Assembly: GCF_010634855.1 (NCBI RefSeq)
Contig: NZ_MWLQ01000018.1
Location: 62,001-126,000 of the forward strand
Source of the DNA: Microbacterium sp. B35-30
GTDB taxonomy: Bacteria; Actinomycetota; Actinomycetes; Actinomycetales; Microbacteriaceae
Reading direction: 5' to 3'
DNA length: 64,000 nt
In this document: positions 1 to 64,000 of the stretch, piece by piece
Layout: each line of letters opens with the position of its first letter
How positions within the stretch are numbered: the first letter of the stretch is position 1
Notes under the pieces: model-generated
What the model was told of the DNA's origin: nothing
Database searches by the model: none
Seen by the model: the letters and a program-made list of their open reading frames with translations, nothing else
Translations under genes and position numbers: made by a program

Positions 1-2154
1 CTCCTCGGCCGGCCCGACGTCGGGTGCGTCTTCCCACGCTCCCCGGAGGCTCGCCGCATCGAGCTCCAGTGCGCGACGGAGCACCGTGCGCGCCTCGCCG
101 AGGCTCAGCAGGGAGTCGGCGTGCCCGAGCTGCACCGCACCCAGCACGCGGGCGACGAATGCGCTTCGCGTGCAGGGGAGGGGGTCGGTCCAGAGATCGT
201 CAAGGATCGTGGCGCCGTCCTCACGTCGGCGCGCGGCGACGCCGGTGTCGACGCCCGCGAAGCCGATCGTGGCGTCCGCCGATCGCACGTACAGGTGGTA
301 CCGGTGGTCGGTCCCCGTCCACACGGGCGCGAAGGGCAGGCCGTCGACGCGCACGGCGCCTTCCGAGAGCAGCGTCGTCCGCGGATCCGCGTCGTCGCCG
401 ATGAGGGTGCCGTCGAGCAGCCGCCGACGATCGAGGGCGATCTCGAGCCACGTCGTGCTGTCGGACCGGGCCGCCAGGACGCTCGGGCCGAAGGCGACGT
501 GACGCACCTGCGGATCGTCGGGCGTCGCGTGGGCTCGCAGGCTCATCGGCAGTTCGAGGACCAGCTCTTCGCCGGGCGTCCAGTCGCGGTGCACGTCCGC
601 ATACTGCCCTGGCCGCACGTCCAGCGCCACAGGCTCGGCGCCGATCCGGGCGGACGCCGGCGCGCCGACCCATCCGGGGACGCGCACGTGCAGAGTCAGC
701 GGCACCGGGTCGGGGCATCCGTCGGTCCGCTCCACCCGTATGCGCACCTGCGAGCCGAGCGGAAGCTCGGATTCGAGGACGATGCGTAACCCTCGTTCGC
801 GCCACGTGAGTTCGGCGGGCGTGTGCGGATTGATCCACAGCTCGGCGTCGGTGCCGACCCCGCGGAAGAACACGGAGTCCTGGTACTTGACGTGGTTCTC
901 GAGGCCGGTCCCGCCGCAGCACGTTCCGACGTTGTCGAACTCGGGGAGGGCGCCCGGGTGCACCGGGAACATGTAGGTGACCTCGGGGCTCGTCTCGGAG
1001 CGGACGTCCCGCCGGGAACCGAGGATGTGGTTGAGCGCGCCGCGCTCGTAGTACTCCATGTACTTCGCGTCGAGCGTGTGCTGGAACAGCAGTCGCGAGA
1101 GCTTCAGCAGGTTGTAGGTCGCGCATGTCTCGGCGTTGCGGTGCCCGATGTCGCCGGCGACTCGGCCGGCCGGCCCCCACAGCTCGCTCTCCCCGGTGCC
1201 GCCGTGCGCGTACATGCGCCCCGGCACCACCTGGTCCCACAGCCCGGCGGCGGCGTCGAGATACGCGCGCTCGCCGGTGGCCTCGTACTCGTGAACGTAG
1301 CCGATGAGCTGTGGCAGGTGCTGATTGGCGTGCATGCCGTCGAGGATGTCGCGGCGTGACGCTCCTGCGGCGACGAGCTCGTGCTGATCGAACATCCTCG
1401 CGGTCTCGAGGAAGAGCGGCTCGTCGGCGACAGCCGCGAGCCGCGTCATCGTCTCGTTCATGCCGCCGAACTCACCGGCGATGTAGAGGGACCACATGTG
1501 TTGGCGCCGGGCGTCGTCCAGCCGCGAGAGACGGCCGTGGACCCAGCGCCCCATCGCCCTCGCCACGGCGAGCGCCTGCTCGCTGCCGACCAGCTCGTGC
1601 GCGTCGAGGAGGCCGGCCATGATCTTGTGGCAGGTGTAGTACGGTGCCCAGATCTCGCCGTAAGGGGCGCCGTCCTCGAGCCGGGAGAACTGCCACTCGC
1701 CGTAGGCGGCGAGGAACCCCGGGTGGGAGTAGCGGCCCGTCGCCGCGAGGACCGACTGCACCTCGGCGAGACCCGCGACGAACTCCTCGGTCTTGGCGTG
1801 GAGCACCGGGTCGCCTTCGCCTGCGGCGGCCATCGCGAGCATCGACAGGAAATGCCCGGCGTAGTGGCCGCGAAGCAGGTTGGCCGTCTGGGCGGCCTCG
1901 CGGCCGGGGTAGTCGTGCTCGCTCCACGCGTCTTCGGCGGGGTGCCCGAAGTCCTCCCACGAGCCCGGCGGCACGGCGCCGCGGGTGTCGAGCCCGGAAT
2001 TGGCTCGGAATACGGCGAGGAGCCGGTCGATGGGATACACGTGGGCCAGGTGGAGCATCTCGTCGCGAGCGCGCTGGAACACGCTCGTCTCGCCCAGCCG
2101 GACGTCCGCGAGCGGGAAGTCCAGCGCCAGGCGAGTGGCCGTCGCGGCGCTCAC
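1..2154 (-). CDS. beta-L-arabinofuranosidase, GH127/GH146-like (DUF1680), C-terminus outside window
   Basis: The first 718 codons are visible and the stop lies beyond the window edge. This is a glycoside hydrolase of the PF07944 family, which removes beta-linked L-arabinofuranose through a zinc-bound cysteine nucleophile. An E-T-C triplet at residues 342-344 and a Cys-Cys pair at 412-413 match the zinc/nucleophile set of HypBA1 (Glu338, Cys340, Cys417, Cys418). Other family motifs include YYTCHK and GGMNE, which look closer to GH146 than to classic GH127. There is no signal peptide, so it should act in the cytoplasm on imported substrate. I chose the GTG start at 2154 because it overlaps the upstream peptidase stop by four bases (GTGA). 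It is the last visible gene of the peptide-transport operon. The family is sure; the exact linkage cleaved is inferred. Confidence 0.9.
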   Translation of the reverse strand, partial: MSAATATRLALDFPLADVRLGETSVFQRARDEMLHLAHVYPIDRLLAVFRANSGLDTRGAVPPGSWEDFGHPAEDAWSEHDYPGREAAQTANLLRGHYAGHFLSMLAMAAAGEGDPVLHAKTEEFVAGLAEVQSVLAATGRYSHPGFLAAYGEWQFSRLEDGAPYGEIWAPYYTCHKIMAGLLDAHELVGSEQALAVARAMGRWVHGRLSRLDDARRQHMWSLYIAGEFGGMNETMTRLAAVADEPLFLETARMFDQHELVAAGASRRDILDGMHANQHLPQLIGYVHEYEATGERAYLDAAAGLWDQVVPGRMYAHGGTGESELWGPAGRVAGDIGHRNAETCATYNLLKLSRLLFQHTLDAKYMEYYERGALNHILGSRRDVRSETSPEVTYMFPVHPGALPEFDNVGTCCGGTGLENHVKYQDSVFFRGVGTDAELWINPHTPAELTWRERGLRIVLESELPLGSQVRIRVERTDGCPDPVPLTLHVRVPGWVGAPASARIGAEPVALDVRPGQYADVHRDWTPGEELVLELPMSLRAHATPDDPQVRHVAFGPSVLAARSDSTTWLEIALDRRRLLDGTLIGDDADPRTTLLSEGAVRVDGLPFAPVWTGTDHRYHLYVRSADATIGFAGVDTGVAARRREDGATILDDLWTDPLPCTRSAFVARVLGAVQLGHADSLLSLGEARTVLRRALELDAASLRGAWEDAPDVGPAEE

Positions 2155-3596
2155 GCTCCCGACCCGAGGTGCGTGCGCGTCCACTGCTCGACGCCGTCCG
2201 CGTCGATGGGGAGGGCGGACGAGAGGACCTCGGAGCCGGACTCCGTGACCAGGACGTCGTCCTCCAGGCGCACTCCGATGCCGCGCAACTCGGGAGGCAG
2301 CGTGAGGTCGTGGGCGTGGAAGTAGAGCCCGGGCTCGACGGTCATGACGACGCCTGGTTCGAGGTCGGCGCCCATGTAGTCCTCGTAGTGCGCCTGGCTG
2401 CAGTCGTGCACATCCAGGCCCAGGTGGTGGCCGATGCCGCACGCCAGGTATCGCCGGTGCTGCTGCCCCTCGGGGGAGAGCGCCTCGTCCACCGAGACCG
2501 GAAGCAGACCCCAGTCGTGCAGCCCCTGGGCGATCACCTCCATGGCGGCGAAGTGGAAGTCGAGGTAGGGCGTGCCGGGGTGGATCTGCTCGAGGCCCGC
2601 GCGATGCGCCTTCTCGACGAGGTCGTGCACCGCCCGCTGGGAAGTGGTGAAGGTGCCCCTCGCCGGAACCGTGCGGGTGACGTCGGCGGTGTAGAGCGAA
2701 TGCGCCTCGACGCCCATGTCGAGCAGGAGCGCGGCGTCGGGCAGGATCGGGCCGTCGCATCGGACCCAGTGGAGGATGGGTGCGTGCGCACCCGAGCCGA
2801 CGATGGTGGAATAGCCGGGGCCGTTTCCGAACGTGCGCGCGTGCCGGTCGAACGTCCCCTGCAGCCACCGCTCCCCGAGCCCGTCCGCGATGGCGCGCGG
2901 CACCTCGGCGACGACGGCCTCGAACCCGCCGACCGTCGCGTCCACGGCGGCGCGCAGCTGCGTGATCTCCCACTCGTCCTTAACCATGCGCAGCCGGGAC
3001 AGGGTGCGCTCGAGCTCCGGCGAGACGTTCGCACCCGCGGCCGCGGTCAGCGGGGCGGCCGAGCGTGCGGCGTGGGCACCGCGCAGGTCTGCGTGCCGGG
3101 CCTCGAGCGACTCGAGAGGCTCGACGGTCACCTGCAGGGCGTCGCTCCACTCCGGCAGCCCGGCCGACGGGCCGACCCACAGCTCCCCGTGCGCGGCATC
3201 CGAGAAGAAGCCGTCGTCGCCGGGCCGGAACGGGCGCGGGAGGTAGAGCACGGCGTCGTGACCGCCGGCGACCGGCCACATGACGAGCACCGCATCCTCG
3301 ATCTGGCAGCCGGTCAGCCACACGAAGCTGCTGTCGGCGCGGAACCCGTAGGCGGCGTCGTCGTTGCGGACGGGGGCGCTGCCCGCCGCGGCGACGAGCG
3401 TCAGGCCCGGCAGCGCGGCGCTCAGTCGCGATCGGTGGGATGCCGCGGCCGCCGCCGTGCCGGAGGGAAGCGTCGGATGCACGGCCACGTCGTCCCAGCG
3501 GGACGCGATGAACTCCGTGAAGGCGGGGATCTCTGCCAGGCGCGGGTAACGCGTGCCCGCGTAGGGCGGCCTGACGGGGGTGTGGTGATGCGTCAT
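2151..3596 (-). CDS. pepP: Xaa-Pro aminopeptidase (M24B, PepP type)
   Basis: This 481-residue metallopeptidase releases an N-terminal residue when proline is second. An N-terminal AMP_N domain (about 20-170) precedes a pita-bread M24 domain (about 205-460). The dinuclear metal ligands are visible as Asp293, Asp305, His390, Glu421 and Glu445, within LLLDMG, TADVTR, GIGHHLGLDVHD, TVEPGLY and RLEDDV. No signal peptide is present, so it is cytoplasmic. The ATG at 3596 overlaps the stop of the proline iminopeptidase gene (ATGA), and its own stop overlaps the GH127-type gene, so it is translationally coupled on both sides. Together with the neighbouring iminopeptidase it would allow complete hydrolysis of imported proline-rich peptides. 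Confidence 0.93.
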   Translation of the reverse strand: MTHHHTPVRPPYAGTRYPRLAEIPAFTEFIASRWDDVAVHPTLPSGTAAAAASHRSRLSAALPGLTLVAAAGSAPVRNDDAAYGFRADSSFVWLTGCQIEDAVLVMWPVAGGHDAVLYLPRPFRPGDDGFFSDAAHGELWVGPSAGLPEWSDALQVTVEPLESLEARHADLRGAHAARSAAPLTAAAGANVSPELERTLSRLRMVKDEWEITQLRAAVDATVGGFEAVVAEVPRAIADGLGERWLQGTFDRHARTFGNGPGYSTIVGSGAHAPILHWVRCDGPILPDAALLLDMGVEAHSLYTADVTRTVPARGTFTTSQRAVHDLVEKAHRAGLEQIHPGTPYLDFHFAAMEVIAQGLHDWGLLPVSVDEALSPEGQQHRRYLACGIGHHLGLDVHDCSQAHYEDYMGADLEPGVVMTVEPGLYFHAHDLTLPPELRGIGVRLEDDVLVTESGSEVLSSALPIDADGVEQWTRTHLGSGA

Positions 3597-4876
3597 CGTG
3601 TCTCTCCTCCTCGGTCGCGCACGAGTTCCCGCAGCGCGGTGAACGTCCGGCCCGACCCGATTCCGTCGTGCTCGAATTCGTTGGTGACCCAGTACTGCGA
3701 GTTCCCGATGCGCGAGAGCGTGTCGAGCTGCAGCCCGGCGTCGACGAACATGTCGTCGAAGTACACCGCCGCGGCGAGCGGCACCTCGGATGCCGCGAGC
3801 CGGCCGGCGTCGTACAGCGGCGTCCACGCGGTCCGCTCGGCGAGGGCGTGCACGGCATCGCGGAAGCCGCGCAGCAGCCGCACCTCGTCGAACATCCACG
3901 GGAACGCCATCTCGCCCGTGAACAGCAGCGGCCGCCGCTCCGGGTCGAACGCCGGCCGCCCGTCGCGGGCCGTCTGCGCAGCCCAGGCCGTCGGTCCGCT
4001 GCCGGGGTCGCCGTAGATCGACTCCTGGAGCGTCCAGAACAGCGGATTGCCGGCACTGGAGGTGAGGGTCATCGTGTCCTGGAGGAACGCGGTCGACAGC
4101 CGGCCCGCTCGTGTGAACGCCTTCTCGAAGAGCCAGTGCAGGCGCTCGTGCCCCGGCTTCATGCCGAGGTCGATGCCGAGCGACTGGAACCGGTGCACTG
4201 TCAGCCGATCGCCGTCCGGGAGCAGGACGTCCTCGTGCGCGAGCACGTCCGCGATGCGGGCGACCGCCTCGGCGTCAGCGGGGAACCGCCGGTACAGCTC
4301 GGCCGTCTTCTGTGCGACGCGGTCGAACGTGCGCGCGTACACCTCGTCCGCCCGCGGGGGCGTTCCCGGGATCCCGCCGCAGATGTAGCAGGCGGCGAGG
4401 GCGTCGGGGGCGATCGAGAGGTAGGTCAGGGTGAGGAAGCCGCCGTAGCTCTGCGCGAGCGTGGCCCACCGTCGGCCTTCGTACCTCGTGTTCCGCACGT
4501 GCTCGAGGTCGCGGACGATCGAGTCGGCCCGGAACAGGGCCAGCAGGTCAGCGCCGGCCTCAGCGGCGAGCGGCTCGACGTCGGCGGCCTCGAGCGGGTG
4601 GCTGCGGCCCGTTCCGCGCTGGTCGACGAGCACGACGCGGTAGTCCGCCAGCGCTTCGTCGAGCCACCCATCGCGCCGCAGGGGGCGGGGGTTGGCGCCT
4701 CCCGGACCGCCCTGCAGATAGGTGAGGAGCGGCAGATCGTCGCCCACGCGCGCGGGATCGACGAGTTCGCGCACGAACACCTCGATCGACCGGCCCGCCG
4801 GGGCGTCCCAGTCCAGCGGGACGTCGATGTAGGCCTCCGTGACGTGGATGCCGGGCAGGTGGTACGTCGTCGTCAT
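3593..4876 (-). CDS. proline iminopeptidase-like alpha/beta hydrolase (S33)
   Basis: This 427-residue alpha/beta-hydrolase of peptidase family S33 should cleave N-terminal proline, and possibly hydroxyproline, from peptides. The oxyanion loop GGPGG lies at 56-60, the VDQRGTG motif around 84-90, and the nucleophile Ser143 is in the elbow AQSYGG. The short family form with GGSWGS is different; this longer type resembles the prolyl aminopeptidases of Xanthomonas and actinobacteria. No signal peptide is seen. It overlaps both neighbours by four bases (ATGA), sitting between the ABC ATPase gene and pepP. The fold assignment is firm. Exact substrate preference is inferred from family and from pairing with the Xaa-Pro aminopeptidase. 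Confidence 0.88.
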   Translation of the reverse strand: MTTTYHLPGIHVTEAYIDVPLDWDAPAGRSIEVFVRELVDPARVGDDLPLLTYLQGGPGGANPRPLRRDGWLDEALADYRVVLVDQRGTGRSHPLEAADVEPLAAEAGADLLALFRADSIVRDLEHVRNTRYEGRRWATLAQSYGGFLTLTYLSIAPDALAACYICGGIPGTPPRADEVYARTFDRVAQKTAELYRRFPADAEAVARIADVLAHEDVLLPDGDRLTVHRFQSLGIDLGMKPGHERLHWLFEKAFTRAGRLSTAFLQDTMTLTSSAGNPLFWTLQESIYGDPGSGPTAWAAQTARDGRPAFDPERRPLLFTGEMAFPWMFDEVRLLRGFRDAVHALAERTAWTPLYDAGRLAASEVPLAAAVYFDDMFVDAGLQLDTLSRIGNSQYWVTNEFEHDGIGSGRTFTALRELVRDRGGETR

Positions 4877-5733
4877 GAGGCCTCCGATGCCATGGCCGCA
4901 CGGCGTCGCTCCGCCTCGCGCCGGCGCGCGTCCCACTCGGGATCGATGCGCGGGACCGCCGCGAGCAGCGTGCGGGTGTATTCGTCCTGGGGGTCTGCGA
5001 AGATGCGATCCCGTTCGCCCTGCTCGACGATCCGGCCACGGCTCATGACCGCCACGCGGGTCGCGATCTGGCGCACGACGGCGAGATCGTGCGCGATGAA
5101 CAGGTAGCCGAACCCCTCGTCGCGCTGGAGCGAGCGGAGCAGATTGATCACCTGGGCCTGCACCGAGACGTCGAGCGCCGAGACGGCCTCGTCGCAGATC
5201 ACGAGCTTCGGGCCGACCGCGAGCGCCCGGGCGATGCCGATGCGCTGCGCCTGCCCGCCCGAGAACTGCGCCGGATACCGGCCCGAGTGGTCGGGATTGA
5301 GGCCGACTCGCTCCATCAGGCTGCGCGTGAACGCGCGGGCCCCCCCGGGGATCTTGCGTTTCTGATAACGCAGCGGGGCGGTCACGAGACCTTCGACGGT
5401 GTGCCGGGGGTTCAGCGACGAGTACGGGTCCTGGAAGATGACCTGGACGTCGCTGCGGAAGGAATGCAGCGCGCGGCCCTTCAGGCTCGTGACATCCTGG
5501 CCTTCGAACTCCACCGTTCCGGCGGTGGGCTCCATCAAGCGCGCCACGAGGCGGGCCGTGGTCGACTTGCCGGAACCGGACTCGCCGACGAGTGCCAGGG
5601 TCTCGCCGCGGAACACCTCGAACGAGACGTCGTCGACGGCGCGGAAGGTCGTGGGGCGGCTCAGCATCGGTCCGTGGCTGGTGAACTCCTTCACCAGACC
5701 CGTCGCCCGGCACAGCGCTGTGGCATCCGTCAT
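4873..5733 (-). CDS. oligopeptide/dipeptide ABC transporter ATPase, OppF/DppF type
   Basis: This 286-residue ATPase is the second nucleotide-binding subunit of the peptide importer. Visible motifs are Walker [10 protein letters not shown] (50-58), the Q-loop in [12 protein letters not shown] (about 100-110), the ABC signature FSGGQ (157-161) and Walker B LVICDE (177-182). The C-terminal extension, with the oligopeptide-type [10 protein letters not shown] segment, fits the OppF group. It overlaps the OppD-type gene upstream and the iminopeptidase gene downstream by ATGA. It probably dimerises with the OppD-type protein on the cytoplasmic face of the two permeases encoded upstream. Confidence 0.94.
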
Positions 5734-6605
5734 CGCTTCTCCTCCTCTGCAACGACGGGGATCGCCGTCGTGCGGAGCTCGCCGATCTCGTCGTCGATGC
5801 GGGGCACGGCGTCGAGCAGTCGCCGCGTGTACTCGTGCTGCGGGTCGCTGAAGACGTCCTCGACGGATCCCTTCTCGACGAGGTGCCCGCCGCGCATGAC
5901 CACGATGCGGTCGGCGACCTCGCTCACCACCGCGAGGTCGTGGGTGATGAGGATCAGTCCCGCACCGGTGTCGCGTCGGATCTCGGCGAGCAGCGCCAGG
6001 ATCTGGGCCTGCACTGTGACGTCCAGCGCCGTCGTCGGCTCGTCGGCGATGATGAGGTCGGGCTCCATGCTGAGTGCCATGGCGATCATGATGCGCTGGC
6101 GCATGCCACCCGAGAACTGGTGCGGGTAGTGGTCCGCCCGACGGGCCGCGTCGTGGATGTGGACGCGATCCATCGCCTCGACAGCGACCTTCTTCGCCGC
6201 ACGGGCCGACACTCCGGAGCGGTGCGAGCGGTAGGCCTCGGCTATCTGGACCCCGACGGTGTAGTAGGGGTTCAGCGACGAAAGCGGGTCCTGGAAGATC
6301 ATCGCGATCCGATCGCCCCGGATGCGGCGCATCGCGCTCTCGCGCTCCGACAGCAGGTCCTTCCCGTCGAATCGAATCGAGCCGGTCGCTGTGCCGCCCT
6401 TGGGGAGAAGCCCCATGATCGCCAGGCTCGTCATCGACTTGCCCGAGCCGGACTCGCCCACGATGCCGAGGGCGCCGCCGCGCGGCACGGCGAAGTCGAT
6501 GGAGTCGACGACGCGCGTGACGCCGTTCGCGGTGCGGAACTCGACGCTGAGGTCTTCGACGCGGAGCATGTCGCCGGTCGTGTCGTTCACGTTCTCTCCG
6601 GTCAT
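5730..6605 (-). CDS. oligopeptide/dipeptide ABC transporter ATPase, OppD/DppD type
   Basis: This 291-residue ATPase partners the OppF-type subunit. Walker A GESGSGKS is at 50-57, the peptide-importer hallmark [10 protein letters not shown] near 104-113, the signature FSGGM at 164-168 and Walker B LIIADEP at 184-190. Its start ATG at 6605 overlaps the permease stop (ATGA). Gene order in the operon, read in transcription direction, is binding protein, permease C, permease B, ATPase D, ATPase F, two peptidases, glycosidase. That order is a full importer followed by intracellular processing enzymes. Confidence 0.94.
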
Positions 6606-7600
6606 GCGCGCGCCGCCGTCCGCACGCGGGGGTCGATCGCCGTGTAGAGGAGGTCGACGACGAGGTTGCCGACGATGACGAAGAACGCCGACAGGAGCGT
6701 CACGGCCATGATCACCGGCTGATCGTTGGACGAGATGGAGTCGGCGGTGAGCTTGCCCACGCCGTTCAGGCCGAAGACGGTCTCGGTGATCACGGCCCCG
6801 CCGAGGAGTCCCGCGAGGTCCATGCCGAAGATCGTGACGATCGGCGTGAGAGCCGGGCGCAGCGCATGGCGCCGCCAGACCAGGGACGAGCTCAGTCCCT
6901 TCGCGTTCGCGGTGCGGACGAAGTTCTCCTGCAGCGTCTCGATGACATTGGCGCGCGTGAGCCGCGTGTACACCGCGGCGTAGCCGACCGCCAGCACGAT
7001 CCACGGCATGAGGAAGTTCAGGAACCACTGGCCCGGGTCCTCCGAGAACGGCACCGCCTGCGGGAAGGGGAGCCAGCCCAGCGCGACCACGAGGACGAAC
7101 TGGAGGACGAGGGCGAGCACGTAGTTCGGGATCGACATCGCGCCGAGGGTGAGCCCAGCGAAGAACTTGTCGGTGAACCTGCCCTCGTGCACCGCGCTCA
7201 GCACGCCGCCGACGAGTCCGCCGACGAGCCACAGGATGGCGGCGCCGATCGCGATCGTCGCCGAGATCGGCAGCCGCTGGACGATCATCTCGCTCACGAG
7301 CTGGCCGGTCTGGAACGAGTAGCCGAGGCACGGGGCCGGGCACGTCACGACGGCGCCCGCCACGACGTACTCGCGTCCCGTGAACAGGCCGGAGAGGTAC
7401 TCCCAGAACTGCTGCCAGAAAGGCTGGTCGAGGCCGAGGTTCATGCGGATCTGCTCGATGCGCTCGGGCGTGCAGTTCTTGCCGCAGATCTGCACCGCCG
7501 GGTCCGGAGAGAGCACGAAGAAGATCACGTAGGTGAACAGCGTCACCAGGAACAGCACCGCGATCATGCCCAGGATGCGGGAGCCGACGACGCGGATCAT
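6602..7600 (-). CDS. peptide ABC transporter permease, OppB/DppB type
   Basis: This 332-residue integral membrane protein has six predicted transmembrane segments. An N-terminal segment (about 9-29) is followed by a large periplasm-facing loop containing CGKNCTPERIEQIRMNLGLD, typical of OppB proteins. The BPD_transp_1 domain has the cytoplasmic EAA-like loop around TRLTRANVIETLQENFVRTA, which contacts the ATPases. The start ATG at 7600 overlaps the stop of the OppC-type gene. The extra cysteines in the first loop (QICGKNC) are present in many actinobacterial members and may form a disulphide; that last point is inference. Confidence 0.93.
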   Translation of the reverse strand: MIRVVGSRILGMIAVLFLVTLFTYVIFFVLSPDPAVQICGKNCTPERIEQIRMNLGLDQPFWQQFWEYLSGLFTGREYVVAGAVVTCPAPCLGYSFQTGQLVSEMIVQRLPISATIAIGAAILWLVGGLVGGVLSAVHEGRFTDKFFAGLTLGAMSIPNYVLALVLQFVLVVALGWLPFPQAVPFSEDPGQWFLNFLMPWIVLAVGYAAVYTRLTRANVIETLQENFVRTANAKGLSSSLVWRRHALRPALTPIVTIFGMDLAGLLGGAVITETVFGLNGVGKLTADSISSNDQPVIMAVTLLSAFFVIVGNLVVDLLYTAIDPRVRTAARA

Positions 7601-8571
7601 GCGCGCACCTCCGCGCTGCCGATGAGGGCCCGGATGCGGTCGCCCAGGGTGGTGAACGACAGCACGAGCAGGAAGAGGAACATGCCGGGGATGAGGAAGT
7701 ACATGGGATCCACCGCGTACCACGGGGCGGCCGCGGCGATCATCTGGCCCCAGCTGGGGGTCGGCGGCACGACGCCGACACCGAGGAATGACAGGCCGGC
7801 CTCGGTGCCGATGTAGCCGGGCACCGCGAGCGTAGCCATCACGACGATCGTCGACAGCAGGTTCGGGAGGATCTCGCGGAAGATGATGTGGGCTCCGGAC
7901 GCGCCGGAGGCCCGCGCCGACTCGACGAACTCGCGCTCCTTCAGGGAGAGCGTCTGCGAGCGCACGATGCGGGCGAGGTACGGCCACCCGAACAGGGAGA
8001 TCACGAGCACGAGCAGGACGATGCGGTTGTCGGACGGCAGCGCCGAGAGGATGGCGATCATGAAGATGAGGGCGGGGAACGCCATGAGGAACTCCATGAC
8101 GCGGGAGATGGCGGTGTCGATCCAGCCGCCGAAGTAGCCGGCGAGCAGTCCGAAGACCACCCCGAGAATGGTGGTGAGGAACGTGGCCGACAGCGCGACC
8201 GTCATCGACACGCGTGCGCCGTATGCGATGCGCGCGAAGATGTCGCGGCCGCTGCCGGGCTCCACGCCGAACCAGTGCTCGGCGCTGATGCCGCCGAACG
8301 GTCCGAGGGGGATGGCGCCCATGTTCGGGTCGATCGCGGTCTGGTCGAACTCGTAGGGTCCCCAGCCGCTCACCAGGACGATGAGCGGCGCGAAGATCGC
8401 CATGAGCAGGATCAGGACGATGTAGCCGAGCGAGAGCATCGCCGGCACATCGGTGAGGAATCCGCGCAGAAGCTTCCGGCCAGAGGCCGGGCGGGACTCC
8501 AGTGACTCTTCGAGTACTGGGTCGCCGCCCGGCGTGGCCTCGACCTCGATGACGGTCGAGGGGATGGTCAT
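7597..8571 (-). CDS. peptide ABC transporter permease, OppC/DppC type
   Basis: This 324-residue permease has an N-terminal hydrophilic tail (about 40 residues), a first membrane segment near 42-65, and five more in the BPD_transp_1 domain. The EAA loop reads LSLKEREFVESARASGAS, with the typical glycine. It pairs with the OppB-type subunit to form the translocation channel. The gene starts only two bases after the stop of the binding-protein gene, so the two are translationally coupled. Its stop overlaps the next permease. The assignment is firm; substrate class (peptides) rests on family and operon context. Confidence 0.93.
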   Translation of the reverse strand: MTIPSTVIEVEATPGGDPVLEESLESRPASGRKLLRGFLTDVPAMLSLGYIVLILLMAIFAPLIVLVSGWGPYEFDQTAIDPNMGAIPLGPFGGISAEHWFGVEPGSGRDIFARIAYGARVSMTVALSATFLTTILGVVFGLLAGYFGGWIDTAISRVMEFLMAFPALIFMIAILSALPSDNRIVLLVLVISLFGWPYLARIVRSQTLSLKEREFVESARASGASGAHIIFREILPNLLSTIVVMATLAVPGYIGTEAGLSFLGVGVVPPTPSWGQMIAAAAPWYAVDPMYFLIPGMFLFLLVLSFTTLGDRIRALIGSAEVRA

Positions 8572-8573
8572 GC

Positions 8574-10271
8574 TCAGCCCTTCGAGGGGTCCTTCAGACC
8601 GACGATGGTGAGATCGGTCATGTTGGTGCTCGGGTAGTAGCCGGCGATGTTCGTTCCCGGCAGGAAGATCCCGTTCTCGAACACCAACGGTGCGATCGGA
8701 GCGAGCTCCATGATCTGCTCGTCGAGGTCGCCCCACGCGGCGTTGGCCGCCTCGACGTCGGTCATGGCACGCACCTCCGCGATCCGCTCGTTGACGGCGG
8801 GGTCGTCGAGCTGGGCGAGGTTCTGGTTGCCCTTCTCGGTGATCATCGCGCCGTCGAACAGCGGCGGGATGAACGTACTCGCGCTCGACGCCCAGTCAGG
8901 GCACCATCCCGTGATGGCGGCGTCGTTCTGCTTGGCGGGGGTGGCGATCGTCTCGTAGTAGATCGCGGTGTCGATCACGTTCAGGTTGACCGTGATCCCC
9001 ACCTTCTCGAGCGACTCCTGCACCGCTTCTGCCTGGGCCTGCATGGCGGGCTGCGAACGGATGTCGAGCGTGAACTCGAAGCCGTCGGCAAGGCCGGCCT
9101 CGGCCAGGAGCGCCTGGGCCTCTTCGGCGTTGCCGCCGTCCTCGTTCGCCGGGTAGAGGTCGAAGTCACGGTGGCCGTTCACCGCCGGCGGGATGATCGT
9201 GGTCGCGACGTCGGCCAGCTGGTTGCCGCCCGAGGCGTTCTGCACCGTGGTGCGGTCGAGCGCCCAGTTGACCGCCTGACGAACACGGACGTCGTCGAAC
9301 GGCTCCTTGGTCGTGTTCATCGACATGTACGTCGTGCAGAACGCCGGTGCCTTGATGGCACGCTCCTGCAGCTCCGGAGTCTGGATGCGCGGGAGTGCGG
9401 CGCCGCTGATCTTGCCGGCGATCGCGTTGACATCGTCGCCCTGGCCGGCGATCATGCGCTCCTCGATCGTCGCCGCATCGATCCCCATGTCGAACTGCCA
9501 CGCGTCCGGGTAGGCCTTGCGGACCTCGTCCGTCTCGGCGTTCCAGTGCTCGTTGCGCACCAGCTTGATGGTGCTGCCGGGCGTGTAGCTGTCGACCGTG
9601 TACGGTCCGGACGCGATGACGTCGTTGATGAACTCGTCGCCGCCGCCGCTGCCGACGGGGAAGGGCACCGCGTTCGACTGCGCCAGCACGTTGTCGAACT
9701 CGGGGAAGGGCGCCTTGAGGTGGAAGACGATCGTCTTCTCGTCGGGCGTCTCGATGGTGGGGATCTCGCCCGACACGTACGGGCCCTGGTAGTCGGCCGG
9801 AGCGTCGATGACGTTCTTCAGGTAGGGCGAGCCGATGCCGATCTGCGGGTCCCACGCTCGCGAGATGCCGAACTTGACCTCGGCCGACGTGATCGGGTCG
9901 CCGTCGTCGAATGCCAGGTCGTCCTTGAGCGTGTAGGTCCACTTCAGTCCGTCGGCGGACGCCGTGCCGAGGGACTCGGCGAGGTCGGGGACGATCGCAT
10001 TCGGGTCGTCGGCGTCACCGGCCGCCTGCATGGTGAGGCCGCGATACAGCAGGCGGTAGAACGCGTTCACCCCGCCGTCCCAGCCGCGGGCAGGGTCGAG
10101 ATACGAGAAGTCGGCGTTCTGCAGCATGTGCACGGTTCCGCCCTTCTGCGGGCCGTCGGTCGCGCCCTCGGTCGGCGCGGAGGATGTCGTTCCTCCCGAG
10201 CATCCGGCCAGCAGCAGGGCTGTGCTCAGGCCGGCGACGAGTAGTCCGGCGGCTCTCTTCTTGGCGGTCAT
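8574..10271 (-). CDS. peptide-binding lipoprotein, OppA/DppA type (SBP family 5)
   Basis: This 565-residue extracellular solute-binding protein captures the substrate for the importer. A short basic start (MTAKKR) and a hydrophobic stretch lead to the lipobox LLLAGC (Cys at about 24), so it should be anchored to the outer face of the membrane. The family 5 signature region is seen around LAESLGTASADGLKWTYTLK. It is the first gene of the eight-gene operon and lies divergently from the class V aminotransferase gene. The start at 10271 is preceded by a purine-rich GGAAGGA about 13 bases upstream. Ligand size and sequence cannot be read from the protein; proline-rich glycopeptides are proposed only from its operon partners. 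Confidence 0.93.
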   Translation of the reverse strand: MTAKKRAAGLLVAGLSTALLLAGCSGGTTSSAPTEGATDGPQKGGTVHMLQNADFSYLDPARGWDGGVNAFYRLLYRGLTMQAAGDADDPNAIVPDLAESLGTASADGLKWTYTLKDDLAFDDGDPITSAEVKFGISRAWDPQIGIGSPYLKNVIDAPADYQGPYVSGEIPTIETPDEKTIVFHLKAPFPEFDNVLAQSNAVPFPVGSGGGDEFINDVIASGPYTVDSYTPGSTIKLVRNEHWNAETDEVRKAYPDAWQFDMGIDAATIEERMIAGQGDDVNAIAGKISGAALPRIQTPELQERAIKAPAFCTTYMSMNTTKEPFDDVRVRQAVNWALDRTTVQNASGGNQLADVATTIIPPAVNGHRDFDLYPANEDGGNAEEAQALLAEAGLADGFEFTLDIRSQPAMQAQAEAVQESLEKVGITVNLNVIDTAIYYETIATPAKQNDAAITGWCPDWASSASTFIPPLFDGAMITEKGNQNLAQLDDPAVNERIAEVRAMTDVEAANAAWGDLDEQIMELAPIAPLVFENGIFLPGTNIAGYYPSTNMTDLTIVGLKDPSKG

Positions 10272-10331
10272 CTGTCGACCATTCCTTCCTCTTGCTCCGT
10301 TGCGTCGAGTGACTCAACAATGAAACAACAT

Positions 10332-10358
10332 GAAGGTGCAATGTACAACTGCACCTTC
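10332..10358. promoter_or_regulatory. operator-like inverted repeat in the divergent promoter region
   Basis: A perfect 9-bp inverted repeat, GAAGGTGCA and TGCACCTTC, is separated by nine bases that contain GTAC. It sits in the AT-rich gap between the peptide operon and the aminotransferase gene. No gene start or U-run follows, so a regulator binding site is more likely than a terminator. The cognate regulator is not obvious in the window. Confidence 0.5.
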
Positions 10359-10431
10359 TACTCAGATCGTTTTATCTCGCCGGACACTCGTCCTGCGATG
10401 GCTGTGACCGAATCGTCATCCTGGAGTTCGG

Positions 10432-11568
10432 ATGTTTACACCCGTGAAACACGCGGCAGGCGTTGCCCCGATGGATCACTACCTCGCGGCGTTCGCCGCA
10501 GTCCCCGGCCACCTGGACTTCGCACGGTTCGGTCCGCCCTCACGTCTCGTGTGCGAGGCCGCCGCGGACGTCTGGGGAGCCGCTGCGGCCGGCGACGTGG
10601 ACGAGGCGGGCGAAGACGACCGCGCACGTGAACAGGTCGAACGGCTGCTTGGCATGCCGGGGGCCGACGTCGCGCTGGTTCCGAGCACGTCCCTCGGCCT
10701 CTTCCATGTCGCCTTCGCGCTGCGCGGCGCCGAGGTGCTCGTGTCGCGGGGCGAGTTCCCCGCGAACCTGTACCCATGGTGGCGGGCCGAGGAGCTCGGG
10801 ATCCTGCGCGTGTGCGACATGCCCGCCGACCATCTCGAAGCCCCGGTCACCCCCGAGAGGGTCGCCCAGGCGCTGGGGACGGCGACGACGGCGGTGGCCG
10901 TGAGCGCGGTGGACTTCCGCACGGGGTGGCGCGCCGACCTCGCCGGCATCCGGGAGGTCATCGGCGACCGCCTGCTGATCGTGGATGCGATCCAGGCGGC
11001 GGGCGCCGTAGATCTTCCGTTCGCGCACGCCGACGTCGTGATCGCGGGCGGCCAGAAGTGGCTGCGTGCGGGCTGGGGCACCGGATTCGTCGCAGCGTCG
11101 CCTCGCGCCCTGGCCGCGATGGTGCCGCGGCTGAGCGGATGGACGGGCGTCGAGCGTTCGGGCGGATACGACGGGCTGCGGCATCTGTCTCTCCCCGGTG
11201 CGAAGCACCTGGGCCTCACGAACGGATCGCCCGCCTCCGCTCGCATGCTCGCGCGCGCTCTGGAGCTGATCGACACGGTCGGGGTCCGCGCGGTCGAGGA
11301 GCGGATCTCGGCCCGTGTCGACGCGCTGATCGCGGCGCTCGATGCGGCGGGAGTCGTGATCGTCTCGCCTCGCCGACCCGCCGACCGCGCCGGGATCGTC
11401 GTGGCGCGGTGGGCCGACGGGGCCGCCGCCGCGCGCCGCGCCCGGCTCGCCGAGCACGGCGTCGCGGTCACGGCGCACGGCCCGGACCGGCTCCGGTTCT
11501 CGGTCCACGCCACGACCGCGCTCGACGTGCTGCCGCGCGTGGCCGAGCTCGTGAGCATGCCCGTGTGA
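10432..11568 (+). CDS. class V PLP-dependent aminotransferase-like protein
   Basis: This 378-residue fold-type I PLP enzyme belongs to the class V group (cysteine desulfurase / isopenicillin-N-epimerase-like). The Schiff-base lysine lies in GGQKWL near residue 205, preceded by the PLP-binding aspartate in IVDAIQAAG (about residue 184). The chain is shorter than SufS-type enzymes and lacks the active-site cysteine loop of cysteine desulfurases that I would expect near the C-terminus. An internal ATG at 10471 could be the true start, giving MDHYLAAF. It is transcribed divergently from the peptide-transport operon and may process amino acids or amino sugars released by it, which is inference. 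Its stop is 11 bases from the convergent GH127 gene. Confidence 0.85.
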   Translation: MFTPVKHAAGVAPMDHYLAAFAAVPGHLDFARFGPPSRLVCEAAADVWGAAAAGDVDEAGEDDRAREQVERLLGMPGADVALVPSTSLGLFHVAFALRGAEVLVSRGEFPANLYPWWRAEELGILRVCDMPADHLEAPVTPERVAQALGTATTAVAVSAVDFRTGWRADLAGIREVIGDRLLIVDAIQAAGAVDLPFAHADVVIAGGQKWLRAGWGTGFVAASPRALAAMVPRLSGWTGVERSGGYDGLRHLSLPGAKHLGLTNGSPASARMLARALELIDTVGVRAVEERISARVDALIAALDAAGVVIVSPRRPADRAGIVVARWADGAAAARRARLAEHGVAVTAHGPDRLRFSVHATTALDVLPRVAELVSMPV

Positions 11569-11579
11569 CGAGCGGCACG

Positions 11580-13523
11580 TCAGCCGGCGGGGATCCACAC
11601 GCGCATCGTGGAGGGTCCCCGCTCGGCCCAATCGTGGTACGCCACGAGCGGGACCTCCACGGATGCGTGCGCGGGCGGTCCGCCACCGGGTTCGCCGTAC
11701 GGCCAGCCGCCGTCGTCCGCTCCGCGCGCGACCACCTTCACCCACACGCGTCCGTCGCGCTCGACCGGCTCGGCGCTGGCAGCCAACGCGACCTGCGCGA
11801 CGTCGTCGACGTCGCCGGGGCCGAGGTCCACCGACTCGAGCGCGAACACCTCGGGACCGCGCTCGATCACGAGGCACCCGCGCACGGCGTCGATGCGCTC
11901 GTCGGGGGCCGTCACGCGCGGCGCCATGGGCAGGTCGAGCTCCACGACGTCCCCCTCGCGGAACGCCCGGCGCACCTCGGCGGCCCCAGGAGGGAGATCG
12001 CGCTCCTCGGTGGCACCGCCGTCGGTCGGCAGGAGCCGCAGGCGCGCCCCCGCGGCCCACGCCGGAACGCGGAGGGTGAGCGTCCACGGGGCGTCGGGTG
12101 CGGCATCCGCTCGCGAGATCACACGGATCCGTCCCGACACCGGGTAGTCCGTCTCGACGTCGAGCGCGACGACGCGGCCGTCGGCGAGCGTCGTGCGCAC
12201 CGTCGACGGCGCGTACTGATGCAGCTGGACGCCGTCGTCGTCCGCGGTCGCGACGTAGGCGTCGAGGCTCGCGAGGGTGCGCGCCACGTTCGGCGGGCAG
12301 CACGACACCTCGAACCACGGCGCACGCAGCGACGACGACGCGCGGGGAGAGGTGGCGTCGGGCTCGGCCGGGATGCCGGGCACGCGCTGGTGCAGCGTGT
12401 TCGCGTAGAAGAACGAACGGCCGTCGGGCGCGGGCGACGTCGCCACGACGTTGAACAGGGTCCGCTCGATGAGATCGGCGTGGCGCGCATCGCCGTCCGC
12501 CAGCAGCAGGCGCCACGAGAACATGATCGAGCCGACGCCCGCGCACGTCTCCGAGTAGGCGCGGTCGGCCGGCAGCTCCCAGTCCTCTCCGAACGCCTCG
12601 TCCTGATGGTGCGAACCCTGGCCGCCTGTGATGTAGGTCCGCCGGGCGACCGTACGGTCCCACTGCCCGCGGAGCGCTCCGAGCAGCTCATCGTCGCCGG
12701 TGTCGACGGCGACGTCCGCGGCGCCCGCCGCCAGGTAGTTCGCGCGAACCGCGTGACCGCGCAGGGCCGTCGCGTCGCGCACCGGCACGTCGTCCTGGAA
12801 GTACTTGCGGCCCCATTCGATGTCATGAAGCGTGCCGCGTCCGTGGCGCTCGACGAACAGGCGCGCCTGCTCGAGGTAGCGCGGCTCGCGGGTCGCCCGG
12901 GAGAGTTCGGCGAGCCCGACCTCGACCTCGGCGTGGCCGCAGATCCCGTCGCGTCCGCCGGGCCCGAATTCCGCGCACACCAGGTCGGCGGCACGCACCG
13001 CGATGCGGAGCAACCCGTCGTCCGCACCCGGGCGGGTGCGTTCCCGGGCCACCGCCGCCTGGAAGAGGTGGCCGAGGCAGTACAGCTCGTGTCCCCACTC
13101 CAGATCGGACCACCGCGCGCCCTGCCCCGCGCGCCCGAACTGCGTGTTGAGGTATCCGTCCGCCTCCTGGGCCGCCGCGACACGACCGACGACGGCGCGC
13201 AGCCGCGCTTCGAGGTCGGCGTCGTCGGTGCGGCCGATCTCCCAGGCGAGCGCCTCGAGGTACTTGTACCCCTCGGAATCCGAGAACTCGCGTCCGCGGC
13301 GCCCTTCCGGCAGCGTGCCGGCCGCGGCGCGGTCGAAGTTGGCCAGCCAGCCCTCGGATTCCAGGCGGCTCTCGATGTGCGCGAGCGTGTTGCGGCCGTT
13401 GACCGTCTGCCGGTCGCCCCAGAAGCCGCCGGTGATGCGGACCTCCTGCTGGCCGAGGGGGCGGAGGCGGCCGCGCGTCGGGGCGACGGGCGCCTGGGGT
13501 GCGGTGGTGGTCTGCATGGTCAT
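11580..13523 (-). CDS. beta-L-arabinofuranosidase, GH127 (HypBA1-like)
   Basis: This 647-residue protein is close in length to HypBA1 of Bifidobacterium longum (658). The catalytic (alpha/alpha)6 barrel carries YSETCAG, giving the Glu-Thr-Cys zinc ligands, and SCCPPN, giving the Cys-Cys pair containing the nucleophile. WGHELYCLGHL is a further GH127 hallmark. It lacks a signal peptide, so it acts on imported oligosaccharide, releasing L-arabinose from beta-1,2-linked arabinofuranose units such as those on hydroxyproline in extensins. The start overlaps the stop of the sugar permease gene by ATGA; a second in-frame ATG (MQTTT) lies two codons further in. It is the last gene of the sugar ABC operon. 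Confidence 0.94.
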   Translation of the reverse strand: MTMQTTTAPQAPVAPTRGRLRPLGQQEVRITGGFWGDRQTVNGRNTLAHIESRLESEGWLANFDRAAAGTLPEGRRGREFSDSEGYKYLEALAWEIGRTDDADLEARLRAVVGRVAAAQEADGYLNTQFGRAGQGARWSDLEWGHELYCLGHLFQAAVARERTRPGADDGLLRIAVRAADLVCAEFGPGGRDGICGHAEVEVGLAELSRATREPRYLEQARLFVERHGRGTLHDIEWGRKYFQDDVPVRDATALRGHAVRANYLAAGAADVAVDTGDDELLGALRGQWDRTVARRTYITGGQGSHHQDEAFGEDWELPADRAYSETCAGVGSIMFSWRLLLADGDARHADLIERTLFNVVATSPAPDGRSFFYANTLHQRVPGIPAEPDATSPRASSSLRAPWFEVSCCPPNVARTLASLDAYVATADDDGVQLHQYAPSTVRTTLADGRVVALDVETDYPVSGRIRVISRADAAPDAPWTLTLRVPAWAAGARLRLLPTDGGATEERDLPPGAAEVRRAFREGDVVELDLPMAPRVTAPDERIDAVRGCLVIERGPEVFALESVDLGPGDVDDVAQVALAASAEPVERDGRVWVKVVARGADDGGWPYGEPGGGPPAHASVEVPLVAYHDWAERGPSTMRVWIPAG

Positions 13524-14416
13524 CCCTTGAAAGCTCCCGACATGAATCCTCGGACGTAGTGGCGCTGGAGCACGAGGAACAGAACGATGCAGGGGAGGGC
13601 CAGCACGACCACCCCCGCCTCCGTCGCCCCGTAGTCGATGACGCCCTGCACCTGCACGCGGAGGTTCGAGACCGCCAGCGGCAGCGTCATCCGGTTCGTG
13701 TCGGTGATGAGGATCAGCGGCGCCATGAAGTCGTTCCAGGCCGCCAGGAAGGCGAACATGCCGACGGTGATCAGCCCGGGTTTGACCGCCGGCAGCAGCA
13801 CGAGCCGGAGCGCTCCGAAGGTCGTCGCGCCGTCCACCAGGGCCGCCTCGTCGAGCTCGCGTGGGACAGACTCGAACGAGATCCGCATCATGAACATCGA
13901 GAACGGCAGCTGGAACATCGTGAGCACGATCGCGACGCCGACCAGGGAGTTGCTGAGCCCTACGGCGTTGAGGATCACGTAGAGCGGGATCAGCAGTGTC
14001 GTGTACGGCACCATCAGAATTGCGAGCACGGTGAGGAACAGCAGGTTCTTCCCCGGGAAGGAGAACCGCGCGAAGGCGTACCCGCCGAGGGTGGAGACGA
14101 CCAGGGTCAGCAGCACCGTCAGCAGCGCGACGAACGTCGAGTTGCCGAGGTACACCCAGATGCCCGCCTGGTAGTTGGCGAGTGCCGTGTAGTTGCCGAA
14201 TCCCCAGCCTTCCGGCTGGCTGGTGCCGGCTCGCGGGGCCACCGACGACACGGCGGTCCAGATGAGCGGGTAGAGGAACATGATCGCGAGTGCCGTGGTC
14301 AGCACGGCGTACGGGATGCCGAACACGATGCGCGCCGCGGGGGAGCGGCGCGCGCGGCCGCGCGCGGGCTGCACCTGGATGAGATGGGTGGAGGAGGGAA
14401 GGGTCTGTGCAGACAT
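13520..14416 (-). CDS. carbohydrate ABC transporter permease, MalG/family CUT1
   Basis: This 298-residue permease has about six membrane segments beginning near residue 34. The cytoplasmic EAA loop reads DEAALVDGATTFGALRLVLLP, which is CUT1-type and implies coupling to a shared MsiK-like ATPase, since no ATPase gene is in this operon. It is the inner-ring partner of the permease encoded at 14427-15362, ten bases upstream, and its stop overlaps the GH127 start. The likely substrate is an arabino-oligosaccharide, judged from the co-transcribed glycosidase. Confidence 0.93.
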   Translation of the reverse strand: MSAQTLPSSTHLIQVQPARGRARRSPAARIVFGIPYAVLTTALAIMFLYPLIWTAVSSVAPRAGTSQPEGWGFGNYTALANYQAGIWVYLGNSTFVALLTVLLTLVVSTLGGYAFARFSFPGKNLLFLTVLAILMVPYTTLLIPLYVILNAVGLSNSLVGVAIVLTMFQLPFSMFMMRISFESVPRELDEAALVDGATTFGALRLVLLPAVKPGLITVGMFAFLAAWNDFMAPLILITDTNRMTLPLAVSNLRVQVQGVIDYGATEAGVVVLALPCIVLFLVLQRHYVRGFMSGAFKG

Positions 14417-14426
14417 GGCGGGATCC

Positions 14427-15362
14427 TCAGTCCTCGTCCGTGCGGCGGAACGCCCGCAGCTGGAACACGTTGATGACGATGAGCGCCAGCAGCACGATCA
14501 CTGACAGCGCCGCGGCGATGCCGAGGTCGTTCTGGCCCTGGAAGGCGACGTTGTAGATCAGCTGCACGATCGTCATGGTGCTGTTGTCCGGTCCGCCCTT
14601 GGTGAGGATGTAGAACTGCTCGAATGCCAGGAGTGAGCCGGTGACGCATAGCACGATGGTGAGTGCGAACGTCGGCCGCAGCAGCGGAAGCGTGATGTCG
14701 CGGAACGTCTGCCACGCCGAGGCGCCGTCGATGCGCGCGGCCTCGTAGACGTCGTCGGGGATGGACTGCAGGCCCACCAGCATGAGCAGCATGTAGAAGC
14801 CGGCGTACCGCCACACGATGAGGAACACCGTCGACCACAGCGCGCCCTCGGGGGTGCCGAGGAACGTGAAGCCCCACGACTGCATGAGGTCGGCGAACGG
14901 ACCGGCGTACGGCGAGTAGAGCACGTAGAAGAGGAGGGATGCCGAGGCGAGACCGAGTGCGCTCGGCACGAGGAAGGACGTTCGCAGCAGCGACTTCCAC
15001 CGGGTCGACTCCTGCACCAGCATCGCGAGCCCGAGGCCCAGGCCGATGAGGAGGATCGTCGTGATCGCCGTGTACTTCAGGGTGAACCAGATGGCGTCCC
15101 AGAACAGGCGGTGGTCGACGGCGTCGACGTAGTTCTCGGGGAGGTTCCAGCCCTGGTTGCCCGAGAGCAGCGGCCAGTCGGATGCCGACATCTGCAGCAC
15201 GAGCAGCAGTGGCAGCAGGAAGACGAACACCACGAACAGGGTGGTCGGCGATGCGTAGAGCCACCCGCGCAGCGCCTCGCGCCGGGCGCGCGAAGAGCGG
15301 TGGGGCGAGGGGGCGGGCGTGGTCGGCGGACTCGTCGGCGGACTCAGCGTCTCGGCGGACAT
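14427..15362 (-). CDS. carbohydrate ABC transporter permease, MalF/family CUT1
   Basis: This 311-residue permease has a proline/serine-rich cytoplasmic N-terminus (about 1-30) and six predicted membrane segments. The EAA motif is visible in YEAARIDGASAWQTFRDITL. I chose the ATG at 15362, which gives MSAETLSPP; longer open reading through the preceding stem-loop is not supported. The operon order is binding protein, MalF-type, MalG-type, GH127. There is a 59-base gap to the binding-protein gene, filled by a strong stem-loop. Confidence 0.93.
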   Translation of the reverse strand: MSAETLSPPTSPPTTPAPSPHRSSRARREALRGWLYASPTTLFVVFVFLLPLLLVLQMSASDWPLLSGNQGWNLPENYVDAVDHRLFWDAIWFTLKYTAITTILLIGLGLGLAMLVQESTRWKSLLRTSFLVPSALGLASASLLFYVLYSPYAGPFADLMQSWGFTFLGTPEGALWSTVFLIVWRYAGFYMLLMLVGLQSIPDDVYEAARIDGASAWQTFRDITLPLLRPTFALTIVLCVTGSLLAFEQFYILTKGGPDNSTMTIVQLIYNVAFQGQNDLGIAAALSVIVLLALIVINVFQLRAFRRTDED

Positions 15363-15386
15363 TGGCGTTCGTTCTCCGGGGATGGG

Positions 15387-15416
15387 GGCGGTGGCCCGGT
15401 CGCCCGGGCCACCGCC
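15387..15416 (-). terminator. intercistronic stem-loop between binding protein and permease genes
   Basis: A perfect 13-bp stem, GGCGGTGGCCCGG with CCGGGCCACCGCC, closes a four-base loop just downstream of the binding-protein stop codon. There is no clear U-run. Such structures after binding-protein genes are known to stabilise the upstream message or partly terminate, giving more binding protein than permease. Confidence 0.7.
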
Positions 15417-15421
15417 GCGGC

Positions 15422-16720
15422 TCACTGCGCGAGGATCTCGGTGATGGCGTCGTTGTCGGTGTCGACCGTGTCGGTGCCTTCGAGCACGGCGTTGCGCACG
15501 AGCGTCAGCCACGGGCTGCCGGGTGCGTTGAACGCCTGCTGGAAGTTCAGCGCCACAGGGGTGTCACCCTGGGAGGCCACTTCGTTGATGGTCACGAGCC
15601 GCGGATCCTTCGCGGCGTACTCGTTGTCGGCGAAGTCCGCGCGTGAGACGACGTCGTTGTTCTTCGCGAGGACGTCCACCTGGGCCTCCTCAGACATCAG
15701 CCAGGTGAGGAAGTTCCAGGCCTGCGCGGCCTTCTTGGAGTCCTTCGAGATGCCGATGCCGTCGCCGCCGACGAAGGTCGAGGCGCCGCCGTCGACGCCG
15801 GGGATGCCTGCGACGCCGGTGTCGAACGGGGTCGAGGACAGCAGCGTCGCGGGGTAGAACATCAGGCCGACGTTGCCCTCGGTGAAGCCGGCGGTCCAGG
15901 TCGGGCCCGCCTCATCCTGCGAGCTGGGCAGCACGGCGCCCGACTCCCACAGATCGCGCCACGTGTCGTAGACCTCCTTGGCGGCGTCGTTCGCGAGCAG
16001 CGACTCGTGGCCGTCATCGCTCAGCACTTCTTCACCGGACGCCCAGATGCTCGGGAACCACGTGAAGACGAGGCATCCGCCGCAGTTCAGGCCGGTCGCC
16101 GTGCCGTACACGCCGTCCTTGCCGAGCGCCTGGATCTTCTTGGCCGCGTCGGCGTACTCCGCCATGGTGGCGGGTGCCTTCTCCGGGTCGAGTCCGGCCT
16201 CTTCGAAGAGCTCCTTGTTCCAGAACAGCATCGACAGGTCGAGCACGAAGGGCAGGACGTGCTCCTTGCCGTCGGCATCCGTCCCGGCCGAGAGGTGGCC
16301 CTGGTTGATCTGGTCCTTGTAGTCGAGGCCGTCGACCTGGGCGCTGAGGTCCTGGAACAGGCCTTGCTCGACCCAGTTGGGCACGTAGACGATGTCGGCG
16401 GCGAACAGGTCGGGCAGTCCGCCCGAGCCGGCAGCGGCGCCGACCTTGGCGACGTAGTCGTCGTTGGGCACGACGGTGAGCTCGACCTGGTTCTCGTGCG
16501 AGGCGTTGTAGGCGTCGACCAGCAGGTTCGCCTGCTTCTCGAGGGGTGCGCGGGTCCAGAGCGTGAGGGTCGTTCCGTCGTCCGTCCCCTCGGCCGGGAT
16601 GTCCTCCGCAGGCGTCGCCGCGCCACCGCCGGCGCAGCCGGCGAGGGCCACGAGGGCGCCTGAGAGGAGGAGTGCGGTCGCCGCGCGCCAGCCGGCGGCG
16701 CGACGTCGGGTGTTGGTCAT
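15422..16720 (-). CDS. extracellular sugar-binding lipoprotein, SBP family 1
   Basis: This 432-residue binding protein starts with a basic stretch and a hydrophobic core ending in the lipobox VALAGC (Cys about 29), indicating a lipoprotein on the outer membrane face. The CUT1 SBP fold is suggested by TLWTRAPLEKQANLLVDAYN and by MFYPATLLSSTPFDTG. It feeds the two permeases downstream. Its promoter contains a perfect LacI-type operator, so expression should be induced when the divergently encoded LacI regulator binds its sugar. Substrate is inferred to be beta-arabino-oligosaccharide from the GH127 gene in the same operon. Confidence 0.93.
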   Translation of the reverse strand: MTNTRRRAAGWRAATALLLSGALVALAGCAGGGAATPAEDIPAEGTDDGTTLTLWTRAPLEKQANLLVDAYNASHENQVELTVVPNDDYVAKVGAAAGSGGLPDLFAADIVYVPNWVEQGLFQDLSAQVDGLDYKDQINQGHLSAGTDADGKEHVLPFVLDLSMLFWNKELFEEAGLDPEKAPATMAEYADAAKKIQALGKDGVYGTATGLNCGGCLVFTWFPSIWASGEEVLSDDGHESLLANDAAKEVYDTWRDLWESGAVLPSSQDEAGPTWTAGFTEGNVGLMFYPATLLSSTPFDTGVAGIPGVDGGASTFVGGDGIGISKDSKKAAQAWNFLTWLMSEEAQVDVLAKNNDVVSRADFADNEYAAKDPRLVTINEVASQGDTPVALNFQQAFNAPGSPWLTLVRNAVLEGTDTVDTDNDAITEILAQ

Positions 16721-16797
16721 TGCAGTCTCCTTGGCTCGTCTTCGAGCGTGCGCGTGCAGGATCGCCGCGCCGCTGCCGTGATGGATCTCGAAAACAT

Positions 16798-16811
16798 CGA
16801 AATCGCTTTCG
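16798..16811. promoter_or_regulatory. LacI-family operator, site 1
   Basis: CGAAATCGCTTTCG is symmetric about a central CG (GAAANCGNTTTC pattern), the usual LacI-family operator form. It lies upstream of the sugar-binding protein gene and of the divergent LacI gene. Confidence 0.75.
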
Positions 16812-16854
16812 GCACGGTATCGTGAGAGATCACAAGCGGTCAAGACGTTGCTTC

Positions 16855-16866
16855 GATAACGTTTCC
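16855..16866. promoter_or_regulatory. possible LacI-family operator, site 2
   Basis: GATAACGTTTCC carries an AACGTT core with imperfect flanks and sits just before the LacI start. CGTTGC at 16846-16851 and GCAACG at 16867-16872 form a wider inverted repeat around it. It could serve autoregulation. Confidence 0.5.
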
Positions 16867-16882
16867 GCAACGAGGAGGGGTG

Positions 16883-17908
16883 ATGGCCGCCAACGAGTCC
16901 GGGGGACGCAGTGCGACGCTGAGTGATGTCGCGAAGCGGGCGGGAGTGTCGATCGCGACAGCGTCGAAGGCCCTCAACGGCCGGGAGGACGTCGCGCCGG
17001 CGACCCGGCGGCGGGTGATGGATGCCGCCGAAGACCTGTCGTTCACCCCCAACGCCATGGCGCGTGGCCTCCTCGCGGGACGCACCGGCACCGTGGGCCT
17101 GCTCACGAGTGACCTCGAGGGCCGCTTCATGATCCCGATCCTGATGGGTGCCGAGGACGCCTTCGGCGCCGGGCAGATCAACGTGTTCCTCTGCGACGCA
17201 CGCGGCGACGCGATCCGCGAGCAGCACCACCTCAAGGCACTGCTGAGCCGGCGTGTCGACGGCATCATCGTCGTCGGCCGGCAGACCGACCCACGCCCGT
17301 CGCTCGGTCAGGAGATCCCCGTCCCGGTCGTGTACGCCTATGCGCCCTCCGACGACCCGCGCGACCTCTCGCTCACGCCCGACAACTACGCCGGCGGACG
17401 GCTGGCCGTCGAGCACCTCATCGCCTGTGGCCGCACCCGCATCGCCCACATCACCGGCGACCCCGCCTACGCCGCCGCCCAGGATCGCATCGCGGGAGCG
17501 CGGGCGGCGCTCGACGCGGCCGGCCTCGAGCTCGTGGGCGACCCGATGTTCTCGGAATGGACCGAGCACTGGGGTCGGGATGCCGCCGCGATGCTGCTGC
17601 AGCGGCATCCTGACGTCGACGCGATCTTCTGCGGATCCGACCAGCTCGCCCGCGGCGCCCTGGACACCGCGCGCGATCTCGGGCGCCGCGTGCCGGAGGA
17701 TCTCGCCGTCATCGGGTACGACAACTGGGAGGTGCTCTCGACCAACTCGCGGCCCGAGCTGACGAGCATCGACGCCAATCTCCAGCAGCTGGGGCGTCAG
17801 GCGGCCCAGCGGGTGTTCGACGCGATCGACGGCGTCGACATCGGTGAGGGCACCCACCACCTGCCGGTGCGCCTCATCATCCGCGGTTCGACGATCCCGC
17901 GGCGCTGA
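16883..17908 (+). CDS. LacI-family transcriptional regulator of the GH127/sugar ABC operon
   Basis: This 341-residue repressor has an N-terminal helix-turn-helix (TLSDVAKRAGVSIATASKAL, about 12-32) and hinge helix, then a periplasmic-binding-protein-like sensor domain (about 65-340). I chose the ATG at 16883: AGGAGG at 16873-16878 is four bases upstream, whereas the GTG one codon earlier is too close. It is divergent from the binding-protein gene, with two operator-like palindromes between them. Local regulation of that operon is therefore likely. The inducer is inferred to be an arabinose-containing sugar. Confidence 0.93.
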   Translation: MAANESGGRSATLSDVAKRAGVSIATASKALNGREDVAPATRRRVMDAAEDLSFTPNAMARGLLAGRTGTVGLLTSDLEGRFMIPILMGAEDAFGAGQINVFLCDARGDAIREQHHLKALLSRRVDGIIVVGRQTDPRPSLGQEIPVPVVYAYAPSDDPRDLSLTPDNYAGGRLAVEHLIACGRTRIAHITGDPAYAAAQDRIAGARAALDAAGLELVGDPMFSEWTEHWGRDAAAMLLQRHPDVDAIFCGSDQLARGALDTARDLGRRVPEDLAVIGYDNWEVLSTNSRPELTSIDANLQQLGRQAAQRVFDAIDGVDIGEGTHHLPVRLIIRGSTIPRR

Positions 17909-17920
17909 CGCGGCAGCCCG

Positions 17921-18517
17921 CTAGGTCACGTCGCGCCCGCGGCGACGCCACCAGGGGTGACGGCGGCGGGCTGCGGCATCCGTCTCCGCCTGCGCCTGCG
18001 CTGCGATGCGCGCGGCGCGACGTTCGCGCCATGCCGCGACCTCCGCGTCGACGTCACGCGTCGGGGTCACGACGGGCGGGCCGCCGAGCAGCTGCCGACG
18101 TGCCTCCACGATGCGGCGGTTGAAGTCCTCGAGCGCGTCCCGCACGTCGGCCTCGCCGGCGAGGGCATCGAGGCGCTCGTCGAGCTCGGCGCTCTCGACC
18201 CGGAGCCGGAGCGCCGGCGGGCCCAGGCCCGTGAGCTGCTCGCTCTCGATCTTGCGGCGGATCCACCAGTCCGGATCGTGGCTCTCGCCGAGGCCGGGGA
18301 TGGGCTTGCCCGCGCCGGGCAGATCATCGAACTCGCCCCGGCGGATCGCCTGCTGGATCGCGTTCTCGACGACCGCCGCCCGCTCGGCTGCCGAGAAGCC
18401 CCGTGCCGGCGGCGCGGCCGCGTGTGCGGCATCCACTTCGTCCGATGACAAGCCCTGCTCGCGCTGCCACTTCTCGAAGCGGTAGCGTTCGGCGGCTTCG
18501 CGCGGCCCCTCGGTCAT
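17921..18517 (-). CDS. DUF1992 (DnaJ-homologue subfamily C member 28-like) protein
   Basis: This 198-residue protein carries the DUF1992 signature: AAERAAVVENAIQQAIRRGE, then FDDLPGAGKPIPGL and DPDWWIRRKIESE. The family has no established biochemical role in bacteria. Eukaryotic members are DNAJC28. The C-terminal 40 residues are rich in Ala, Arg and Trp and are probably disordered. The ATG at 18517 overlaps the stop of the upstream NAD-epimerase gene (ATGA), so the two are co-transcribed. The same pairing is not something I can explain functionally. Confidence 0.85.
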   Translation of the reverse strand: MTEGPREAAERYRFEKWQREQGLSSDEVDAAHAAAPPARGFSAAERAAVVENAIQQAIRRGEFDDLPGAGKPIPGLGESHDPDWWIRRKIESEQLTGLGPPALRLRVESAELDERLDALAGEADVRDALEDFNRRIVEARRQLLGGPPVVTPTRDVDAEVAAWRERRAARIAAQAQAETDAAARRRHPWWRRRGRDVT

Positions 18518-19365
18518 GACCCCGTGACGTGATCCCGCCACGAATGCTGCGGGGCGTACCCGAGCACGCGCCGGGCCTTGTCGATGGAGAGCAGGGTGTC
18601 GTGCTCGCCGAGCTCGCGGGTCTCGACGCCGGGGAAGACCTCGGCGACGAGTTCGGCGTTGGGGCGCGACATCACGGTGTCGGCAGCGGCGATGATGTAG
18701 GTCTCGAACCCGGGCGGGGCGACCTCGAGCGCGCGCTGCACGGCCTGCGCGCCGTCGCGGGCGTCGATGTAGCCCCACAGGTTCCACTTGCGCGTCATCG
18801 CGTCGGCGTCGTACGACGGGAACGCGGCGTAGTCCTCGGGAACCATCACGTTCGAGAACCGCAGGCCGGTGATCGACAGCTCGGGGTGCCACCGCACCAG
18901 CTCGACCGCCATCCGCTCCTCGAGCGTCTTCACGAGCGAGTACACCGACTCCGGGCGCGGCGGGTACTCCTCGTCGACCGGGATGTACGGCGGCGCCACG
19001 TCGAACGGCAGACCCAGCACGGTCTCGCTCGAGGCGTAGACGAGGCGACGGATGCCGAGTCTCACGGCCGCCCAGAACACATTGAACGTCGCGGTCATGT
19101 TGTTGTGGAAGGTCGCGACATCGGAACGGATGCCGGGGGCGGGGATGGCCCCGAGGTGCACGACCCCGTCGAACCCGTCGTGGCGATCGTTCACCGCGGT
19201 GAGGGCGTCGATGACCTGGCCGTAGTCGGTGAGGTCGACCTGGACGAAGTCGGGGCCGCGGGCTCCCACCACGTCGAGGCCGATGACGTCGTGGCCGGCC
19301 GCACGCAGTTCGCGGGCGACGACGGTGCCGAGCTTTCCGGACGAGCCGGTGAGGGCGATGCGCAT
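18514..19365 (-). CDS. NAD(P)-dependent epimerase/dehydratase, extended SDR (uronate-dehydrogenase-like)
   Basis: This 283-residue extended SDR has the Rossmann nucleotide motif GSSGKLG at residues 7-13 and the catalytic YSLVK (Tyr-x3-Lys) near residue 142. The loop LRFSNVMVPEDYAAFP contacts the sugar part in related enzymes. Its size and motifs resemble uronate dehydrogenases and small nucleotide-sugar epimerases; which of these cannot be settled here. CAGGCT lies six bases before the ATG, a variant of the leaderless promoter box seen elsewhere in the window. The 19409-19493 palindrome lies immediately upstream. Confidence 0.85.
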   Translation of the reverse strand: MRIALTGSSGKLGTVVARELRAAGHDVIGLDVVGARGPDFVQVDLTDYGQVIDALTAVNDRHDGFDGVVHLGAIPAPGIRSDVATFHNNMTATFNVFWAAVRLGIRRLVYASSETVLGLPFDVAPPYIPVDEEYPPRPESVYSLVKTLEERMAVELVRWHPELSITGLRFSNVMVPEDYAAFPSYDADAMTRKWNLWGYIDARDGAQAVQRALEVAPPGFETYIIAAADTVMSRPNAELVAEVFPGVETRELGEHDTLLSIDKARRVLGYAPQHSWRDHVTGS

Positions 19366-19408
19366 GATTCCAGCCTGCCACTGCGCCGGGGGCAGGGACG
19401 TGTTCCCC

Positions 19409-19493
19409 TGCGAAAAGTCGGGTCGGTGACCACGACGCGCCGGTGATGGATACCGCGGCACGGCGTGTCGTGTGACGGGCCCGACTTTTCGCA
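19409..19493. repeat. 85-base intergenic palindromic element
   Basis: TGCGAAAAGTCGGG at 19409-19422 is perfectly inverted at 19480-19493. Nested inside, CACGACGCGCC (19431-19441) pairs with GGCGTGTCGTG (19462-19472), with a single G-U pair. The element fills the gap between two genes, both transcribed leftward, and codes for nothing I can recognise. Confidence 0.8.
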
Positions 19494-19517
19494 AGGCGGC
19501 GCTGGATTTCGGGGAGA

Positions 19518-20456
19518 TCAGTGCGCGGGCGCAGCGCCGGGGGTCGCCGGGGCTGTACGGCTGAGTCGCCGGAGCCGCTGCCGGGCGAAATCCTGCGCGC
19601 GCGGACCCTCCTCGAGCGCTTTCGCCGACACCGCCAGCACGATGCGGGTGATGGTCACGACGGGCAGCGGCGACCGGCGCAGGCCGAGCAGCTGCCGATA
19701 CCGGCGCGGCAGACTCGCAACGGCAGCGGCGAAGAGCACGCGGTAGGCGATGCGCATGATGCCGGTGAACGGCGCCGCGCGGAGGAACCGCACCACGTCG
19801 TCCACGCGCGCGTCGCGGCGGAGCTCGCCGCGTGCGAGGAACCCGTCGATGCGGGCGTGCAGCTCCCTCTCGCTCAGCGGCGGATCGGTGAGGCGCATGA
19901 GGCGGCCGGCCTGCGCCCACTCACGCACGTACGCGTCGCTGCCGCCGGGGATGGGTCCGCCCCACCGCTGGTGCGCCCCGAGGAAGGCCTCGGTGAAGGC
20001 GAGGTGCACCCACTCGACGAGGTCCGCGTCGCCCGCCGAGTAGTCCCGCGGGCCCGCGACGGACTCGTAAGAACCCTGGACCCGCTCGTGCAGCCGCGCG
20101 ATGCGCTGCGTCTCCTGCGCCGCCTGCGCGGTCGACCCGTAGGTGACGCAGATGATCCAGCGCACGGTGCCGGTGAGGCGCCCGATCGGGTCGTCGCGGT
20201 AGCGCGAGAAGTCATGCACGCCCGCCATCGCACCCGGATGCAGGGCCTGGATGAGCAGGGCACGGATGCCGGCGACGAAGGTTCCCGTGCCCGCATGCAC
20301 CGTCCACACGGCGCCGCCGTCCGCGAAGTACCCGGCGTCGTCGCCGTCGGCGAGGGCCCTGACCCACGGCGGCGTGCCGTCGGGATCGCCGGCGAGAGCG
20401 GTCAGCAGCCGGGCGCGGAGCGTCGGTCGTCGCGTCTTCGGAGCGTCTGCACCCAT
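19518..20456 (-). CDS. oxygenase MpaB family / DUF2236 protein
   Basis: This 312-residue protein belongs to the DUF2236 family, which includes fungal MpaB and bacterial latex-clearing (rubber oxygenase) catalytic domains. The conserved stretch LLIQALHPGAMAGVHDFSRY (about 87-106) supplies histidines that bind heme b in characterised relatives. EWVHLAFTEAFL is a second family block. No signal peptide is seen, so this is probably cytoplasmic or membrane-associated, unlike secreted Lcp. The natural substrate is unknown; the family is common in actinobacteria. The start ATG has CACGCT six bases upstream, again a leaderless-like arrangement. Confidence 0.88.
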   Translation of the reverse strand: MGADAPKTRRPTLRARLLTALAGDPDGTPPWVRALADGDDAGYFADGGAVWTVHAGTGTFVAGIRALLIQALHPGAMAGVHDFSRYRDDPIGRLTGTVRWIICVTYGSTAQAAQETQRIARLHERVQGSYESVAGPRDYSAGDADLVEWVHLAFTEAFLGAHQRWGGPIPGGSDAYVREWAQAGRLMRLTDPPLSERELHARIDGFLARGELRRDARVDDVVRFLRAAPFTGIMRIAYRVLFAAAVASLPRRYRQLLGLRRSPLPVVTITRIVLAVSAKALEEGPRAQDFARQRLRRLSRTAPATPGAAPAH

Positions 20457-20515
20457 GCCTCCAGCGTGCCACCTCTGGCGATCCGGGGCGCCGAGTGGCG
20501 GATAGGGTGTGCGCC

Positions 20516-21514
20516 ATGGACGACACGCGGCCGCTTCCCGCCGATCCCGTGCGCGTGGGCGTGCGGGAGGTGGCGCGCGCCGCAGGCGTGTCGACGCAGA
20601 CGGTGTCGCGCGTGCTCAATGAGCACCCGAACATCCGGCCCGAGACACGCGACCGGGTGCTGCAGGCGATCGCCGACCTCGGCTACCGCGTGAACAACGC
20701 CGCCCGCACGCTCGGCACCCGCACCACCCGCACGCTCGGGGTCATCGCCTCCGACGCGACGCTCTACGGGCCGGCCGTCGGGATCGCCGCGCTCGAGGCG
20801 GCGGCGCGCGACGCCGGCCGGTGGATCGCGACGGCCTACGCGGACGCCTCGGACGAGGCATCCGTCCGCGATGCGGCCGATCGACTCCTCGGACAGGGCG
20901 TGGACGGGCTCATCGTCCTCGCACCGCACGCGGCCACGCTGACGGCGCTGACGGGCGCGCACCCGGGGGTCGCGATCGCCGCGCTGCACACCGGACCGGG
21001 CGCCGAGGAGCAGGAGGCGGGCGCAGCCCTCGCCATCTCGCACCTCGTCGAGCTCGGTCATCGCCGCATCGGCCGGGTCGCCGGACCCGAGGAGTGGCTC
21101 GAGGCGCGCTCGCGGGAAGCGGGCATGCGACGCGCGCTCGAGGGCGCGGGGCTGGGGATTGAGTCGCACTGGAGCGGCGACTGGACCGCTGCGGCCGGCG
21201 CCGCGCTCGCCGAGCGGATCGCCGCCGCCGTGCGCGCCGGCGAGGCGACCGCGGTGGCTGTCGCCAACGACCAGATGGCGCTGGGGCTCATCGCGGGGCT
21301 CCGCGAGGCGGGCGTCGACGTGCCGGGCGACGTGAGCATCGTCGGTTTCGACGACAACCCGGATGCCGCGTACTACCGTCCGGCGCTCACCACGGTGGGG
21401 CTCGACCTGGCGGGCGAGGCACGCCGGGCTGTCGCCGCCGTGCTCGGTGCCACGGCACCCGCCGTCGCCGCGCCGCGTCTCGTCGTCCGCGCGTCAGCGG
21501 CGGCGCTGCGCTGA
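20516..21514 (+). CDS. LacI-family regulator, probable arabinose-operon repressor
   Basis: This 332-residue LacI protein has an N-terminal helix-turn-helix (REVARAAGVSTQTVSRVLNE, about 15-34) and a sugar-sensing domain with the usual IVGFDDNP block near 275. I chose the ATG at 20516 because TAGGGT ends seven bases upstream, a leaderless-type promoter; an in-frame GTG at 20495 is less likely. It stands directly upstream of araD-araB-araA, which carry a perfect LacI-type palindrome (21673-21686) in their promoter region, so it is the obvious regulator of them. Confidence 0.92.
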   Translation: MDDTRPLPADPVRVGVREVARAAGVSTQTVSRVLNEHPNIRPETRDRVLQAIADLGYRVNNAARTLGTRTTRTLGVIASDATLYGPAVGIAALEAAARDAGRWIATAYADASDEASVRDAADRLLGQGVDGLIVLAPHAATLTALTGAHPGVAIAALHTGPGAEEQEAGAALAISHLVELGHRRIGRVAGPEEWLEARSREAGMRRALEGAGLGIESHWSGDWTAAAGAALAERIAAAVRAGEATAVAVANDQMALGLIAGLREAGVDVPGDVSIVGFDDNPDAAYYRPALTTVGLDLAGEARRAVAAVLGATAPAVAAPRLVVRASAAALR

Positions 21515-21537
21515 CCACTCTCGACCCCTCCGCGGTG

Positions 21538-21643
21538 GCCGCGTCGAGAAATCAGGAAAGCTGAATGCCCCCAGGCTCAGAGTCGCGACATTCCGGGGCG
21601 CGTCATCGAACACCCGCCGATGTTCCTGAATCGTTGACGCGGC
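21538..21643. repeat. 106-base imperfect palindrome between lacI and araD
   Basis: The outer arms GCCGCGTC (21538-21545) and GACGCGGC (21636-21643) are perfect. Inside them TCAGGAA (21552-21558) pairs with TTCCTGA (21623-21629). It probably acts as a terminator or a REP-like element after the lacI gene. Confidence 0.6.
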
Positions 21644-21672
21644 TGCGCTACGGAGGGTTGGCTCCGGGGGGT

Positions 21673-21686
21673 TGTTACCGGTAACA
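21673..21686. promoter_or_regulatory. LacI-family operator of the araDBA operon
   Basis: TGTTACCGGTAACA is a perfect 14-bp palindrome with a central CG, the classic LacI-family operator form. It lies 45 bases before the araD start and downstream of the adjacent lacI gene. Confidence 0.85.
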
Positions 21687-21730
21687 TCGGCCTTCACTGT
21701 CGGCGATGAGCCGCCCCAGCACGAGACCCG

Positions 21731-22534
21731 ATGGAGGACCCCGTGACCAGCCCCGATCCGGCGACGCCGCCGCCCGCGTTCACACCCGAGGTCGAGGCAT
21801 CCATCGCCGCCGTCCGGGCCGATGTCGCGAAGCTCCACGGCGAGCTCGTGCGCTACGGCCTCGTGGTCTGGACGGGCGGCAACGTCTCGGGGCGCGTCCC
21901 CGGCGCCGACCTCTTCGTCATCAAGCCGTCCGGGGTCTCGTACGACGACCTCGCCCCCGAGAACATGATCCTGTGCGACCTCGACGGCAACGTCGTGCCC
22001 GGCGCACCCGGCAGCGAGCGGAGCCCCTCGAGCGACACGGCGGCGCACGCCTACGTGTACCGGAACATGCCCGAGGTCGGCGGCGTCGTGCACACGCACT
22101 CGACCTTCGCGGTGGCGTGGGCGGCACGCGGCGAGGAGATCCCCTGCGTCATCACAGCCATGGCCGATGAGTTCGGCGGACCGATCCCCGTCGGCCCGTT
22201 CGGCATCATCGGCGACGACTCGATCGGCCGCGGCATCGTCGAGACTCTCACCGGGCACCGCAGCCGCGCGGTGCTGATGCAGAACCATGGTCCGTTCACG
22301 ATCGGCACGTCGGCGAAGGACGCGGTCAAGGCCGCGGTGATGGTCGAGGACGTCGCCCGCACCGTGCACTACGCGCGGGAGGCCGGCCCGCTGATCCCGA
22401 TCCCGCAGGACGCGATCGACCGCCTCTTCGACCGCTACCAGAACGTCTACGGCCAGTCGTCCGACGAGCGCCGTGACGCGTCCGACGAGCGCCGTGACGC
22501 GTCCGACGAGCGCACGGAAGAGGGCGGCCGATGA
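21731..22534 (+). CDS. araD: L-ribulose-5-phosphate 4-epimerase
   Basis: This 267-residue class II aldolase-like enzyme converts L-ribulose 5-phosphate to D-xylulose 5-phosphate, the last step of the arabinose pathway. Visible motifs include TGGNVSGR (sugar-phosphate loop), the SSDTAAH segment, the zinc histidines in VVHTHSTFA and the third histidine in MQNHGPF. The C-terminus carries a tandem SDERRDA repeat made by a 21-bp DNA repeat and extends past the usual family end. A GTG at 21743 is an alternative start. The stop overlaps the araB start by ATGA. A LacI operator lies upstream. Confidence 0.94.
22460..22513 (+). repeat. 21-bp tandem repeat inside the 3' end of araD
   Basis: TCCGACGAGCGCCGTGACGCG is repeated at 22460-22480 and 22481-22501, followed by a partial third copy to about 22513. 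Being a multiple of three, it adds SDERRDA units to AraD without breaking the frame. Confidence 0.9.
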
Positions 22535-24135
22535 GCGCCGAGGCGATCCGCACCGGGCGCACGACGCTCGGCATCGAGCTGGGCTCGACCCGCATCAAGG
22601 CGTGCCTCGTGGATGCCGACGACCCGGCGAACGTGCTCGCAGTGGGCTCGCACGCCTGGGAGAACCGGTACGAGTCCGGCCTCTGGACCTACTCGCTCGA
22701 GGACGTGTGGTCGGGCCTGCAGGCCGCGTACGCGGACCTCGTCTCCGACGCGCAGCAGCGCCATGGCGCCGCGCCCGAGACCTTCGCCGCGATCGGCGTC
22801 TCGGCGATGATGCACGGGTACCTCGCCTTCGACGAGGCGGGCACGCTGCTCGTGCCGTTCCGCACCTGGCGCAACACGAACACCGGCCCGGCGGCGGCGG
22901 AGCTCACCGACGCGTTCGGCGTGAACATCCCGCTGCGCTGGTCGATCGCGCACCTGCATCAGGCGGTGGTGGATGCCGAGCCTCACGTTCCCGACATCCG
23001 CTTCGTCACGACGCTCGCCGGCTACGTCCACCAGCGCCTGACGGGGGAGCGGGTGCTCGGCGTCGGCGACGCGTCGGGCATGTTCCCGATCGACTCCGCC
23101 ACGAGCGACTACGACGCCGCGATGCTCGCGCGCTACGACGCCCTTCGACAGGCTCAGGGACCGGCTGCCGGAACGCTGCCCGTCGCGAGCGTCGCCGAGC
23201 TGCTGCCCCGAGTGCTCGTCGCCGGGACTCCCGCCGGCGCGCTGACGGCCGAGGGTGCCGCACTGCTCGACCCGTCGGGAACCCTGCGCCCCGGCATCCC
23301 GTTCTGCGCTCCCGAAGGCGACGCCGGCACCGGCATGGTCGCGACCAACGCCGTCGCGCCGCGCACCGGCAACGTCAGTGCGGGCACCAGCATCTTCGCG
23401 ATGGTCGTGCTCGAGCGGCCGCTCGAACGCGTGCACCACGAGCTCGACCTCGTCACGACCCCGTCCGGCGACGCGGTGGCCATGGTCCACTGCAACAACG
23501 GCGCCAGCGAGCTGGCAGCCTGGGCGGGCATGTTCGCGCGCTTCGCCGCCGCGTCGGGGACGCCGCTCACCGACGACGCCGTGTACGAGACCCTGTTCCG
23601 CGAGGCGCTCGGGGGCGAGGCGGATGCCGGTGGGCTGCTGGCCTACAACCATCTCGCCGGCGAGCCGATCGCCGGTCTCACCGAGGGCCGCCCGCTGTTC
23701 GTGCGCACGCCCGACAGCCGCTTCACGCTCGCCAACGCGATGCGCGCGCAGCTCTACGGGGTCTTCGGCACGCTCGCCCTCGGCATGCGCGTGCTCGACG
23801 ACGAGGGGGTCCGGCTCGACCGGATGTTCGCCCACGGCGGCATGTTCCGCACCGCCGGGGTGGCGCAGCGCTTCCTCGCCGGCGCGCTCGGCGCTCCGGT
23901 GTCGGTCGGCGACACCGCATCGGAGGGCGGCGCGTGGGGCATCGCCGTGCTCGCCGCCTACCTCCCGCACACCGGCGACCTGAGCCTCGCCGCCTACCTC
24001 GAGCATCGGGTCTTCGCGAACGCGGCGATCGCGACCGCCGACCCCGACGCCGCCGATGTCGCCGGCTTCGCCGCCTACCTCGACCGCTACCGCGTCGGCC
24101 TCGCCGTCGAGGCCGCCGCCGTCACCGCTCTCTGA
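22531..24135 (+). CDS. araB: ribulokinase (FGGY family)
   Basis: This 534-residue FGGY kinase phosphorylates L-ribulose. The N-terminal ATPase-fold motif [15 protein letters not shown] (about 13-27) and the second-domain phosphate loop around [14 protein letters not shown] (about 284-297) are visible, and [10 protein letters not shown] (about 432-441) is the adenosine site. The start overlaps araD by ATGA and araA follows. Residues near 205 read [10 protein letters not shown], an insertion made by a mobile-looking repeat shared with an unrelated ABC gene. The kinase family is certain; ribulose specificity comes from its place between araD and araA. Confidence 0.92.
23136..23164 (+). repeat. 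REP-like 29-base sequence inside araB
   Basis: The core CCCTTCGACAGGCTCAGGGA is flanked by CGACG and CCGG. The same 29 bases, with one change, lie in an ABC ATPase gene at 55591-55619. It reads in frame as DALRQAQGP in both genes. Confidence 0.85.
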
Positions 24136-24145
24136 CCTGACCCAC

Positions 24146-24220
24146 CGTGTCCCGATTTCCCGCCTTCGTGTCCCACTTCTCGCCGGTAGAGGCCGCTCTA
24201 TCGACCGAAAGTGGGACACG
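24146..24220. repeat. palindromic element between araB and araA
   Basis: CGTGTCCCACTT (24167-24178) is perfectly inverted at 24209-24220, and CGGTAGAG (24184-24191) pairs with CTCTATCG (24196-24203) inside. A degenerate direct copy of the left arm begins at 24146, exactly 21 bases earlier. It may process or attenuate the message between the two genes. Confidence 0.75.
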
Positions 24221-24255
24221 GATGCCTCGGACCTGAACGAACCGAAGGAACCACG

Positions 24256-25767
24256 ATGACCCGCACCCCCCTCTCCACCTCGCTCGACGGCTACGAGGTC
24301 TGGTTCGTCACCGGCAGCCAGAACCTCTACGGCGAAGAGACCCTCCGCCAGGTCGCCGAGCAGTCCCAGGCTGTCGCCGAGGGCCTCGCCGGCCTCCCCG
24401 TCAAGATCGTGTGGAAGCCTGTCCTCAAAGACTCCGACTCCATCCGCCGGCTTGCCCTCGACGTCAACGCGCGCGACGACGTCATCGGCGTCATGGCGTG
24501 GATGCACACGTTCAGCCCCGCGAAGATGTGGATCGCCGGACTCGACGCGCTGCAGAAGCCGCTGCTGCACCTGCACACGCAGGCGAACGTCGAGCTGCCG
24601 TGGGCCGACATCGACTTCGACTTCATGAACCTCAACCAGGCCGCGCACGGCGACCGCGAGTTCGGATACATCCAGACGCGCCTCGGCGTCGCGCGCAAGA
24701 CGGTCGTCGGACACGTGTCGAACCCCGCCGTGCGGCAGCAGGTCGAGGACTGGCAGCGCGCGGCCGCCGGGTGGGCGGCATCCCGTTCGCTCAAGCTCGC
24801 CCGCTTCGGCGACAACATGCGCTACGTCGCGGTCACCGAGGGCGACAAGACCGAAGCCGAGCTGCGGTTCGGCGTGCAGGTGAACACGTGGGGCGTCAAC
24901 GAGCTGGTGGAGAGGGTGGATGCCGCCACCGACGCCGACGTCGACGCCCTGGTCGCCGAGTACCTCGAGTCCTACGACGTCGCGCCTGAGCTGCGACCGG
25001 ACGGCGACCGCCACCAGTCGCTGCGCGACGGCGCGGCGATCGAGGTCGGGCTGCGCTCGTTCCTCGAGGAGGGCGGCTTCGGCGCCTTCACCACCTCGTT
25101 CGAGGACCTCGGCGGCCTGAAGCAGCTGCCCGGTCTCGCCGTGCAGCGCCTCATGGCCGAGGGCTATGGCTTCGGCGCCGAGGGCGACTGGAAGACCGCC
25201 ATCCTGGTGCGCGTCGCGAACGTGATGGGCGCGGGCCTCCCCGGCGGCGCGAGCCTCATGGAGGACTACACGTACGACCTCGTCGCCGGCGACGAGAAGA
25301 TCCTCGGCGCGCACATGCTCGAGGTCTCGCCGTCGCTGACCACCGCGAAGCCGCGCCTGGAGGTTCACCCGCTCGGCATCGGCGGCAAGGACGACCCGGT
25401 GCGGCTCGTGTTCACCGCCGACCCGGGCCCCGCCCTGGTCGTGGCCATGAGCGACATGCGCGACCGGTTCCGCCTGGTCGCGAACGTCGTGGAGAACGTC
25501 GACGCCCCCGACCTGCCGAAGCTGCCGGTGGGCCGCGCCGTCTGGAAGCCCGCGCCCGACTTCGCGACCAGCGCGGGCTGCTGGCTCGCGGCGGGTGCCG
25601 CCCATCACACCGTCATGACCACGGCCGTGGACATCGAGGTGTTCCGCGACTTCGCCGACATCGCCGGCACCGAGCTGGTCGTGATCGATGAGGACACCAC
25701 CGTGCGCGGCTTCCAGCGGGAGCTCCGCTGGAACCAGGCGTACTACCGTCTCGCGCAGGGGCTGTGA
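24256..25767 (+). CDS. araA: L-arabinose isomerase
   Basis: This 503-residue enzyme converts L-arabinose to L-ribulose in the cytoplasm. The metal and catalytic residues equivalent to E. coli Glu306, Glu333, His350 and His450 are seen as Glu309 (in AEGDWKTA), Glu336 (LMEDYTYD), His353 (GAHMLEVSP) and the GAAHHT pair at 450-451. Length matches the family (about 500). I chose the ATG at 24256, with AAGGAA about six bases upstream; the frame is open further back through the palindrome but that is not family sequence. It is the third gene of the ara operon, separated from araB by a 120-base gap with a stem-loop. Confidence 0.96.
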
Positions 25768-25798
25768 GCCCGTCGCGGAGTGCCTGGGCTCGCTGAGA

Positions 25799-25873
25799 CC
25801 GGGGATTCCGCGCGAGGCAGGGGGCGTCGCCCTCTGTCTCGGCGCACATCCCCGGGTTCGAGGCGCGCGAACC
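25799..25873. repeat. palindromic element and hairpin downstream of araA
   Basis: CCGGGGAT (25799-25806) is inverted at 25848-25855, enclosing a GCGCGAGGCAGGGGGC-like arm that pairs with GCCCTCTGTCTCGGCGC. A second hairpin GGTTCG/CGAACC follows at 25855-25873. It probably ends the araDBA transcript. Confidence 0.7.
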
Positions 25874-25920
25874 TCGCCGCTACTCTGGTTGGCGGCATCC
25901 CCGATCTCCTAGGAGCCCTC

Positions 25921-26865
25921 ATGGCACGTCCCCCCAAATCCGGAACCCAGCACGCGCTCCGCGCCGGCGATTACGAAGCCGTCGTCGCCAGCGTCGGTGC
26001 GACCCTCCGTTCCCTTACGTATCGCGGCCGCGACCTCGTCGTGCCGTTCGAGGCCGATGAAGTGCGGCCTGCGCATCGCGGCGCGACCCTCGCCCCGTGG
26101 CCGAACCGCGTGGTCGAGGGCAAGTACTCGTTCGGCGGCCGCGACTTCCAGCTGCCCCTCACCGAGCCGGCGCGCTCGCACGCCCTGCACGGCCTGGCGA
26201 CGTGGCTCGACTTCGAGGTGATCGACAAGGGACCCGACCACGTGACCCTGGCCGCCGTCATCCAGCCGCAGACGTTCTACCCGTGGCGCGTCGTCGTCAC
26301 GACGACCTTCTCGCTGGGCCCCACGGGGCTCACGCAGTCCGTCACGGCGCACAACGAGAGCGACGAGCCGGCGCCGTGGGGCACCGGACCGCATCCGTAC
26401 CTCGTCGCCGGCGACGGCCGCGTCGACGGCTGGACGCTCGAGCTCCCCGCCACGCAGGTGCTCGCGGTCACGCCCGACCGCCTCATTCCGACGGACCTCG
26501 TCGCGGTCGACGCCGAGGACCCGGAGCGTTTCGACTTCCGTTCGTCGCGTCAGATCGGCACCGTCGAGATCGACCACGCCTACACCGGCCTGGTGCTCGA
26601 TGCGGACGGCAACGCCACGGTGCGCGTGACCGCCCCGTCGGGCTCCGGCGTCGAGATGTCATGGGATGCCGCCTGCCCGTGGGTGCAGGTCCACACCGCC
26701 GACAAGCCCGACGCCGCGCAGAGCCGGCTGGGCCTCGCCGTCGAGCCGATGACCTGCGCACCCGACGCTTTCAACGCCGGGTCGTACGACTATGACGCGG
26801 GGCTCATCGTGATCGAGCCCGCGGCATCCGTCACCGCCGCCTGGCGGATCGGCGCGATCGATTGA
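25921..26865 (+). CDS. aldose 1-epimerase family protein
   Basis: This 314-residue mutarotase interconverts sugar anomers. Catalytic residues are visible: the histidine in HALHGLA (near 95), the proton-donating histidine in GPHPYLV (about 158) and the glutamate base in AVEPMTCAPDAFN (about 277). I chose the ATG at 25921 because CTAGGAG lies seven bases upstream. Coming just after araA, it may supply the L-arabinose anomer used by the isomerase, as in other arabinose loci. The hairpins upstream suggest it has its own promoter, with TACTCT near 25880. Confidence 0.92.
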   Translation: MARPPKSGTQHALRAGDYEAVVASVGATLRSLTYRGRDLVVPFEADEVRPAHRGATLAPWPNRVVEGKYSFGGRDFQLPLTEPARSHALHGLATWLDFEVIDKGPDHVTLAAVIQPQTFYPWRVVVTTTFSLGPTGLTQSVTAHNESDEPAPWGTGPHPYLVAGDGRVDGWTLELPATQVLAVTPDRLIPTDLVAVDAEDPERFDFRSSRQIGTVEIDHAYTGLVLDADGNATVRVTAPSGSGVEMSWDAACPWVQVHTADKPDAAQSRLGLAVEPMTCAPDAFNAGSYDYDAGLIVIEPAASVTAAWRIGAID

Positions 26866-26944
26866 TCCACGCGATCGGCCGGGCAGCCTCGTCGCCGTGC
26901 CCGGCCGTCGCGCGTCTGGGGTGATTCCCCCAGCACTCACGACA

Positions 26945-26978
26945 AAGGCGGAGCCGGCCCCCCGGTCGGCTCCGCCTT
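26945..26978. terminator. bidirectional intrinsic terminator
   Basis: AAGGCGGAGCCG (26945-26956) is perfectly inverted at 26967-26978, a 12-bp stem. It lies between the convergent aldose epimerase and CsbD-like genes and can serve both strands. Confidence 0.85.
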
Positions 26979-26991
26979 CATCGAGAGCGGG

Positions 26992-27192
26992 TCAGGTGCT
27001 GTCCCGCAGGTCTTCCTTGATGTCGTTGCGCGTCTTCACCGAGTCGCGCTCCGCTTCGGCCTTCTTGACGTCGGCGTCAGCCTTCATCTCGTCGACCTTG
27101 TCGCCGACTCGATCGGTGGTGTCTTCCCACGCGTCCTTGAGCTTCTCGCCGACGGCCTCGGCCGTCTCCTTCGCGTCGTCCATGAATCCCAT
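26992..27192 (-). CDS. CsbD-like stress protein
   Basis: This 66-residue highly charged protein is made of Lys/Glu/Asp-rich helical segments (KETAEAVGEKLKDAWEDTTD). Its size and composition match the CsbD-like or hydrophilic stress-induced family, whose Bacillus member is controlled by SigB. It is probably an unstructured or coiled-coil cytoplasmic protein. Its start is preceded by AGGAGCG. The gene stands alone, facing the sugar epimerase across a shared terminator. Family assignment is moderate because the sequence is low complexity. Confidence 0.75.
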   Translation of the reverse strand: MGFMDDAKETAEAVGEKLKDAWEDTTDRVGDKVDEMKADADVKKAEAERDSVKTRNDIKEDLRDST

Positions 27193-27369
27193 CGATCGCT
27201 CCTCTCATGAGCGGATGACATCGACGCTACGCCGGGGCATCGGCCGGGAGTTGGGGGTTGCATAACGGCGAACCGCTTGCTACGCGGAGCGGTGGATGCC
27301 GACACCACGACGCAGCCGGCCCGACGGCGCTGGTTCGACGCTGCCGGTCGGACGACACGGGTCCGACCA

Positions 27370-27453
27370 CGCTGGTGCGCCGACACCGGCCCGACGGCGC
27401 TGGTGCGCCGACACCGGCTTGGCGGCGCTGGTGCGCCGACACCGGCTTGGCGC
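27370..27453. repeat. 28-bp tandem repeats
   Basis: CGCTGGTGCGCCGACACCGG recurs at 27370, 27398 and 27426, exactly 28 bases apart, with a degenerate unit at 27328 (42 bases earlier, 1.5 periods). The units are adjacent with no spacers. They lie between the csbD-like gene and the end of the SDR gene. Confidence 0.85.
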
Positions 27454-27480
27454 CGCCCGTCCGACGGCGCCCGCGGCCCG

Positions 27481-28347
27481 TCAGCGGATCGGCGTCGTGG
27501 TGTCGATGGCGTCGCGCAGCGGTCGACGCATCGGCGCCCAGTAGTGAGTGGGCGTCACGCGCGTGAGCACGTCGACCAGCCGCGCCTCGCGCCCGACCAT
27601 GGTGCGCGGACGACGGCGAATGGTCGCCTCGACGATGCGTGCCGCGGCATCCGCGGGTTCGGTGTGGTACATCGCGGCCTGCGCCGAGGCGGCGCGATCG
27701 GCGACCGCGGGATCGATCGCGGCCGCGTACCGGCCGCGCAGGATGATGCCGGTCTTCACCCCGGCCGGATAGACCGCCCCGACGGTGACGGTCGAGCGCT
27801 CCAGCTCGTGCCGCAGCGCCTCGGTGAACCCACGCACGGCGAACTTGCTCATCGCGTACGGGATGCGCCCCGCCGGCGCGGCGAGACCGTAGATCGAGAC
27901 GAGGTGCGTGATGTGGGCGGCAGGCTCGCGACGCAGTGCCGGCAGCAGCGCCTTCGTGACGTTGACCGTGCCCCAGAGGTTGACGTCCATGAGCCAGCGC
28001 ATCTCGGCCATCGTCAGCTGGTCGATGGCACCCAGCATCGACGATCCGGCGCACGTCACCAGGGACTGCACATGGGAATGGGATGCCTCCACCTCGGCGA
28101 CTGCGGCCGCCACAGCCTCGTCGTCGGTGAGATCGACGACGTGCGAGGTGTGCCCGGTGCCGTCCAGGCTCGCGGACGCCGTGGCGAGCCCGTCTGCATT
28201 CCGGTCGAGCAGCGCGATGTGCGCGCCGCGAGCGGCGAGCTGCCGAGCGACCTCCGCGCCCATGCCGGCGGCGGCGCCGGTGATGACGGTGGTGCGTCCC
28301 CGCACGTCCAGTCGTCGCGTCGGCGCTCGGTGAGTTGTTCGGGCCAC
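27481..28347 (-). CDS. short-chain dehydrogenase/reductase
   Basis: This 288-residue classical SDR has the cofactor motif TGAAAGMG (about 24-31), the structural CAGS block (about 95-98, the NNAG equivalent) and the catalytic YAMSK (Tyr-x3-Lys near 160) after a serine in HLVSIYG. Asp48 in LLDRNADG suggests NAD rather than NADP. The C-terminal 60 residues with HYWAPMRRPL are typical of actinobacterial SDRs with unknown substrates. It stands alone between two repeat or intergenic regions. Confidence 0.9.
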   Translation of the reverse strand: MARTTHRAPTRRLDVRGRTTVITGAAAGMGAEVARQLAARGAHIALLDRNADGLATASASLDGTGHTSHVVDLTDDEAVAAAVAEVEASHSHVQSLVTCAGSSMLGAIDQLTMAEMRWLMDVNLWGTVNVTKALLPALRREPAAHITHLVSIYGLAAPAGRIPYAMSKFAVRGFTEALRHELERSTVTVGAVYPAGVKTGIILRGRYAAAIDPAVADRAASAQAAMYHTEPADAAARIVEATIRRRPRTMVGREARLVDVLTRVTPTHYWAPMRRPLRDAIDTTTPIR

Positions 28348-28449
28348 GGCCTGCCTCTCGCTCGGGCCGTCGCCGTCGACGAGCCGTGTCTACGATTCTC
28401 GCTGACTCAGGAGGCCTCTTCGGACGCTAGCCTTTCCAGGGGAGGTTCG

Positions 28450-29079
28450 ATGGGCAAGACCGCAGAGGCGATCGCCGAAGGGGTGTCCATCGCGTCCGCC
28501 GCAGCGCGCCTGGCGATACGCAACCGCATCCTCGTCGAGACGATCGCGCACGACGAGCAGTTCGATGTCGTCGCCTTCACACCGTTCGCCCGAGAGACGC
28601 TCACCGCCCTCGCCGACGAGCAGGACGAGGCCGCCGCGCTGGTCAGGCGCCAGCGCAAGAAGGCGTGGGGCAAGTTCACCGACTCCGACGGCACGCACGA
28701 CTATCGCGATCGCGACACCCGCAACCTCCGCAGGCGCGGCCGGCAGTACTCCGGCGTCGCGCAGGCGCTCCGGCGCATGGCGGACGATCCGCACGTCGTG
28801 CGCTCTCTCATCGAGCAGTCCCGCGATGCCGCGTGGGGCGATGTCGAGGCCAACCTGCAGCGCCGCCTGCGCGTCGAGGGCATGCGTCCCGACCTCGACC
28901 CCGATTACGAGCGGATGCGTGCGGCCCGCATGCAGTCGATCCGCCTCGTCGACATCCCGCGCCTGGCCGCGCACAAGCGTCACCGCGAGGAGGCGGACAC
29001 GGATGCCGAGCCCGCCGCCGAGCCGGCCGCAGCGTCGCCGCGCATCTCCGGCGTCGACGTCACCGAGCTCGACTCCTGA
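28450..29079 (+). CDS. conserved hypothetical protein, actinobacterial
   Basis: I do not recognise a characterised family for this 209-residue protein. The N-terminus forms a likely helix (KTAEAIAEGVSIASAAARLAIRNRILVE) and the rest is rich in Arg, Asp and Glu, suggesting a soluble, nucleic-acid- or protein-binding role. The tail (about 180-209) is low-complexity Ala/Glu. Similar proteins in Microbacteriaceae are sometimes labelled asparagine synthase without support. The start has a good GGGGAGG site six bases upstream. It is followed 31 bases later by the MmcQ/YjbR-like gene. Confidence 0.8.
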   Translation: MGKTAEAIAEGVSIASAAARLAIRNRILVETIAHDEQFDVVAFTPFARETLTALADEQDEAAALVRRQRKKAWGKFTDSDGTHDYRDRDTRNLRRRGRQYSGVAQALRRMADDPHVVRSLIEQSRDAAWGDVEANLQRRLRVEGMRPDLDPDYERMRAARMQSIRLVDIPRLAAHKRHREEADTDAEPAAEPAAASPRISGVDVTELDS

Positions 29080-29110
29080 CACCGGATCGCCCCGACGCTA
29101 CGCTCGGCCT

Positions 29111-29506
29111 GTGAACGGCGACGCGGCTTCGACCCACCCGATGTGGTTCCTGCCCGATCACCCCCTCGTGGTGCGCGTGCGCGGGCTGTGCATGCCCTAC
29201 CCCGAAGCGGTGGAGGCCATCTCGCATGGACGCTGCACGTTTCGCGCCGGCAAGCGCCAGTTCGCGATCGTCGGAGTCGCCGCCGAACCGGCGGTGCTGT
29301 TCGTTCCCGACGACCTCGAGCGGCCTGTGCTCCTCGAGAGCGACGACGTCTTCGTGCCGCCGTACGAGGGCGCGTACGGCTGGCTCGCTCTCCGTATCGA
29401 GCCGGAGGCCGGTGATTGGGAGCTCCTCGGCGAACTCCTCGACACGTCGTACCGGCTCGTCGCCCTGCAGCGTCAGCTGCGCGCGCTCGATGCGCGTGAC
29501 GCCTGA
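29111..29506 (+). CDS. MmcQ/YjbR-like protein
   Basis: This 131-residue protein shows the YjbR/MmcQ pattern: RVRGLCMPYPEAVEAISHGRCTFR, then GKRQFAIVGV and GWLALRIE. Members adopt a double-wing CyaY-like fold and are often called DNA-binding proteins, though function is unproven. The GTG start at 29111 lies six bases after TACGCT, so the transcript is probably leaderless. It precedes the tRNA-Arg gene on the same strand. Confidence 0.85.
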   Translation: MNGDAASTHPMWFLPDHPLVVRVRGLCMPYPEAVEAISHGRCTFRAGKRQFAIVGVAAEPAVLFVPDDLERPVLLESDDVFVPPYEGAYGWLALRIEPEAGDWELLGELLDTSYRLVALQRQLRALDARDA

Positions 29507-29622
29507 GTGATCGCGCCCGCACGCGGCGAACACGCCCGGGAATCCGGCATCCTTCCCCCGATTCGCGCCGCGGGGGAGCGTGGGGTATTCTTGACGACGT
29601 TGTGCGCTGCTGCGAACAACAT

Positions 29623-29695
29623 GCGCCCGTAGCTCAATGGATAGAGCATCTGACTACGGATCAGAAGGTTGGGAGTTCGAGTCTCTTCGGGCGCA
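29623..29695 (+). tRNA. tRNA-Arg (ACG)
   Basis: A 73-base cloverleaf with acceptor stem GCGCCCG/CGGGCGC, D-arm GCTC/GAGC, anticodon arm TCTGA-CTACGGA-TCAGA with anticodon ACG, and a T-loop TTCGAGT. The T-stem includes two G-U pairs. CCA is not encoded. It marks the left edge of an accessory segment and tRNA-Arg genes are frequent integration targets. Confidence 0.95.
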
Positions 29696-29722
29696 CACTG
29701 TGTTGAGACAGTAAGCATTGAG

Positions 29723-29744
29723 AACCCGCGGATCTCCGCGGGTT
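29723..29744 (+). terminator. intrinsic terminator after tRNA-Arg
   Basis: AACCCGCGG and CCGCGGGTT form a perfect 9-bp stem with an ATCT loop, followed by TTCGTG after the last T-run. It sits 27 bases after the tRNA. Confidence 0.85.
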
Positions 29745-29791
29745 TTCGTGTTTCTGGCGAGGCGAGATCCCCGTTGATTGCTCAGGGTGAC

Positions 29792-29809
29792 CATCTGACT
29801 CCGGATCAG
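29792..29809 (+). other. duplicated tRNA-Arg anticodon-arm fragment, possible att remnant
   Basis: CATCTGACTCCGGATCAG matches the tRNA-Arg anticodon arm (29647-29664) at 17 of 18 positions, differing only in the anticodon, which would read CCG. The rest of a cloverleaf is missing. It may be a scar of recombination or integration at the tRNA. Confidence 0.55.
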
Positions 29810-29880
29810 CGGGTTTCTACCGCCATCGGATGTGTGCACCAGTTCCGACCTTGGAGCGGAGCCCACGCGGAGGTCGGACC

Positions 29881-30006
29881 GCTCGCGGCCACACGCCGAG
29901 TCTGCGGACGTCACGATGTCTTCGACCGTATGTGGCGCCGCTCGCGGCCACACGCCGAGTCAGCGGATGACACGATGTCGTCGACCGTATGTGGCGCCGC
30001 TCGCGG
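29881..30006. repeat. 59-bp tandem repeats
   Basis: The unit beginning GCTCGCGGCCACACGCCGAG starts at 29881, 29940 and, truncated, 29999, exactly 59 bases apart, with few differences. The stretch 29745-30183 after the tRNA terminator holds these repeats and the tRNA fragment but no convincing gene. Confidence 0.85.
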
Positions 30007-30183
30007 GCATTTCACCGCGCGGGGTAAACGGACATCGGGTCGATCGAACGTGGGCGCTCCCGCAAGCCAGCCGGTGTCAGCCCGTGCGAGGACCGGGATG
30101 CGGGCGGGGCCGGTTGGCCATCGATGACCTGGTGAGAAGCGTGGGAGTGGATGAGTGTACGTTTGCGATATGGAGTACACGCG

Positions 30184-30984
30184 TTGAGTGAGAACTTCCC
30201 AAACGCCCCCCTCGTCGAGCTGATCGCGGAAATTCGTTGGGAAGCTGCGTCTCCCGTTCTCGACGAGACGGGAGATGTCGTCGCGGACATGGATCTCGAC
30301 GTTCATAGCGACGTGCTCTTCCAAGCGTTCGGTGACCGAATGGCGGCCGAGGGCTACCTCCGGTCGGAGCGCCTCACCCCACCGGGCTATCCGGCGCCCG
30401 CCGGCATGGCCGTATACCGTTACTCCAGCACCGGCGACAGCGGGGAGAGTGCGGTCTTCCAGATCGGTGCTGGCGTCTTAACGGTCAACGCGATCCAGCC
30501 ATATAGAACTTGGAATCACTTCCGTCCGAAAGTAAGGCAGGGTCTGGACGCTCTCATCGCCAGTTGGACGGATGCCAACCGACCTGACCGGTTCTCCAAG
30601 GTAACCATCCGCTACATCGATTCGTTCGGCGACGAATACCTCGAGGGAAAGTCCAGAACGCACTTTGTGTCGGAAGTCCTCGGATTCAAGCTGTCGTTGC
30701 CGTCGGCCTTCGAAGCGCACCTGGATGGCACCGACCCAAACCTGTTCTTGCAGTTCTCGTCCGGATTGCGCAACGGAGGACGGGTAGCCGTTCGCGCGGG
30801 GCACGCGACTGTGGAGAACGAGGACGCCGTTGTGATGGACACGACCGTCTCGCACGGCGACGGCGCGGCGCTAGACACTGCCGATGTACTCGCTCTGCTA
30901 GATTCGGGTCACGAAGTCATTCATGACACGTTCGTGCAGCTGACAAGGGGCGTCGGGCACATTCTTCGGGGGGAAGCGAAGTGA
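30184..30984 (+). CDS. TIGR04255-like protein, first gene of a three-gene module
   Basis: This protein of about 267 residues begins with NAPLVELIAEIRW, the entry motif of the sporadically distributed TIGR04255 family, whose function is unknown. Later blocks include VTIRYIDSF and an acidic, hydrophilic middle. I favour the TTG at 30184, eight bases after GGAG, because the family motif then starts at once; the ATG at 30151 is the alternative and adds 11 residues. No signal peptide or membrane segment is seen. The stop overlaps the next start as GTGA. It lies in less GC-rich, accessory DNA behind tRNA-Arg. Confidence 0.8.
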   Translation: MSENFPNAPLVELIAEIRWEAASPVLDETGDVVADMDLDVHSDVLFQAFGDRMAAEGYLRSERLTPPGYPAPAGMAVYRYSSTGDSGESAVFQIGAGVLTVNAIQPYRTWNHFRPKVRQGLDALIASWTDANRPDRFSKVTIRYIDSFGDEYLEGKSRTHFVSEVLGFKLSLPSAFEAHLDGTDPNLFLQFSSGLRNGGRVAVRAGHATVENEDAVVMDTTVSHGDGAALDTADVLALLDSGHEVIHDTFVQLTRGVGHILRGEAK

Positions 30985-31520
30985 CTCGCTACTACAGCGT
31001 CGGACAGATCCAGGCGGCGCCAGATCCGGCGGCCGCTGTCGCATTTCTTGCGCGCACGCACGCAGCCACGTATACGCGTCGACGTCTCAACCCCGCGCTG
31101 AGAGTTGAAACCGAATTGGCGAAGCAGGCGCTGGAGCAACTCGCAGACCTGCAGGACGACTGGGATGGGTACGGTGCTTCGGCTATCTCGAAGGTAGTCA
31201 GGCTGAACGCGTGGGAGGCCTTCCGTCATTTCGAGTCGGGAGGTGCGATTCCCGAGATCACCCCGCTTCCAAACGGGACGATCGCCTTCGACTGGCAGGC
31301 GAATGGCGTGCGTGGGCACTTCGAGATTGGCCGCACCCGGTACTCGATGTATCTCACCGGCGTTGACGGTTCGACGCGTTACTACAACGGCTCAGCAAAG
31401 AATGTCAGCACAGATGCGCGTGATGCTCTGGCGAACGCTCTCGCTGACTCGGTTGGCGACGAAGCATCCTATGCACAGTCGATGACGTCGATCCGGTACG
31501 CGAGCGCGAGTGCCCACTGA
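30981..31520 (+). CDS. hypothetical protein with WDGYGA motif, second gene of the module
   Basis: This 179-residue protein starts with a GTG that overlaps the upstream stop. I know no function. The core (about 50-130) has LADLQDDWDGYGA, then LPNGTIAFDWQ and FEIGRTRYSMYL, which read as an all-beta domain after a short helix. Proteins with the same DDWDGxGA and PNGT-WE pattern are found next to TIGR04255 genes in other bacteria, as far as I recall. It has no signal peptide. Translational coupling on both sides suggests it acts as a complex with its neighbours. Confidence 0.78.
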   Translation: MTRYYSVGQIQAAPDPAAAVAFLARTHAATYTRRRLNPALRVETELAKQALEQLADLQDDWDGYGASAISKVVRLNAWEAFRHFESGGAIPEITPLPNGTIAFDWQANGVRGHFEIGRTRYSMYLTGVDGSTRYYNGSAKNVSTDARDALANALADSVGDEASYAQSMTSIRYASASAH

Positions 31521-32049
31521 ACCCCTGCCCGTCGTTAGTTCCTTGCCAGATGAAGCCGATCCGGAAACACGGACGGCAGGAGATGATGGCCCACCCTCGG
31601 TTTCTCGCGACCGCACCGTGGTTCGGTTTGTCAAGACTCCGCACCACTTGAACGGCAGGGGCACAAGGCTTCGTCCCGCGGCGTTCCGCCCTCCTGCAGG
31701 TAGCGATGAGATTTCGGTCGTTCAGCAGGACTTCGATGGCGATGATTACTGCAAGAAGATGGCCGTAGCAAAAGTGCCCGTCAGTCAGTATCACGGCCTC
31801 GCCTCAGGGCTCGTGGGAGCGATCATGGACTCCGGCGCTCGTGCTGTTCTCGACACCCCTCACATCTTCCCCGGGCATGCGGACATCATCACTCCTTACC
31901 CGAGCCCCAAGGACGAGCCGCCACCGGCCGAAGAAACGAAGGCACTGCAGGAATTCTGCGAAGCACTCGTGGAGCATTTCCACTACTTCGCAGATCCGAA
32001 CAAGGCAGCCGAGGGTTGGGAAGGGCCGCCGCTCGCGCGAGCCAGCTAG
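31510..32049 (+). CDS. hypothetical protein with HHL-LRPxAFxPP motif, third gene of the module
   Basis: This 179-residue protein begins with a GTG inside the previous gene, an 11-base overlap. After about 40 probably disordered residues comes VRFVKTPHHLNGRGTRLRPAAFRPP, and later a HIFPGHADI segment with several histidines. These conserved histidines could bind metal or nucleic acid, which is conjecture. The C-terminus is acidic and aromatic (EALVEHFHYFAD). It completes the three-gene transcription unit; no further gene follows for 320 bases. Confidence 0.75.
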   Translation: MPTEPLPVVSSLPDEADPETRTAGDDGPPSVSRDRTVVRFVKTPHHLNGRGTRLRPAAFRPPAGSDEISVVQQDFDGDDYCKKMAVAKVPVSQYHGLASGLVGAIMDSGARAVLDTPHIFPGHADIITPYPSPKDEPPPAEETKALQEFCEALVEHFHYFADPNKAAEGWEGPPLARAS

Positions 32050-32371
32050 CTTCCAGATCATTCCACGAACCCGCTGGGACCGCGTTGTCAACTAGTAGGT
32101 AGCCGCAGCTGGGGCCCGCCGCACTCGAGCTGCGTCAATCGCGTGGGGCCGAGCGCCGACGAGCTGTCCGGGAAAATTGGGCGCCGCCGGCGCGCGGACG
32201 CCGATCTGTTCGCCGTGCCGGAAGGTATCGGCCGATCACCGGTTGAGGCGCGCCCAGACGGTACGGATGCGGGCTCGCAACGGCGCAGTGCGACTACCGT
32301 TGGCGATGTCGGCGGTCGCCGATAGCGTGCACCCAGAGGCACCGACTGTGCGCGCAAACGAAGGGGGCCCA
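32050..32371. other. intergenic region, no convincing gene
   Basis: These bases hold no open frame with a family signature. TAGCGT near 32323 could be a promoter element for the small gene at 32372, leaving a leader of about 40 bases. Confidence 0.5.
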
Positions 32372-32599
32372 GTGGCCAGCATTCAAGAAGCAGAGACGCA
32401 GGCTGGCGGAATTCAGGCCGCACTGAACGGCAGTAGCTGGGCGATGCAACAGATCGGCAACATCGAGAGCGACTCGAATCCGGAGCGGATGCTCGCTGTC
32501 GGTCTCGGCCACGCCATGAACGCACTCGGGCAGCTGATCACACTCGTCGATGACCTGCAGGCGCAGATCGACGATCTGAAGCGGAAGCAGCGCCGATGA
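32372..32599 (+). CDS. small hypothetical protein (75 aa)
   Basis: The predicted 75-residue soluble protein starts at GTG 32372 with AAGGGGG seven bases upstream. It ends in an amphipathic, likely coiled-coil helix (QLITLVDDLQAQIDDLKRKQRR). No family is recognised. A longer reading back to 32177 is open but has poor composition and no ribosome site. It is followed 36 bases later by a small membrane protein gene, so the two may be co-transcribed. Confidence 0.6.
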   Translation: MASIQEAETQAGGIQAALNGSSWAMQQIGNIESDSNPERMLAVGLGHAMNALGQLITLVDDLQAQIDDLKRKQRR

Positions 32600-32635
32600 C
32601 TGCCGGGCGTAACAACTACGTGGCCATCGACTCGT

Positions 32636-33007
32636 ATGGTCCGCGCTGACAACGACGCCCCCTCGTGGGCCACGCCGCCTGACTCGCTACCAGCAGAAGC
32701 CCTCGACCTGTGGCCCAACATCAGCCGATGGCCCACGCCGGCGACCGTCTCCGACCTGATGTCTGCGAGAGAGACGCGGCCAGCTGACTTTCAGGCGGTC
32801 GTGAACGGACTCCGGTGGCACTCAGCTGCGGACTTGACATCAGCTTGGTCGCTCCTAACTGCCTGGCTCGCGGTTGTTGCGATCTTGCTCGCTGCACTGG
32901 CCGAACCATTTGGCGTGTGGGCGCTGTGGACGTCGATAGGACTTGCTGCGGGCTTCACCGTCATGCTCGCGCGGATTGGCACCATCGCAGTCTGTCGACC
33001 ACACTGA
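32636..33007 (+). CDS. small membrane protein, hypothetical
   Basis: This 123-residue protein has a soluble N-terminal half and two adjacent membrane helices (about 71-90 and 93-113), with a short hydrophilic turn AEPFG between them. No family is recognised and the ribosome site is weak. Base composition is lower in GC than the flanking core genes. It converges on the hypothetical gene at 33252-33779. Confidence 0.55.
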   Translation: MVRADNDAPSWATPPDSLPAEALDLWPNISRWPTPATVSDLMSARETRPADFQAVVNGLRWHSAADLTSAWSLLTAWLAVVAILLAALAEPFGVWALWTSIGLAAGFTVMLARIGTIAVCRPH

Positions 33008-33251
33008 CCGTAAGCGCCATGCGTCGTTGTGGTTGGCTGTAGTCGAAGCTGCCCCTCCTCGGCGACGACGGTTCGGGCGAACGTAGTCCCCCAACACAAC
33101 CGATGTTGCTCGGTGGCAGATCAAGGCGGTGTAGGCGCGCGCCCGCCCTCTACCTACCTCTTCGGGGCATTGCACGATAGGGATCGCGACGGTGCCCTCG
33201 CGTTTCTCACCAATCGCTCCGCCGGGGCAACTCGAGGTCCACGGGACGCGC

Positions 33252-33779
33252 TTACGTGATCGGCCAGAGGCCTTTCCCGGGCTCATGGCGACCCGTGCGG
33301 GCAAGCCACTTTCCGAAGTCGGCCAGCTCCGTGTTCTGTGCGCGCCGAGTGCTCGACTCTTCTCCCCATCGGCCTATGACCGGAATCACATAGTCCAGAT
33401 AGTCCGCTGCAAACATGAGCCAGGTCTTGTCCTGATGGAAGTGTGACTCACAGTCCTGTTCAGGCTCACGGTCCGCGAGACCCAACCCCACCGCACATGC
33501 GACGGCCTCACGAACGCTTTGTTCGAGATGGCCCCAACCCGACGGCGTACGAGACCGCTCGGTCTGGAGCGCGTGGATGGCGACCGTGAAAGTGGACTTC
33601 CACTCGGAGACATCACTGCTGTTGCTCAGTTGTGCCATGAGGCGCCGCAGGGGTAGGAGAGCGGTTTGCAGCAGACCCGCGCTCGCACGCCGATGGGCCC
33701 AGCGAGTCTGGCTTTCCGTCATCCGGCCAGCGATGATCGCTCCGGAGATCGAGCCGGCCGCCGACAGGGCATCAGTCAT
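33252..33779 (-). CDS. hypothetical protein (175 aa)
   Basis: The start at 33779 has an excellent ribosome site, AAAGGAGG, seven bases upstream, so this is a real gene. The protein begins with a small hydrophobic stretch (SAAGSISGAIIAGRM) that is too weak for a firm membrane call, then a helical region rich in Arg, Gln and Trp. No motif links it to a known family. It stands alone in the accessory segment, and the 243 bases to its convergent neighbour show no feature. Confidence 0.65.
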   Translation of the reverse strand: MTDALSAAGSISGAIIAGRMTESQTRWAHRRASAGLLQTALLPLRRLMAQLSNSSDVSEWKSTFTVAIHALQTERSRTPSGWGHLEQSVREAVACAVGLGLADREPEQDCESHFHQDKTWLMFAADYLDYVIPVIGRWGEESSTRRAQNTELADFGKWLARTGRHEPGKGLWPIT

Positions 33780-33962
33780 GGATCCTCCTTTACGAGATCA
33801 TCGCGCTAACCCACGACATCGCGCCAGGGACAGACGGGCTGTCTTCTGACGATCACCCCGCCAGCGATGCCGTCCGGCAAGTGAGCGGGTTGGGAACGCA
33901 TTCGAGCCGAATGCCCGCAGGCGGCCCCTCTTCCACCCGGCGCCCGCACGAGGATCGTTGGG

Positions 33963-34870
33963 TTATGTGAACGGGTCGTAGTCCTCCTGGTCCGCAAGCG
34001 CGAGGATGTGCTGCAGCTCCGCGTCGGGGTCGAGTGTCTTGCCGGCGAGAATGAGCATCAGCTGCTCCAGCGGCCAGGCGACGAGCCTCCCGTACCTCGC
34101 GGCGTAGATTCCGACGTCGGCGACGCGGCCGTACCGCTCCTCCGGCTCGCCTCGGCTGAGGAGCCAATAGAGGACGATCTGGTAGATGTCGCGGGCGGTG
34201 GGCAACAGAGCGAAGACGCCAGCGGAGTTCGCCTTGGCTCGGGACGACTTGAGGTCCAGGAGCAGCCCGTCCGTGATGAAGTCCGCTTCGGCCATGAGGG
34301 TGTCGTTGCTGAGCCAGGGGTTCAAGTGCACGGTCTGACCCAGCCACGGGTACAGCTCGACGGCTGCGATGGAGTCGAGCTGCCGGACCTCGTCGAGTCC
34401 TGCCTGCGGGATGACCTCGTGCAGACGCGCGAGCGTCTCCTCGACGCCGGACGAGTCCTGGACGGCCGCGGCCACCGGGCTGTACAGATACGACTGAACG
34501 GACCGGATGGAATTCACGAGCAGCCCGAGGATCCACAGCGCGCGGAGGATGTCGTCGCTGCGGTCCCCGGACTTCACACCGGCCGCGGCACGCTCGATGA
34601 CGACAGCGGCAAGCTCGGCCTGTTCGCGACGCCACAGCATCGACGGCGCCGGGTCGAGCGGCACACGGTCCGGTTGGACGGTCAGGGTGACCAGCATGTC
34701 GAACGCGGACCCCTCCGGACCGCCGTCCCTGCTGGTGCCCGGTGTGAAGCGGATGGGGCACACGCGTCACGGATGCTGCGGCGCAACGGAAGGGTGTTCG
34801 GGTACGTCGCCGCCATGTACCGGGACAGGTGAGTCTTGCCGGTCAGCAGGCCGGTCAGCGTCGGACGCAT
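33963..34870 (-). pseudogene. PD-(D/E)XK-like nuclease gene apparently split by a frameshift
   Basis: Two frames together make one family-like protein. The first frame starts at ATG 34870 and reads MRPTLTGLLTGKTHLSRYM; the second runs from 34763 to 33963. Joining needs one extra base to be skipped near 34761-34765, in GTGTGCCCC. The second part carries AEADFITDGLLLDLK, then ARDIYQIVLYWLL, a pattern like the PD-(D/E)XK core with Asp, Asp-x-Lys and a trailing Gln. A GTG at 34763 could also start a shorter intact protein of 266 residues. Whether this is a real mutation, a sequencing error or a shorter gene cannot be decided here. Confidence 0.55.
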
Positions 34871-34875
34871 CGGGC

Positions 34876-35328
34876 TCAGTTGTCGACCTTGAAGCCCGCG
34901 TCCACGCAGTACTCCATGATCTCGAGGTTGCCCGCCTTGTAGTCGTCGGTGCTGAACGTCAGCGACCCGCCACCGACTTCGACAACCTCCTGCACCTGGT
35001 AGATGGGGTCGGTGAACTTCGCCAGCGGCACGTTCGCGTCCGCGGGCGCGACTGCCTTCATCTCCTCCGCCCACGCGTAGTAGTCGTCGTGGGTGGCCTG
35101 ATCGAACTCGCCGTTGGCGATAGCCAGGACGTAGTCGGGGTACTCGAAGAGCTTCTGCGACATCAGCTCGCACAGCACGAGCGCGTCAGCCTCCGCGGTC
35201 GGCGTGGGCGTGGGCTTCTCTTCCTCGGCGGCCGGCGTCGTCGTCGGCCCTTCCTCCTCGGCGGCGGGCGAGGACGCACACCCGGTGAGGGCCAAGGCCA
35301 GGGCGACAACGAGTGCGGCGCGCTTCAT
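34876..35328 (-). CDS. putative lipoprotein (150 aa)
   Basis: A signal peptide MKRAALVVALALALTGC ends in a lipobox, so the mature protein is anchored outside. It is followed by a Glu/Thr/Pro-rich linker (about 18-48) with TPTPT repeats and a small acidic domain of about 100 residues with two cysteines (LVLCELM and MEYCVDA). I know no family. TACAGT lies six bases before the ATG, indicating a leaderless transcript. Its stop is five bases from the start of the split nuclease-like gene. Confidence 0.75.
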   Translation of the reverse strand: MKRAALVVALALALTGCASSPAAEEEGPTTTPAAEEEKPTPTPTAEADALVLCELMSQKLFEYPDYVLAIANGEFDQATHDDYYAWAEEMKAVAPADANVPLAKFTDPIYQVQEVVEVGGGSLTFSTDDYKAGNLEIMEYCVDAGFKVDN

Positions 35329-35766
35329 GGCCACACTGTATCCACACGGTCGACATGTCGGGCATCCCGCGGTGGAGGCGCAGCCGATGTCCACGAGCAT
35401 CGGCAATCCCGCAACTCGCGTCCACTGACATGAAGCATTCCCCGGGGAATCCATCTCCTCCGCCCTCGTCGCGCCTATGTCGCCGGAAGTCTCCCGCGCC
35501 GCGAGATCGATGGCCTGACGCGGCGCTCCTCGATGAGATGCCCGCGTGTGGTGACAGCCAATTACCGGTGCCAGGACTCTAGACCTGACCGCGGACGACG
35601 TAGGCGATCCCTCAACTCACTCGCCGCGGATCTGGCTGAAACCTGAGCGAAAGTCGCGGGTTTGATGAGGACCTTCTCATAAACTCCCGCTAGCTCGCCT
35701 TTGCCCGGCGAGCACTCGTGTACTGGGGTCACGGCGTCGAACGTGCCCTTTCGTGGAAGGAACACC
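35329..35766. other. intergenic region, no convincing gene
   Basis: No frame here has family features. A small hairpin GCTCGCC/GGCGAGC lies at about 35694-35713. The rest may be decayed sequence in the accessory segment. Confidence 0.5.
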
Positions 35767-36858
35767 TTGACCGATTCGACCCCTACATCCGCACCCGCAG
35801 GATGGTTCCCTGCAGGCGTTGAAGGCCAGGAGCGCTACTGGGACGGCACGTCGTGGACCGACCAGGTTCGTCCTGTCGGGGGCATCGCCACCGCGACTGG
35901 CGCCGTTCCCGCCCCGCCGACCGCCCCCGCACCCGAGAAGAAACCTCGCAACATCCTCGGAATCGTCGCCCTCGCGGTGGCCGTCGTCGGATTCATCTTC
36001 GCCTGCATTCCCGGCGCTCTGATTGTCGGGTGGATTCTCCTGCCGATCAGCTTCATCCTTGGCATCATCGCCCTGTTCCAAAAGGACAAGCCCAAGTGGC
36101 AGGGCCTGACCGCAATCATCGTCTCCGTGGTCGGCACGATCGTCGGCGTGATCGTGTTCATGTCGCTGGCTGCCGGCGCCGTCAGCGACGCCATCGACGA
36201 CACCGTCACCGAGGAGGTCGGCACCTCCGACGTCGTCGACGAGGAGACGTCGGCCGACGAGGGACCGGCGGTCGAAGAGGAACCGGCGGTCGCCGACGCC
36301 GAGGATCTGGTGCTGGGGGAAACCGCGTTCGGCGTGGACACCGAGAGCGGCATGGGCTGGTACGCCGTGGAGGTCACCAACCCGAACGCGGACTACATCT
36401 TCGCCGGCGCCGGCATCGACGTGGAGGCCTACGACGCGAACGGCGTGCTGATTGACACCGACAGCACGTACGGCACCATCCTGTCGGGCACCTCGTGGTA
36501 TGTCGGGGACTTCTTCGACATCGGCTCGGCGCAGATCGACCACATTGAGGTGCGCGGGCCTACCGCGGACGCGGCGACTCACTCTCCTGCCGCCGAGACG
36601 GGATCTTTCACCCTCGGCGAGGTGAACACCGGCTCCGAGTACGACTACATGACCGTCAACGGCACCGTCACCAGTAACTTCTCCGAGGACCAGGACATGG
36701 TTCGCATCGATCTGATCGCCCGCGACGGCGGCGGGAAGATCGTCGGCGTCGACTACACCTTCACCGACCGCGTGCCCTCCGGCGGCACGGCGGCGTGGAA
36801 CGTCGAGTTCTGGAAGGTGCCGCTGGACAGCAAGGTCGAGGCCTACCCTCACCTCTGA
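35767..36858 (+). CDS. DUF2510 membrane protein
   Basis: This 363-residue protein begins with a DUF2510 module (AGWFPAGVEGQERYWDGTSWTDQVRP, about 9-34), a short WW-like element common in actinobacterial membrane proteins. Two or three membrane helices follow (about 61-81 and 83-103, then 112-135), then an acidic linker and an extracellular FxLyD-like beta domain (about 180-363). I chose TTG 35767 with GGAAGGA upstream. It is probably a cell-surface protein with unknown role. An intrinsic terminator follows. Confidence 0.8.
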   Translation: MTDSTPTSAPAGWFPAGVEGQERYWDGTSWTDQVRPVGGIATATGAVPAPPTAPAPEKKPRNILGIVALAVAVVGFIFACIPGALIVGWILLPISFILGIIALFQKDKPKWQGLTAIIVSVVGTIVGVIVFMSLAAGAVSDAIDDTVTEEVGTSDVVDEETSADEGPAVEEEPAVADAEDLVLGETAFGVDTESGMGWYAVEVTNPNADYIFAGAGIDVEAYDANGVLIDTDSTYGTILSGTSWYVGDFFDIGSAQIDHIEVRGPTADAATHSPAAETGSFTLGEVNTGSEYDYMTVNGTVTSNFSEDQDMVRIDLIARDGGGKIVGVDYTFTDRVPSGGTAAWNVEFWKVPLDSKVEAYPHL

Positions 36859-36898
36859 TCATCTAACCAACGACGTGACCCAACCAAGGTCGCGACAC

Positions 36899-36924
36899 AA
36901 GGGGGCGCCTCCGGGCGCTCCCTT
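36899..36924 (+). terminator. intrinsic terminator
   Basis: AAGGGGGCGCC pairs with GGCGCTCCCTT (one G-U) around a four-base loop, followed by ATCGTTTTC. It ends the DUF2510 gene. Confidence 0.75.
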
Positions 36925-37279
36925 ATCGTTTTCGGCTCTGGCACACACAACACAGTGAAGCGCGAAGGGCGCCACTCATTGTGCACGTGCCCGCTGGGGG
37001 ATGGATAACGTGCGTCCTGCCGACTCGCACAACTCGTTCGTCCGAGTCGTAAGAGGCGTCAGCGACGGCCCCCAGTAGGTCGTCGTTTGGTGAGTCGATT
37101 GCGCTGGTCTTTGCCGGCAAGCCTGGTGGGCTCGCACTCGTTGCTGCCGTAGAAGTGCGGGCGATCGTTGAGCATCATGCGTGGCGGGTTCGCGGAGCCT
37201 ACGGAGGACTGTGATTCATGGACGCGAGGTCGGGCGGCGGCTGATGGCCCGCCCGGGAGTCAAGCGATAGTGTGCCGCC
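36925..37279. other. intergenic region, no convincing gene
   Basis: Only short, compositionally poor open frames are present. TAGTGT near 37268 is the probable promoter box of the following methyltransferase gene. Confidence 0.5.
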
Positions 37280-38059
37280 ATGGGCGAACTCCCGGAACAC
37301 GTCGCGGTCAACCGTGAGTACTGGGACAGCATGGCTCATGAGTGGGTCGCGGCGGGTGAACGATCCTGGGCACAGGCAGAACCCACGTGGGGCGAATGGG
37401 GCATCCCGGAGAACAGGCTCCGGCTGCTTCCCGACGACATGACCGGGTTGCAGGCGATCGAACTGGGCTGTGGCACGGCCTACGTGTCTGCCTGGATGGC
37501 GCGCAGGGGCGCGTCGGTCACAGGGATCGACAATTCGGCCGAGCAGCTACGCACTGCCCGGCGACTCTCACAGCAACACTCCGTCGTTCTCGAACTCATC
37601 CACGGCAACGCGGAGGAGGTCGCCAAACCCGACGACTCCTTCGACTTCGCGATCAGCGAATACGGCGCGGCAATCTGGGCCGACCCGTACAGGTGGATAC
37701 CGGAAGCGCACCGCCTGCTGCGGCCGGGAGGGACGCTGGTGTTCCTCGGCAATCACGTGTTCGTGGGCCTGTGCTCGCCCGTCGACGGGTCGTACCCGAT
37801 CACCCGCCGGCTCGAGCGGCCCTACTTCGGCAGCCATCGCCTGGACTGGCGAGAAGCAGCAGATGACCCCGGCGGCATCGAATTCACCCTGACCTTCTCG
37901 GAATGGATCAAGCTGTTCCGTGCCACCGGGTTCGAGATCATCGATCTGACCGAGATCCAGGCTCCTGCCGATGCCACGGGGTTGCGATCAGGCGTCACCG
38001 CAGAGTGGGCACGAGAGTTCCCCCAGGAGCATGTCTGGACACTTCGCAAAGAACTCTGA
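37280..38059 (+). CDS. class I SAM-dependent methyltransferase
   Basis: This 259-residue methyltransferase has motif I IELGCGTAYVSAWMARRG (about 60-77), an acidic strand end in VTGIDNS (about 79-85), and the post-I block HRLLRPGGTLVFLGN (about 143-157). The N-terminal REYWDSMAHEW segment is typical of UbiE/Methyltransf_11-type enzymes acting on small molecules. The substrate is unknown. The ATG is six bases after TAGTGT, so the transcript is likely leaderless. It is convergent with the SulP gene; the 183 bases between them hold nothing recognisable. Confidence 0.88.
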   Translation: MGELPEHVAVNREYWDSMAHEWVAAGERSWAQAEPTWGEWGIPENRLRLLPDDMTGLQAIELGCGTAYVSAWMARRGASVTGIDNSAEQLRTARRLSQQHSVVLELIHGNAEEVAKPDDSFDFAISEYGAAIWADPYRWIPEAHRLLRPGGTLVFLGNHVFVGLCSPVDGSYPITRRLERPYFGSHRLDWREAADDPGGIEFTLTFSEWIKLFRATGFEIIDLTEIQAPADATGLRSGVTAEWAREFPQEHVWTLRKEL

Positions 38060-38242
38060 CCCAGAATCGCTCGTTCACCATCGGCTGCCGAACGGCGTCC
38101 CGCTTCATCAAGACCCTCAAGGTCAGGATCAACAGTGCTACTAGCGAGGACCACATAGCGCTCGCCACCGTCGCGTCCATCGGGAGCACTCCCAGGGCGG
38201 GTATGGGTGCCCGAGAGATTGACGACGACGCGCTGTCACGCG

Positions 38243-39991
38243 TCAGAGTCCGCTCTCTCTCGACTGGTCGTCTGCGCTCTGGGACCGTTGCGCCTCGACC
38301 GCGCGGTGGACATTGCCGTGGAGGTGGTCGGCGCCGATGCGATCGAGGATGCCCTGGGCTTCTAGCACGGGGATGACTTGTGGTTTGATTCGCGCCAGCC
38401 GCAGCGTCACGCCCTCCGCTTCGGCTAGGTCGACGAGCTCGGTGAGTTTCGCTGCGCCCTGCGAGTCGACGAAGGCGACGCCTTCCAGATCGATCACCAG
38501 CGCCGCGAGGGGCGGGTCCGCGGAGATCGTTTCGCGGATGCGCTCGTCGAACGCCTCGGCGGTGGCGAAGAACAGTCCGCCGTCCAGACGGATCACTGCG
38601 ATACCGGGGAAGATCTCATCGGCAGGGTTGAGGTCGATGTCGCGGAAGACCTGGGTGCCGGGCTCGCGGCCGAGCAGAGGCATGGCCGGCCGTGTCGATA
38701 CGTAGATCAGCCACCCGAGCGACAATGCGATGCCGATGATGATCCCGAAGAGAACGCCCGCCGAGAGCACACCCACGAGGGCCGCCACAGCAATCCAGAA
38801 ATCGAACCTGGACACACGCCGCAACCGGGCGAACTCCTTGAGGTCGATCATCCCGAACACGACTGCGTCGATGATGATGGCTCCCAGCACCGCCTTGGGC
38901 AGCTCCGAGAAGAGAGGAGCGAGGAAAAGCAGTGTCAGGATCACCAGCCCTCCCGTGGTCAGCGACGCCACGGGGGTGCGCGCACCGGCGGAGTCATTGA
39001 GTGAGCTGGCCGACAGACTCGTCGAGACCGGCATCCCCTGGACGAGACCGGCGCCGACGTTGGCCATCCCCTGAGCGACCGCCTCCTGGTTCGCATCGAC
39101 GCGGTAATGGTGCCGGGTCGCGAAGGAACGGGCGTCGCCTGCCGTCTGCGAGAACCCGATCAGCAGCAGCGCCAACGCCGCGATCACGATCTCAGGTACG
39201 TTCTGCAGCACGATGTCGAGGCTCGGCAGTTGCGGGACCGGCAGCCCGCTCGGCACGGCGCCGACCAGCGCCACGCCTCGCGCGCCGAGATCGAGCAGGG
39301 ACGATGCCAGCAGGCCGCCGACAACCAGCACCAGCGCACCGGGTGCCTTCGGCGCCCAGAACCGCAGAGCCAAGATCACCGCCAGGGCCGCCGTACCCAC
39401 AATCAAAGTCGGAAGGTGGATGGCACCCAGGCCGACGATCCACGACGCGAACTCCCGCCAGACGTTGTCGCCCTCGCCCGAGGTGCCCGTCAACTTGGGC
39501 AGCTCGCCGACGACCACGTCGACCGCGGCCCCGGCCAGGAACCCGGTGACCACGGCCCTCGAAAGGAACTGCGCAATCCACCCCATTCGAAACAGCGCCA
39601 GAAGCAGCAACAGGATGCCGGTCACCAGCGTGATCGCCGCGACGAGCTGTGCCGCATCGCCGCCGGTGACACCGGTCACGATCACCGCACCGCCCGCGAC
39701 CGTCGCCAACGCGGAGCTCGGACCGGTGGAGATCTGACGTGACGTGCAGAAGAGCGCATAGATGATCGCGCCGGCCGCCGCTGCGTAGAGGCCGTTCTGA
39801 ACCGGCACGCCGGCGATCTCGGCATAGCCCAGGTTCTTCGGCACGATCATCGCGACGACGGCTACTCCCGCGATGATGTCGGCGCGCAGCCACCGCGGCT
39901 GATAGCGCGGCAACCAGTGCAGGATCGGAAGAAAGCCTCCGGAACCGCTCTTCTTGCTTGTCCGCACAGTTGCCTCCGACCATCGGCGCAT
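38243..39991 (-). CDS. SulP-family anion transporter with STAS domain
   Basis: This 582-residue transporter begins with a short cytoplasmic tail and PRYQPRWLRADIIAGV, the SulP entry motif. About ten to twelve membrane segments follow up to roughly residue 425, then a STAS domain with the AFVDSQGAAKL loop (about 530). SulP proteins exchange sulfate, bicarbonate or other anions; the substrate here is undetermined. I chose ATG 39991, since the extra 46 codons upstream are not family-like. It is divergent from the two-component system. Confidence 0.92.
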   Translation of the reverse strand: MRRWSEATVRTSKKSGSGGFLPILHWLPRYQPRWLRADIIAGVAVVAMIVPKNLGYAEIAGVPVQNGLYAAAAGAIIYALFCTSRQISTGPSSALATVAGGAVIVTGVTGGDAAQLVAAITLVTGILLLLLALFRMGWIAQFLSRAVVTGFLAGAAVDVVVGELPKLTGTSGEGDNVWREFASWIVGLGAIHLPTLIVGTAALAVILALRFWAPKAPGALVLVVGGLLASSLLDLGARGVALVGAVPSGLPVPQLPSLDIVLQNVPEIVIAALALLLIGFSQTAGDARSFATRHHYRVDANQEAVAQGMANVGAGLVQGMPVSTSLSASSLNDSAGARTPVASLTTGGLVILTLLFLAPLFSELPKAVLGAIIIDAVVFGMIDLKEFARLRRVSRFDFWIAVAALVGVLSAGVLFGIIIGIALSLGWLIYVSTRPAMPLLGREPGTQVFRDIDLNPADEIFPGIAVIRLDGGLFFATAEAFDERIRETISADPPLAALVIDLEGVAFVDSQGAAKLTELVDLAEAEGVTLRLARIKPQVIPVLEAQGILDRIGADHLHGNVHRAVEAQRSQSADDQSRESGL

Positions 39992-40312
39992 ACGGCTGGC
40001 CTTCCGGTGAGCGCGACACGCGCTTGGCCGACACCGCGGACCGGTGTTCCGGGTATCGCCCCGAGGGCAAGCTGCGTCGCGGAAGAACGCGACGTAGTCT
40101 CCCCGGAACCGATTATGCACCCGGCGCAATGCCCCCGGCCGGATGGATTTCCCGTGAGGGGCTCTTTCTGTATCCGGGCGCCAGTTCCGATCACTCCCGC
40201 GCGTGTCTGCCGCGGTGACAGTCAGCTGTCCGCCCGCTGACCCTGCTGGGTGAGCGTCGAAGAGCGCCGCGCTTCAGGCGGGATTCAGCCGGCGCGGGCC
40301 AGACTGGGGCCG
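39992..40312. other. divergent promoter region between sulP and the response regulator
   Basis: This stretch contains no gene. GTTCCGGG-type half-palindromes lie at about 40039 and 40101. A CTTCAG/ATTCAG direct repeat at 40271-40288 is described separately. Confidence 0.5.
40271..40288 (+). promoter_or_regulatory. OmpR-type direct repeat before the response regulator gene
   Basis: GCTTCAG (40271-40277) and GATTCAG (40282-40288) are 11 bases apart, the usual spacing for an OmpR/PhoB dimer. The same heptamer is found three times before the gene at 42344. Confidence 0.65.
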
Positions 40313-40990
40313 ATGCGAATTCTCGTGGTGGATGATGAGGTGCGCCTCGCCGACGGCATCCGTCGCGGACTCGAGGCGGAGGGCTTCGGGGTGGACGTCG
40401 CCCACAACGGTGTGGACGGGCTGTGGCGTGCCCGGGAGACCGCGTACGACGCCATCGTGCTCGACCTGATGATGCCTGGTATGAGCGGGTGGAAGGTCTG
40501 CGAGGCGCTGAGGGCGGAGGAGAACTGGACGCCGGTGCTCATGCTCACGGCGAAGGACGGCGAGTGGGACCAGATCGAGGCGCTCGAGACCGGCGCTGAC
40601 GACTACGTGACGAAGCCCTTCTCATTCGCCGTGCTCGTCGCCCGTCTGCGTGCGCTGATCCGCCGGGGCGGTGTCGAGCGGCCGACGGTGCTCGAGGCGG
40701 GCGACCTGCGGCTCGACCCCGGTGCCCGCACTGTGCGGCGCGGCGATACCGATGTCGACCTCACGTCACGGGAGTTCTCCGTGCTCGAGCACCTCATGCG
40801 CCACCGCGGGCAGGTGATCTCCAAGCGCGACCTCATCGCCGGCGTCTGGAACGACGACTTCGAGGGGGACCCGAACATCGTCGAGGTCTACGTCGGTCAC
40901 CTGCGGCGCAAGGTCGACCGGCCCTTCGGCCGAGCGGCGATCGAGACGATCCGCGGTGCGGGCTACCGTCTGGCGGCCGACGGTGGCTGA
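40313..40990 (+). CDS. OmpR/PhoB-family response regulator
   Basis: This 225-residue regulator has a receiver domain with the acidic pair Asp7-Asp8, phosphoacceptor Asp51 (IVLDLMMPG) and Lys101 (YVTKPF), then a winged-helix DNA-binding domain (about 128-223) with LTSREFSVLEHL and the VEVYVGHLRRKV recognition region. I chose the ATG at 40313, which begins MRILVVDDE. The sensor kinase start overlaps its end by eight bases. Matching direct repeats before its own gene and before the 42344 gene suggest autoregulation and a local target. Confidence 0.94.
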   Translation: MRILVVDDEVRLADGIRRGLEAEGFGVDVAHNGVDGLWRARETAYDAIVLDLMMPGMSGWKVCEALRAEENWTPVLMLTAKDGEWDQIEALETGADDYVTKPFSFAVLVARLRALIRRGGVERPTVLEAGDLRLDPGARTVRRGDTDVDLTSREFSVLEHLMRHRGQVISKRDLIAGVWNDDFEGDPNIVEVYVGHLRRKVDRPFGRAAIETIRGAGYRLAADGG

Positions 40991-42287
40991 GCCGCATCGT
41001 CGTTCGCTGCGGACCCGCATCACCGCGGCCTCGACGCTGGTCGTCGCCGCCGCGCTGGTGGTGGGGGCGCTGGCGTTCTACGGCATCCTGTCCGTCAGCA
41101 TCCATGAGGCCAGCGTGCGTGCTGCCGAGACGCGCGCCGAGCAGCTCGCGGCCCGGATCGACGCCGAAGGACCGGCGGTGGTGACCGAGCTCGACGACGA
41201 CATCGCGCAGGTGCTCGACGAGGGCGGGCGTGTCGTCGCCACGTCCGAGGAAGCCGACAGCGGCGACCTGCCCGACAGCGACGGCACGCCCGTGATCGCG
41301 TACGACGACGAACCGATGGTCGTCGTGCGCGAAGACCTGGACGACGGCGGCGCGCTGCTCCTGGCAGTGTCGGTCGAGGACGACCAGAGCACCCTCGCAA
41401 CCGTCGCGGTGCTGCTCGCCGTCGCCGTCATCGCCGTCGTCGCACTCGTCGCCGCCATCACGTGGTGGGTGGTCGGACGTGCTCTCCGCCCGGTGGAGCG
41501 CATCCGTGCAGAGGTCGACGACATCTCCGCCGATCGCCTCGACCGGCGCGTCGCCGTACCGGCTTCGGGCGACGAGATCGCCGCGCTCGCCGGCACGATG
41601 AATCGAATGCTGGGCCGGTTGGATGCCGCCGCGGCTGCGCAGCGCCGATTCGTATCGGATGCCTCGCACGAGCTGCGATCCCCGCTCGCGACGATCCGCC
41701 AGCACGCCGAGCTGGCGCAACTGCACCCGGACGCGACATCCATCGACGATCTTGCCGGGGTGGTCCACGACGAAGGACTGCGGATGCAGGAGCTCGTCGA
41801 CGCGCTGCTGCTGCTGACCCGGCTCGACGAGAGTCCGGTGATCCACCAGGAGGCCGTCGACCTCGACGACCTCGCCTTCGCGGAGATCACGCGGCTCCGC
41901 GCCAGGGGTGTGGAGGGCGATGGGTCCGGCATCCATGCCGCGCGGGTGCGCGGTGACGTCCGCCTGCTGGGCCGTCTCGTGCGTAATCTCGCCGACAACG
42001 CGGCGCGTCACGCGCGGTCGGCTGTCGCGATCGGGGTGCTCGAGCGTGACGGGCAGGTGCTGCTGACCGTGGATGACGACGGCCCGGGCGTTCCGGCGGC
42101 AGAGCGCGAGCGCATCTTCGAGCGCTTCGTGCGGCTCGACGAGGCGCGTGCACGCGACGCCGGAGGCAGCGGGCTGGGCCTTGCGATCGTCCGTGCGATC
42201 GCGGAGGCCGAGGGCGGCAGCGTGAGCGTCGAGGACTCGCCGCTCGGCGGCGCGCGGTTCTCGGTCGTGCTTCCCGCGGCATCCTGA
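40983..42287 (+). CDS. sensor histidine kinase, HAMP-containing
   Basis: This 434-residue kinase has two membrane helices (about 17-37 and 136-161), with an acidic extracellular loop of about 95 residues (DDDIAQVLDEGG). A HAMP linker follows, then the H-box SDASHELRSPLATI with His229, N-box RNLADNAARHA and G-boxes DDDGPGV and GSGLGLAI. The GTG at 40983 overlaps the response regulator stop. The acidic sensor loop could bind metal ions or cationic peptides, which is inference. The likely output is the membrane protein gene that follows. Confidence 0.93.
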   Translation: MAEPHRRSLRTRITAASTLVVAAALVVGALAFYGILSVSIHEASVRAAETRAEQLAARIDAEGPAVVTELDDDIAQVLDEGGRVVATSEEADSGDLPDSDGTPVIAYDDEPMVVVREDLDDGGALLLAVSVEDDQSTLATVAVLLAVAVIAVVALVAAITWWVVGRALRPVERIRAEVDDISADRLDRRVAVPASGDEIAALAGTMNRMLGRLDAAAAAQRRFVSDASHELRSPLATIRQHAELAQLHPDATSIDDLAGVVHDEGLRMQELVDALLLLTRLDESPVIHQEAVDLDDLAFAEITRLRARGVEGDGSGIHAARVRGDVRLLGRLVRNLADNAARHARSAVAIGVLERDGQVLLTVDDDGPGVPAAERERIFERFVRLDEARARDAGGSGLGLAIVRAIAEAEGGSVSVEDSPLGGARFSVVLPAAS

Positions 42288-42292
42288 ACGCG

Positions 42293-42320
42293 GCTTCAGC
42301 ATGCTTCAGGCCTGCTTCAG
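42293..42320 (+). promoter_or_regulatory. triple GCTTCAG direct repeat
   Basis: GCTTCAG occurs at 42293, 42303 and 42314, 10 and 11 bases apart. The sites lie between the kinase stop and the 42344 start, ideally placed for the neighbouring OmpR-type regulator. Confidence 0.7.
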
Positions 42321-42343
42321 CGACCGGTCGGCACCATCGGAGC

Positions 42344-43168
42344 ATGGATGACAAGAACAGCACCCCCGAGACTTCCCCCGCCCGCCCCGCCGACGCCGAG
42401 CAGATCGAGGTGGTCGCCGCGACTCCGGCGCCTGCCCCGGGCGAGCAGGCCGACGCGGTTGCGGGCGTGCACACGGCGGCTCCCGCCCCGAAGCGGCGCC
42501 GCAACCGCGGCCTGCTGATCGTCGGCGGCGCAGTGCTCGCGGCGGCCGTCCTCGGCGGTGGGGGCGTCGCCGTCGGCGCCGCGATCGCCGACGAGGTCGA
42601 CGATGACGACACCACGTCGTCGGTGTCGGGCGACCGGGACGTAGACTCCCGCGACGACGACGACTCGAGCGATGAGGACTCGGGCGACGACGACTCGAGC
42701 GATGACGGCACCAGCGATGACGGCACCAGCGGCGACCTGTCTGATCTCGGCACCGACTCCGCCGACGACCTCGTCGCGATGATCGACGCCGCATCCGCCG
42801 CCGGTGAGGGCGAGCCGGTGTCGATCGATCTGAAGCGGGACGGCGGCGCCGAGGTGACGCTCGAGGCTGAGGATGGCGCCGAGATCGAGGTGCGCGTCGA
42901 CGCCTCGGGCGAGGCATCCGTCACGTCCACCGAGTCCGCGGAGTCCGACGACACCGCGCCTCAGAACGTCCTCGACGCCGACGCGATCGCGGCGATCGTG
43001 GATGCGGCGCTCGCCGAAGCCGACGGGCGCATCGTCGAGATCGAGGCCGACGACGACAGCACTTCGCCGTGGGACGTCACGGTGCTGACCGAGGCCGGAG
43101 AGTTCGTCGAGATCGACCTGGACGCCGAGTTCGCGGTGGTTGCCGCTGGGGTCGAGACCGACGACTGA
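42344..43168 (+). CDS. acidic membrane-anchored protein, PepSY-like C-terminus
   Basis: This 274-residue protein has a Pro/Ala-rich cytoplasmic tail, one membrane helix (about 56-78), a long Asp/Ser tract (about 88-130) and a C-terminal region with two related segments (LVAMIDAASAAGEGEPVSIDL and AIAAIVDAALAEADGRIVEIE) that resemble PepSY-type folds. The Asp-rich stretch could sequester cations. It lies directly behind the two-component genes with three GCTTCAG boxes upstream, so it is their probable target. Similar arrangements occur in other actinobacteria. Function is unknown. Confidence 0.8.
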   Translation: MDDKNSTPETSPARPADAEQIEVVAATPAPAPGEQADAVAGVHTAAPAPKRRRNRGLLIVGGAVLAAAVLGGGGVAVGAAIADEVDDDDTTSSVSGDRDVDSRDDDDSSDEDSGDDDSSDDGTSDDGTSGDLSDLGTDSADDLVAMIDAASAAGEGEPVSIDLKRDGGAEVTLEAEDGAEIEVRVDASGEASVTSTESAESDDTAPQNVLDADAIAAIVDAALAEADGRIVEIEADDDSTSPWDVTVLTEAGEFVEIDLDAEFAVVAAGVETDD

Positions 43169-43185
43169 GCACCGCATGAGACACA

Positions 43186-43218
43186 GCGGCCGCCAGACCA
43201 CATGGGTCGGGCGGCCGC
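43186..43218 (+). terminator. intrinsic terminator
   Basis: GCGGCCGCC pairs with GGCGGCCGC and, after one mismatch, GACC with GGTC around a short loop. It lies 18 bases after the acidic membrane protein gene. Confidence 0.8.
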
Positions 43219-43343
43219 CCGTTCGTTGCTCCGACTCAGCTGCCGTCGCGAAGGGTGAGAAGTGGGCCGAGCGGAGCCGAGTTCCGGCCACCGGCGGGCG
43301 GCGAAGGCGTCGGGGCGTCGGGGGTCGTCGGTAGGGTCCTCGT

Positions 43344-43790
43344 GTGATCGAGATCGCGCGAGCCGAGCTGTCCTCCACCGTTTCCCCGGAGCGATTCGTC
43401 GCGCGCTGGCGGGACCTTGCGACGCATCCGGAGTGGGCCGCCGGAATGGAGTACCTGAGACTCGATGAGCCGTTCGCTGTGGGGGCAAGGGGTGTGCTGA
43501 AGGTACGCGGTGGGCACGAGGCGCCCTTCGTCGTGGCGGAGTACGTCGACGGTCGTCTGTACGCCGATACCACGATCCTCGACGGTGCCGAGCTCACCGT
43601 GCACCACTCCGCCGTGCCATCCGAGTCCGGGTCGGCGCTCGTGCTGCGCGCGTGGCTCACTGGTGCACGTGCGGCTGAGTACGCCGACCAGATGCGCGAC
43701 GACGTCCAGCGCAGCCTGGACGCCGACCTCGCGGCGCTCGCACGGATGCTGGAGTCCGAGAACGAGGCGACTGCCCGCGGTCTCGAGTAG
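43344..43790 (+). CDS. SRPBCC-fold protein (polyketide cyclase/dehydrase-like)
   Basis: This 148-residue protein matches the START/SRPBCC superfamily pattern: an early strand, then WRDLATHPEWAAGM, VGARGVLKVRGG and a long C-terminal helix (ADQMRDDVQRSLDADLAALARMLE). Such proteins bind small hydrophobic ligands; the ligand is unknown. The GTG start is six bases after TAGGGT, so it is probably leaderless. It stands alone. Confidence 0.8.
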   Translation: MIEIARAELSSTVSPERFVARWRDLATHPEWAAGMEYLRLDEPFAVGARGVLKVRGGHEAPFVVAEYVDGRLYADTTILDGAELTVHHSAVPSESGSALVLRAWLTGARAAEYADQMRDDVQRSLDADLAALARMLESENEATARGLE

Positions 43791-43865
43791 GCCGTCGCAC
43801 GCGGCGGGCGCCCCAGATCGCGCCCCACGCTGCCCGTTCGAGAAGCGGGTGGATATCGTTGCGCC

Positions 43866-44225
43866 ATGCCATCGGTAACGGACTGGATCTCGAGTATCGG
43901 CTCGCTGGTGGGTGCGCTGACAGGTGTAGGCGCATTGATCGTTGCGGTGCTGAGCTACCGGAAGTCGAACAAGGCTCTGGCTGCCGACGCGCAGACGAGA
44001 GGCGCCGTCGGCTCGACCTTGGAAGCAATCGAGGCACTCGGGCAGGCGGGGCAGTTCGATGCGATGTTGGACGCGGCGCTCGAGCGCCGTGCCGACGCCG
44101 AGACGCACGACGTGGTCGCCGAGGGGGGCTACATCATCAGGCGTGAGCGACCGGGCGGCAGAGAGGAAAGGGACGCGTACCTGGTAGCACTGGAGAATGC
44201 ACGGCGAGAGCTGGATCTCACCTAG
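43866..44225 (+). CDS. hypothetical protein with N-terminal membrane segment
   Basis: The 119-residue product has one membrane helix (about 11-30) ending in SYRKSNK, then a soluble helical domain. No family is known to me. TATCGT lies six bases before the ATG. The base G of its last codon overlaps the next frame, but I do not think the phosphotransferase gene begins there. Confidence 0.65.
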   Translation: MPSVTDWISSIGSLVGALTGVGALIVAVLSYRKSNKALAADAQTRGAVGSTLEAIEALGQAGQFDAMLDAALERRADAETHDVVAEGGYIIRRERPGGREERDAYLVALENARRELDLT

Positions 44226-44362
44226 TGGCCGAGCCGTGCGCTCGCCAGGGGACTTCACGCCGAAGGGCTTTGCACGGTTACCTACTGTCGAACGTCCTGT
44301 CGCAGTCGCATAGCGACGCTCACAGCGAGAGCATGCTGTCGGGCCCGCCCTACGGTGGGGTG

Positions 44363-45097
44363 ATGGACGAGCAGGTTCTCACCGGGGGCAATTCCAACGC
44401 TGTAGTGCGGGTTGGAGAAACGGTGCGTCGGCCTGCTGGGCCCTGGACTCCGGCCGTTCATTCGCTGCTGCGTGCGCTACGAGCGGCAGGCGTGCACGAA
44501 GTGCCTGAGCCGTTGGGCTTCGACGAAAAGGGCCGCGAGGTCCTCTTCTTCCTTCCCGGCGAGGTCGGGAACTACCCACTTCCCGACTGGCTCTGGGCGC
44601 CGGCGATTCTGGAGGGCGCCGGCAGACTGCTGCGCCGGGTGCATGACGCCAGCGCTCCGCTCATCGACCAAGACCTCGTGTGGAGGCTGCCGTCCCACGA
44701 GCCCATCGAGGTCATCTGTCACAACGACGTCGCCCCCTACAACATGACGTTCATCAGTGGCCGGGTTGCCGGCCTGTTCGACTTCGACATGGCCTCACCC
44801 GGACCCCGGATCTGGGATCTGGCCTACCTCGCATACCGACTGGCACCGCTGGGCGAGGACGCAGGTATAGACACCTCCGACGACGAGCGCCTGGCTCGTA
44901 TGGATCGTCTGATCGATGCGTACGGAATGCCGTTCCCGCGCGCCGAGGTGCTGCGTACGGTCGCGGCGCGCCTCTTGGACCTGGCGACTTACACCGACGG
45001 CCGAATACAGGAGACGAAGAACCCGGACTTCGCCGCCCACGCAGCCATGTATCGGCGTGACGCCGTTCGCGCCGACGTTCTCGCACTCCGGGCCTAG
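44363..45097 (+). CDS. aminoglycoside phosphotransferase (APH)-family kinase
   Basis: This 244-residue APH/choline-kinase-fold protein has the catalytic loop VICHNDVAPYNMTF (Brenner motif, HND near 118) and the metal-binding LFDFDMASPGPRIWDLAY (about 136). It is short and lacks part of the N-lobe but keeps all C-lobe catalytic residues. The ATG at 44363 is six bases after TACGGT. Family members act on aminoglycosides or on small cellular metabolites; no resistance claim is supported here. Confidence 0.88.
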   Translation: MDEQVLTGGNSNAVVRVGETVRRPAGPWTPAVHSLLRALRAAGVHEVPEPLGFDEKGREVLFFLPGEVGNYPLPDWLWAPAILEGAGRLLRRVHDASAPLIDQDLVWRLPSHEPIEVICHNDVAPYNMTFISGRVAGLFDFDMASPGPRIWDLAYLAYRLAPLGEDAGIDTSDDERLARMDRLIDAYGMPFPRAEVLRTVAARLLDLATYTDGRIQETKNPDFAAHAAMYRRDAVRADVLALRA

Positions 45098-45268
45098 CCT
45101 CGCAATCTCGTAGGCCGATCGCGAGTGAGGAGAGCCGGTGGAAGACCTCGAACTGCGGGAGTGGAGGGTTGCCGCCCCATCTGACAGTCTCGCGCCATAA
45201 CGGACGGCCATGAGAAGGGGAAAGCGCTGAACGCTCTCCTTGAGCGCACCAACGACGGGTGGGGCGGG

Positions 45269-45994
45269 TCAGTTGTGCGAACGCCGGAGGAGGATCGCGG
45301 CCGGCATCTGCTTCACGACGGGGCGGAACAATCGCTCGGCCAGGGCTTCGGCCTCGGCGGGTTCGATGATGCGAGGCGAAGTCGTCGAGTGCACGGCGCC
45401 CTTCCAGGTGAGGTCTGCGCTCCCCGCGGCGACGACGTTTGCTGCCCAGTTCGTCCTCGGTCCCCACGGCAGACCGATCAGGACAACGTTCGGATCCAAC
45501 GTCGGCACCACTGCGACCGGGGTCGCATAGTCTGTCCCGCTTTTGCGTCCACGGTGGTGGACGACCGCGAACAGCGGGAACGCGCGTCGCCCGGCCAAGG
45601 CTTTCGCGATCGGTTCGGTCGCCTTCACGAGACTCCGCGGCGGGCCGGAACCGCCCTTCCCCGCACGCCCCGCCCGCAGACCCCGGAGACCCCTGCCTCC
45701 AGCCAGCACATCGCCGAAGTGATACGAGACCGCGATCGCCATGGCGACGGCACCGACGGCTGCTCCGACGGCTTCGGCCGGTGAGCGAACACCGCGACGC
45801 AGGAGCAGCACGCCTGCGATCGCGTTCGCCGCGCTCCAGCCGACATTGACCGGTGGAGATGACATCCCCACACCCGGAGGATCGCCGAACGGGCTGGGGA
45901 ACGGCCGACCCTGAACACCGCTCACGCCGTGCGGAACGGCGTTGACCAGCAACGCGGCACCGACTCCGCTCCGAACGACCGTCAAGATCGACAC
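45269..45994 (-). CDS. membrane-fused deazaflavin (F420)-dependent nitroreductase-family protein
   Basis: This 241-residue protein has an N-terminal membrane part with about three helices (8-28, 50-66, 72-95) and a C-terminal domain (about 115-235) with FAVVHHRGRKSGTDYATPVAVV and NWAANVVAAGSADL, the DUF385/Ddn pattern of F420H2-dependent reductases. A fusion with a membrane domain is unusual, since most members are 130-170 residues. TheF420 dependence is from family only. It is convergent with the kinase gene; the 171 bases between them hold nothing obvious. Confidence 0.8.
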   Translation of the reverse strand: MSILTVVRSGVGAALLVNAVPHGVSGVQGRPFPSPFGDPPGVGMSSPPVNVGWSAANAIAGVLLLRRGVRSPAEAVGAAVGAVAMAIAVSYHFGDVLAGGRGLRGLRAGRAGKGGSGPPRSLVKATEPIAKALAGRRAFPLFAVVHHRGRKSGTDYATPVAVVPTLDPNVVLIGLPWGPRTNWAANVVAAGSADLTWKGAVHSTTSPRIIEPAEAEALAERLFRPVVKQMPAAILLRRSHN

Positions 45995-46140
45995 GCGCCC
46001 ACCCTATGACGAATCCGCAGCCGGATCATCCGCTCGTCGGAGCGCGCGCCCACGTGGATTCTCCGACAGACGCCCGCAGCCGGGTGTTCACGCCGCAGCT
46101 TCATGGATGTGAACAACCGATAGAGCGCACGCGGCGGGTG

Positions 46141-47031
46141 TCACCAGGCGAGGTACGGGTCGACGAGCAGCGGACCGCGGATGTCCCGCAGCGTGTCGAC
46201 GAGGCGGTCGAGCCCCTTCCGGTTCCAGGTCGCCAGCTGCAGGTCGTGGCGGCCGAGTGGTTCGAGCTTGCCGGTGCGGATCCGGACGACCTCCCACTTC
46301 GCCGCGCGCAGCGCGCGGTCCTTGCGACGGTCGGCGTCCTCGCGCTTGCCGACGTGCTCGAGGCCGTGCCGGCCGGTGCTGTCGTACTCGATGGCGACGC
46401 GCAGTTCGGGAAGCAGGATGTCGGGCCACACCTCCACGTGATCGAAGAACGGTCGCGCGACCCGTACCGCGTTGAACCCCGGCGTCACCGAAAGGCGTGC
46501 GAACAGGTCGGCGCGCAGCTGGGCTTCGATCGCCGACGCAGGCTTCGGCGCACACTCCGAGTGGAACGGCTCGCCGACGGGCAGGTCGGGCGTCTTCGCG
46601 CACACGCGCTGCTTCCGCTTCGGCATCCTCTGCCGGAGAACGGCACGGTCGACCGGGTTCGCGATCGCGGCGGGCACCGGGGCGCCGGGTGCCGTGACCA
46701 CCTCCCGCATCGGGAGAGCCCGGGCGGGCCGGGCGAGGTCCGCGCAGTCCGGACACCAGGCGGAGCGGCGGCGCTCGCGGCCGGGGCGGTTGCGCTGTTC
46801 GTCGGGGGTGGCCGCGAACTTGTGGCCCGCTTCGCATTGCCACAGCAGCAGCACGTCGGCGGCTGGGGGGACCTGGCTCAGGACGATGCCGGCGTTGAGC
46901 TCGGGGTGATACTGGCGGATGAGCGCGGAAAACGGCGCCCACGCGTCCCGGTAGCTCCCGACCGGGTACGGAACCGCCGCGCCCTTGGAGAACTGGCGGC
47001 GGGCCCACCACAATTCGACACGCTCCGCCAT
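46141..47031 (-). CDS. zinc-ribbon protein with Vsr/PD-(D/E)XK-like nuclease domain
   Basis: This 296-residue protein begins WWARRQFSKGAAVPYPVGSY, then a zinc-ribbon with WQCEAGHKFAATPDEQ and WCPDCADLARP (Cys-x-Gly-His and Cys-x2-Cys pairs). The C-terminal part has VAIEYDSTGRHG, then KREDADRRKDRALRAAKWEVVRIR, resembling Vsr-type endonucleases with a catalytic Glu/Asp and a conserved DxxRD-like turn. I chose ATG 47031. It follows dinB at a 28-base distance and is probably co-transcribed, suggesting a DNA-repair or defence role. Activity is inferred. Confidence 0.75.
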   Translation of the reverse strand: MAERVELWWARRQFSKGAAVPYPVGSYRDAWAPFSALIRQYHPELNAGIVLSQVPPAADVLLLWQCEAGHKFAATPDEQRNRPGRERRRSAWCPDCADLARPARALPMREVVTAPGAPVPAAIANPVDRAVLRQRMPKRKQRVCAKTPDLPVGEPFHSECAPKPASAIEAQLRADLFARLSVTPGFNAVRVARPFFDHVEVWPDILLPELRVAIEYDSTGRHGLEHVGKREDADRRKDRALRAAKWEVVRIRTGKLEPLGRHDLQLATWNRKGLDRLVDTLRDIRGPLLVDPYLAW

Positions 47032-47059
47032 GCCAGCAGGGTATTCGCGGCCGGCGACA

Positions 47060-48256
47060 TCACTCGTGCTCCGGCAGCAGCGGCGTCGACCAGCCTGGAT
47101 CGCGACCGAGCTGCGCGGCTCGTGAGACCGACGTCGCACCGAAGCGATCGCGCACGGCATCAAGCACGGTGTCGAGGCGCTCGCCGTCCTCCCAGTCGAT
47201 GGGCAGCTCGGGCGGGATGCTGTCGGCGCGCCCCAGCTGCGACAGCGAGATGCCGATCAAAGTGATGCCGCGTTCGGCGATCTCCGGCTGCGCGGACGCG
47301 AGCAGCGAGCGTGCGACGCCGAGCAGCACCGAGGTGCGGTCCGTCGGGAAGCGCACCGTGCGCGAGCGAGTGGCCTTCGCGTAGTCGCCGTACCGGAGGC
47401 GCAGCACGACCGTGCGGCAGACCCGGTCGCGCTCGCGCAGGCGGCGCGCAAGCCGGTCGACGATCTGCGTGAGGAAGAGGTCGAGCTCTTCGGCCGAGCG
47501 AGGGTGGTTGCCCAGGGCGCGTTGAGAGCCGATCGACCCCCGGCGGCGCGTCGTGTCGACCGGGCGCGGGTCCCGCAGGCGGGCCAGCGCATGCAGGTGC
47601 GCGCCGGCCGCCCTCCCGAGCAGCCTCTCGGCGGTCGCCGCTTCGAGCTCGGCCAACTCGCCGACGGTATGGATGCCGAGCCGGTGCAGCTTCTCGGCGG
47701 TCACCGCGCCGACTCCCCACAGCCGTTCGACGGGCAGCGGAAGCAGGAACGCCTGCTCCCGCTCCGGCTCGACCACCAACAGCCCGTCGGGCTTGCTCAC
47801 CGCGCTGGCGACCTTGGCGAGGAACTTGGTGCGGGCCACCCCGACCGAGATCGCGAGTCCGACCTCGGCGCGCACCCGCGCACGCAGTCCCACCGCGATC
47901 TGCTCGGGCGAGCCCGCGATGCGCCGGAGCCCGCCGACCTCGAGAAACGCCTCGTCGATGGAGAGACCTTCGACGAGCGGGGTCGTGTCCCGGAAGATCG
48001 CGAACACGTCGCGACTGGCCGCAGAGTAGGCGTCCATTCGCGGCGGGACGATCACGGCATCCGGGCAGAGCTCGCGTGCCTGCCGGCCGCCCATCGCGGT
48101 GCGCACGCCGCGGGCCTTCGCCTCGTAGCTCGCCGCCAGCACCACGCCGCCGCCCACGATGACCGGCCGGCCGCGCAGCGCGGGCGCGTCACGCTGCTCG
48201 ACCGAGGCGTAGAAGGCGTCCAGATCGGCGTGCAGCACGGTCGCCTCGCCCCGCAT
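47060..48256 (-). CDS. dinB: DNA polymerase IV (Y family)
   Basis: This 398-residue Y-family polymerase does error-prone translesion synthesis. The palm acidic residues are Asp11 (HADLDAFYASVE) and Asp101-Glu102 (SIDEAFLEV). The YEAKARGVRTAM finger segment and the helix-hairpin-helix thumb (VERLWGVGAVTAEKLHRLGI) are present, with a little-finger domain in the last 150 residues. No beta-clamp motif is obvious at the very end. The start ATG is at 48256. No SOS-box-like site was noticed. The Vsr-like nuclease gene follows 28 bases later. Confidence 0.95.
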   Translation of the reverse strand: MRGEATVLHADLDAFYASVEQRDAPALRGRPVIVGGGVVLAASYEAKARGVRTAMGGRQARELCPDAVIVPPRMDAYSAASRDVFAIFRDTTPLVEGLSIDEAFLEVGGLRRIAGSPEQIAVGLRARVRAEVGLAISVGVARTKFLAKVASAVSKPDGLLVVEPEREQAFLLPLPVERLWGVGAVTAEKLHRLGIHTVGELAELEAATAERLLGRAAGAHLHALARLRDPRPVDTTRRRGSIGSQRALGNHPRSAEELDLFLTQIVDRLARRLRERDRVCRTVVLRLRYGDYAKATRSRTVRFPTDRTSVLLGVARSLLASAQPEIAERGITLIGISLSQLGRADSIPPELPIDWEDGERLDTVLDAVRDRFGATSVSRAAQLGRDPGWSTPLLPEHE

Positions 48257-48407
48257 CCCGCCCTCCCCGCCGATCGTCCGTCGTGCGGATCATCGCACCA
48301 ACCGGCGACACCACAACTCGTGGGGCAGGTCAAGCCCCAAGACGGTCGCGGGCGCAGCGGATATCCCTGTTCCAGAGACAAACCGCCACTGCTTGAGGTG
48401 AGCAGCC

Positions 48408-48551
48408 ATGATCACATTCGAATCCGCTCTCCGCTCCATCGGAGCCACCCTGAGGAAGCTCTTCGACCGCCGGCGCCCGCGGCGAACCACCTGGAAGGCG
48501 ACGCTGGCCGACGTCCGCCGCGCTGAAGATCATCACTTCCCGATCACCTGA
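48408..48551 (+). CDS. possible small basic protein (47 aa)
   Basis: A 47-codon frame reads MITFESALRSIGATLRKLFD and continues with an RRRPRR tract. GAGGTGAG sits eight bases before the ATG. The protein would be a basic amphipathic peptide. I know no family, and a frame this short could be chance, but composition and the ribosome site favour a real gene. Confidence 0.45.
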   Translation: MITFESALRSIGATLRKLFDRRRPRRTTWKATLADVRRAEDHHFPIT

Positions 48552-48642
48552 ATACCCCCGCGGGGCGCCGCCCGGACGCCGCGCGGTGCGTCAGTCGTCG
48601 GTCGGGTCGGTGATCACGCCGGGGCGGATGCCTCACCCGCCG

Positions 48643-49935
48643 TCAGTGGACCGGGCAGCGTGACGGCGTTCCGCTCGCCCGCACGCGCGCTCCCGACTTC
48701 GGCATCGTGGGAAGCCGGCGGCGGTTCACGGTGAGGCCGGAGTCCAGAACGGTCAGCCCCGGGTCGCTCAGCACGGCGATCGCCGTCGCGAGGCCGGAGA
48801 TCGCGATCTTCTCGCCCGGGCAGCGGTGGCCGGTCGCCACGTCGCCGCCGCCGTGCGGGATGAAGGCTGTCAGCGCCTCATAGTCTTCGACGCCGCGAAA
48901 GCGCTCGGGGTCGAAAGTGGCCGCGTTCTCCCATGAACGCGCGTCTGTGTCGGTGCCGAGGATGTCGAGCATCACGCGCCCGCCGGCGGAGAGGTGCTGC
49001 CCGTCGAGTTCGACATCCTGGGTCGCCCATCCGGGGAGCATCGGCACGAAGGGTGCGGTGCGCCGGATCTCCTGGGCGAACGTGATCGCGAGCGGACCTC
49101 CCACCAGGGTCTTCCGCTCCGACGTCTCGGCGGAGATGCGCTCCCGCCATTCGGGCCGGTCGTGCAGCTCCTTCGCGGCGAAGGCGACGAAGCGTGCGAC
49201 GGCGATCGTCGGGCGGATCGTGTTCTGAAGCTCGACTCCGGCGACCTGCGCGGGCAGCAGTTCGCCGGCGGGATCGCGGTGCCAGGCCCAGGAATGAAGG
49301 GCCGTGCCCTCCCGGGCGGCGAGATCACCGGCGCGCACCGCGTCGATGAGGCGCCGCGCATGCCGGTCCGACCAGATTCGATTGCCGACCGCCGCGAGGT
49401 AGGCGGGTGAGTAGGGCGCACCGAAGCCGTCGACGATCTGCGCCAGGCGCGCCGACCAGCGGGTCTTCGCCGCGGGCGTGCCCGGCAGTCCGGCCCACGT
49501 CATGATCGCCCGACCCAGCGCGCCGACGGCCGCGTCGTAGGCCGTGCGGTCGCCGTCGTCCAGCCATGCGTCGAGTTCGTGACGCCACTCCCGCTCGAGC
49601 AGCGGCTGCAGGCGTTCGACCTCGGCATCCTCGTAGGCGACGTCCACGAACGTCGCCTTCCGGTGGCGGTGCTCGTCGCCGTCGAGACTGTGCACCGCAC
49701 CGTGTCCGAACAGCGTCTCCTGCACGATCGCGGGCATCGCACCGTGGCGGGCGATCCGCGTCTCGTCGTAGAACAGCTCCACCGCCGCCGTGCCTCGCAC
49801 GAGGAGGGCGTCCCGGCCCAGCAATCGCAGGGGGGCGGATCTCGCGCCGTCGCGGACGCGCCGCCAGACGCGCTCGCCGAAGTCGTAGCCGTGGACGAGG
49901 ACGGAGAGCGACTCGTCGGCGAGCGGACGCCTCAT
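48643..49935 (-). CDS. cytochrome P450, CYP152 fatty-acid peroxygenase type
   Basis: This 430-residue P450 is of the CYP152 group, which uses H2O2 to hydroxylate or decarboxylate fatty acids. The heme thiolate is Cys372 in HGGGDVATGHRCPGE, and the substrate-carboxylate-binding Arg241-Pro242 is in NTIRPTIAVARF. At the key position, His82 (FGHGAVHSLDG) corresponds to His85 of OleT rather than Gln85 of P450-BSbeta. The usual acid-alcohol pair of the I-helix is absent, as in the family. The upstream 103-residue gene ends 13 bases before its start. Confidence 0.9.
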   Translation of the reverse strand: MRRPLADESLSVLVHGYDFGERVWRRVRDGARSAPLRLLGRDALLVRGTAAVELFYDETRIARHGAMPAIVQETLFGHGAVHSLDGDEHRHRKATFVDVAYEDAEVERLQPLLEREWRHELDAWLDDGDRTAYDAAVGALGRAIMTWAGLPGTPAAKTRWSARLAQIVDGFGAPYSPAYLAAVGNRIWSDRHARRLIDAVRAGDLAAREGTALHSWAWHRDPAGELLPAQVAGVELQNTIRPTIAVARFVAFAAKELHDRPEWRERISAETSERKTLVGGPLAITFAQEIRRTAPFVPMLPGWATQDVELDGQHLSAGGRVMLDILGTDTDARSWENAATFDPERFRGVEDYEALTAFIPHGGGDVATGHRCPGEKIAISGLATAIAVLSDPGLTVLDSGLTVNRRRLPTMPKSGARVRASGTPSRCPVH

Positions 49936-49948
49936 CGCGGCGGCCGCA

Positions 49949-50260
49949 TCAGCGGCGCTCGGGCTTCATCGGCGGACGATGCGGGATCGGTATCGGCCGG
50001 GTGGTGCCCGAGCTGCGGCGACCGTGGCGGATCAGGTCGCGCAGCACCGCGTCGGCGGTGCCGTAGCGGGTGGGCAGACCGACCGGGTGCAGCCAGAGCA
50101 CGTCGACGCCTTCCAGTGGGGCCTGGCTGACGCAGGCGACGAGGCTTCTGGCGTCGGTCGTGGGGAGATGCGCGTCGCGGATGATCCACGTCGACTGATC
50201 CACGCGCTGCAGGTCGTACCGTCGTCCTGTCGGACGAGCCTGGGGTTCGAGCATCACCAT
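49949..50260 (-). CDS. hypothetical protein (103 aa) upstream of the P450 gene
   Basis: This small soluble protein begins LEPQARPTGRRYDLQRVDQS and contains VDVLWLHPVGLPTRYG, then a Pro/Arg-rich tail. I recall similar proteins in Microbacteriaceae but know no function. ATG codons at 50260 and 50254 are both possible starts; GAGAGGTGAG lies upstream. Its stop is 13 bases before the P450 start, so co-expression is likely. Confidence 0.7.
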   Translation of the reverse strand: MVMLEPQARPTGRRYDLQRVDQSTWIIRDAHLPTTDARSLVACVSQAPLEGVDVLWLHPVGLPTRYGTADAVLRDLIRHGRRSSGTTRPIPIPHRPPMKPERR

Positions 50261-50470
50261 CGTTCGCTCACCTCTCTAGTCCGGTGGCCGACCACGGCGA
50301 TGCGGATATCGCTGTTCTCATTTCGGTGCCTCCACGCTGATGCAGCGAGTCGATTCTCACCGAGGACGAGCCAGGCGCTATCGGGGTTGACAAACGACGC
50401 CCAGGGCCTACGGAACCGGACCGGAGTCTCCCGCGGGCGACGATCGCCCCGCTGTCCGCACCGCGGTGGG

Positions 50471-50644
50471 CTACTCCCGGCGGTCGCTGTCGATCCGCTG
50501 CGCCGCGATGGGAAGGGCCACCGCCAGTGAGATGCACAGCACTCCGGCGACGAACACCAGGGCGGGCAGGAAGGGGGCCGCGAAGGCCGAGCCCACCAGG
50601 TACATGCCGCCCAGGAGCAGGATGAGGTAAAGAACGAAGAGCAT
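50471..50644 (-). CDS. small two-helix membrane protein (57 aa)
   Basis: A 57-residue protein of two membrane helices (about 2-24 and 26-47) and a charged end IDSDRRE starts at ATG 50644 with GAGAGG about nine bases upstream. No family is recognised. High hydrophobicity and a proper ribosome site support a real gene despite its size. Confidence 0.65.
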   Translation of the reverse strand: MLFVLYLILLLGGMYLVGSAFAAPFLPALVFVAGVLCISLAVALPIAAQRIDSDRRE

Positions 50645-50859
50645 CGCGCACCCTCTCTCGTGCCGCCTCCGTCGCGTCCGCGCGGGGCTGTTAACTGCCT
50701 ATCGCACCATCGCCGGACGCGCCAGGGGCAGCGATCGATCCGCCGGCGCAGCGCGCGCGTCACATTGCACCGCAGATTCGCGCGGGTCGAGGCATCCTGC
50801 CGCTCACGACTCGGTAACGGGATGCAGATCGCACCGGCCACGGCGTTAGCCTGGTGGCG

Positions 50860-52452
50860 ATGAACGCCTACGTCTCGGCGTTCGAGCTGTTCTCCATCGG
50901 CGTAGGACCCTCGAGCTCCCACACGGTCGGACCCATGCGGGCCGCCCACGACTTCGTCGTCCGCCTGCGCGAGACCGGCGTGCTGCCCCACGTCGGACGG
51001 GTGACCTGCACCCTTTACGGCTCGCTCGGCGCCACCGGCATCGGCCACGGCACGCCGGATGCGGTCGTCGCCGGACTGCGAGGGCTCGAGCCCGAGACGG
51101 TGGACCCGGATGCCGTGCGCTCGGCGTGGAGCGCCTGGCCCGACGGGCAGTCGCTCGAGCTCGCCGGCGTCCAGGCCGTGCGCTTCGAACGCGGCGACGT
51201 CGTCTTCGCACCGCGCACGCGGCTCCCCGGCCACCCGAACGCCATGACGCTCGAAGCGTGGGCCTCGCCCGCCGATGGGCCGGATCGCGCGGTGACGGCG
51301 GCAGGCGTGCGCGTGACCGGATCGTCGTCGGTGACGGCTGTCGCCCCTGCTACGGATGCCGGACTCCTCGCCCGCGAGACCTACTACTCCGTCGGCGGCG
51401 GATTCATCCGCCGTGAGGGCGACCCGTCGACGGGCGCCGGCGCGGGCGCGGGCGCGTTTCCCCTCGATTTCTCGAGCGCCGAGGAGCTGCTGGCGCTGTG
51501 CGATGAGCGCGGCATCACCATCGCCGAGGCGGCACGCCTCAACGAGGAGGCCCGACGACCCGACGAGCAGATCGCCGCAGGCCTGGACGCCATCTGGGAT
51601 GCGATGGCGGCGTGCGTCGAGGCGGGCCTCGACTCGGGTGGCGTGCTTCCCGGGATGCTCGGCGTCAAGCGCCGTGCGGCCTCGATCCGCGCGCAGCTCG
51701 AGGCTGCGGAGGCCGACGGCCGTCGTGAGCTGCCGGGGGAGTGGCTGGGTGCTTTCGCGCTCGCCGTCAACGAAGAGAACGCCGCGGGCGGCCGGGTCGT
51801 CACCGCACCCACCAACGGCGCTGCCGGCATCGTGCCCGCGGTGGCCATGTACTGGTGGCGTTTCCTCGCCGACTCCGGGCTCGGTGCGGGCAACGCGGTC
51901 ACCCCGTACGGCGAGCTCGTGGGCAGTGCGCTGCTCGGGTACCCCGGCCGCGGCTCGGATGCTGCCGAGCCGGCCCAGTGGAACGACGAGCAGAGGGCTG
52001 AGGCGAACCGTCGCCGCGGCATCCGTCGCTTCCTCCTCACGGCGACCGCGCTGGGTTCGCTGTTCAAGGCCAACGCGTCGATCTCGGGAGCCGAGGGCGG
52101 ATGCCAGGCCGAGGTCGGCTCGGCCTGCGCGATGGCGGCCGGGGGACTGACCGCGGTCATGGGCGGAACGAACCGGCAGATCGAGAACGCGGCCGAGATC
52201 GCGATGGAGCACCACCTCGGGCTGACATGCGACCCGGTCGGCGGCCTCGTGCAGATCCCGTGCATCGAGCGAAACGCGATCGCGGCATCGACAGCGGTGA
52301 CGGCCGCCCGGCTGGCGCTGCGCGGCGACGGGTCGCACTACGTCTCGCTGGACGCGGTGGTCGAGACCATGCGGCAGACCGGCATCGACATGTCGCACAA
52401 GTACAAGGAGACGAGCGAGGGCGGTCTCGCGGTCAACGTCATCGAGTGCTGA
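50860..52452 (+). CDS. sdaA: L-serine ammonia-lyase, single-chain [4Fe-4S] type
   Basis: This 530-residue enzyme deaminates L-serine to pyruvate and ammonia. The N-terminal beta domain (about 4-160) starts FELFSIGVGPSSSHTVGPM; the alpha domain (about 185-525) contains the cluster cysteines in GGCQAEVGSACA, LTCDPVGG and IPCIER. A Gly/Ala-rich linker (GAGAGAGAF) lies near 197. I chose ATG 50860, which is seven bases after TAGCCT. The single-chain form is usual in actinobacteria. REP-like repeats follow the stop. Confidence 0.95.
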   Translation: MNAYVSAFELFSIGVGPSSSHTVGPMRAAHDFVVRLRETGVLPHVGRVTCTLYGSLGATGIGHGTPDAVVAGLRGLEPETVDPDAVRSAWSAWPDGQSLELAGVQAVRFERGDVVFAPRTRLPGHPNAMTLEAWASPADGPDRAVTAAGVRVTGSSSVTAVAPATDAGLLARETYYSVGGGFIRREGDPSTGAGAGAGAFPLDFSSAEELLALCDERGITIAEAARLNEEARRPDEQIAAGLDAIWDAMAACVEAGLDSGGVLPGMLGVKRRAASIRAQLEAAEADGRRELPGEWLGAFALAVNEENAAGGRVVTAPTNGAAGIVPAVAMYWWRFLADSGLGAGNAVTPYGELVGSALLGYPGRGSDAAEPAQWNDEQRAEANRRRGIRRFLLTATALGSLFKANASISGAEGGCQAEVGSACAMAAGGLTAVMGGTNRQIENAAEIAMEHHLGLTCDPVGGLVQIPCIERNAIAASTAVTAARLALRGDGSHYVSLDAVVETMRQTGIDMSHKYKETSEGGLAVNVIEC

Positions 52453-52464
52453 CAACCGTTTGGG

Positions 52465-52552
52465 CGTTTCGTCTCGCTTCGCTCGCTCGACGACCGGTCG
52501 TTGAGCGAGCGAGGAACGTGGTCGTTGAGCGAGCTTACGCAGAGACGAAACC
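52465..52552. repeat. REP-like composite repeat, copy 1
   Basis: One copy of CGTTTCGTCTCG...CTCGACGACC is followed by two inverted copies starting GGTCGTTGAGCGAGC at 52496 and 52520 and ending GAGACGAAACC. The same family occurs at 56495-56591. Confidence 0.85.
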
Positions 52553-52586
52553 GGGCCGTGTTCGTTCTGAGCGAACGCTCCGACTC

Positions 52587-52613
52587 CTAGCACTCTCCTA
52601 TGCCGAGTGCTAA
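52587..52613 (+). promoter_or_regulatory. CIRCE element (HrcA site)
   Basis: CTAGCACTC, nine bases, GAGTGCTAA. It differs from the CIRCE consensus TTAGCACTC-N9-GAGTGCTAA at one base and lies 55 bases before the hsp20 start. Confidence 0.92.
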
Positions 52614-52624
52614 TCTGTATGTAG

Positions 52625-52643
52625 TTGAGCCGGGTGGGCTCAA
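52625..52643 (+). promoter_or_regulatory. HAIR element (HspR site)
   Basis: TTGAGC, seven bases, GCTCAA fits the HspR consensus TTGAGY-N7-RCTCAA. It is embedded in the longer perfect repeat AGTTGAGCC/GGCTCAACT, 12 bases after the CIRCE element. Confidence 0.85.
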
Positions 52644-52667
52644 CTCCAAGACAGAGAGGAGATTCCC

Positions 52668-53123
52668 ATGGCCACCTATGACCCGTTCCGCGACCTCGAC
52701 CGCCTGGCGTCGAGTCTCTTCGAGCAGCGGCGCGGCCCACGGCGGATGCCGATGGACCTGTACCGCGACGGCGACCACTACGTGCTGACCGCCGACCTGC
52801 CCGGCATCGACCCGGGCTCGGTCGACATCGACGTCGACGGCCAGCTGCTGACGATCCGCGCCGAGCGCACGCTGCACAGCGGCGATGACGTCAAGTGGAT
52901 CACCCGCGAGCGCGAGGCTGCCAGCTTCCTGCGCCAGCTCAACCTCGGCCAGGGCATCGACACCGAGCGCATCTCGGCCAACTACAACAACGGCGTGCTG
53001 AGTGTGACGATCCCGGTGAGCGAGAAGGCCAAGCCGCGCAAGATCGAGGTGATGTCCGAGGGCGGTGCGCCGACGATCCAGGCGCACGAGTCCGACGACG
53101 CTCCGCAGCCGATCGAGCAGTAG
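52668..53123 (+). CDS. small heat-shock protein, Hsp20/alpha-crystallin
   Basis: This 151-residue chaperone holds unfolded proteins in a soluble state without ATP. The alpha-crystallin domain spans about 22-130, with DLPGIDPGSVDIDVDG and the conserved GVLSVTIPV (about 108-116). The start has AGAGAGGAG seven bases upstream. Both a CIRCE and a HAIR element precede it, so HrcA and HspR probably both repress it until heat shock. The C-terminal tail lacks a clear IxI motif. A very strong bidirectional terminator follows. Confidence 0.94.
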   Translation: MATYDPFRDLDRLASSLFEQRRGPRRMPMDLYRDGDHYVLTADLPGIDPGSVDIDVDGQLLTIRAERTLHSGDDVKWITREREAASFLRQLNLGQGIDTERISANYNNGVLSVTIPVSEKAKPRKIEVMSEGGAPTIQAHESDDAPQPIEQ

Positions 53124-53141
53124 TCGCGCGCGGTTCCGAAG

Positions 53142-53189
53142 AGAGCAGCTCCGCCGAGAACAGCTCCGCAGAGAGCAGTTCCGCAGAGA
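53142..53189. repeat. 15-bp tandem repeat
   Basis: Units of the type AGAGCAGCTCCGCCG start at 53142, 53157, 53172 and (partial) 53187, with a degenerate earlier unit. They run into the following terminator. Confidence 0.8.
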
Positions 53190-53234
53190 ACGACGGATGC
53201 CTCGTCCCGGCCGGGACGAGGCATCCGTCGTTCT
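53187..53234. terminator. perfect 48-base palindrome, bidirectional terminator
   Basis: A 24-bp perfect inverted repeat centred at 53210/53211 contains GGATGCCTCGTCCCGG and its complement with no loop. It lies between the convergent hsp20 and thymidine kinase genes and can end both transcripts. Confidence 0.85.
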
Positions 53235-53240
53235 GCGAGG

Positions 53241-53825
53241 TCAGGACTTCGTGGCGCCCGTGAAGTGGCGGCGGCAGCGCGCCTGATACGACTCGATCCC
53301 ACCGATCTGCTCGGTCGTCGGCGTGAGCGGGTCGCCGGCACCGCTGGACGTGAGCCGCTGATGGAACGCGGCATCCTCTCCGCACACCGCGCACACGGCC
53401 GTGAGCTTGAGCACGTCCTCGGCGATCGCCATGAGCGCCGGCAGCGGCTCGAAGGGTCGACCGTCGAACGTGACGCAGAGGCCCGAGACCACGACATCCA
53501 CCCCCTCGGCGACCAGAGCACCCACGGCGGCGACGAGGCCCGGCCCGAAGAACTGCGCCTCGTCGATCGCGACGAGGTCGAGTTCGCGGCCCTGAACCGC
53601 AGCGACCAGCGTCTCGACGTCGGGCACCGACCGCGACGGCACGCTGAGTCCGGAGTGGGAGCTCACCTGTCCCTCGCCGCGGCGATGGTCCAGCGCATGA
53701 CTGACGACGTCGACCGACAGGCCGGCGATGCGCGCGCGACGGACGCGACGCAGCAGCTCTTCGGACTTGCCCGCGAACATGGGACCGGCGACGACCTGCA
53801 GCCTCGCCTGGGTGCGCGTGTGCAT
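53241..53825 (-). CDS. tdk: thymidine kinase, type II
   Basis: This 194-residue enzyme phosphorylates thymidine. The P-loop GPMFAGKS is at 14-21, the catalytic acidic pair in VAIDEAQFF is Asp88-Glu89, and the structural zinc is held by Cys145, Cys148, Cys184 and His187. Length fits the bacterial type. I chose the ATG at 53825, which is seven bases after TAGTCT. It is divergent from the DUF2804 gene. Confidence 0.95.
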   Translation of the reverse strand: MHTRTQARLQVVAGPMFAGKSEELLRRVRRARIAGLSVDVVSHALDHRRGEGQVSSHSGLSVPSRSVPDVETLVAAVQGRELDLVAIDEAQFFGPGLVAAVGALVAEGVDVVVSGLCVTFDGRPFEPLPALMAIAEDVLKLTAVCAVCGEDAAFHQRLTSSGAGDPLTPTTEQIGGIESYQARCRRHFTGATKS

Positions 53826-53876
53826 GGCGCCCAGACTACGTCCGCCTAGGATCGAACGACCCTGGAAGGAGCCGCG

Positions 53877-54872
53877 ATGACCGAGCGCGAGCTGACCGCC
53901 CCCGTGGCGCTGACCCGGCCGAACGGTCGCGTCAACCCGGACGCGATCGGCTGGGCGCGCCAGCCCCTCGTCGACACGTCGGGCATCGGGCGCGGCCGCG
54001 GGCGCAACAAGCGGTGGGAGTACTGGAACGTCACCACGCCGACGCACATCCTCGCGCTCACGGTGTCGTCGATCGACTACGCCGCCGTGCACGAGGTGTG
54101 GGTGTTCGACCGGGCGACCGAGCGCACGTGGGGCAAGGGGGCGACCGTCATCCCGGCGCGGGACTTCGAGCTGCCCACCGGCGTCGAGAGCGGTCCCGCC
54201 CGCGCACGCGCGAAGGACCTCGAGATCGAGGTCCTTGCCGAGGAGGGCGGCACACGGCTGCGCGCCCGGATTCCGGATGCCTCGTTCGACGTCTTCGCCT
54301 CGCTGCCTGCCGACCACGAGCGCCTGGCCGTCGTGGTGCCGTGGAGCGCAACGCGCTTCCAGTACACCGTCAAGGACGTCGCGCGTCCTGCCTCGGGATC
54401 AGTGACCGTGGACGGCATCACGCACGACGTGCCGGCAGGGGATTCGTGGGCGGTGCTGGACCACGGTCGGGGGCGCTGGCCCTACGACATCCGCTGGAAC
54501 TGGGGCGCGGGCTCCGGGACCTCGGGCGGGCGCGCCATCGGCATCCAGGTGGGCGGCCGCTGGACAGAGGGCACGGGCTCCACCGAGAACGCCGTGCTGG
54601 TCGACGGGCGGCTGCACAAGATCCACGACGAGCTGGAGTGGGACTACGACATCGCCGAGTGGCGCAGACCGTGGCGCCTCACCGGCGGCGGGCTCGCAGC
54701 ATCCTTCACGCCCTTCTACGACAAGGTGACCCGCACGAATCTCGGCGTGGTCGCCTCGCGCACCGACCAGTGCTTCGGTCATTGGGCGGGCACCTTCGCC
54801 GTGCCCGGCGGCGACGTCGTGAGGTTCGACGGCATCCTGGGCTGGGCAGAGGAGGTCCACAACCGCTGGTGA
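53877..54872 (+). CDS. DUF2804 protein
   Basis: This 331-residue protein has the DUF2804 pattern: RWEYWNVTTPTHILALTVSSIDYA (about 46-69), VLDHGRGRWPYDIRWNWGAGSG (about 197-218) and DGRLHKIHDELEWDY. The family is predicted to be an all-beta lipocalin/hydroxyneurosporene-synthase-like fold, with no enzymology established. It is cytoplasmic. GGAAGGA lies seven bases before the ATG. A leaderless-type ABC gene follows 20 bases later. Confidence 0.85.
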   Translation: MTERELTAPVALTRPNGRVNPDAIGWARQPLVDTSGIGRGRGRNKRWEYWNVTTPTHILALTVSSIDYAAVHEVWVFDRATERTWGKGATVIPARDFELPTGVESGPARARAKDLEIEVLAEEGGTRLRARIPDASFDVFASLPADHERLAVVVPWSATRFQYTVKDVARPASGSVTVDGITHDVPAGDSWAVLDHGRGRWPYDIRWNWGAGSGTSGGRAIGIQVGGRWTEGTGSTENAVLVDGRLHKIHDELEWDYDIAEWRRPWRLTGGGLAASFTPFYDKVTRTNLGVVASRTDQCFGHWAGTFAVPGGDVVRFDGILGWAEEVHNRW

Positions 54873-54892
54873 CGCGGGTCTAACCTGAGCGC

Positions 54893-55747
54893 ATGGATGC
54901 CGTCAGCGTGCGTGATCTCCATGTGCGGCGCGGGAAGACCGAGGTCTTCACGGCGCTCGACCTCGACATCCCGCGCGGGCAGATCACCGGGCTGATGGGG
55001 CCGTCCGGGTGCGGCAAGACGACGCTGATGCGCGCGATCGTGGGCGTGCAGAAGATCGCGGGCGGCACCGTGACAGTGCTCGGCGAGCCGGGCGGGTCGA
55101 GCGTGCTGCGGCGGCGGGTGGCGTACGACACGCAGGCGGCGTCGGTGTACGGCGACCTCACGATCGAGCAGAACCTGCGGTACTTCGCGCGCCTCGTCGG
55201 CGCGCCGCGCAGCGACGTCGACCGGGTCATCGAGCAGGTGGGGCTCGCCGACCAGCGCGATCAGACCATCGACTCCCTGAGCGGCGGGCAGGAGAGCCGC
55301 GTCTCGCTCGCGGTCGCGATGCTCGGTGCCCCCGAACTGCTCGTCCTCGACGAGCCGACGGTGGGGCTCGACCCGGTGCTGCGCGCCGAGCTGTGGGAGG
55401 TCTTCCGCGCTCTCGCGGACGCGGGCGCGACGCTCGTCGTCTCGAGCCACGTCATGGACGAGGCGCTGCGCTGCGACCGCCTCGTGCTCATGCGGGTGGG
55501 TCGTGTCGTCGCCGACACGACGCCGGCGGGCCTGCTCGCAGACACCGGGACGACGGATCCGGATGCCGCGTTCCTCGCGCTCATCGAACGCGACGCCCTT
55601 CGACAAGCTCAGGGACCGGACGGGGCTCAGGGACCGGACGGGGCTCAGGAACCGCACCCGCTCACCCGCCGCGAGGCGCGGGAGCAGGCGCAGCATCCTC
55701 ACGTGCCTGCGCAGGAGCCCCCCACGGATCAGGGGAGCGGCTCGTGA
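54893..55747 (+). CDS. ABC-2 type exporter ATPase
   Basis: This 284-residue ATPase has Walker A GPSGCGKTT (about 36-44), signature LSGGQ (about 129-133) and Walker B LLVLDEP (about 147-153), with the H-loop in VVSSHVMDEA. TAACCT lies six bases before the ATG. Residues about 233-254 read [21 protein letters not shown], produced by a REP-like repeat that has multiplied in frame; the rest of the tail is low complexity. The stop overlaps the permease start (GTGA). Together they form a drug- or lipid-type exporter whose substrate is unknown. Confidence 0.92.
   Translation: MDAVSVRDLHVRRGKTEVFTALDLDIPRGQITGLMGPSGCGKTTLMRAIVGVQKIAGGTVTVLGEPGGSSVLRRRVAYDTQAASVYGDLTIEQNLRYFARLVGAPRSDVDRVIEQVGLADQRDQTIDSLSGGQESRVSLAVAMLGAPELLVLDEPTVGLDPVLRAELWEVFRALADAGATLVVSSHVMDEALRCDRLVLMRVGRVVADTTPAGLLADTGTTDPDAAFLALIERDALRQAQGPDGAQGPDGAQEPHPLTRREAREQAQHPHVPAQEPPTDQGSGS
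55591..55653 (+). repeat. REP-like sequence with 18-bp tandem expansion inside the ABC ATPase gene
   Basis: The 29-base unit at 55591-55619 matches araB 23136-23164 except for one base. It continues as GACGGGGCTCAGGGACCG repeated about 18 bases apart, giving DGAQGP repeats. Confidence 0.85.
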
Positions 55748-56478
55748 ACGGCATGCTCACCTTCGCGACCGCCGGGCGGGTGCTCCGCCAGCTCAGCCAC
55801 GACCCGCGTTCGATCGCCCTGATGCTTGTCGCGCCGAGCATCCTCGTCGGGCTGTTCGCGTGGCTGTTCAGCGAACAGGAGGGCGTGTTCGACCAGTTCG
55901 GCGGTCCGATCCTCGCGCTCTTCCCCTTCATCGTGATGTTCCTCATCACCTCCATCACGACGCTCCGCGAGCGCCGGTCGGGCACCCTCGAGCGGCTCAT
56001 GACGACCCCGATCGCCAAGGCCGACTTCATCCTCGGCTACGGTCTCGCGTTCGCCCTGATGGCGACGCTGCAGGCCGTCATCACCGTCACCTTCGCGGTG
56101 TGGGTGTGCGGGCTCGATGTCGACGGACCGCTGTGGCAGCTGGGCCTGGTGGCCGTCGTCGATGCGATCCTCGGCAGCGCGCTGGGACTCCTCGCCAGCG
56201 CCTTCGCGCGGACCGAGTTCCAGGCCGTGCAGTTCATGCCGCTGATCGTGTTCCCGCAGATCATCCTCGGCGGCCTGTTCATGCCGCGCGAAGACATGCC
56301 CGAGGCGCTGTACCAGATCTCGAAGGTGCTGCCCCTGAGCTATGCCATCGACACGATCAACGCGGTGACCGCGGGCGACGAGGGGTGGGATGTCTTCGGA
56401 CCGCTCCTCGTGGTGGTCGCCTTCGCCGCGGGAGCGCTGATCCTCGCGTCGCTCACGCTCCGGCGGCGCACTCCGTGA
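55744..56478 (+). CDS. ABC-2 type exporter permease
   Basis: This 244-residue permease has six predicted membrane segments. LRERRSGTLERLMTTPI is the typical amphipathic coupling helix of ABC-2 exporters, and FMPLIVFPQIILGGLFMP is the family's conserved membrane block. The GTG at 55744 overlaps the ATPase stop. The MarR gene lies opposite, beyond a REP-like repeat, and may regulate this pair. Confidence 0.92.
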   Translation: MNGMLTFATAGRVLRQLSHDPRSIALMLVAPSILVGLFAWLFSEQEGVFDQFGGPILALFPFIVMFLITSITTLRERRSGTLERLMTTPIAKADFILGYGLAFALMATLQAVITVTFAVWVCGLDVDGPLWQLGLVAVVDAILGSALGLLASAFARTEFQAVQFMPLIVFPQIILGGLFMPREDMPEALYQISKVLPLSYAIDTINAVTAGDEGWDVFGPLLVVVAFAAGALILASLTLRRRTP

Positions 56479-56494
56479 GGAGGCCGGAGCCACC

Positions 56495-56591
56495 GGTCGT
56501 TGAGCGGGCGAGGACGAGCGAGACGAAACGCAGCGAGCCGACGTGCGACGCCGGCTGGGGCGTTTCGTCTCGCCGCGCTCGCTCAACGACC
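56495..56591. repeat. REP-like composite repeat, copy 2
   Basis: GGTCGTTGAGCGGGCGAGG...GAGACGAAACG is followed by its inverted copy CGTTTCGTCTCG...CGCTCAACGACC. It is the same family as 52465-52552 and ends 10 bases before the convergent MarR stop codon. Confidence 0.85.
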
Positions 56592-56601
56592 GAGCTGGGA
56601 G

Positions 56602-57042
56602 TCAGCAGTCGGGCTGCGGCTTGCGGAGCTTGGCAGTGAGCTCGCGCAGCTGAGCGAGCTCCTCGTCGGACAGCAGCGACATCCGCTCGGCGATGGCCCG
56701 GCCGTGCGCACTGGCGATGCGGCGGAACAGCGACGCCCCGGCATCCGTCGCGTGCACGAGCGCCCCGCGACCGTCGTCGGGGTCCGCGCATTTGGTGAGC
56801 AGCCCACGCGCCACCATGCGGTCGACGAGACGCGACACACTGGGCTGGCTGATGAGCATGTTGGCGGTCACGTCGCGGAGGCGCGCGGTGAGATCGTCGG
56901 AGCGCGTGACGGTGAGGAGGACGTCGTACTCGGCCTGGCTCAGCATCTCGTCGTCGAAGTCGCCGTTGATGTCGCCGAACACCTCGTGCTGGGCACGGAA
57001 GAGGCTCTCCCAGGCGTCGATGGCGAGACGGCGGTCGGTCAT
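56602..57042 (-). CDS. MarR-family transcriptional regulator
   Basis: This 146-residue winged-helix regulator has the helix-turn-helix LRDVTANMLISQPSVSRLVDRMVARGLL (about 55-82) and the wing CADPDDGRGALVHATDAG (about 85-102). TACTCT lies seven bases before the ATG, so it is probably leaderless. MarR proteins usually repress efflux or catabolic genes and respond to small phenolics. The nearby ABC exporter, transcribed towards it, is a possible target, but no palindrome shared by both promoters was noticed. Confidence 0.9.
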   Translation of the reverse strand: MTDRRLAIDAWESLFRAQHEVFGDINGDFDDEMLSQAEYDVLLTVTRSDDLTARLRDVTANMLISQPSVSRLVDRMVARGLLTKCADPDDGRGALVHATDAGASLFRRIASAHGRAIAERMSLLSDEELAQLRELTAKLRKPQPDC

Positions 57043-57084
57043 ACCGTCAAGAGTAGGGCAGGCTGCGGACCCTAGGCTGGCGGC

Positions 57085-58884
57085 ATGTCGTCATCCTCCA
57101 TCGCGTCGTGGCGCTCGCGTCGTCTCGGCGTCGTGGGCCTGCTGCTCGCTCTTTTCGCGGGCCTGCTGCTCACGGTCGTCGTCGCTCCTCCCGCCCGTGC
57201 GGATGTCGAGGACTTCTCGTTCGAGAGCCTCGATGTCGAGTACCAGCTGGGCCGCGCGGAGGACGGCACGAGCACGCTCACCGTCGTGGAGACATTCGTC
57301 GCGATCTTCCCCGAGTTCGACCAGAACCGCGGCATGCGCCGCGCCATCCCCGACAGCTACCAGGGTGCGCCGCTCGACCCGCAGCTGGTCTCTCTCACCG
57401 ACGAGAACGGTGCACCGCGCGAGGCCGAGACCGAGACGGAGGACGGACTCTTCCTGATGACCTCGCGTGCCGGCGACTTCGTCCACGGCCGCCAGACCTA
57501 CGTGTTCACCTACACGCTCGAGAACGTCACGCGGTACTTCGCCGACACCGGGTCGGACGAGTTCTACTGGGATGTGAACGGCACGGCGTGGCCGCAGCCG
57601 TTCGGGCGCGTCACCGCCCGCGTCACGATGTCCGACGAGCTGGATGCCGCGCGCACCGGTGGTCTGGCCTGCTACGCGGGCTACCAGGACGACACCCGCA
57701 GGTGCGACGTCTCGGAGGTCGACGGTGCGGTCGCGGCATCCGTCTCGGACGTGCAGCCGTACCAGACGATGACCATTGCGATCGGGTTCGAGCCCGAGAC
57801 CTTCACCGAATTCGACACGTCGTACCTCGCCTCGCCGTGGGGCTGGCTGCAGGGACTGGTGGCGTTGCTGGGCCTCGGCACCGCGGTGATCCTCGCGGCC
57901 CGCACGCGCGCGCGGCACCTCCCGGACGAACCCGGCCGGCCCGTGATCATCGCCGAGTTCACCCCGCCGCGCGGCATCGACGCGCTCGAGAGCGCGGTGC
58001 TCCTCGGTCACACGACGAAGGCGATCCCCGCCGAGGTGCTCGAGCAGGCCGTGGTGGGCAGCATCCGCATCGAAGAGGGCCCGGCGAAGATGTTCGGCGG
58101 CACCCGTCTGAAGGCCGTGCTCGTCGACCCGTCGCTGGCAGACGGAGATGGACGGATGCTGCTTCCCGGCCTCTTCCCGAACGGCGTAGCGGGCGAGGAG
58201 TTCGAGTTCGGGCGCACCGACACCCGGTTCTCGTCGACGGCGCAGACGGTGCTCAAGGCGGCGACATCGGAACTGTCGACGCGCGGACTCCGCCGGACCG
58301 TCCCGGCGAGTGCGAGAGCGTGGCCGGTGGCGATCGCGATCGTCTCGGCGGTGCTGGTGCTGCTGTTCGGCATCGCGGCGATGGTGGCCTGGGTGACGCC
58401 GCTCGTGCCCATCCTGCTGATCGTGGGTGCCTTCGTCGTGGTCGTGGTCGTGGGCGGAATGGTGTCGCGCAAGCCGCTTACCGCCGCCGGCGCCGAAGTG
58501 CGCGACCACCTGCACGGCCTGAAGCAGTTCATCGAATGGGCGGAGGCTGACCGCATCCGCATGCTGCAGTCGCCGCAGGGCGCCGAGCGGGTGCCGGTCG
58601 ACATCTCCGACCCGCGGGTGAAGCTGAAGCTGTACGAGAAGCTCCTGCCGTACGCGGTCGTGTTCGGCCAGGAGAAGAAGTGGGCCGACGAGCTCGCCGT
58701 GCTCTACGGCGAAGGCAACTCACCCGGCTGGTACGCGGGCTCGACGGGGTTCAACGCCGCGGCGTTCTCGGCCGGCATCTCGACGCTGTCGTCGTCGGCC
58801 TCGGCGTCCTCGTCGTCGGGCGGTTCGTCGGGCGGCGGCTCCGCCGGCGGTGGTGGTGGCGGCGGAGGCGGCGGCGGCGTGTGA
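57085..58884 (+). CDS. DUF2207 membrane protein
   Basis: This 599-residue protein has a signal peptide (about 1-40, cut after ARA), an extracellular DUF2207 domain (about 41-245), one membrane helix (about 256-274), a cytoplasmic part, and two further helices (about 412-434 and 437-460). The C-terminus ends in a long Ser/Gly tract (about 570-599) typical of the family. TAGGCT lies six bases before the ATG. Function is unknown. It is divergent from the MarR gene and may share a 40-base promoter region. Confidence 0.88.
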   Translation: MSSSSIASWRSRRLGVVGLLLALFAGLLLTVVVAPPARADVEDFSFESLDVEYQLGRAEDGTSTLTVVETFVAIFPEFDQNRGMRRAIPDSYQGAPLDPQLVSLTDENGAPREAETETEDGLFLMTSRAGDFVHGRQTYVFTYTLENVTRYFADTGSDEFYWDVNGTAWPQPFGRVTARVTMSDELDAARTGGLACYAGYQDDTRRCDVSEVDGAVAASVSDVQPYQTMTIAIGFEPETFTEFDTSYLASPWGWLQGLVALLGLGTAVILAARTRARHLPDEPGRPVIIAEFTPPRGIDALESAVLLGHTTKAIPAEVLEQAVVGSIRIEEGPAKMFGGTRLKAVLVDPSLADGDGRMLLPGLFPNGVAGEEFEFGRTDTRFSSTAQTVLKAATSELSTRGLRRTVPASARAWPVAIAIVSAVLVLLFGIAAMVAWVTPLVPILLIVGAFVVVVVVGGMVSRKPLTAAGAEVRDHLHGLKQFIEWAEADRIRMLQSPQGAERVPVDISDPRVKLKLYEKLLPYAVVFGQEKKWADELAVLYGEGNSPGWYAGSTGFNAAAFSAGISTLSSSASASSSSGGSSGGGSAGGGGGGGGGGGV

Positions 58885-58919
58885 CGCCTGCCGGTTCCTG
58901 AGGTCGTCGAGGGGCGCGC

Positions 58920-60401
58920 TCAGCCGTCGAGTCCGAGGCGCCGTGAACCCTCCGGTGCGTGCAGTCGGGCGAGGAACAGGTCGGTGCCGCGCGGGATCCC
59001 GCGGCGGTCGCCGCGCGAGACGATCACGATCGCGAGCACCGCGATCGGCACGGTCCACGCCGCCGGCTGCTCGAGGAACGGGCGCAGCGCGGGGAGCCAC
59101 GCCGACACGATCCCACCCCCGAGGATCGCGACGCCCGACAGCACCGCGCCGGTGAGCATGCCGGCGATGGCGCCTCGCGCCGTGAGGCCGCGCCACCATA
59201 TGCCCAGCAGGAGGACGGGACACAGCGTCGACGCGGTGAAGGCGAACACGAGTCCCACGCTGCCGGCCAGCCCGGCCGACTCCGTGGCCAGGGCCACGAC
59301 GAGCGGGACGAACGACGAGAGCACGGCCGCGATGCGGAACCCCCGGACGCTGCCGCCGAGAAGGTCCTGACTGATCACGCCGGCGAGGGAGACGACGAGA
59401 CCCGACGACGTGGAGAGGAACGCCGCGAACGCGCCGGCGATGACGAGGGCCGTGAGCAGGTCGCCCAGCGGCCCGGCGACCAGTCGGCTCGGCAGGAGCA
59501 GGACGAGCGCGTCGGCGTCGCCCGAGGCGGCGAGGTCGGGGGCGAACGCCCGGCCCAGCAGTCCGAACGCCGTGGGGAACAGGTAGAAGACCGAGAGCAT
59601 CACGAGCACGATCACGGTCGTGCGTCGCGCTGCCACCCCGTCGGGGTTGGTGTAGAAGCGCACCAGCACGTGGGGGAGCCCCAATGTGCCGAGCAGCAGC
59701 GCGACCATGAGCGAGATCGTCCGGTACACCTCGAGATCGCCTGGACCGGCACTCGCCGGGAACGCCTCGACGGGCGGCAGGGCGGGCGGCACGTCGCCGA
59801 CGAGGAGCAGGATCGCCACCACCGGGATCGCGAGCGCCGTGAGCTTCAGCCAGAACTGGAACGCCTGCACGAACGTGATCGACCGCATGCCGCCGGCCGC
59901 GACGACGACGGCGACGATCACCGCGACGGCGAGCGAGCCGACCCAGGCGGGGAGGCCGGTGGTGATCCGCACGGTCAGCGCCGCGCCCTGCAGCTGCGGC
60001 ACGATGTAGAACCAGCCGATGACGATGACGAGCGTGCTCGTCACGCGGCGCGCCCAGACCGAGTCGAGCCGCGCCTCGGTGAAGTCGGGGATCGTGTAGG
60101 CGCCCGAGCGGCGCAGCGGGGCGGCGACGAACAGCAGCAGCATGAGATACCCGGCCGTGTAGCCGATCGGGAACCAGAGCGCCGCCGATCCCGTGAGCAG
60201 GATGAGGCCCGCGATGCCGAGGAACGACGCCGCCGACAGGTACTCACCGCCGATGGCCGAGGCGTTCCACCACGGCCGCACCGTGCGGCTCGCCACGTAG
60301 AAGTCACTCGTCGTGCGGGAGACCCGCAGGCCGTAGAACCCGATGAGCGCCGACACGATCGCGACGGCGGCGATCGCGGTGTAGCCGATGGCGGGGTTCA
60401 C
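58920..60401 (-). CDS. sodium:solute symporter (SSS family), acetate/ActP-like
   Basis: This 493-residue transporter has about thirteen membrane segments. The SSS signatures are visible as the DFYVASRTVRPWWNASAIGGEYLSAASFLGIAG block (about 32-64) and LATESAGLAGSVGLVFAFTAST (about 390-411). The first block matches acetate permease ActP. The GTG at 60401 overlaps the stop of the upstream small membrane protein gene. The operon, in transcription order, is sensor kinase, response regulator, small membrane protein, symporter, all coupled by four-base overlaps. Confidence 0.92.
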   Translation of the reverse strand: MNPAIGYTAIAAVAIVSALIGFYGLRVSRTTSDFYVASRTVRPWWNASAIGGEYLSAASFLGIAGLILLTGSAALWFPIGYTAGYLMLLLFVAAPLRRSGAYTIPDFTEARLDSVWARRVTSTLVIVIGWFYIVPQLQGAALTVRITTGLPAWVGSLAVAVIVAVVVAAGGMRSITFVQAFQFWLKLTALAIPVVAILLLVGDVPPALPPVEAFPASAGPGDLEVYRTISLMVALLLGTLGLPHVLVRFYTNPDGVAARRTTVIVLVMLSVFYLFPTAFGLLGRAFAPDLAASGDADALVLLLPSRLVAGPLGDLLTALVIAGAFAAFLSTSSGLVVSLAGVISQDLLGGSVRGFRIAAVLSSFVPLVVALATESAGLAGSVGLVFAFTASTLCPVLLLGIWWRGLTARGAIAGMLTGAVLSGVAILGGGIVSAWLPALRPFLEQPAAWTVPIAVLAIVIVSRGDRRGIPRGTDLFLARLHAPEGSRRLGLDG

Positions 60402-60916
60402 TCGTCCTCCGTCAGCGACCGGTAGCGTGCCTCGTTGCGCGAAGCCGCACGCAGATAGAGTGCGGCGACCGTGATGGCCAGCGGGTAGACGCCCACGCCG
60501 AGCAGCAGCCACGACACCGGCACGCCGAGAACGAACGTGGTGTCGAACGCGGGCACGAAGGCGATCGCCAGCACGAACAGTGCCGTCGCCGCCGCGAATC
60601 CGACCGCGAACACGACTCCGAGTCGCAGCTGCGAGCGGATCAGCGAGCGCACGTACACTCCGGCGATGTCGCTCGTCGGCGCATCGGCGGCGTTGCGCGA
60701 CACCGGCCGGGTCGAGGCGGCGGGCGAGCCGGCGCGCGGCGCGGTCACGCGCACGCGCTCGGGCGGTGCTGCCGCAGCGGATGGCACCGCGCGGTCGGTG
60801 GGAGCGTCGTCCGCGGCGGCGTCGGCGTGCGAGCCGGGTGCGTCTCGAGACAGCGGGCCGCCGGCGCGGGAGTCGGACTCTTCGCCGGCGCTGCCGTGCG
60901 ATGCGCGGGAGGTCAT
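60398..60916 (-). CDS. membrane protein with two C-terminal helices, symporter partner
   Basis: This 172-residue protein has a disordered Ala/Asp/Arg-rich first half (about 1-85) and two membrane helices (about 98-121 and 128-150), then RAASRNEARYRSLTEDE. The helix region resembles DUF485 proteins, which accompany ActP-type symporters, including the 63098 gene here. The start overlaps the response regulator stop (ATGA) and its stop overlaps the symporter start (GTGA). Function is probably to assist or regulate the symporter. Confidence 0.8.
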   Translation of the reverse strand: MTSRASHGSAGEESDSRAGGPLSRDAPGSHADAAADDAPTDRAVPSAAAAPPERVRVTAPRAGSPAASTRPVSRNAADAPTSDIAGVYVRSLIRSQLRLGVVFAVGFAAATALFVLAIAFVPAFDTTFVLGVPVSWLLLGVGVYPLAITVAALYLRAASRNEARYRSLTEDE

Positions 60917-61656
60917 GTCCGCGGCCGGATCGTCGTCGACTCGAGTCGATCACGCAGAGCCGGCAGGAGGCGCCGGCTCACCGGCAGTTCGGCGCCGCCG
61001 ACCACGACGCTCGGGTGGTCGCCGCCGAGCCGCAGACGCGCGAGGTGAGGGATCGCGACGAGGTACGAGCGGTGGATGCGCACGAACGTGTCGGCCCACT
61101 GCCGTTCGAGGTCCGACATCGGCACCCGCACGAGGTAGCTCGCCTCCTCGGTGTGCAGCCGGGCATAGTCGCCCTGCGCCTGCACGTACCGCACCTCGTC
61201 GCGTCGGATCATGCGCGTCGTGCCGCCCAGCGTGACGGCGATCATCTCCGGCTGCGCGGATGCCGCGGCATCCGTCGTCGGCGCAGCCTGCGCCTTGATG
61301 GCCTCGACGATGCGAGTGACCGAGCGGTGCAGCCGCTCGGTGCGGACCGGCTTCAGCAGATAGTCGACCGCGGCGAGGTCGAAGGCCTCGAGGGCGCTCT
61401 CTTCGTCGGCGGTCACGAAGACGAGCGCCGGCCGGCGTTCGAAGCGCTGCAGTGCGCGGGCGAGATCGAAGCCGTTGAGGCCGGGCATGTGGATGTCGAG
61501 GAACGCGGCGTCGACGGGCTCGCGCGTGAGGAGCCGGATCGCCTCGGCGCCCGACGCCGCCTGGTGGATGACCCCGATGCGCGCGTCCTGCCCGAGCAGG
61601 AATGCGAGCTCGTCGATCGCGGGCTGTTCGTCGTCGGCGATGAGCACGGAGATCAC
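60913..61656 (-). CDS. LytTR-family response regulator
   Basis: This 247-residue regulator has a receiver domain (about 1-115) with Asp8-Asp9, phosphoacceptor Asp54 (AFLDIHMPG) and Lys102 (YLLKPV), then a LytTR DNA-binding domain (about 138-240) with VRYVQAQGDYARLHT and FVRIHRSYLVAI. It is coupled to the kinase gene upstream and to the symporter genes downstream. By analogy with E. coli BtsR/YpdB and LytSR-type systems, it probably controls carboxylate uptake by one or both symporters here. Confidence 0.93.
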   Translation of the reverse strand: MISVLIADDEQPAIDELAFLLGQDARIGVIHQAASGAEAIRLLTREPVDAAFLDIHMPGLNGFDLARALQRFERRPALVFVTADEESALEAFDLAAVDYLLKPVRTERLHRSVTRIVEAIKAQAAPTTDAAASAQPEMIAVTLGGTTRMIRRDEVRYVQAQGDYARLHTEEASYLVRVPMSDLERQWADTFVRIHRSYLVAIPHLARLRLGGDHPSVVVGGAELPVSRRLLPALRDRLESTTIRPRT

Positions 61657-62900
61657 CGTTCCCGCCTCCCTTCGGTGCCGGCAGGAGCGGGGGATGCCGG
61701 TGTGCGGCCGGGAGCGGTGGAGGCTGCCGCGACGCGGCCCGGCTGAGACTTCGGCACGCGCATCCGCACCAGGGTGCCGGCGCCCACATTCGTCTCGACG
61801 ACCAGCCCGTGCTCGTTGCCGTACACCTGTCGCAGGCGGGCGTCCACGTTGCGCAGTCCCACGTGCTGGCCGGTCGCGGCGCCGGCGAGAGCGCGTTCGA
61901 GTGCGTCGGGATCGATGCCGACACCGTCGTCCTCGACGCTGATCTCGGCGAAGGCGCCCAGATCGGATGCCTCGATCGTGATGCGCCCGCCACCCTCCTT
62001 GCCCTCGAGCCCGTGCCTCACGGCGTTCTCGACGAGTGGCTGGATCGACAGGAACGGCACGACCGTCGAGAGGACCTCCGGGGCGATCTGCAGCGTCACC
62101 TTCAGCCGATCGCCGAACCGTGCGCGCTCGAGCTTCAGATAGCTGTCGATCGAACGGAGCTCCTCGGCGACCGTGGTGAAGTCGCCGTGCCGGCGGAACG
62201 AGTAGCGCGTGAAGTCGGCGAACTCGAGCACGAGGTCCCGCGCCTTGGCCGGGTCGGTGTTGATGAACGAGGCGATCGCGTTCAGCGAGTTGTAGATGAA
62301 GTGCGGGCTGATCTGCGCGCGCAGCGCGCGCACCTCGGCCTCGGCGAGCGCCGCTCTCGAAGCGTCGAGCTCGCCGAGCTCGACCTGCGCCGCGACCCAG
62401 TCCGCCACCTCGCCGGTCGCGCGCACGAGACCGGCCCGCACGCGCGGGGCGAAGGCGACGATGGCGCCGGCGGGCGCGCCGCCCGCGAGGATCGGCGCGG
62501 CGACGACATCCGTCTCCCGGTCGCCGATCCGGATGCGCCGCTGCAGCTGCGGACGGTTCGAGGCGCGTGCCTCGGCGGCGAGGCGTCCCGCGACCTCACG
62601 GACGGCGTCGTCGCCCTCGATCGTGACATGGCCCGCCGGGTCGACGAGAGCGAGGGTCTCGCACCCGAGAAGCGCTCGCAGGTGCCGCCCGGCACGTGTG
62701 GCGTCGCCTTCGGCGATGCCGCCCCGGAGGTGCTTGGCCGCCCGGCTCGCGAGGTGAAGCGTCTGGTAGGTCGCCTGCTCGACGTCGGTGCCGAGATCCT
62801 TCGAGGTGACCACGATCCGCCGGAGCAGGATGACCACGCCGACCGCGAGCGCCCCGGCGACGGCGCCGGCGGCAGCGGCGAGCAGCATCGACTCGGGCAT
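61653..62900 (-). CDS. LytS-type sensor histidine kinase (His_kinase family)
   Basis: This 415-residue kinase has one membrane helix (about 6-27), a GAF-like sensor region (about 60-155), the His_kinase H-box AQISPHFIYNSLNAIASF with His200, and an HATPase_c domain with SIQPLVENAVRHGLE and DDGVGID. I chose ATG 62900, seven bases after TACGCT, so it is leaderless. An internal ATG at 62888 also exists. It heads a four-gene minus-strand operon and is divergent from the second symporter module. Confidence 0.93.
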   Translation of the reverse strand: MPESMLLAAAAGAVAGALAVGVVILLRRIVVTSKDLGTDVEQATYQTLHLASRAAKHLRGGIAEGDATRAGRHLRALLGCETLALVDPAGHVTIEGDDAVREVAGRLAAEARASNRPQLQRRIRIGDRETDVVAAPILAGGAPAGAIVAFAPRVRAGLVRATGEVADWVAAQVELGELDASRAALAEAEVRALRAQISPHFIYNSLNAIASFINTDPAKARDLVLEFADFTRYSFRRHGDFTTVAEELRSIDSYLKLERARFGDRLKVTLQIAPEVLSTVVPFLSIQPLVENAVRHGLEGKEGGGRITIEASDLGAFAEISVEDDGVGIDPDALERALAGAATGQHVGLRNVDARLRQVYGNEHGLVVETNVGAGTLVRMRVPKSQPGRVAAASTAPGRTPASPAPAGTEGRRER

Positions 62901-63097
62901 GCACGCCAGCGTAGCCGCCGTCGTTCCTCGCCGTCGTTCGTCGTCGTCGATCCGCCGTTCGTCGCACCATGAACCCCGTTCACCGACGACGAACGGCGGC
63001 CACCCCCGGCCCGCCCGGCCGCGCGCGACCATGGTCGCACTGTCAACGCAGCGGCGCGGCCACGGCCCGCCGACCCCCCCCTCGAAGGAGAGACGTC

Positions 63098-63478
63098 ATG
63101 GGCAACGAAGCCCCACGCGCCGCCATAGACCTCGCAGAGGTCGACTACGGCGCGGTCCAATCATCATCTGAGTTCCAACGGCTTCGGCGCACCCACCGGA
63201 GCTTCGTCTTCCCCGTTCTGGGCGCTTGTCTCGCCTGGTACTTCGCCTACGTGCTGCTCGCCACCTATGCGCACGACTTCATGTCCACCCGAGTGTTCGG
63301 GAGTGTCAACATCGCGATGGTGCTCGGCATGGCCCAGGTGGTCACCACCTTCGCCGTGACGACCTGGTACGTGCACTACGCCAACCGCAACCTCGACCCG
63401 CTCGCGGAGGAGATCCGCGACGAGATCGAGACCGGCACCTTCGAGTCAGACGCTCTCAAGAACGAGGAGGCCCGCTGA
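63098..63478 (+). CDS. DUF485 membrane protein
   Basis: This 126-residue protein has the DUF485 pattern: SSEFQRLRRTHRSFVFPVLGACLAWYFAYVLLATYA (about 23-58), FGSVNIAMVLGMAQVVTTFAVTTWYVHYANR (about 66-96). It has two membrane helices. AAGGAG is about eight bases upstream of the ATG. DUF485 genes nearly always precede acetate symporter genes, as here, where the stop overlaps the next start in TGATG. Confidence 0.92.
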   Translation: MGNEAPRAAIDLAEVDYGAVQSSSEFQRLRRTHRSFVFPVLGACLAWYFAYVLLATYAHDFMSTRVFGSVNIAMVLGMAQVVTTFAVTTWYVHYANRNLDPLAEEIRDEIETGTFESDALKNEEAR

Positions 63479-64000
63479 TGCTGCGCTTCGAAGCGGCGAG
63501 CACCTCGCCCGGTGAGCCCTGGCTCAACATCGCCATCTTCGGCGCGTTCGTCGCCGTGACGATGGTCATCGTGTTCCGCGCCAGCCGGAACAACAAGACA
63601 GCCGCCGATTACTACGCCGCAGGACGGTCGTTCACGGGCGGCCAGAACGGCGCGGCCATCGCCGGCGACTACCTGTCTGCGGCGTCGTTCCTGGGCATCG
63701 TCGGCGCGATCGCCATGACGGGGTACGACGGCTTCCTCTACTCGATCGGGTTCCTGGTCGCCTGGCTGGTGGCGCTCCTCCTCGTCGCGGAGCTCCTGCG
63801 CAACACGGGCAAGTTCACGATGGCCGATGTGCTGTCGTTCCGCCTCAAGCAGCGTCCGGTTCGCATCGCCGCGGCGACCACGACGCTCGTCGTCTGCTTC
63901 TTCTATCTGCTCGCGCAGATGGCGGGTGCCGGTGGCCTGGTGTCGCTGCTGCTCGGCATCGGCGACCAGCTCGGTCAGGCTCTCGTCATCACGGTGGTGG
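63478..64000 (+). CDS. actP: cation/acetate symporter (SSS, ActP type), truncated by window end
   Basis: The first 174 codons are visible. The N-terminal helix (about 18-36), NKTAADYYAAGRSFTGGQNGAAIAGDYLSAASFLGI (about 40-75) and the GYDGFLYSIGFLVAWLVALLLVAE block are diagnostic of the ActP subgroup. The start overlaps the DUF485 stop. Members carry acetate, glyoxylate or other short carboxylates with sodium. The stop and the rest of the protein lie outside the window. Confidence 0.93.
   Translation, partial: MLRFEAASTSPGEPWLNIAIFGAFVAVTMVIVFRASRNNKTAADYYAAGRSFTGGQNGAAIAGDYLSAASFLGIVGAIAMTGYDGFLYSIGFLVAWLVALLLVAELLRNTGKFTMADVLSFRLKQRPVRIAAATTTLVVCFFYLLAQMAGAGGLVSLLLGIGDQLGQALVITVV

Follow-up and report, generated by a model that had tools for sequence, protein, structure and literature searches.

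The P450 encoded on the minus strand at positions 48643-49935 of the window (the whole stretch of 64,000 nucleotides analysed here) is read as a stand-alone CYP152 peroxygenase of the actinobacterial decarboxylase clade, which includes enzymes from Rothia, Corynebacterium lipophiloflavum, and Kocuria, and as a predicted alkene former; we give this reading a probability of about 0.75. By analogy, the window P450 is expected to be an H2O2-driven enzyme that gives terminal alkenes together with hydroxy acids, and its gene is described as a CYP152 peroxygenase gene for a predicted fatty acid decarboxylase/hydroxylase.

The gene has an ATG start, encodes 430 aa, and is intact and under purifying selection, with a dN/dS of 0.15-0.17 against four close relatives. 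The protein matches Pfam p450 at 42.0 bits (cut-off 22.8). Its best NCBIfam model is the CYP152 peroxygenase CypC (NF053744), with 296 bits against a curated cut-off of 600 for the equivalog, and the window P450 is a CYP152 relative that lies outside the CypC equivalog. Matches were found to 29 PDB sequences, the top 24 of which are CYP152 entries, and the AlphaFold model (built with 45 sequences) has a pLDDT of 92.8 and a pTM of 0.91. Chance as the source of the open reading frame and of the residue matches is ruled out by the phmmer E-value of 4.2e-99 against 8vwk, the pLDDT of the model, and the dN/dS. In its own genome the protein has one match, and Pfam p450 matches there number two in all; the nearest named relatives are in Microbacterium yannicii (88%) and M. 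psychrotolerans (86%).

The active-site residues agree with this family. The sequence-only reading had paired His82, Phe76, and Arg241 with His85, Phe79, and Arg245 of OleT, and the pairing is borne out by a MAFFT alignment with 4l40, 1izo, and the locus L097, in which F76, H82, R241, P242, and C372 correspond to F79, H85, R245, P246, and C365 of OleT. The codons lie on the minus strand at 49708-49710 (Phe76), 49690-49692 (His82), 49213-49215 (Arg241, equivalent to the carboxylate-binding Arg245), and 48820-48822 (Cys372, the heme thiolate ligand), and the motif FGHGAVHSLDG begins at residue 76. A heme Cys loop is present, and Arg-Pro replaces the usual acid-alcohol pair; membership of CYP152, also proposed from the letters alone, is supported by Arg241-Pro242, Cys372, and the Pfam and PDB matches. 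The same columns read F/Q/R/P/C in P450 BSbeta (1izo) and L/Q/R/P/C in L097, a P450 on a Sphingomonas paucimobilis plasmid that is of SPalpha type, its identity with SPalpha itself being unconfirmed. Enzymes of the SPalpha type are alpha-hydroxylases.

Conservation of these residues was followed in a close set at 60% identity or more, comprising 61 rows but 59 different genes (L199 and L200 duplicate L147 and L148) and mixing named loci with further genomes, some possibly of the same species. Phe76, His82, and Val168 occur in all 60 readable rows, and Arg241 in 61 of 61. Val168 stands at the position of OleT Ile170, where the three actinobacterial decarboxylase structures have Leu and BSbeta has Val; the OleTJE-like Ile is thus absent from the window P450 and from every readable close row. 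Even decarboxylases differ from one another at residue 79 and in the F-G loop; the C. lipophiloflavum protein (L070), for example, has Val at 79. In a group of Paractinoplanes-type proteins (L078, L080, L081, L083, L084, L085, and L091), one residue fewer is found right before the position-85 His (e.g., LFGKG-VHT), and a shifted active-site loop is possible there.

The placement of the protein was examined in a maximum-likelihood tree of 82 rows, from which 13 near-identical rows, all with His, had been dropped and the short or split loci L016, L020, and L095 excluded. The window P450 falls in an actinobacterial set of 55 rows with support of 100/100, the program having flagged long branches on the side of the other 27 rows and where the two sides join. 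All 55 rows have His at position 85. The set includes three crystallised proteins (L058, L066, and L070) and excludes OleTJE, BSbeta, and the SPalpha-type protein; the window P450 therefore groups with solved decarboxylases, apart from BSbeta and the SPalpha-type protein, and carries the equivalents of His85 and Arg245. The other 27 rows, which comprise OleTJE, BSbeta, the SPalpha-type protein, Rhizobiaceae, Micromonosporaceae, and a few others, have His in 14 cases and Gln in 13. In the free tree OleTJE stands beside BSbeta (82/88), and its constrained placement with the 55-row set was not rejected by the AU test (p 0.277), so that a single origin of this His in OleTJE and in the 55 rows is neither shown nor rejected.

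Structural comparison points the same way. The top three PDB sequence matches are 8vwk, 8d8p, and 8w1j, titled as fatty acid decarboxylases of Kocuria marina, Rothia nasimurium, and C. lipophiloflavum, respectively, and fragments of their chains (200, 201, and 176 residues) are identical to L058, L066, and L070, the record of L066 being named Rothia nasisuis. The model of the window P450 gives Z-scores of 54.1-55.6 against these three structures and 45.3-48.8 against other CYP152 structures. Sequence identity is 39-46% to solved or tested members of the clade, 37% to the SPalpha-type protein, 32% to BSbeta, and 30% to OleTJE, and support from the clade is tempered because 39-46% is only modestly above the value for a protein of the alpha-hydroxylase kind. 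The family, clade, and residues of the window P450 are direct observations from these comparisons.

Several named enzymes can be set beside the window P450. The closest tested or solved kin are the Kocuria enzymes (CYP152T1 of K. rhizophila and the K. marina protein of 8vwk), which have 44-46% identity, belong to the 55-row set, and share its residues, but differ in having Leu at 170 and in lacking the C-terminal Cys-Pro (CP) tail described below. OleTPRN of Rothia (8d8p) is also in the set, with Phe/His/Arg at 79/85/245 and a fold Z-score of 55.6; its identity is 40%, and it too has Leu at 170, where the window P450 has Val, and no CP tail. OleTPCL of C. lipophiloflavum (8w1j and 8w1k), a further member of the set, keeps the His and Arg but is 39% identical, with Val at 79 and Leu at 170. 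In excerpts of PMC13049924, OleTPRN and OleTPCL are treated as decarboxylases, and the F-G loop of OleTPRN is described as shorter than that of OleTJE. The stretch corresponding to OleT residues 165-191 measures 23 residues in OleTPRN, 25 in the window P450, 24 in BSbeta, and 27 in OleTJE. OleTJE (CYP152L1, Jeotgalicoccus) shares His85, Phe79, Arg245, and Pro246 with the window P450, but lies outside the 55-row set and has a longer F-G stretch and Ile170. BSbeta (CYP152A1) has the CYP152 fold, Phe, Arg, Pro, and Val at 170 in common with the window P450, but has Gln at 85 and is likewise outside the set.

With regard to the histidine, its value as an alkene indicator is modest, and weak when it is used alone. 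As a rare marker it was rejected: His is found in 69 and Gln in 13 of the 82 rows, with at least four changes on the tree, in a sample that was collected mainly by searching with window-protein patterns and is weighted towards relatives of that protein rather than a census. Published variants show His85 to be neither required nor enough for alkene formation, since OleTJE H85Q is still dominated by alkenes, and BSbeta Q85H and CYP-Aa162 Q85H/V170I are still mainly hydroxylases. In Table 3 of PMC5377825, alkene yields from C10-C20 acids were 65, 79, 81, 22, 36, and 11% for OleTJE H85Q and 51, 80, 72, 27, 40, and 14% for the wild type. Decarboxylation relative to hydroxylation stood at 3.32 in OleTJE and at 0.19 in wild-type BSbeta, and the Q85H variant of BSbeta reached 0.30 (Rude et al., as given in excerpts of PMC5377825). 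It was also reported, in excerpts of PMC5588734, that His85 and Ile170 form a pair proposed to steer decarboxylation and that hydroxylase activity remains dominant in CYP-Aa162 Q85H/V170I. The alkene-forming activity suggested from the His alone is therefore retained as an expectation supported by kinship, while the step from His85 by itself is insufficient. Kinship is stronger evidence for alkene formation than the single histidine, and alkene formation by the window P450 is likely on that basis. Caution over strong OleT-like selectivity is called for because Val168 replaces Ile170 of OleT, and the alkene selectivity may be below that of OleTJE.

It is considerably less probable that the window P450 is mainly a fatty acid alpha/beta-hydroxylase that, like BSbeta, forms alkene only to a minor extent. 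Such an enzyme would accord with Val168, which matches the BSbeta residue, with the 37% identity to the SPalpha-type protein, and with the His variants that remain hydroxylation-dominant (excerpts of PMC5377825 and PMC5588734); BSbeta itself gives about 15% alkene, according to PMC5818669. What argues against it is that the window P450 groups with the three structures titled as decarboxylases, with BSbeta and the SPalpha-type protein outside. Formation of 1-pentadecene from palmitic acid was reported for CYP152 enzymes of K. rhizophila, C. efficiens, M. populi, and B. subtilis (excerpts of PMC5818669 and PMC6167049). A K. rhizophila row (L039) is inside the 55-row set, and C. efficiens is not in the sampled set; this reaction is not special to the actinobacterial clade, as the B. 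subtilis and M. populi enzymes are also credited with it.

For the window P450 as a peroxygenase that forms alkenes, a mechanism can be carried over from characterised relatives. Arg241 would hold the carboxylate of the fatty acid close to the heme, and H2O2 would substitute for O2 and redox partners. Compound I would then abstract a hydrogen from the beta-carbon, after which the substrate would either lose CO2 to yield the (n-1) terminal alkene or undergo rebound to yield a hydroxy acid. His82, beside Phe76, would help to place substrate and water, without alone deciding the outcome. From these relatives we infer the catalysis, an alkene as a major product, and the physiological role of the window P450; no assay of it or of any Microbacterium CYP152 was found in the searched literature, outside which most subscription papers lie.

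Within Microbacterium, a protein search matched the window P450 in 58 of 149 genomes. The genus also has a distant CYP152 type at 31-36% identity, with Gln at both 76 and 82 in all six genes counted (L015, L018, and L195-L198), a count outside which lie weak further matches in the genomes G075, G110, G128, and G171; one genus thus holds both the His and the Gln type of CYP152. Split or fragmentary CYP152 copies were seen in relatives (L016/L020 in G051, L095, G106:C2:61972-63254, and G138:C7:1358898-1359110) and represent either decay or sequencing error.

A conserved operon around the P450 was considered and rejected, for clustering of open reading frames revealed no neighbour common to most of 23 loci, which consisted of 15 stretches of 9-16 kb (one being the window's own and two lying around distant paralogues) and eight loci with 4 kb flanks. 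With the P450 and shadow reading frames set aside, the largest neighbour families reached five of the 23 loci, among the 46 families listed in order of how many loci they occur in. One observation in this neighbourhood is a zinc-type alcohol dehydrogenase (Pfam) encoded close to the P450, and on its strand, in five of the 23 loci (L130, L134, L135, and L137 of Microbacterium and L028 of Nigerium), an association that spans two bacterial families; the enzyme might act on hydroxylated products. An amino acid permease family occurs in four of the 23 loci. In the window, the P450 has neither of them as its neighbour.

That the true substrate is another carboxylic acid rather than a free long-chain fatty acid, with alkene as a side activity, seems very improbable. 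The patchy occurrence of the gene in the genus (the 58 of 149 genomes above) and the lack of a pathway-indicating neighbour common to most loci would fit such a substrate, but the fold and the Arg241-Pro242 pair match CYP152 enzymes, and many CYP152 crystal structures hold fatty acids by their titles.

The protein ends in a CPVH motif after a short linker (48646-48657, minus strand), which is kept in most of the Microbacterium, Agrococcus, and Pseudoclavibacter orthologues examined. CP[FVI](A)H was found no more than nine residues from the C-terminus in 54 of the 61 close rows (52 of 59 distinct genes), at the very end in 31 of these 54; the rows without it are L022 (RRPIH), L158 (CPFS), and L188, L189, L190, L191, and L192. 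The linker after SGxxV is variable in sequence and mostly about eight residues long, ranging by eye from five (L012) to 15 (L026), the longest scripted lengths being inflated by an earlier pattern match. In a wider set of 95 rows the motif is C-terminal in 21, one of which is Arthrobacter L040, and N-terminal in four; of the 21 Microbacterium, Agrococcus, and Pseudoclavibacter rows, 20 carry it at the C-terminus. The N-terminal CP-like motif is seen in Brachybacterium (L029), Tessaracoccus (L030 and L034), and Propioniciclava (L031). The final ten residues of the AlphaFold model have a mean pLDDT of 63, in line with a loose tail.

The CP tail was also tried as a genome-wide tag and rejected, as its count is at chance level: C-P-x-H-stop occurs twice in the window's own genome, once in the P450, and three times in the reversed control. 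The other occurrence is not the end of any listed open reading frame of at least 80 aa. In 59 genomes of the genus, C-P-F-H-stop was found ten times against 12 in the reversed control, at chance level by count alone, and eight of the ten are, by coordinates, ends of orthologues of the window P450. From 30 Pfam p450 loci, 20 reading frames were recovered (some of the ten missed are CYP152 copies); none of the 20 has the C-terminal form, and in seven (L239, L240, L241, L244, L252, L255, and L257) the part presumed to be N-terminal contains CP with F, V, or A as the next residue. The window's own genome has a second P450, not among the 20 recovered, with MATCPFGF near its likely start, and CPF or CPV occurs near the presumed N-terminus of unrelated P450s of the same order (L145 (G000 C30), L240, L241, L244, L252, and L257).

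Heme regulatory motifs of the Cys-Pro kind are known, and a comparable stretch occurs at the N-terminus of E. coli KatG. A literature search for CPFH as a whole word returned matches unrelated by title, and among the matches listed for heme regulatory motifs there was no P450 peroxygenase by title. We advance only tentatively, and with more doubt than belief, that the Microbacteriaceae tail Cys-Pro-[F/V/I]-His might bind heme or sense the peroxide or thiol state, so that the supply of heme or oxidant would govern how the enzyme is loaded, switched, or degraded.

A small gene of 103 aa (49949-50260, minus strand) lies upstream, 13 bases before the P450 start, and the sequence-only reading had suggested that it may be functionally linked. 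This link proved unsupported, with adjacency confined to the window and its four closest relatives (L021, L022, G072, and G075) and the genes elsewhere apart or one of them missing. No Pfam or NCBIfam match was found for the small gene. Its homologues, at 29-47% identity, were detected in 24 of 58 genomes. Every one of these belongs to the same genus, some have no P450, and in other P450-bearing genomes the homologues are located away from the P450. Within the genomes covered by the search, the small gene is a scattered family confined to this genus, and it is not considered part of the system. It was rejected as a partner of the P450 for its lack of a family, its scatter, and its restricted adjacency.

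The pair is flanked in the window (48257-50470) by a 57-aa reading frame and DNA polymerase IV. In G012 (L263), a genome without a P450 match, only about 98 bases separate these two flanking genes, which apparently makes it an empty site for the pair. In G028, polymerase IV is about 2.5 kb away with neither gene present, and no polymerase IV was found in the stretch in G019 or G017. A functional unit of the P450 and the small gene has some appeal from the 13-base gap and common strand, from the position that the pair takes in the window and its four relatives alike, between the 57-aa reading frame and DNA polymerase IV, and from the empty site in G012, by which both genes may have been gained or lost together, but such a unit is highly unlikely given that 92 of 95 P450-match loci, distant CYP152 types included, lack the small gene within flanks of up to 4 kb (some ended by contig edges) and that its homologues are scattered, some in genomes without the P450. 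The pair is a local arrangement.

The conserved terminal CP motif raises a separate question on the assembly or control of such heme enzymes. If the window P450 decarboxylates, its natural Val at the 170 position, which is thought to matter, would make it easier to tell apart what His85 and residue 170 each contribute. The branch formed by Microbacterium, Agrococcus, and Pseudoclavibacter appears to be without a published assay, as far as the literature searches show, and, if decarboxylating, would add a well-populated branch to the tested P450 alkene makers.
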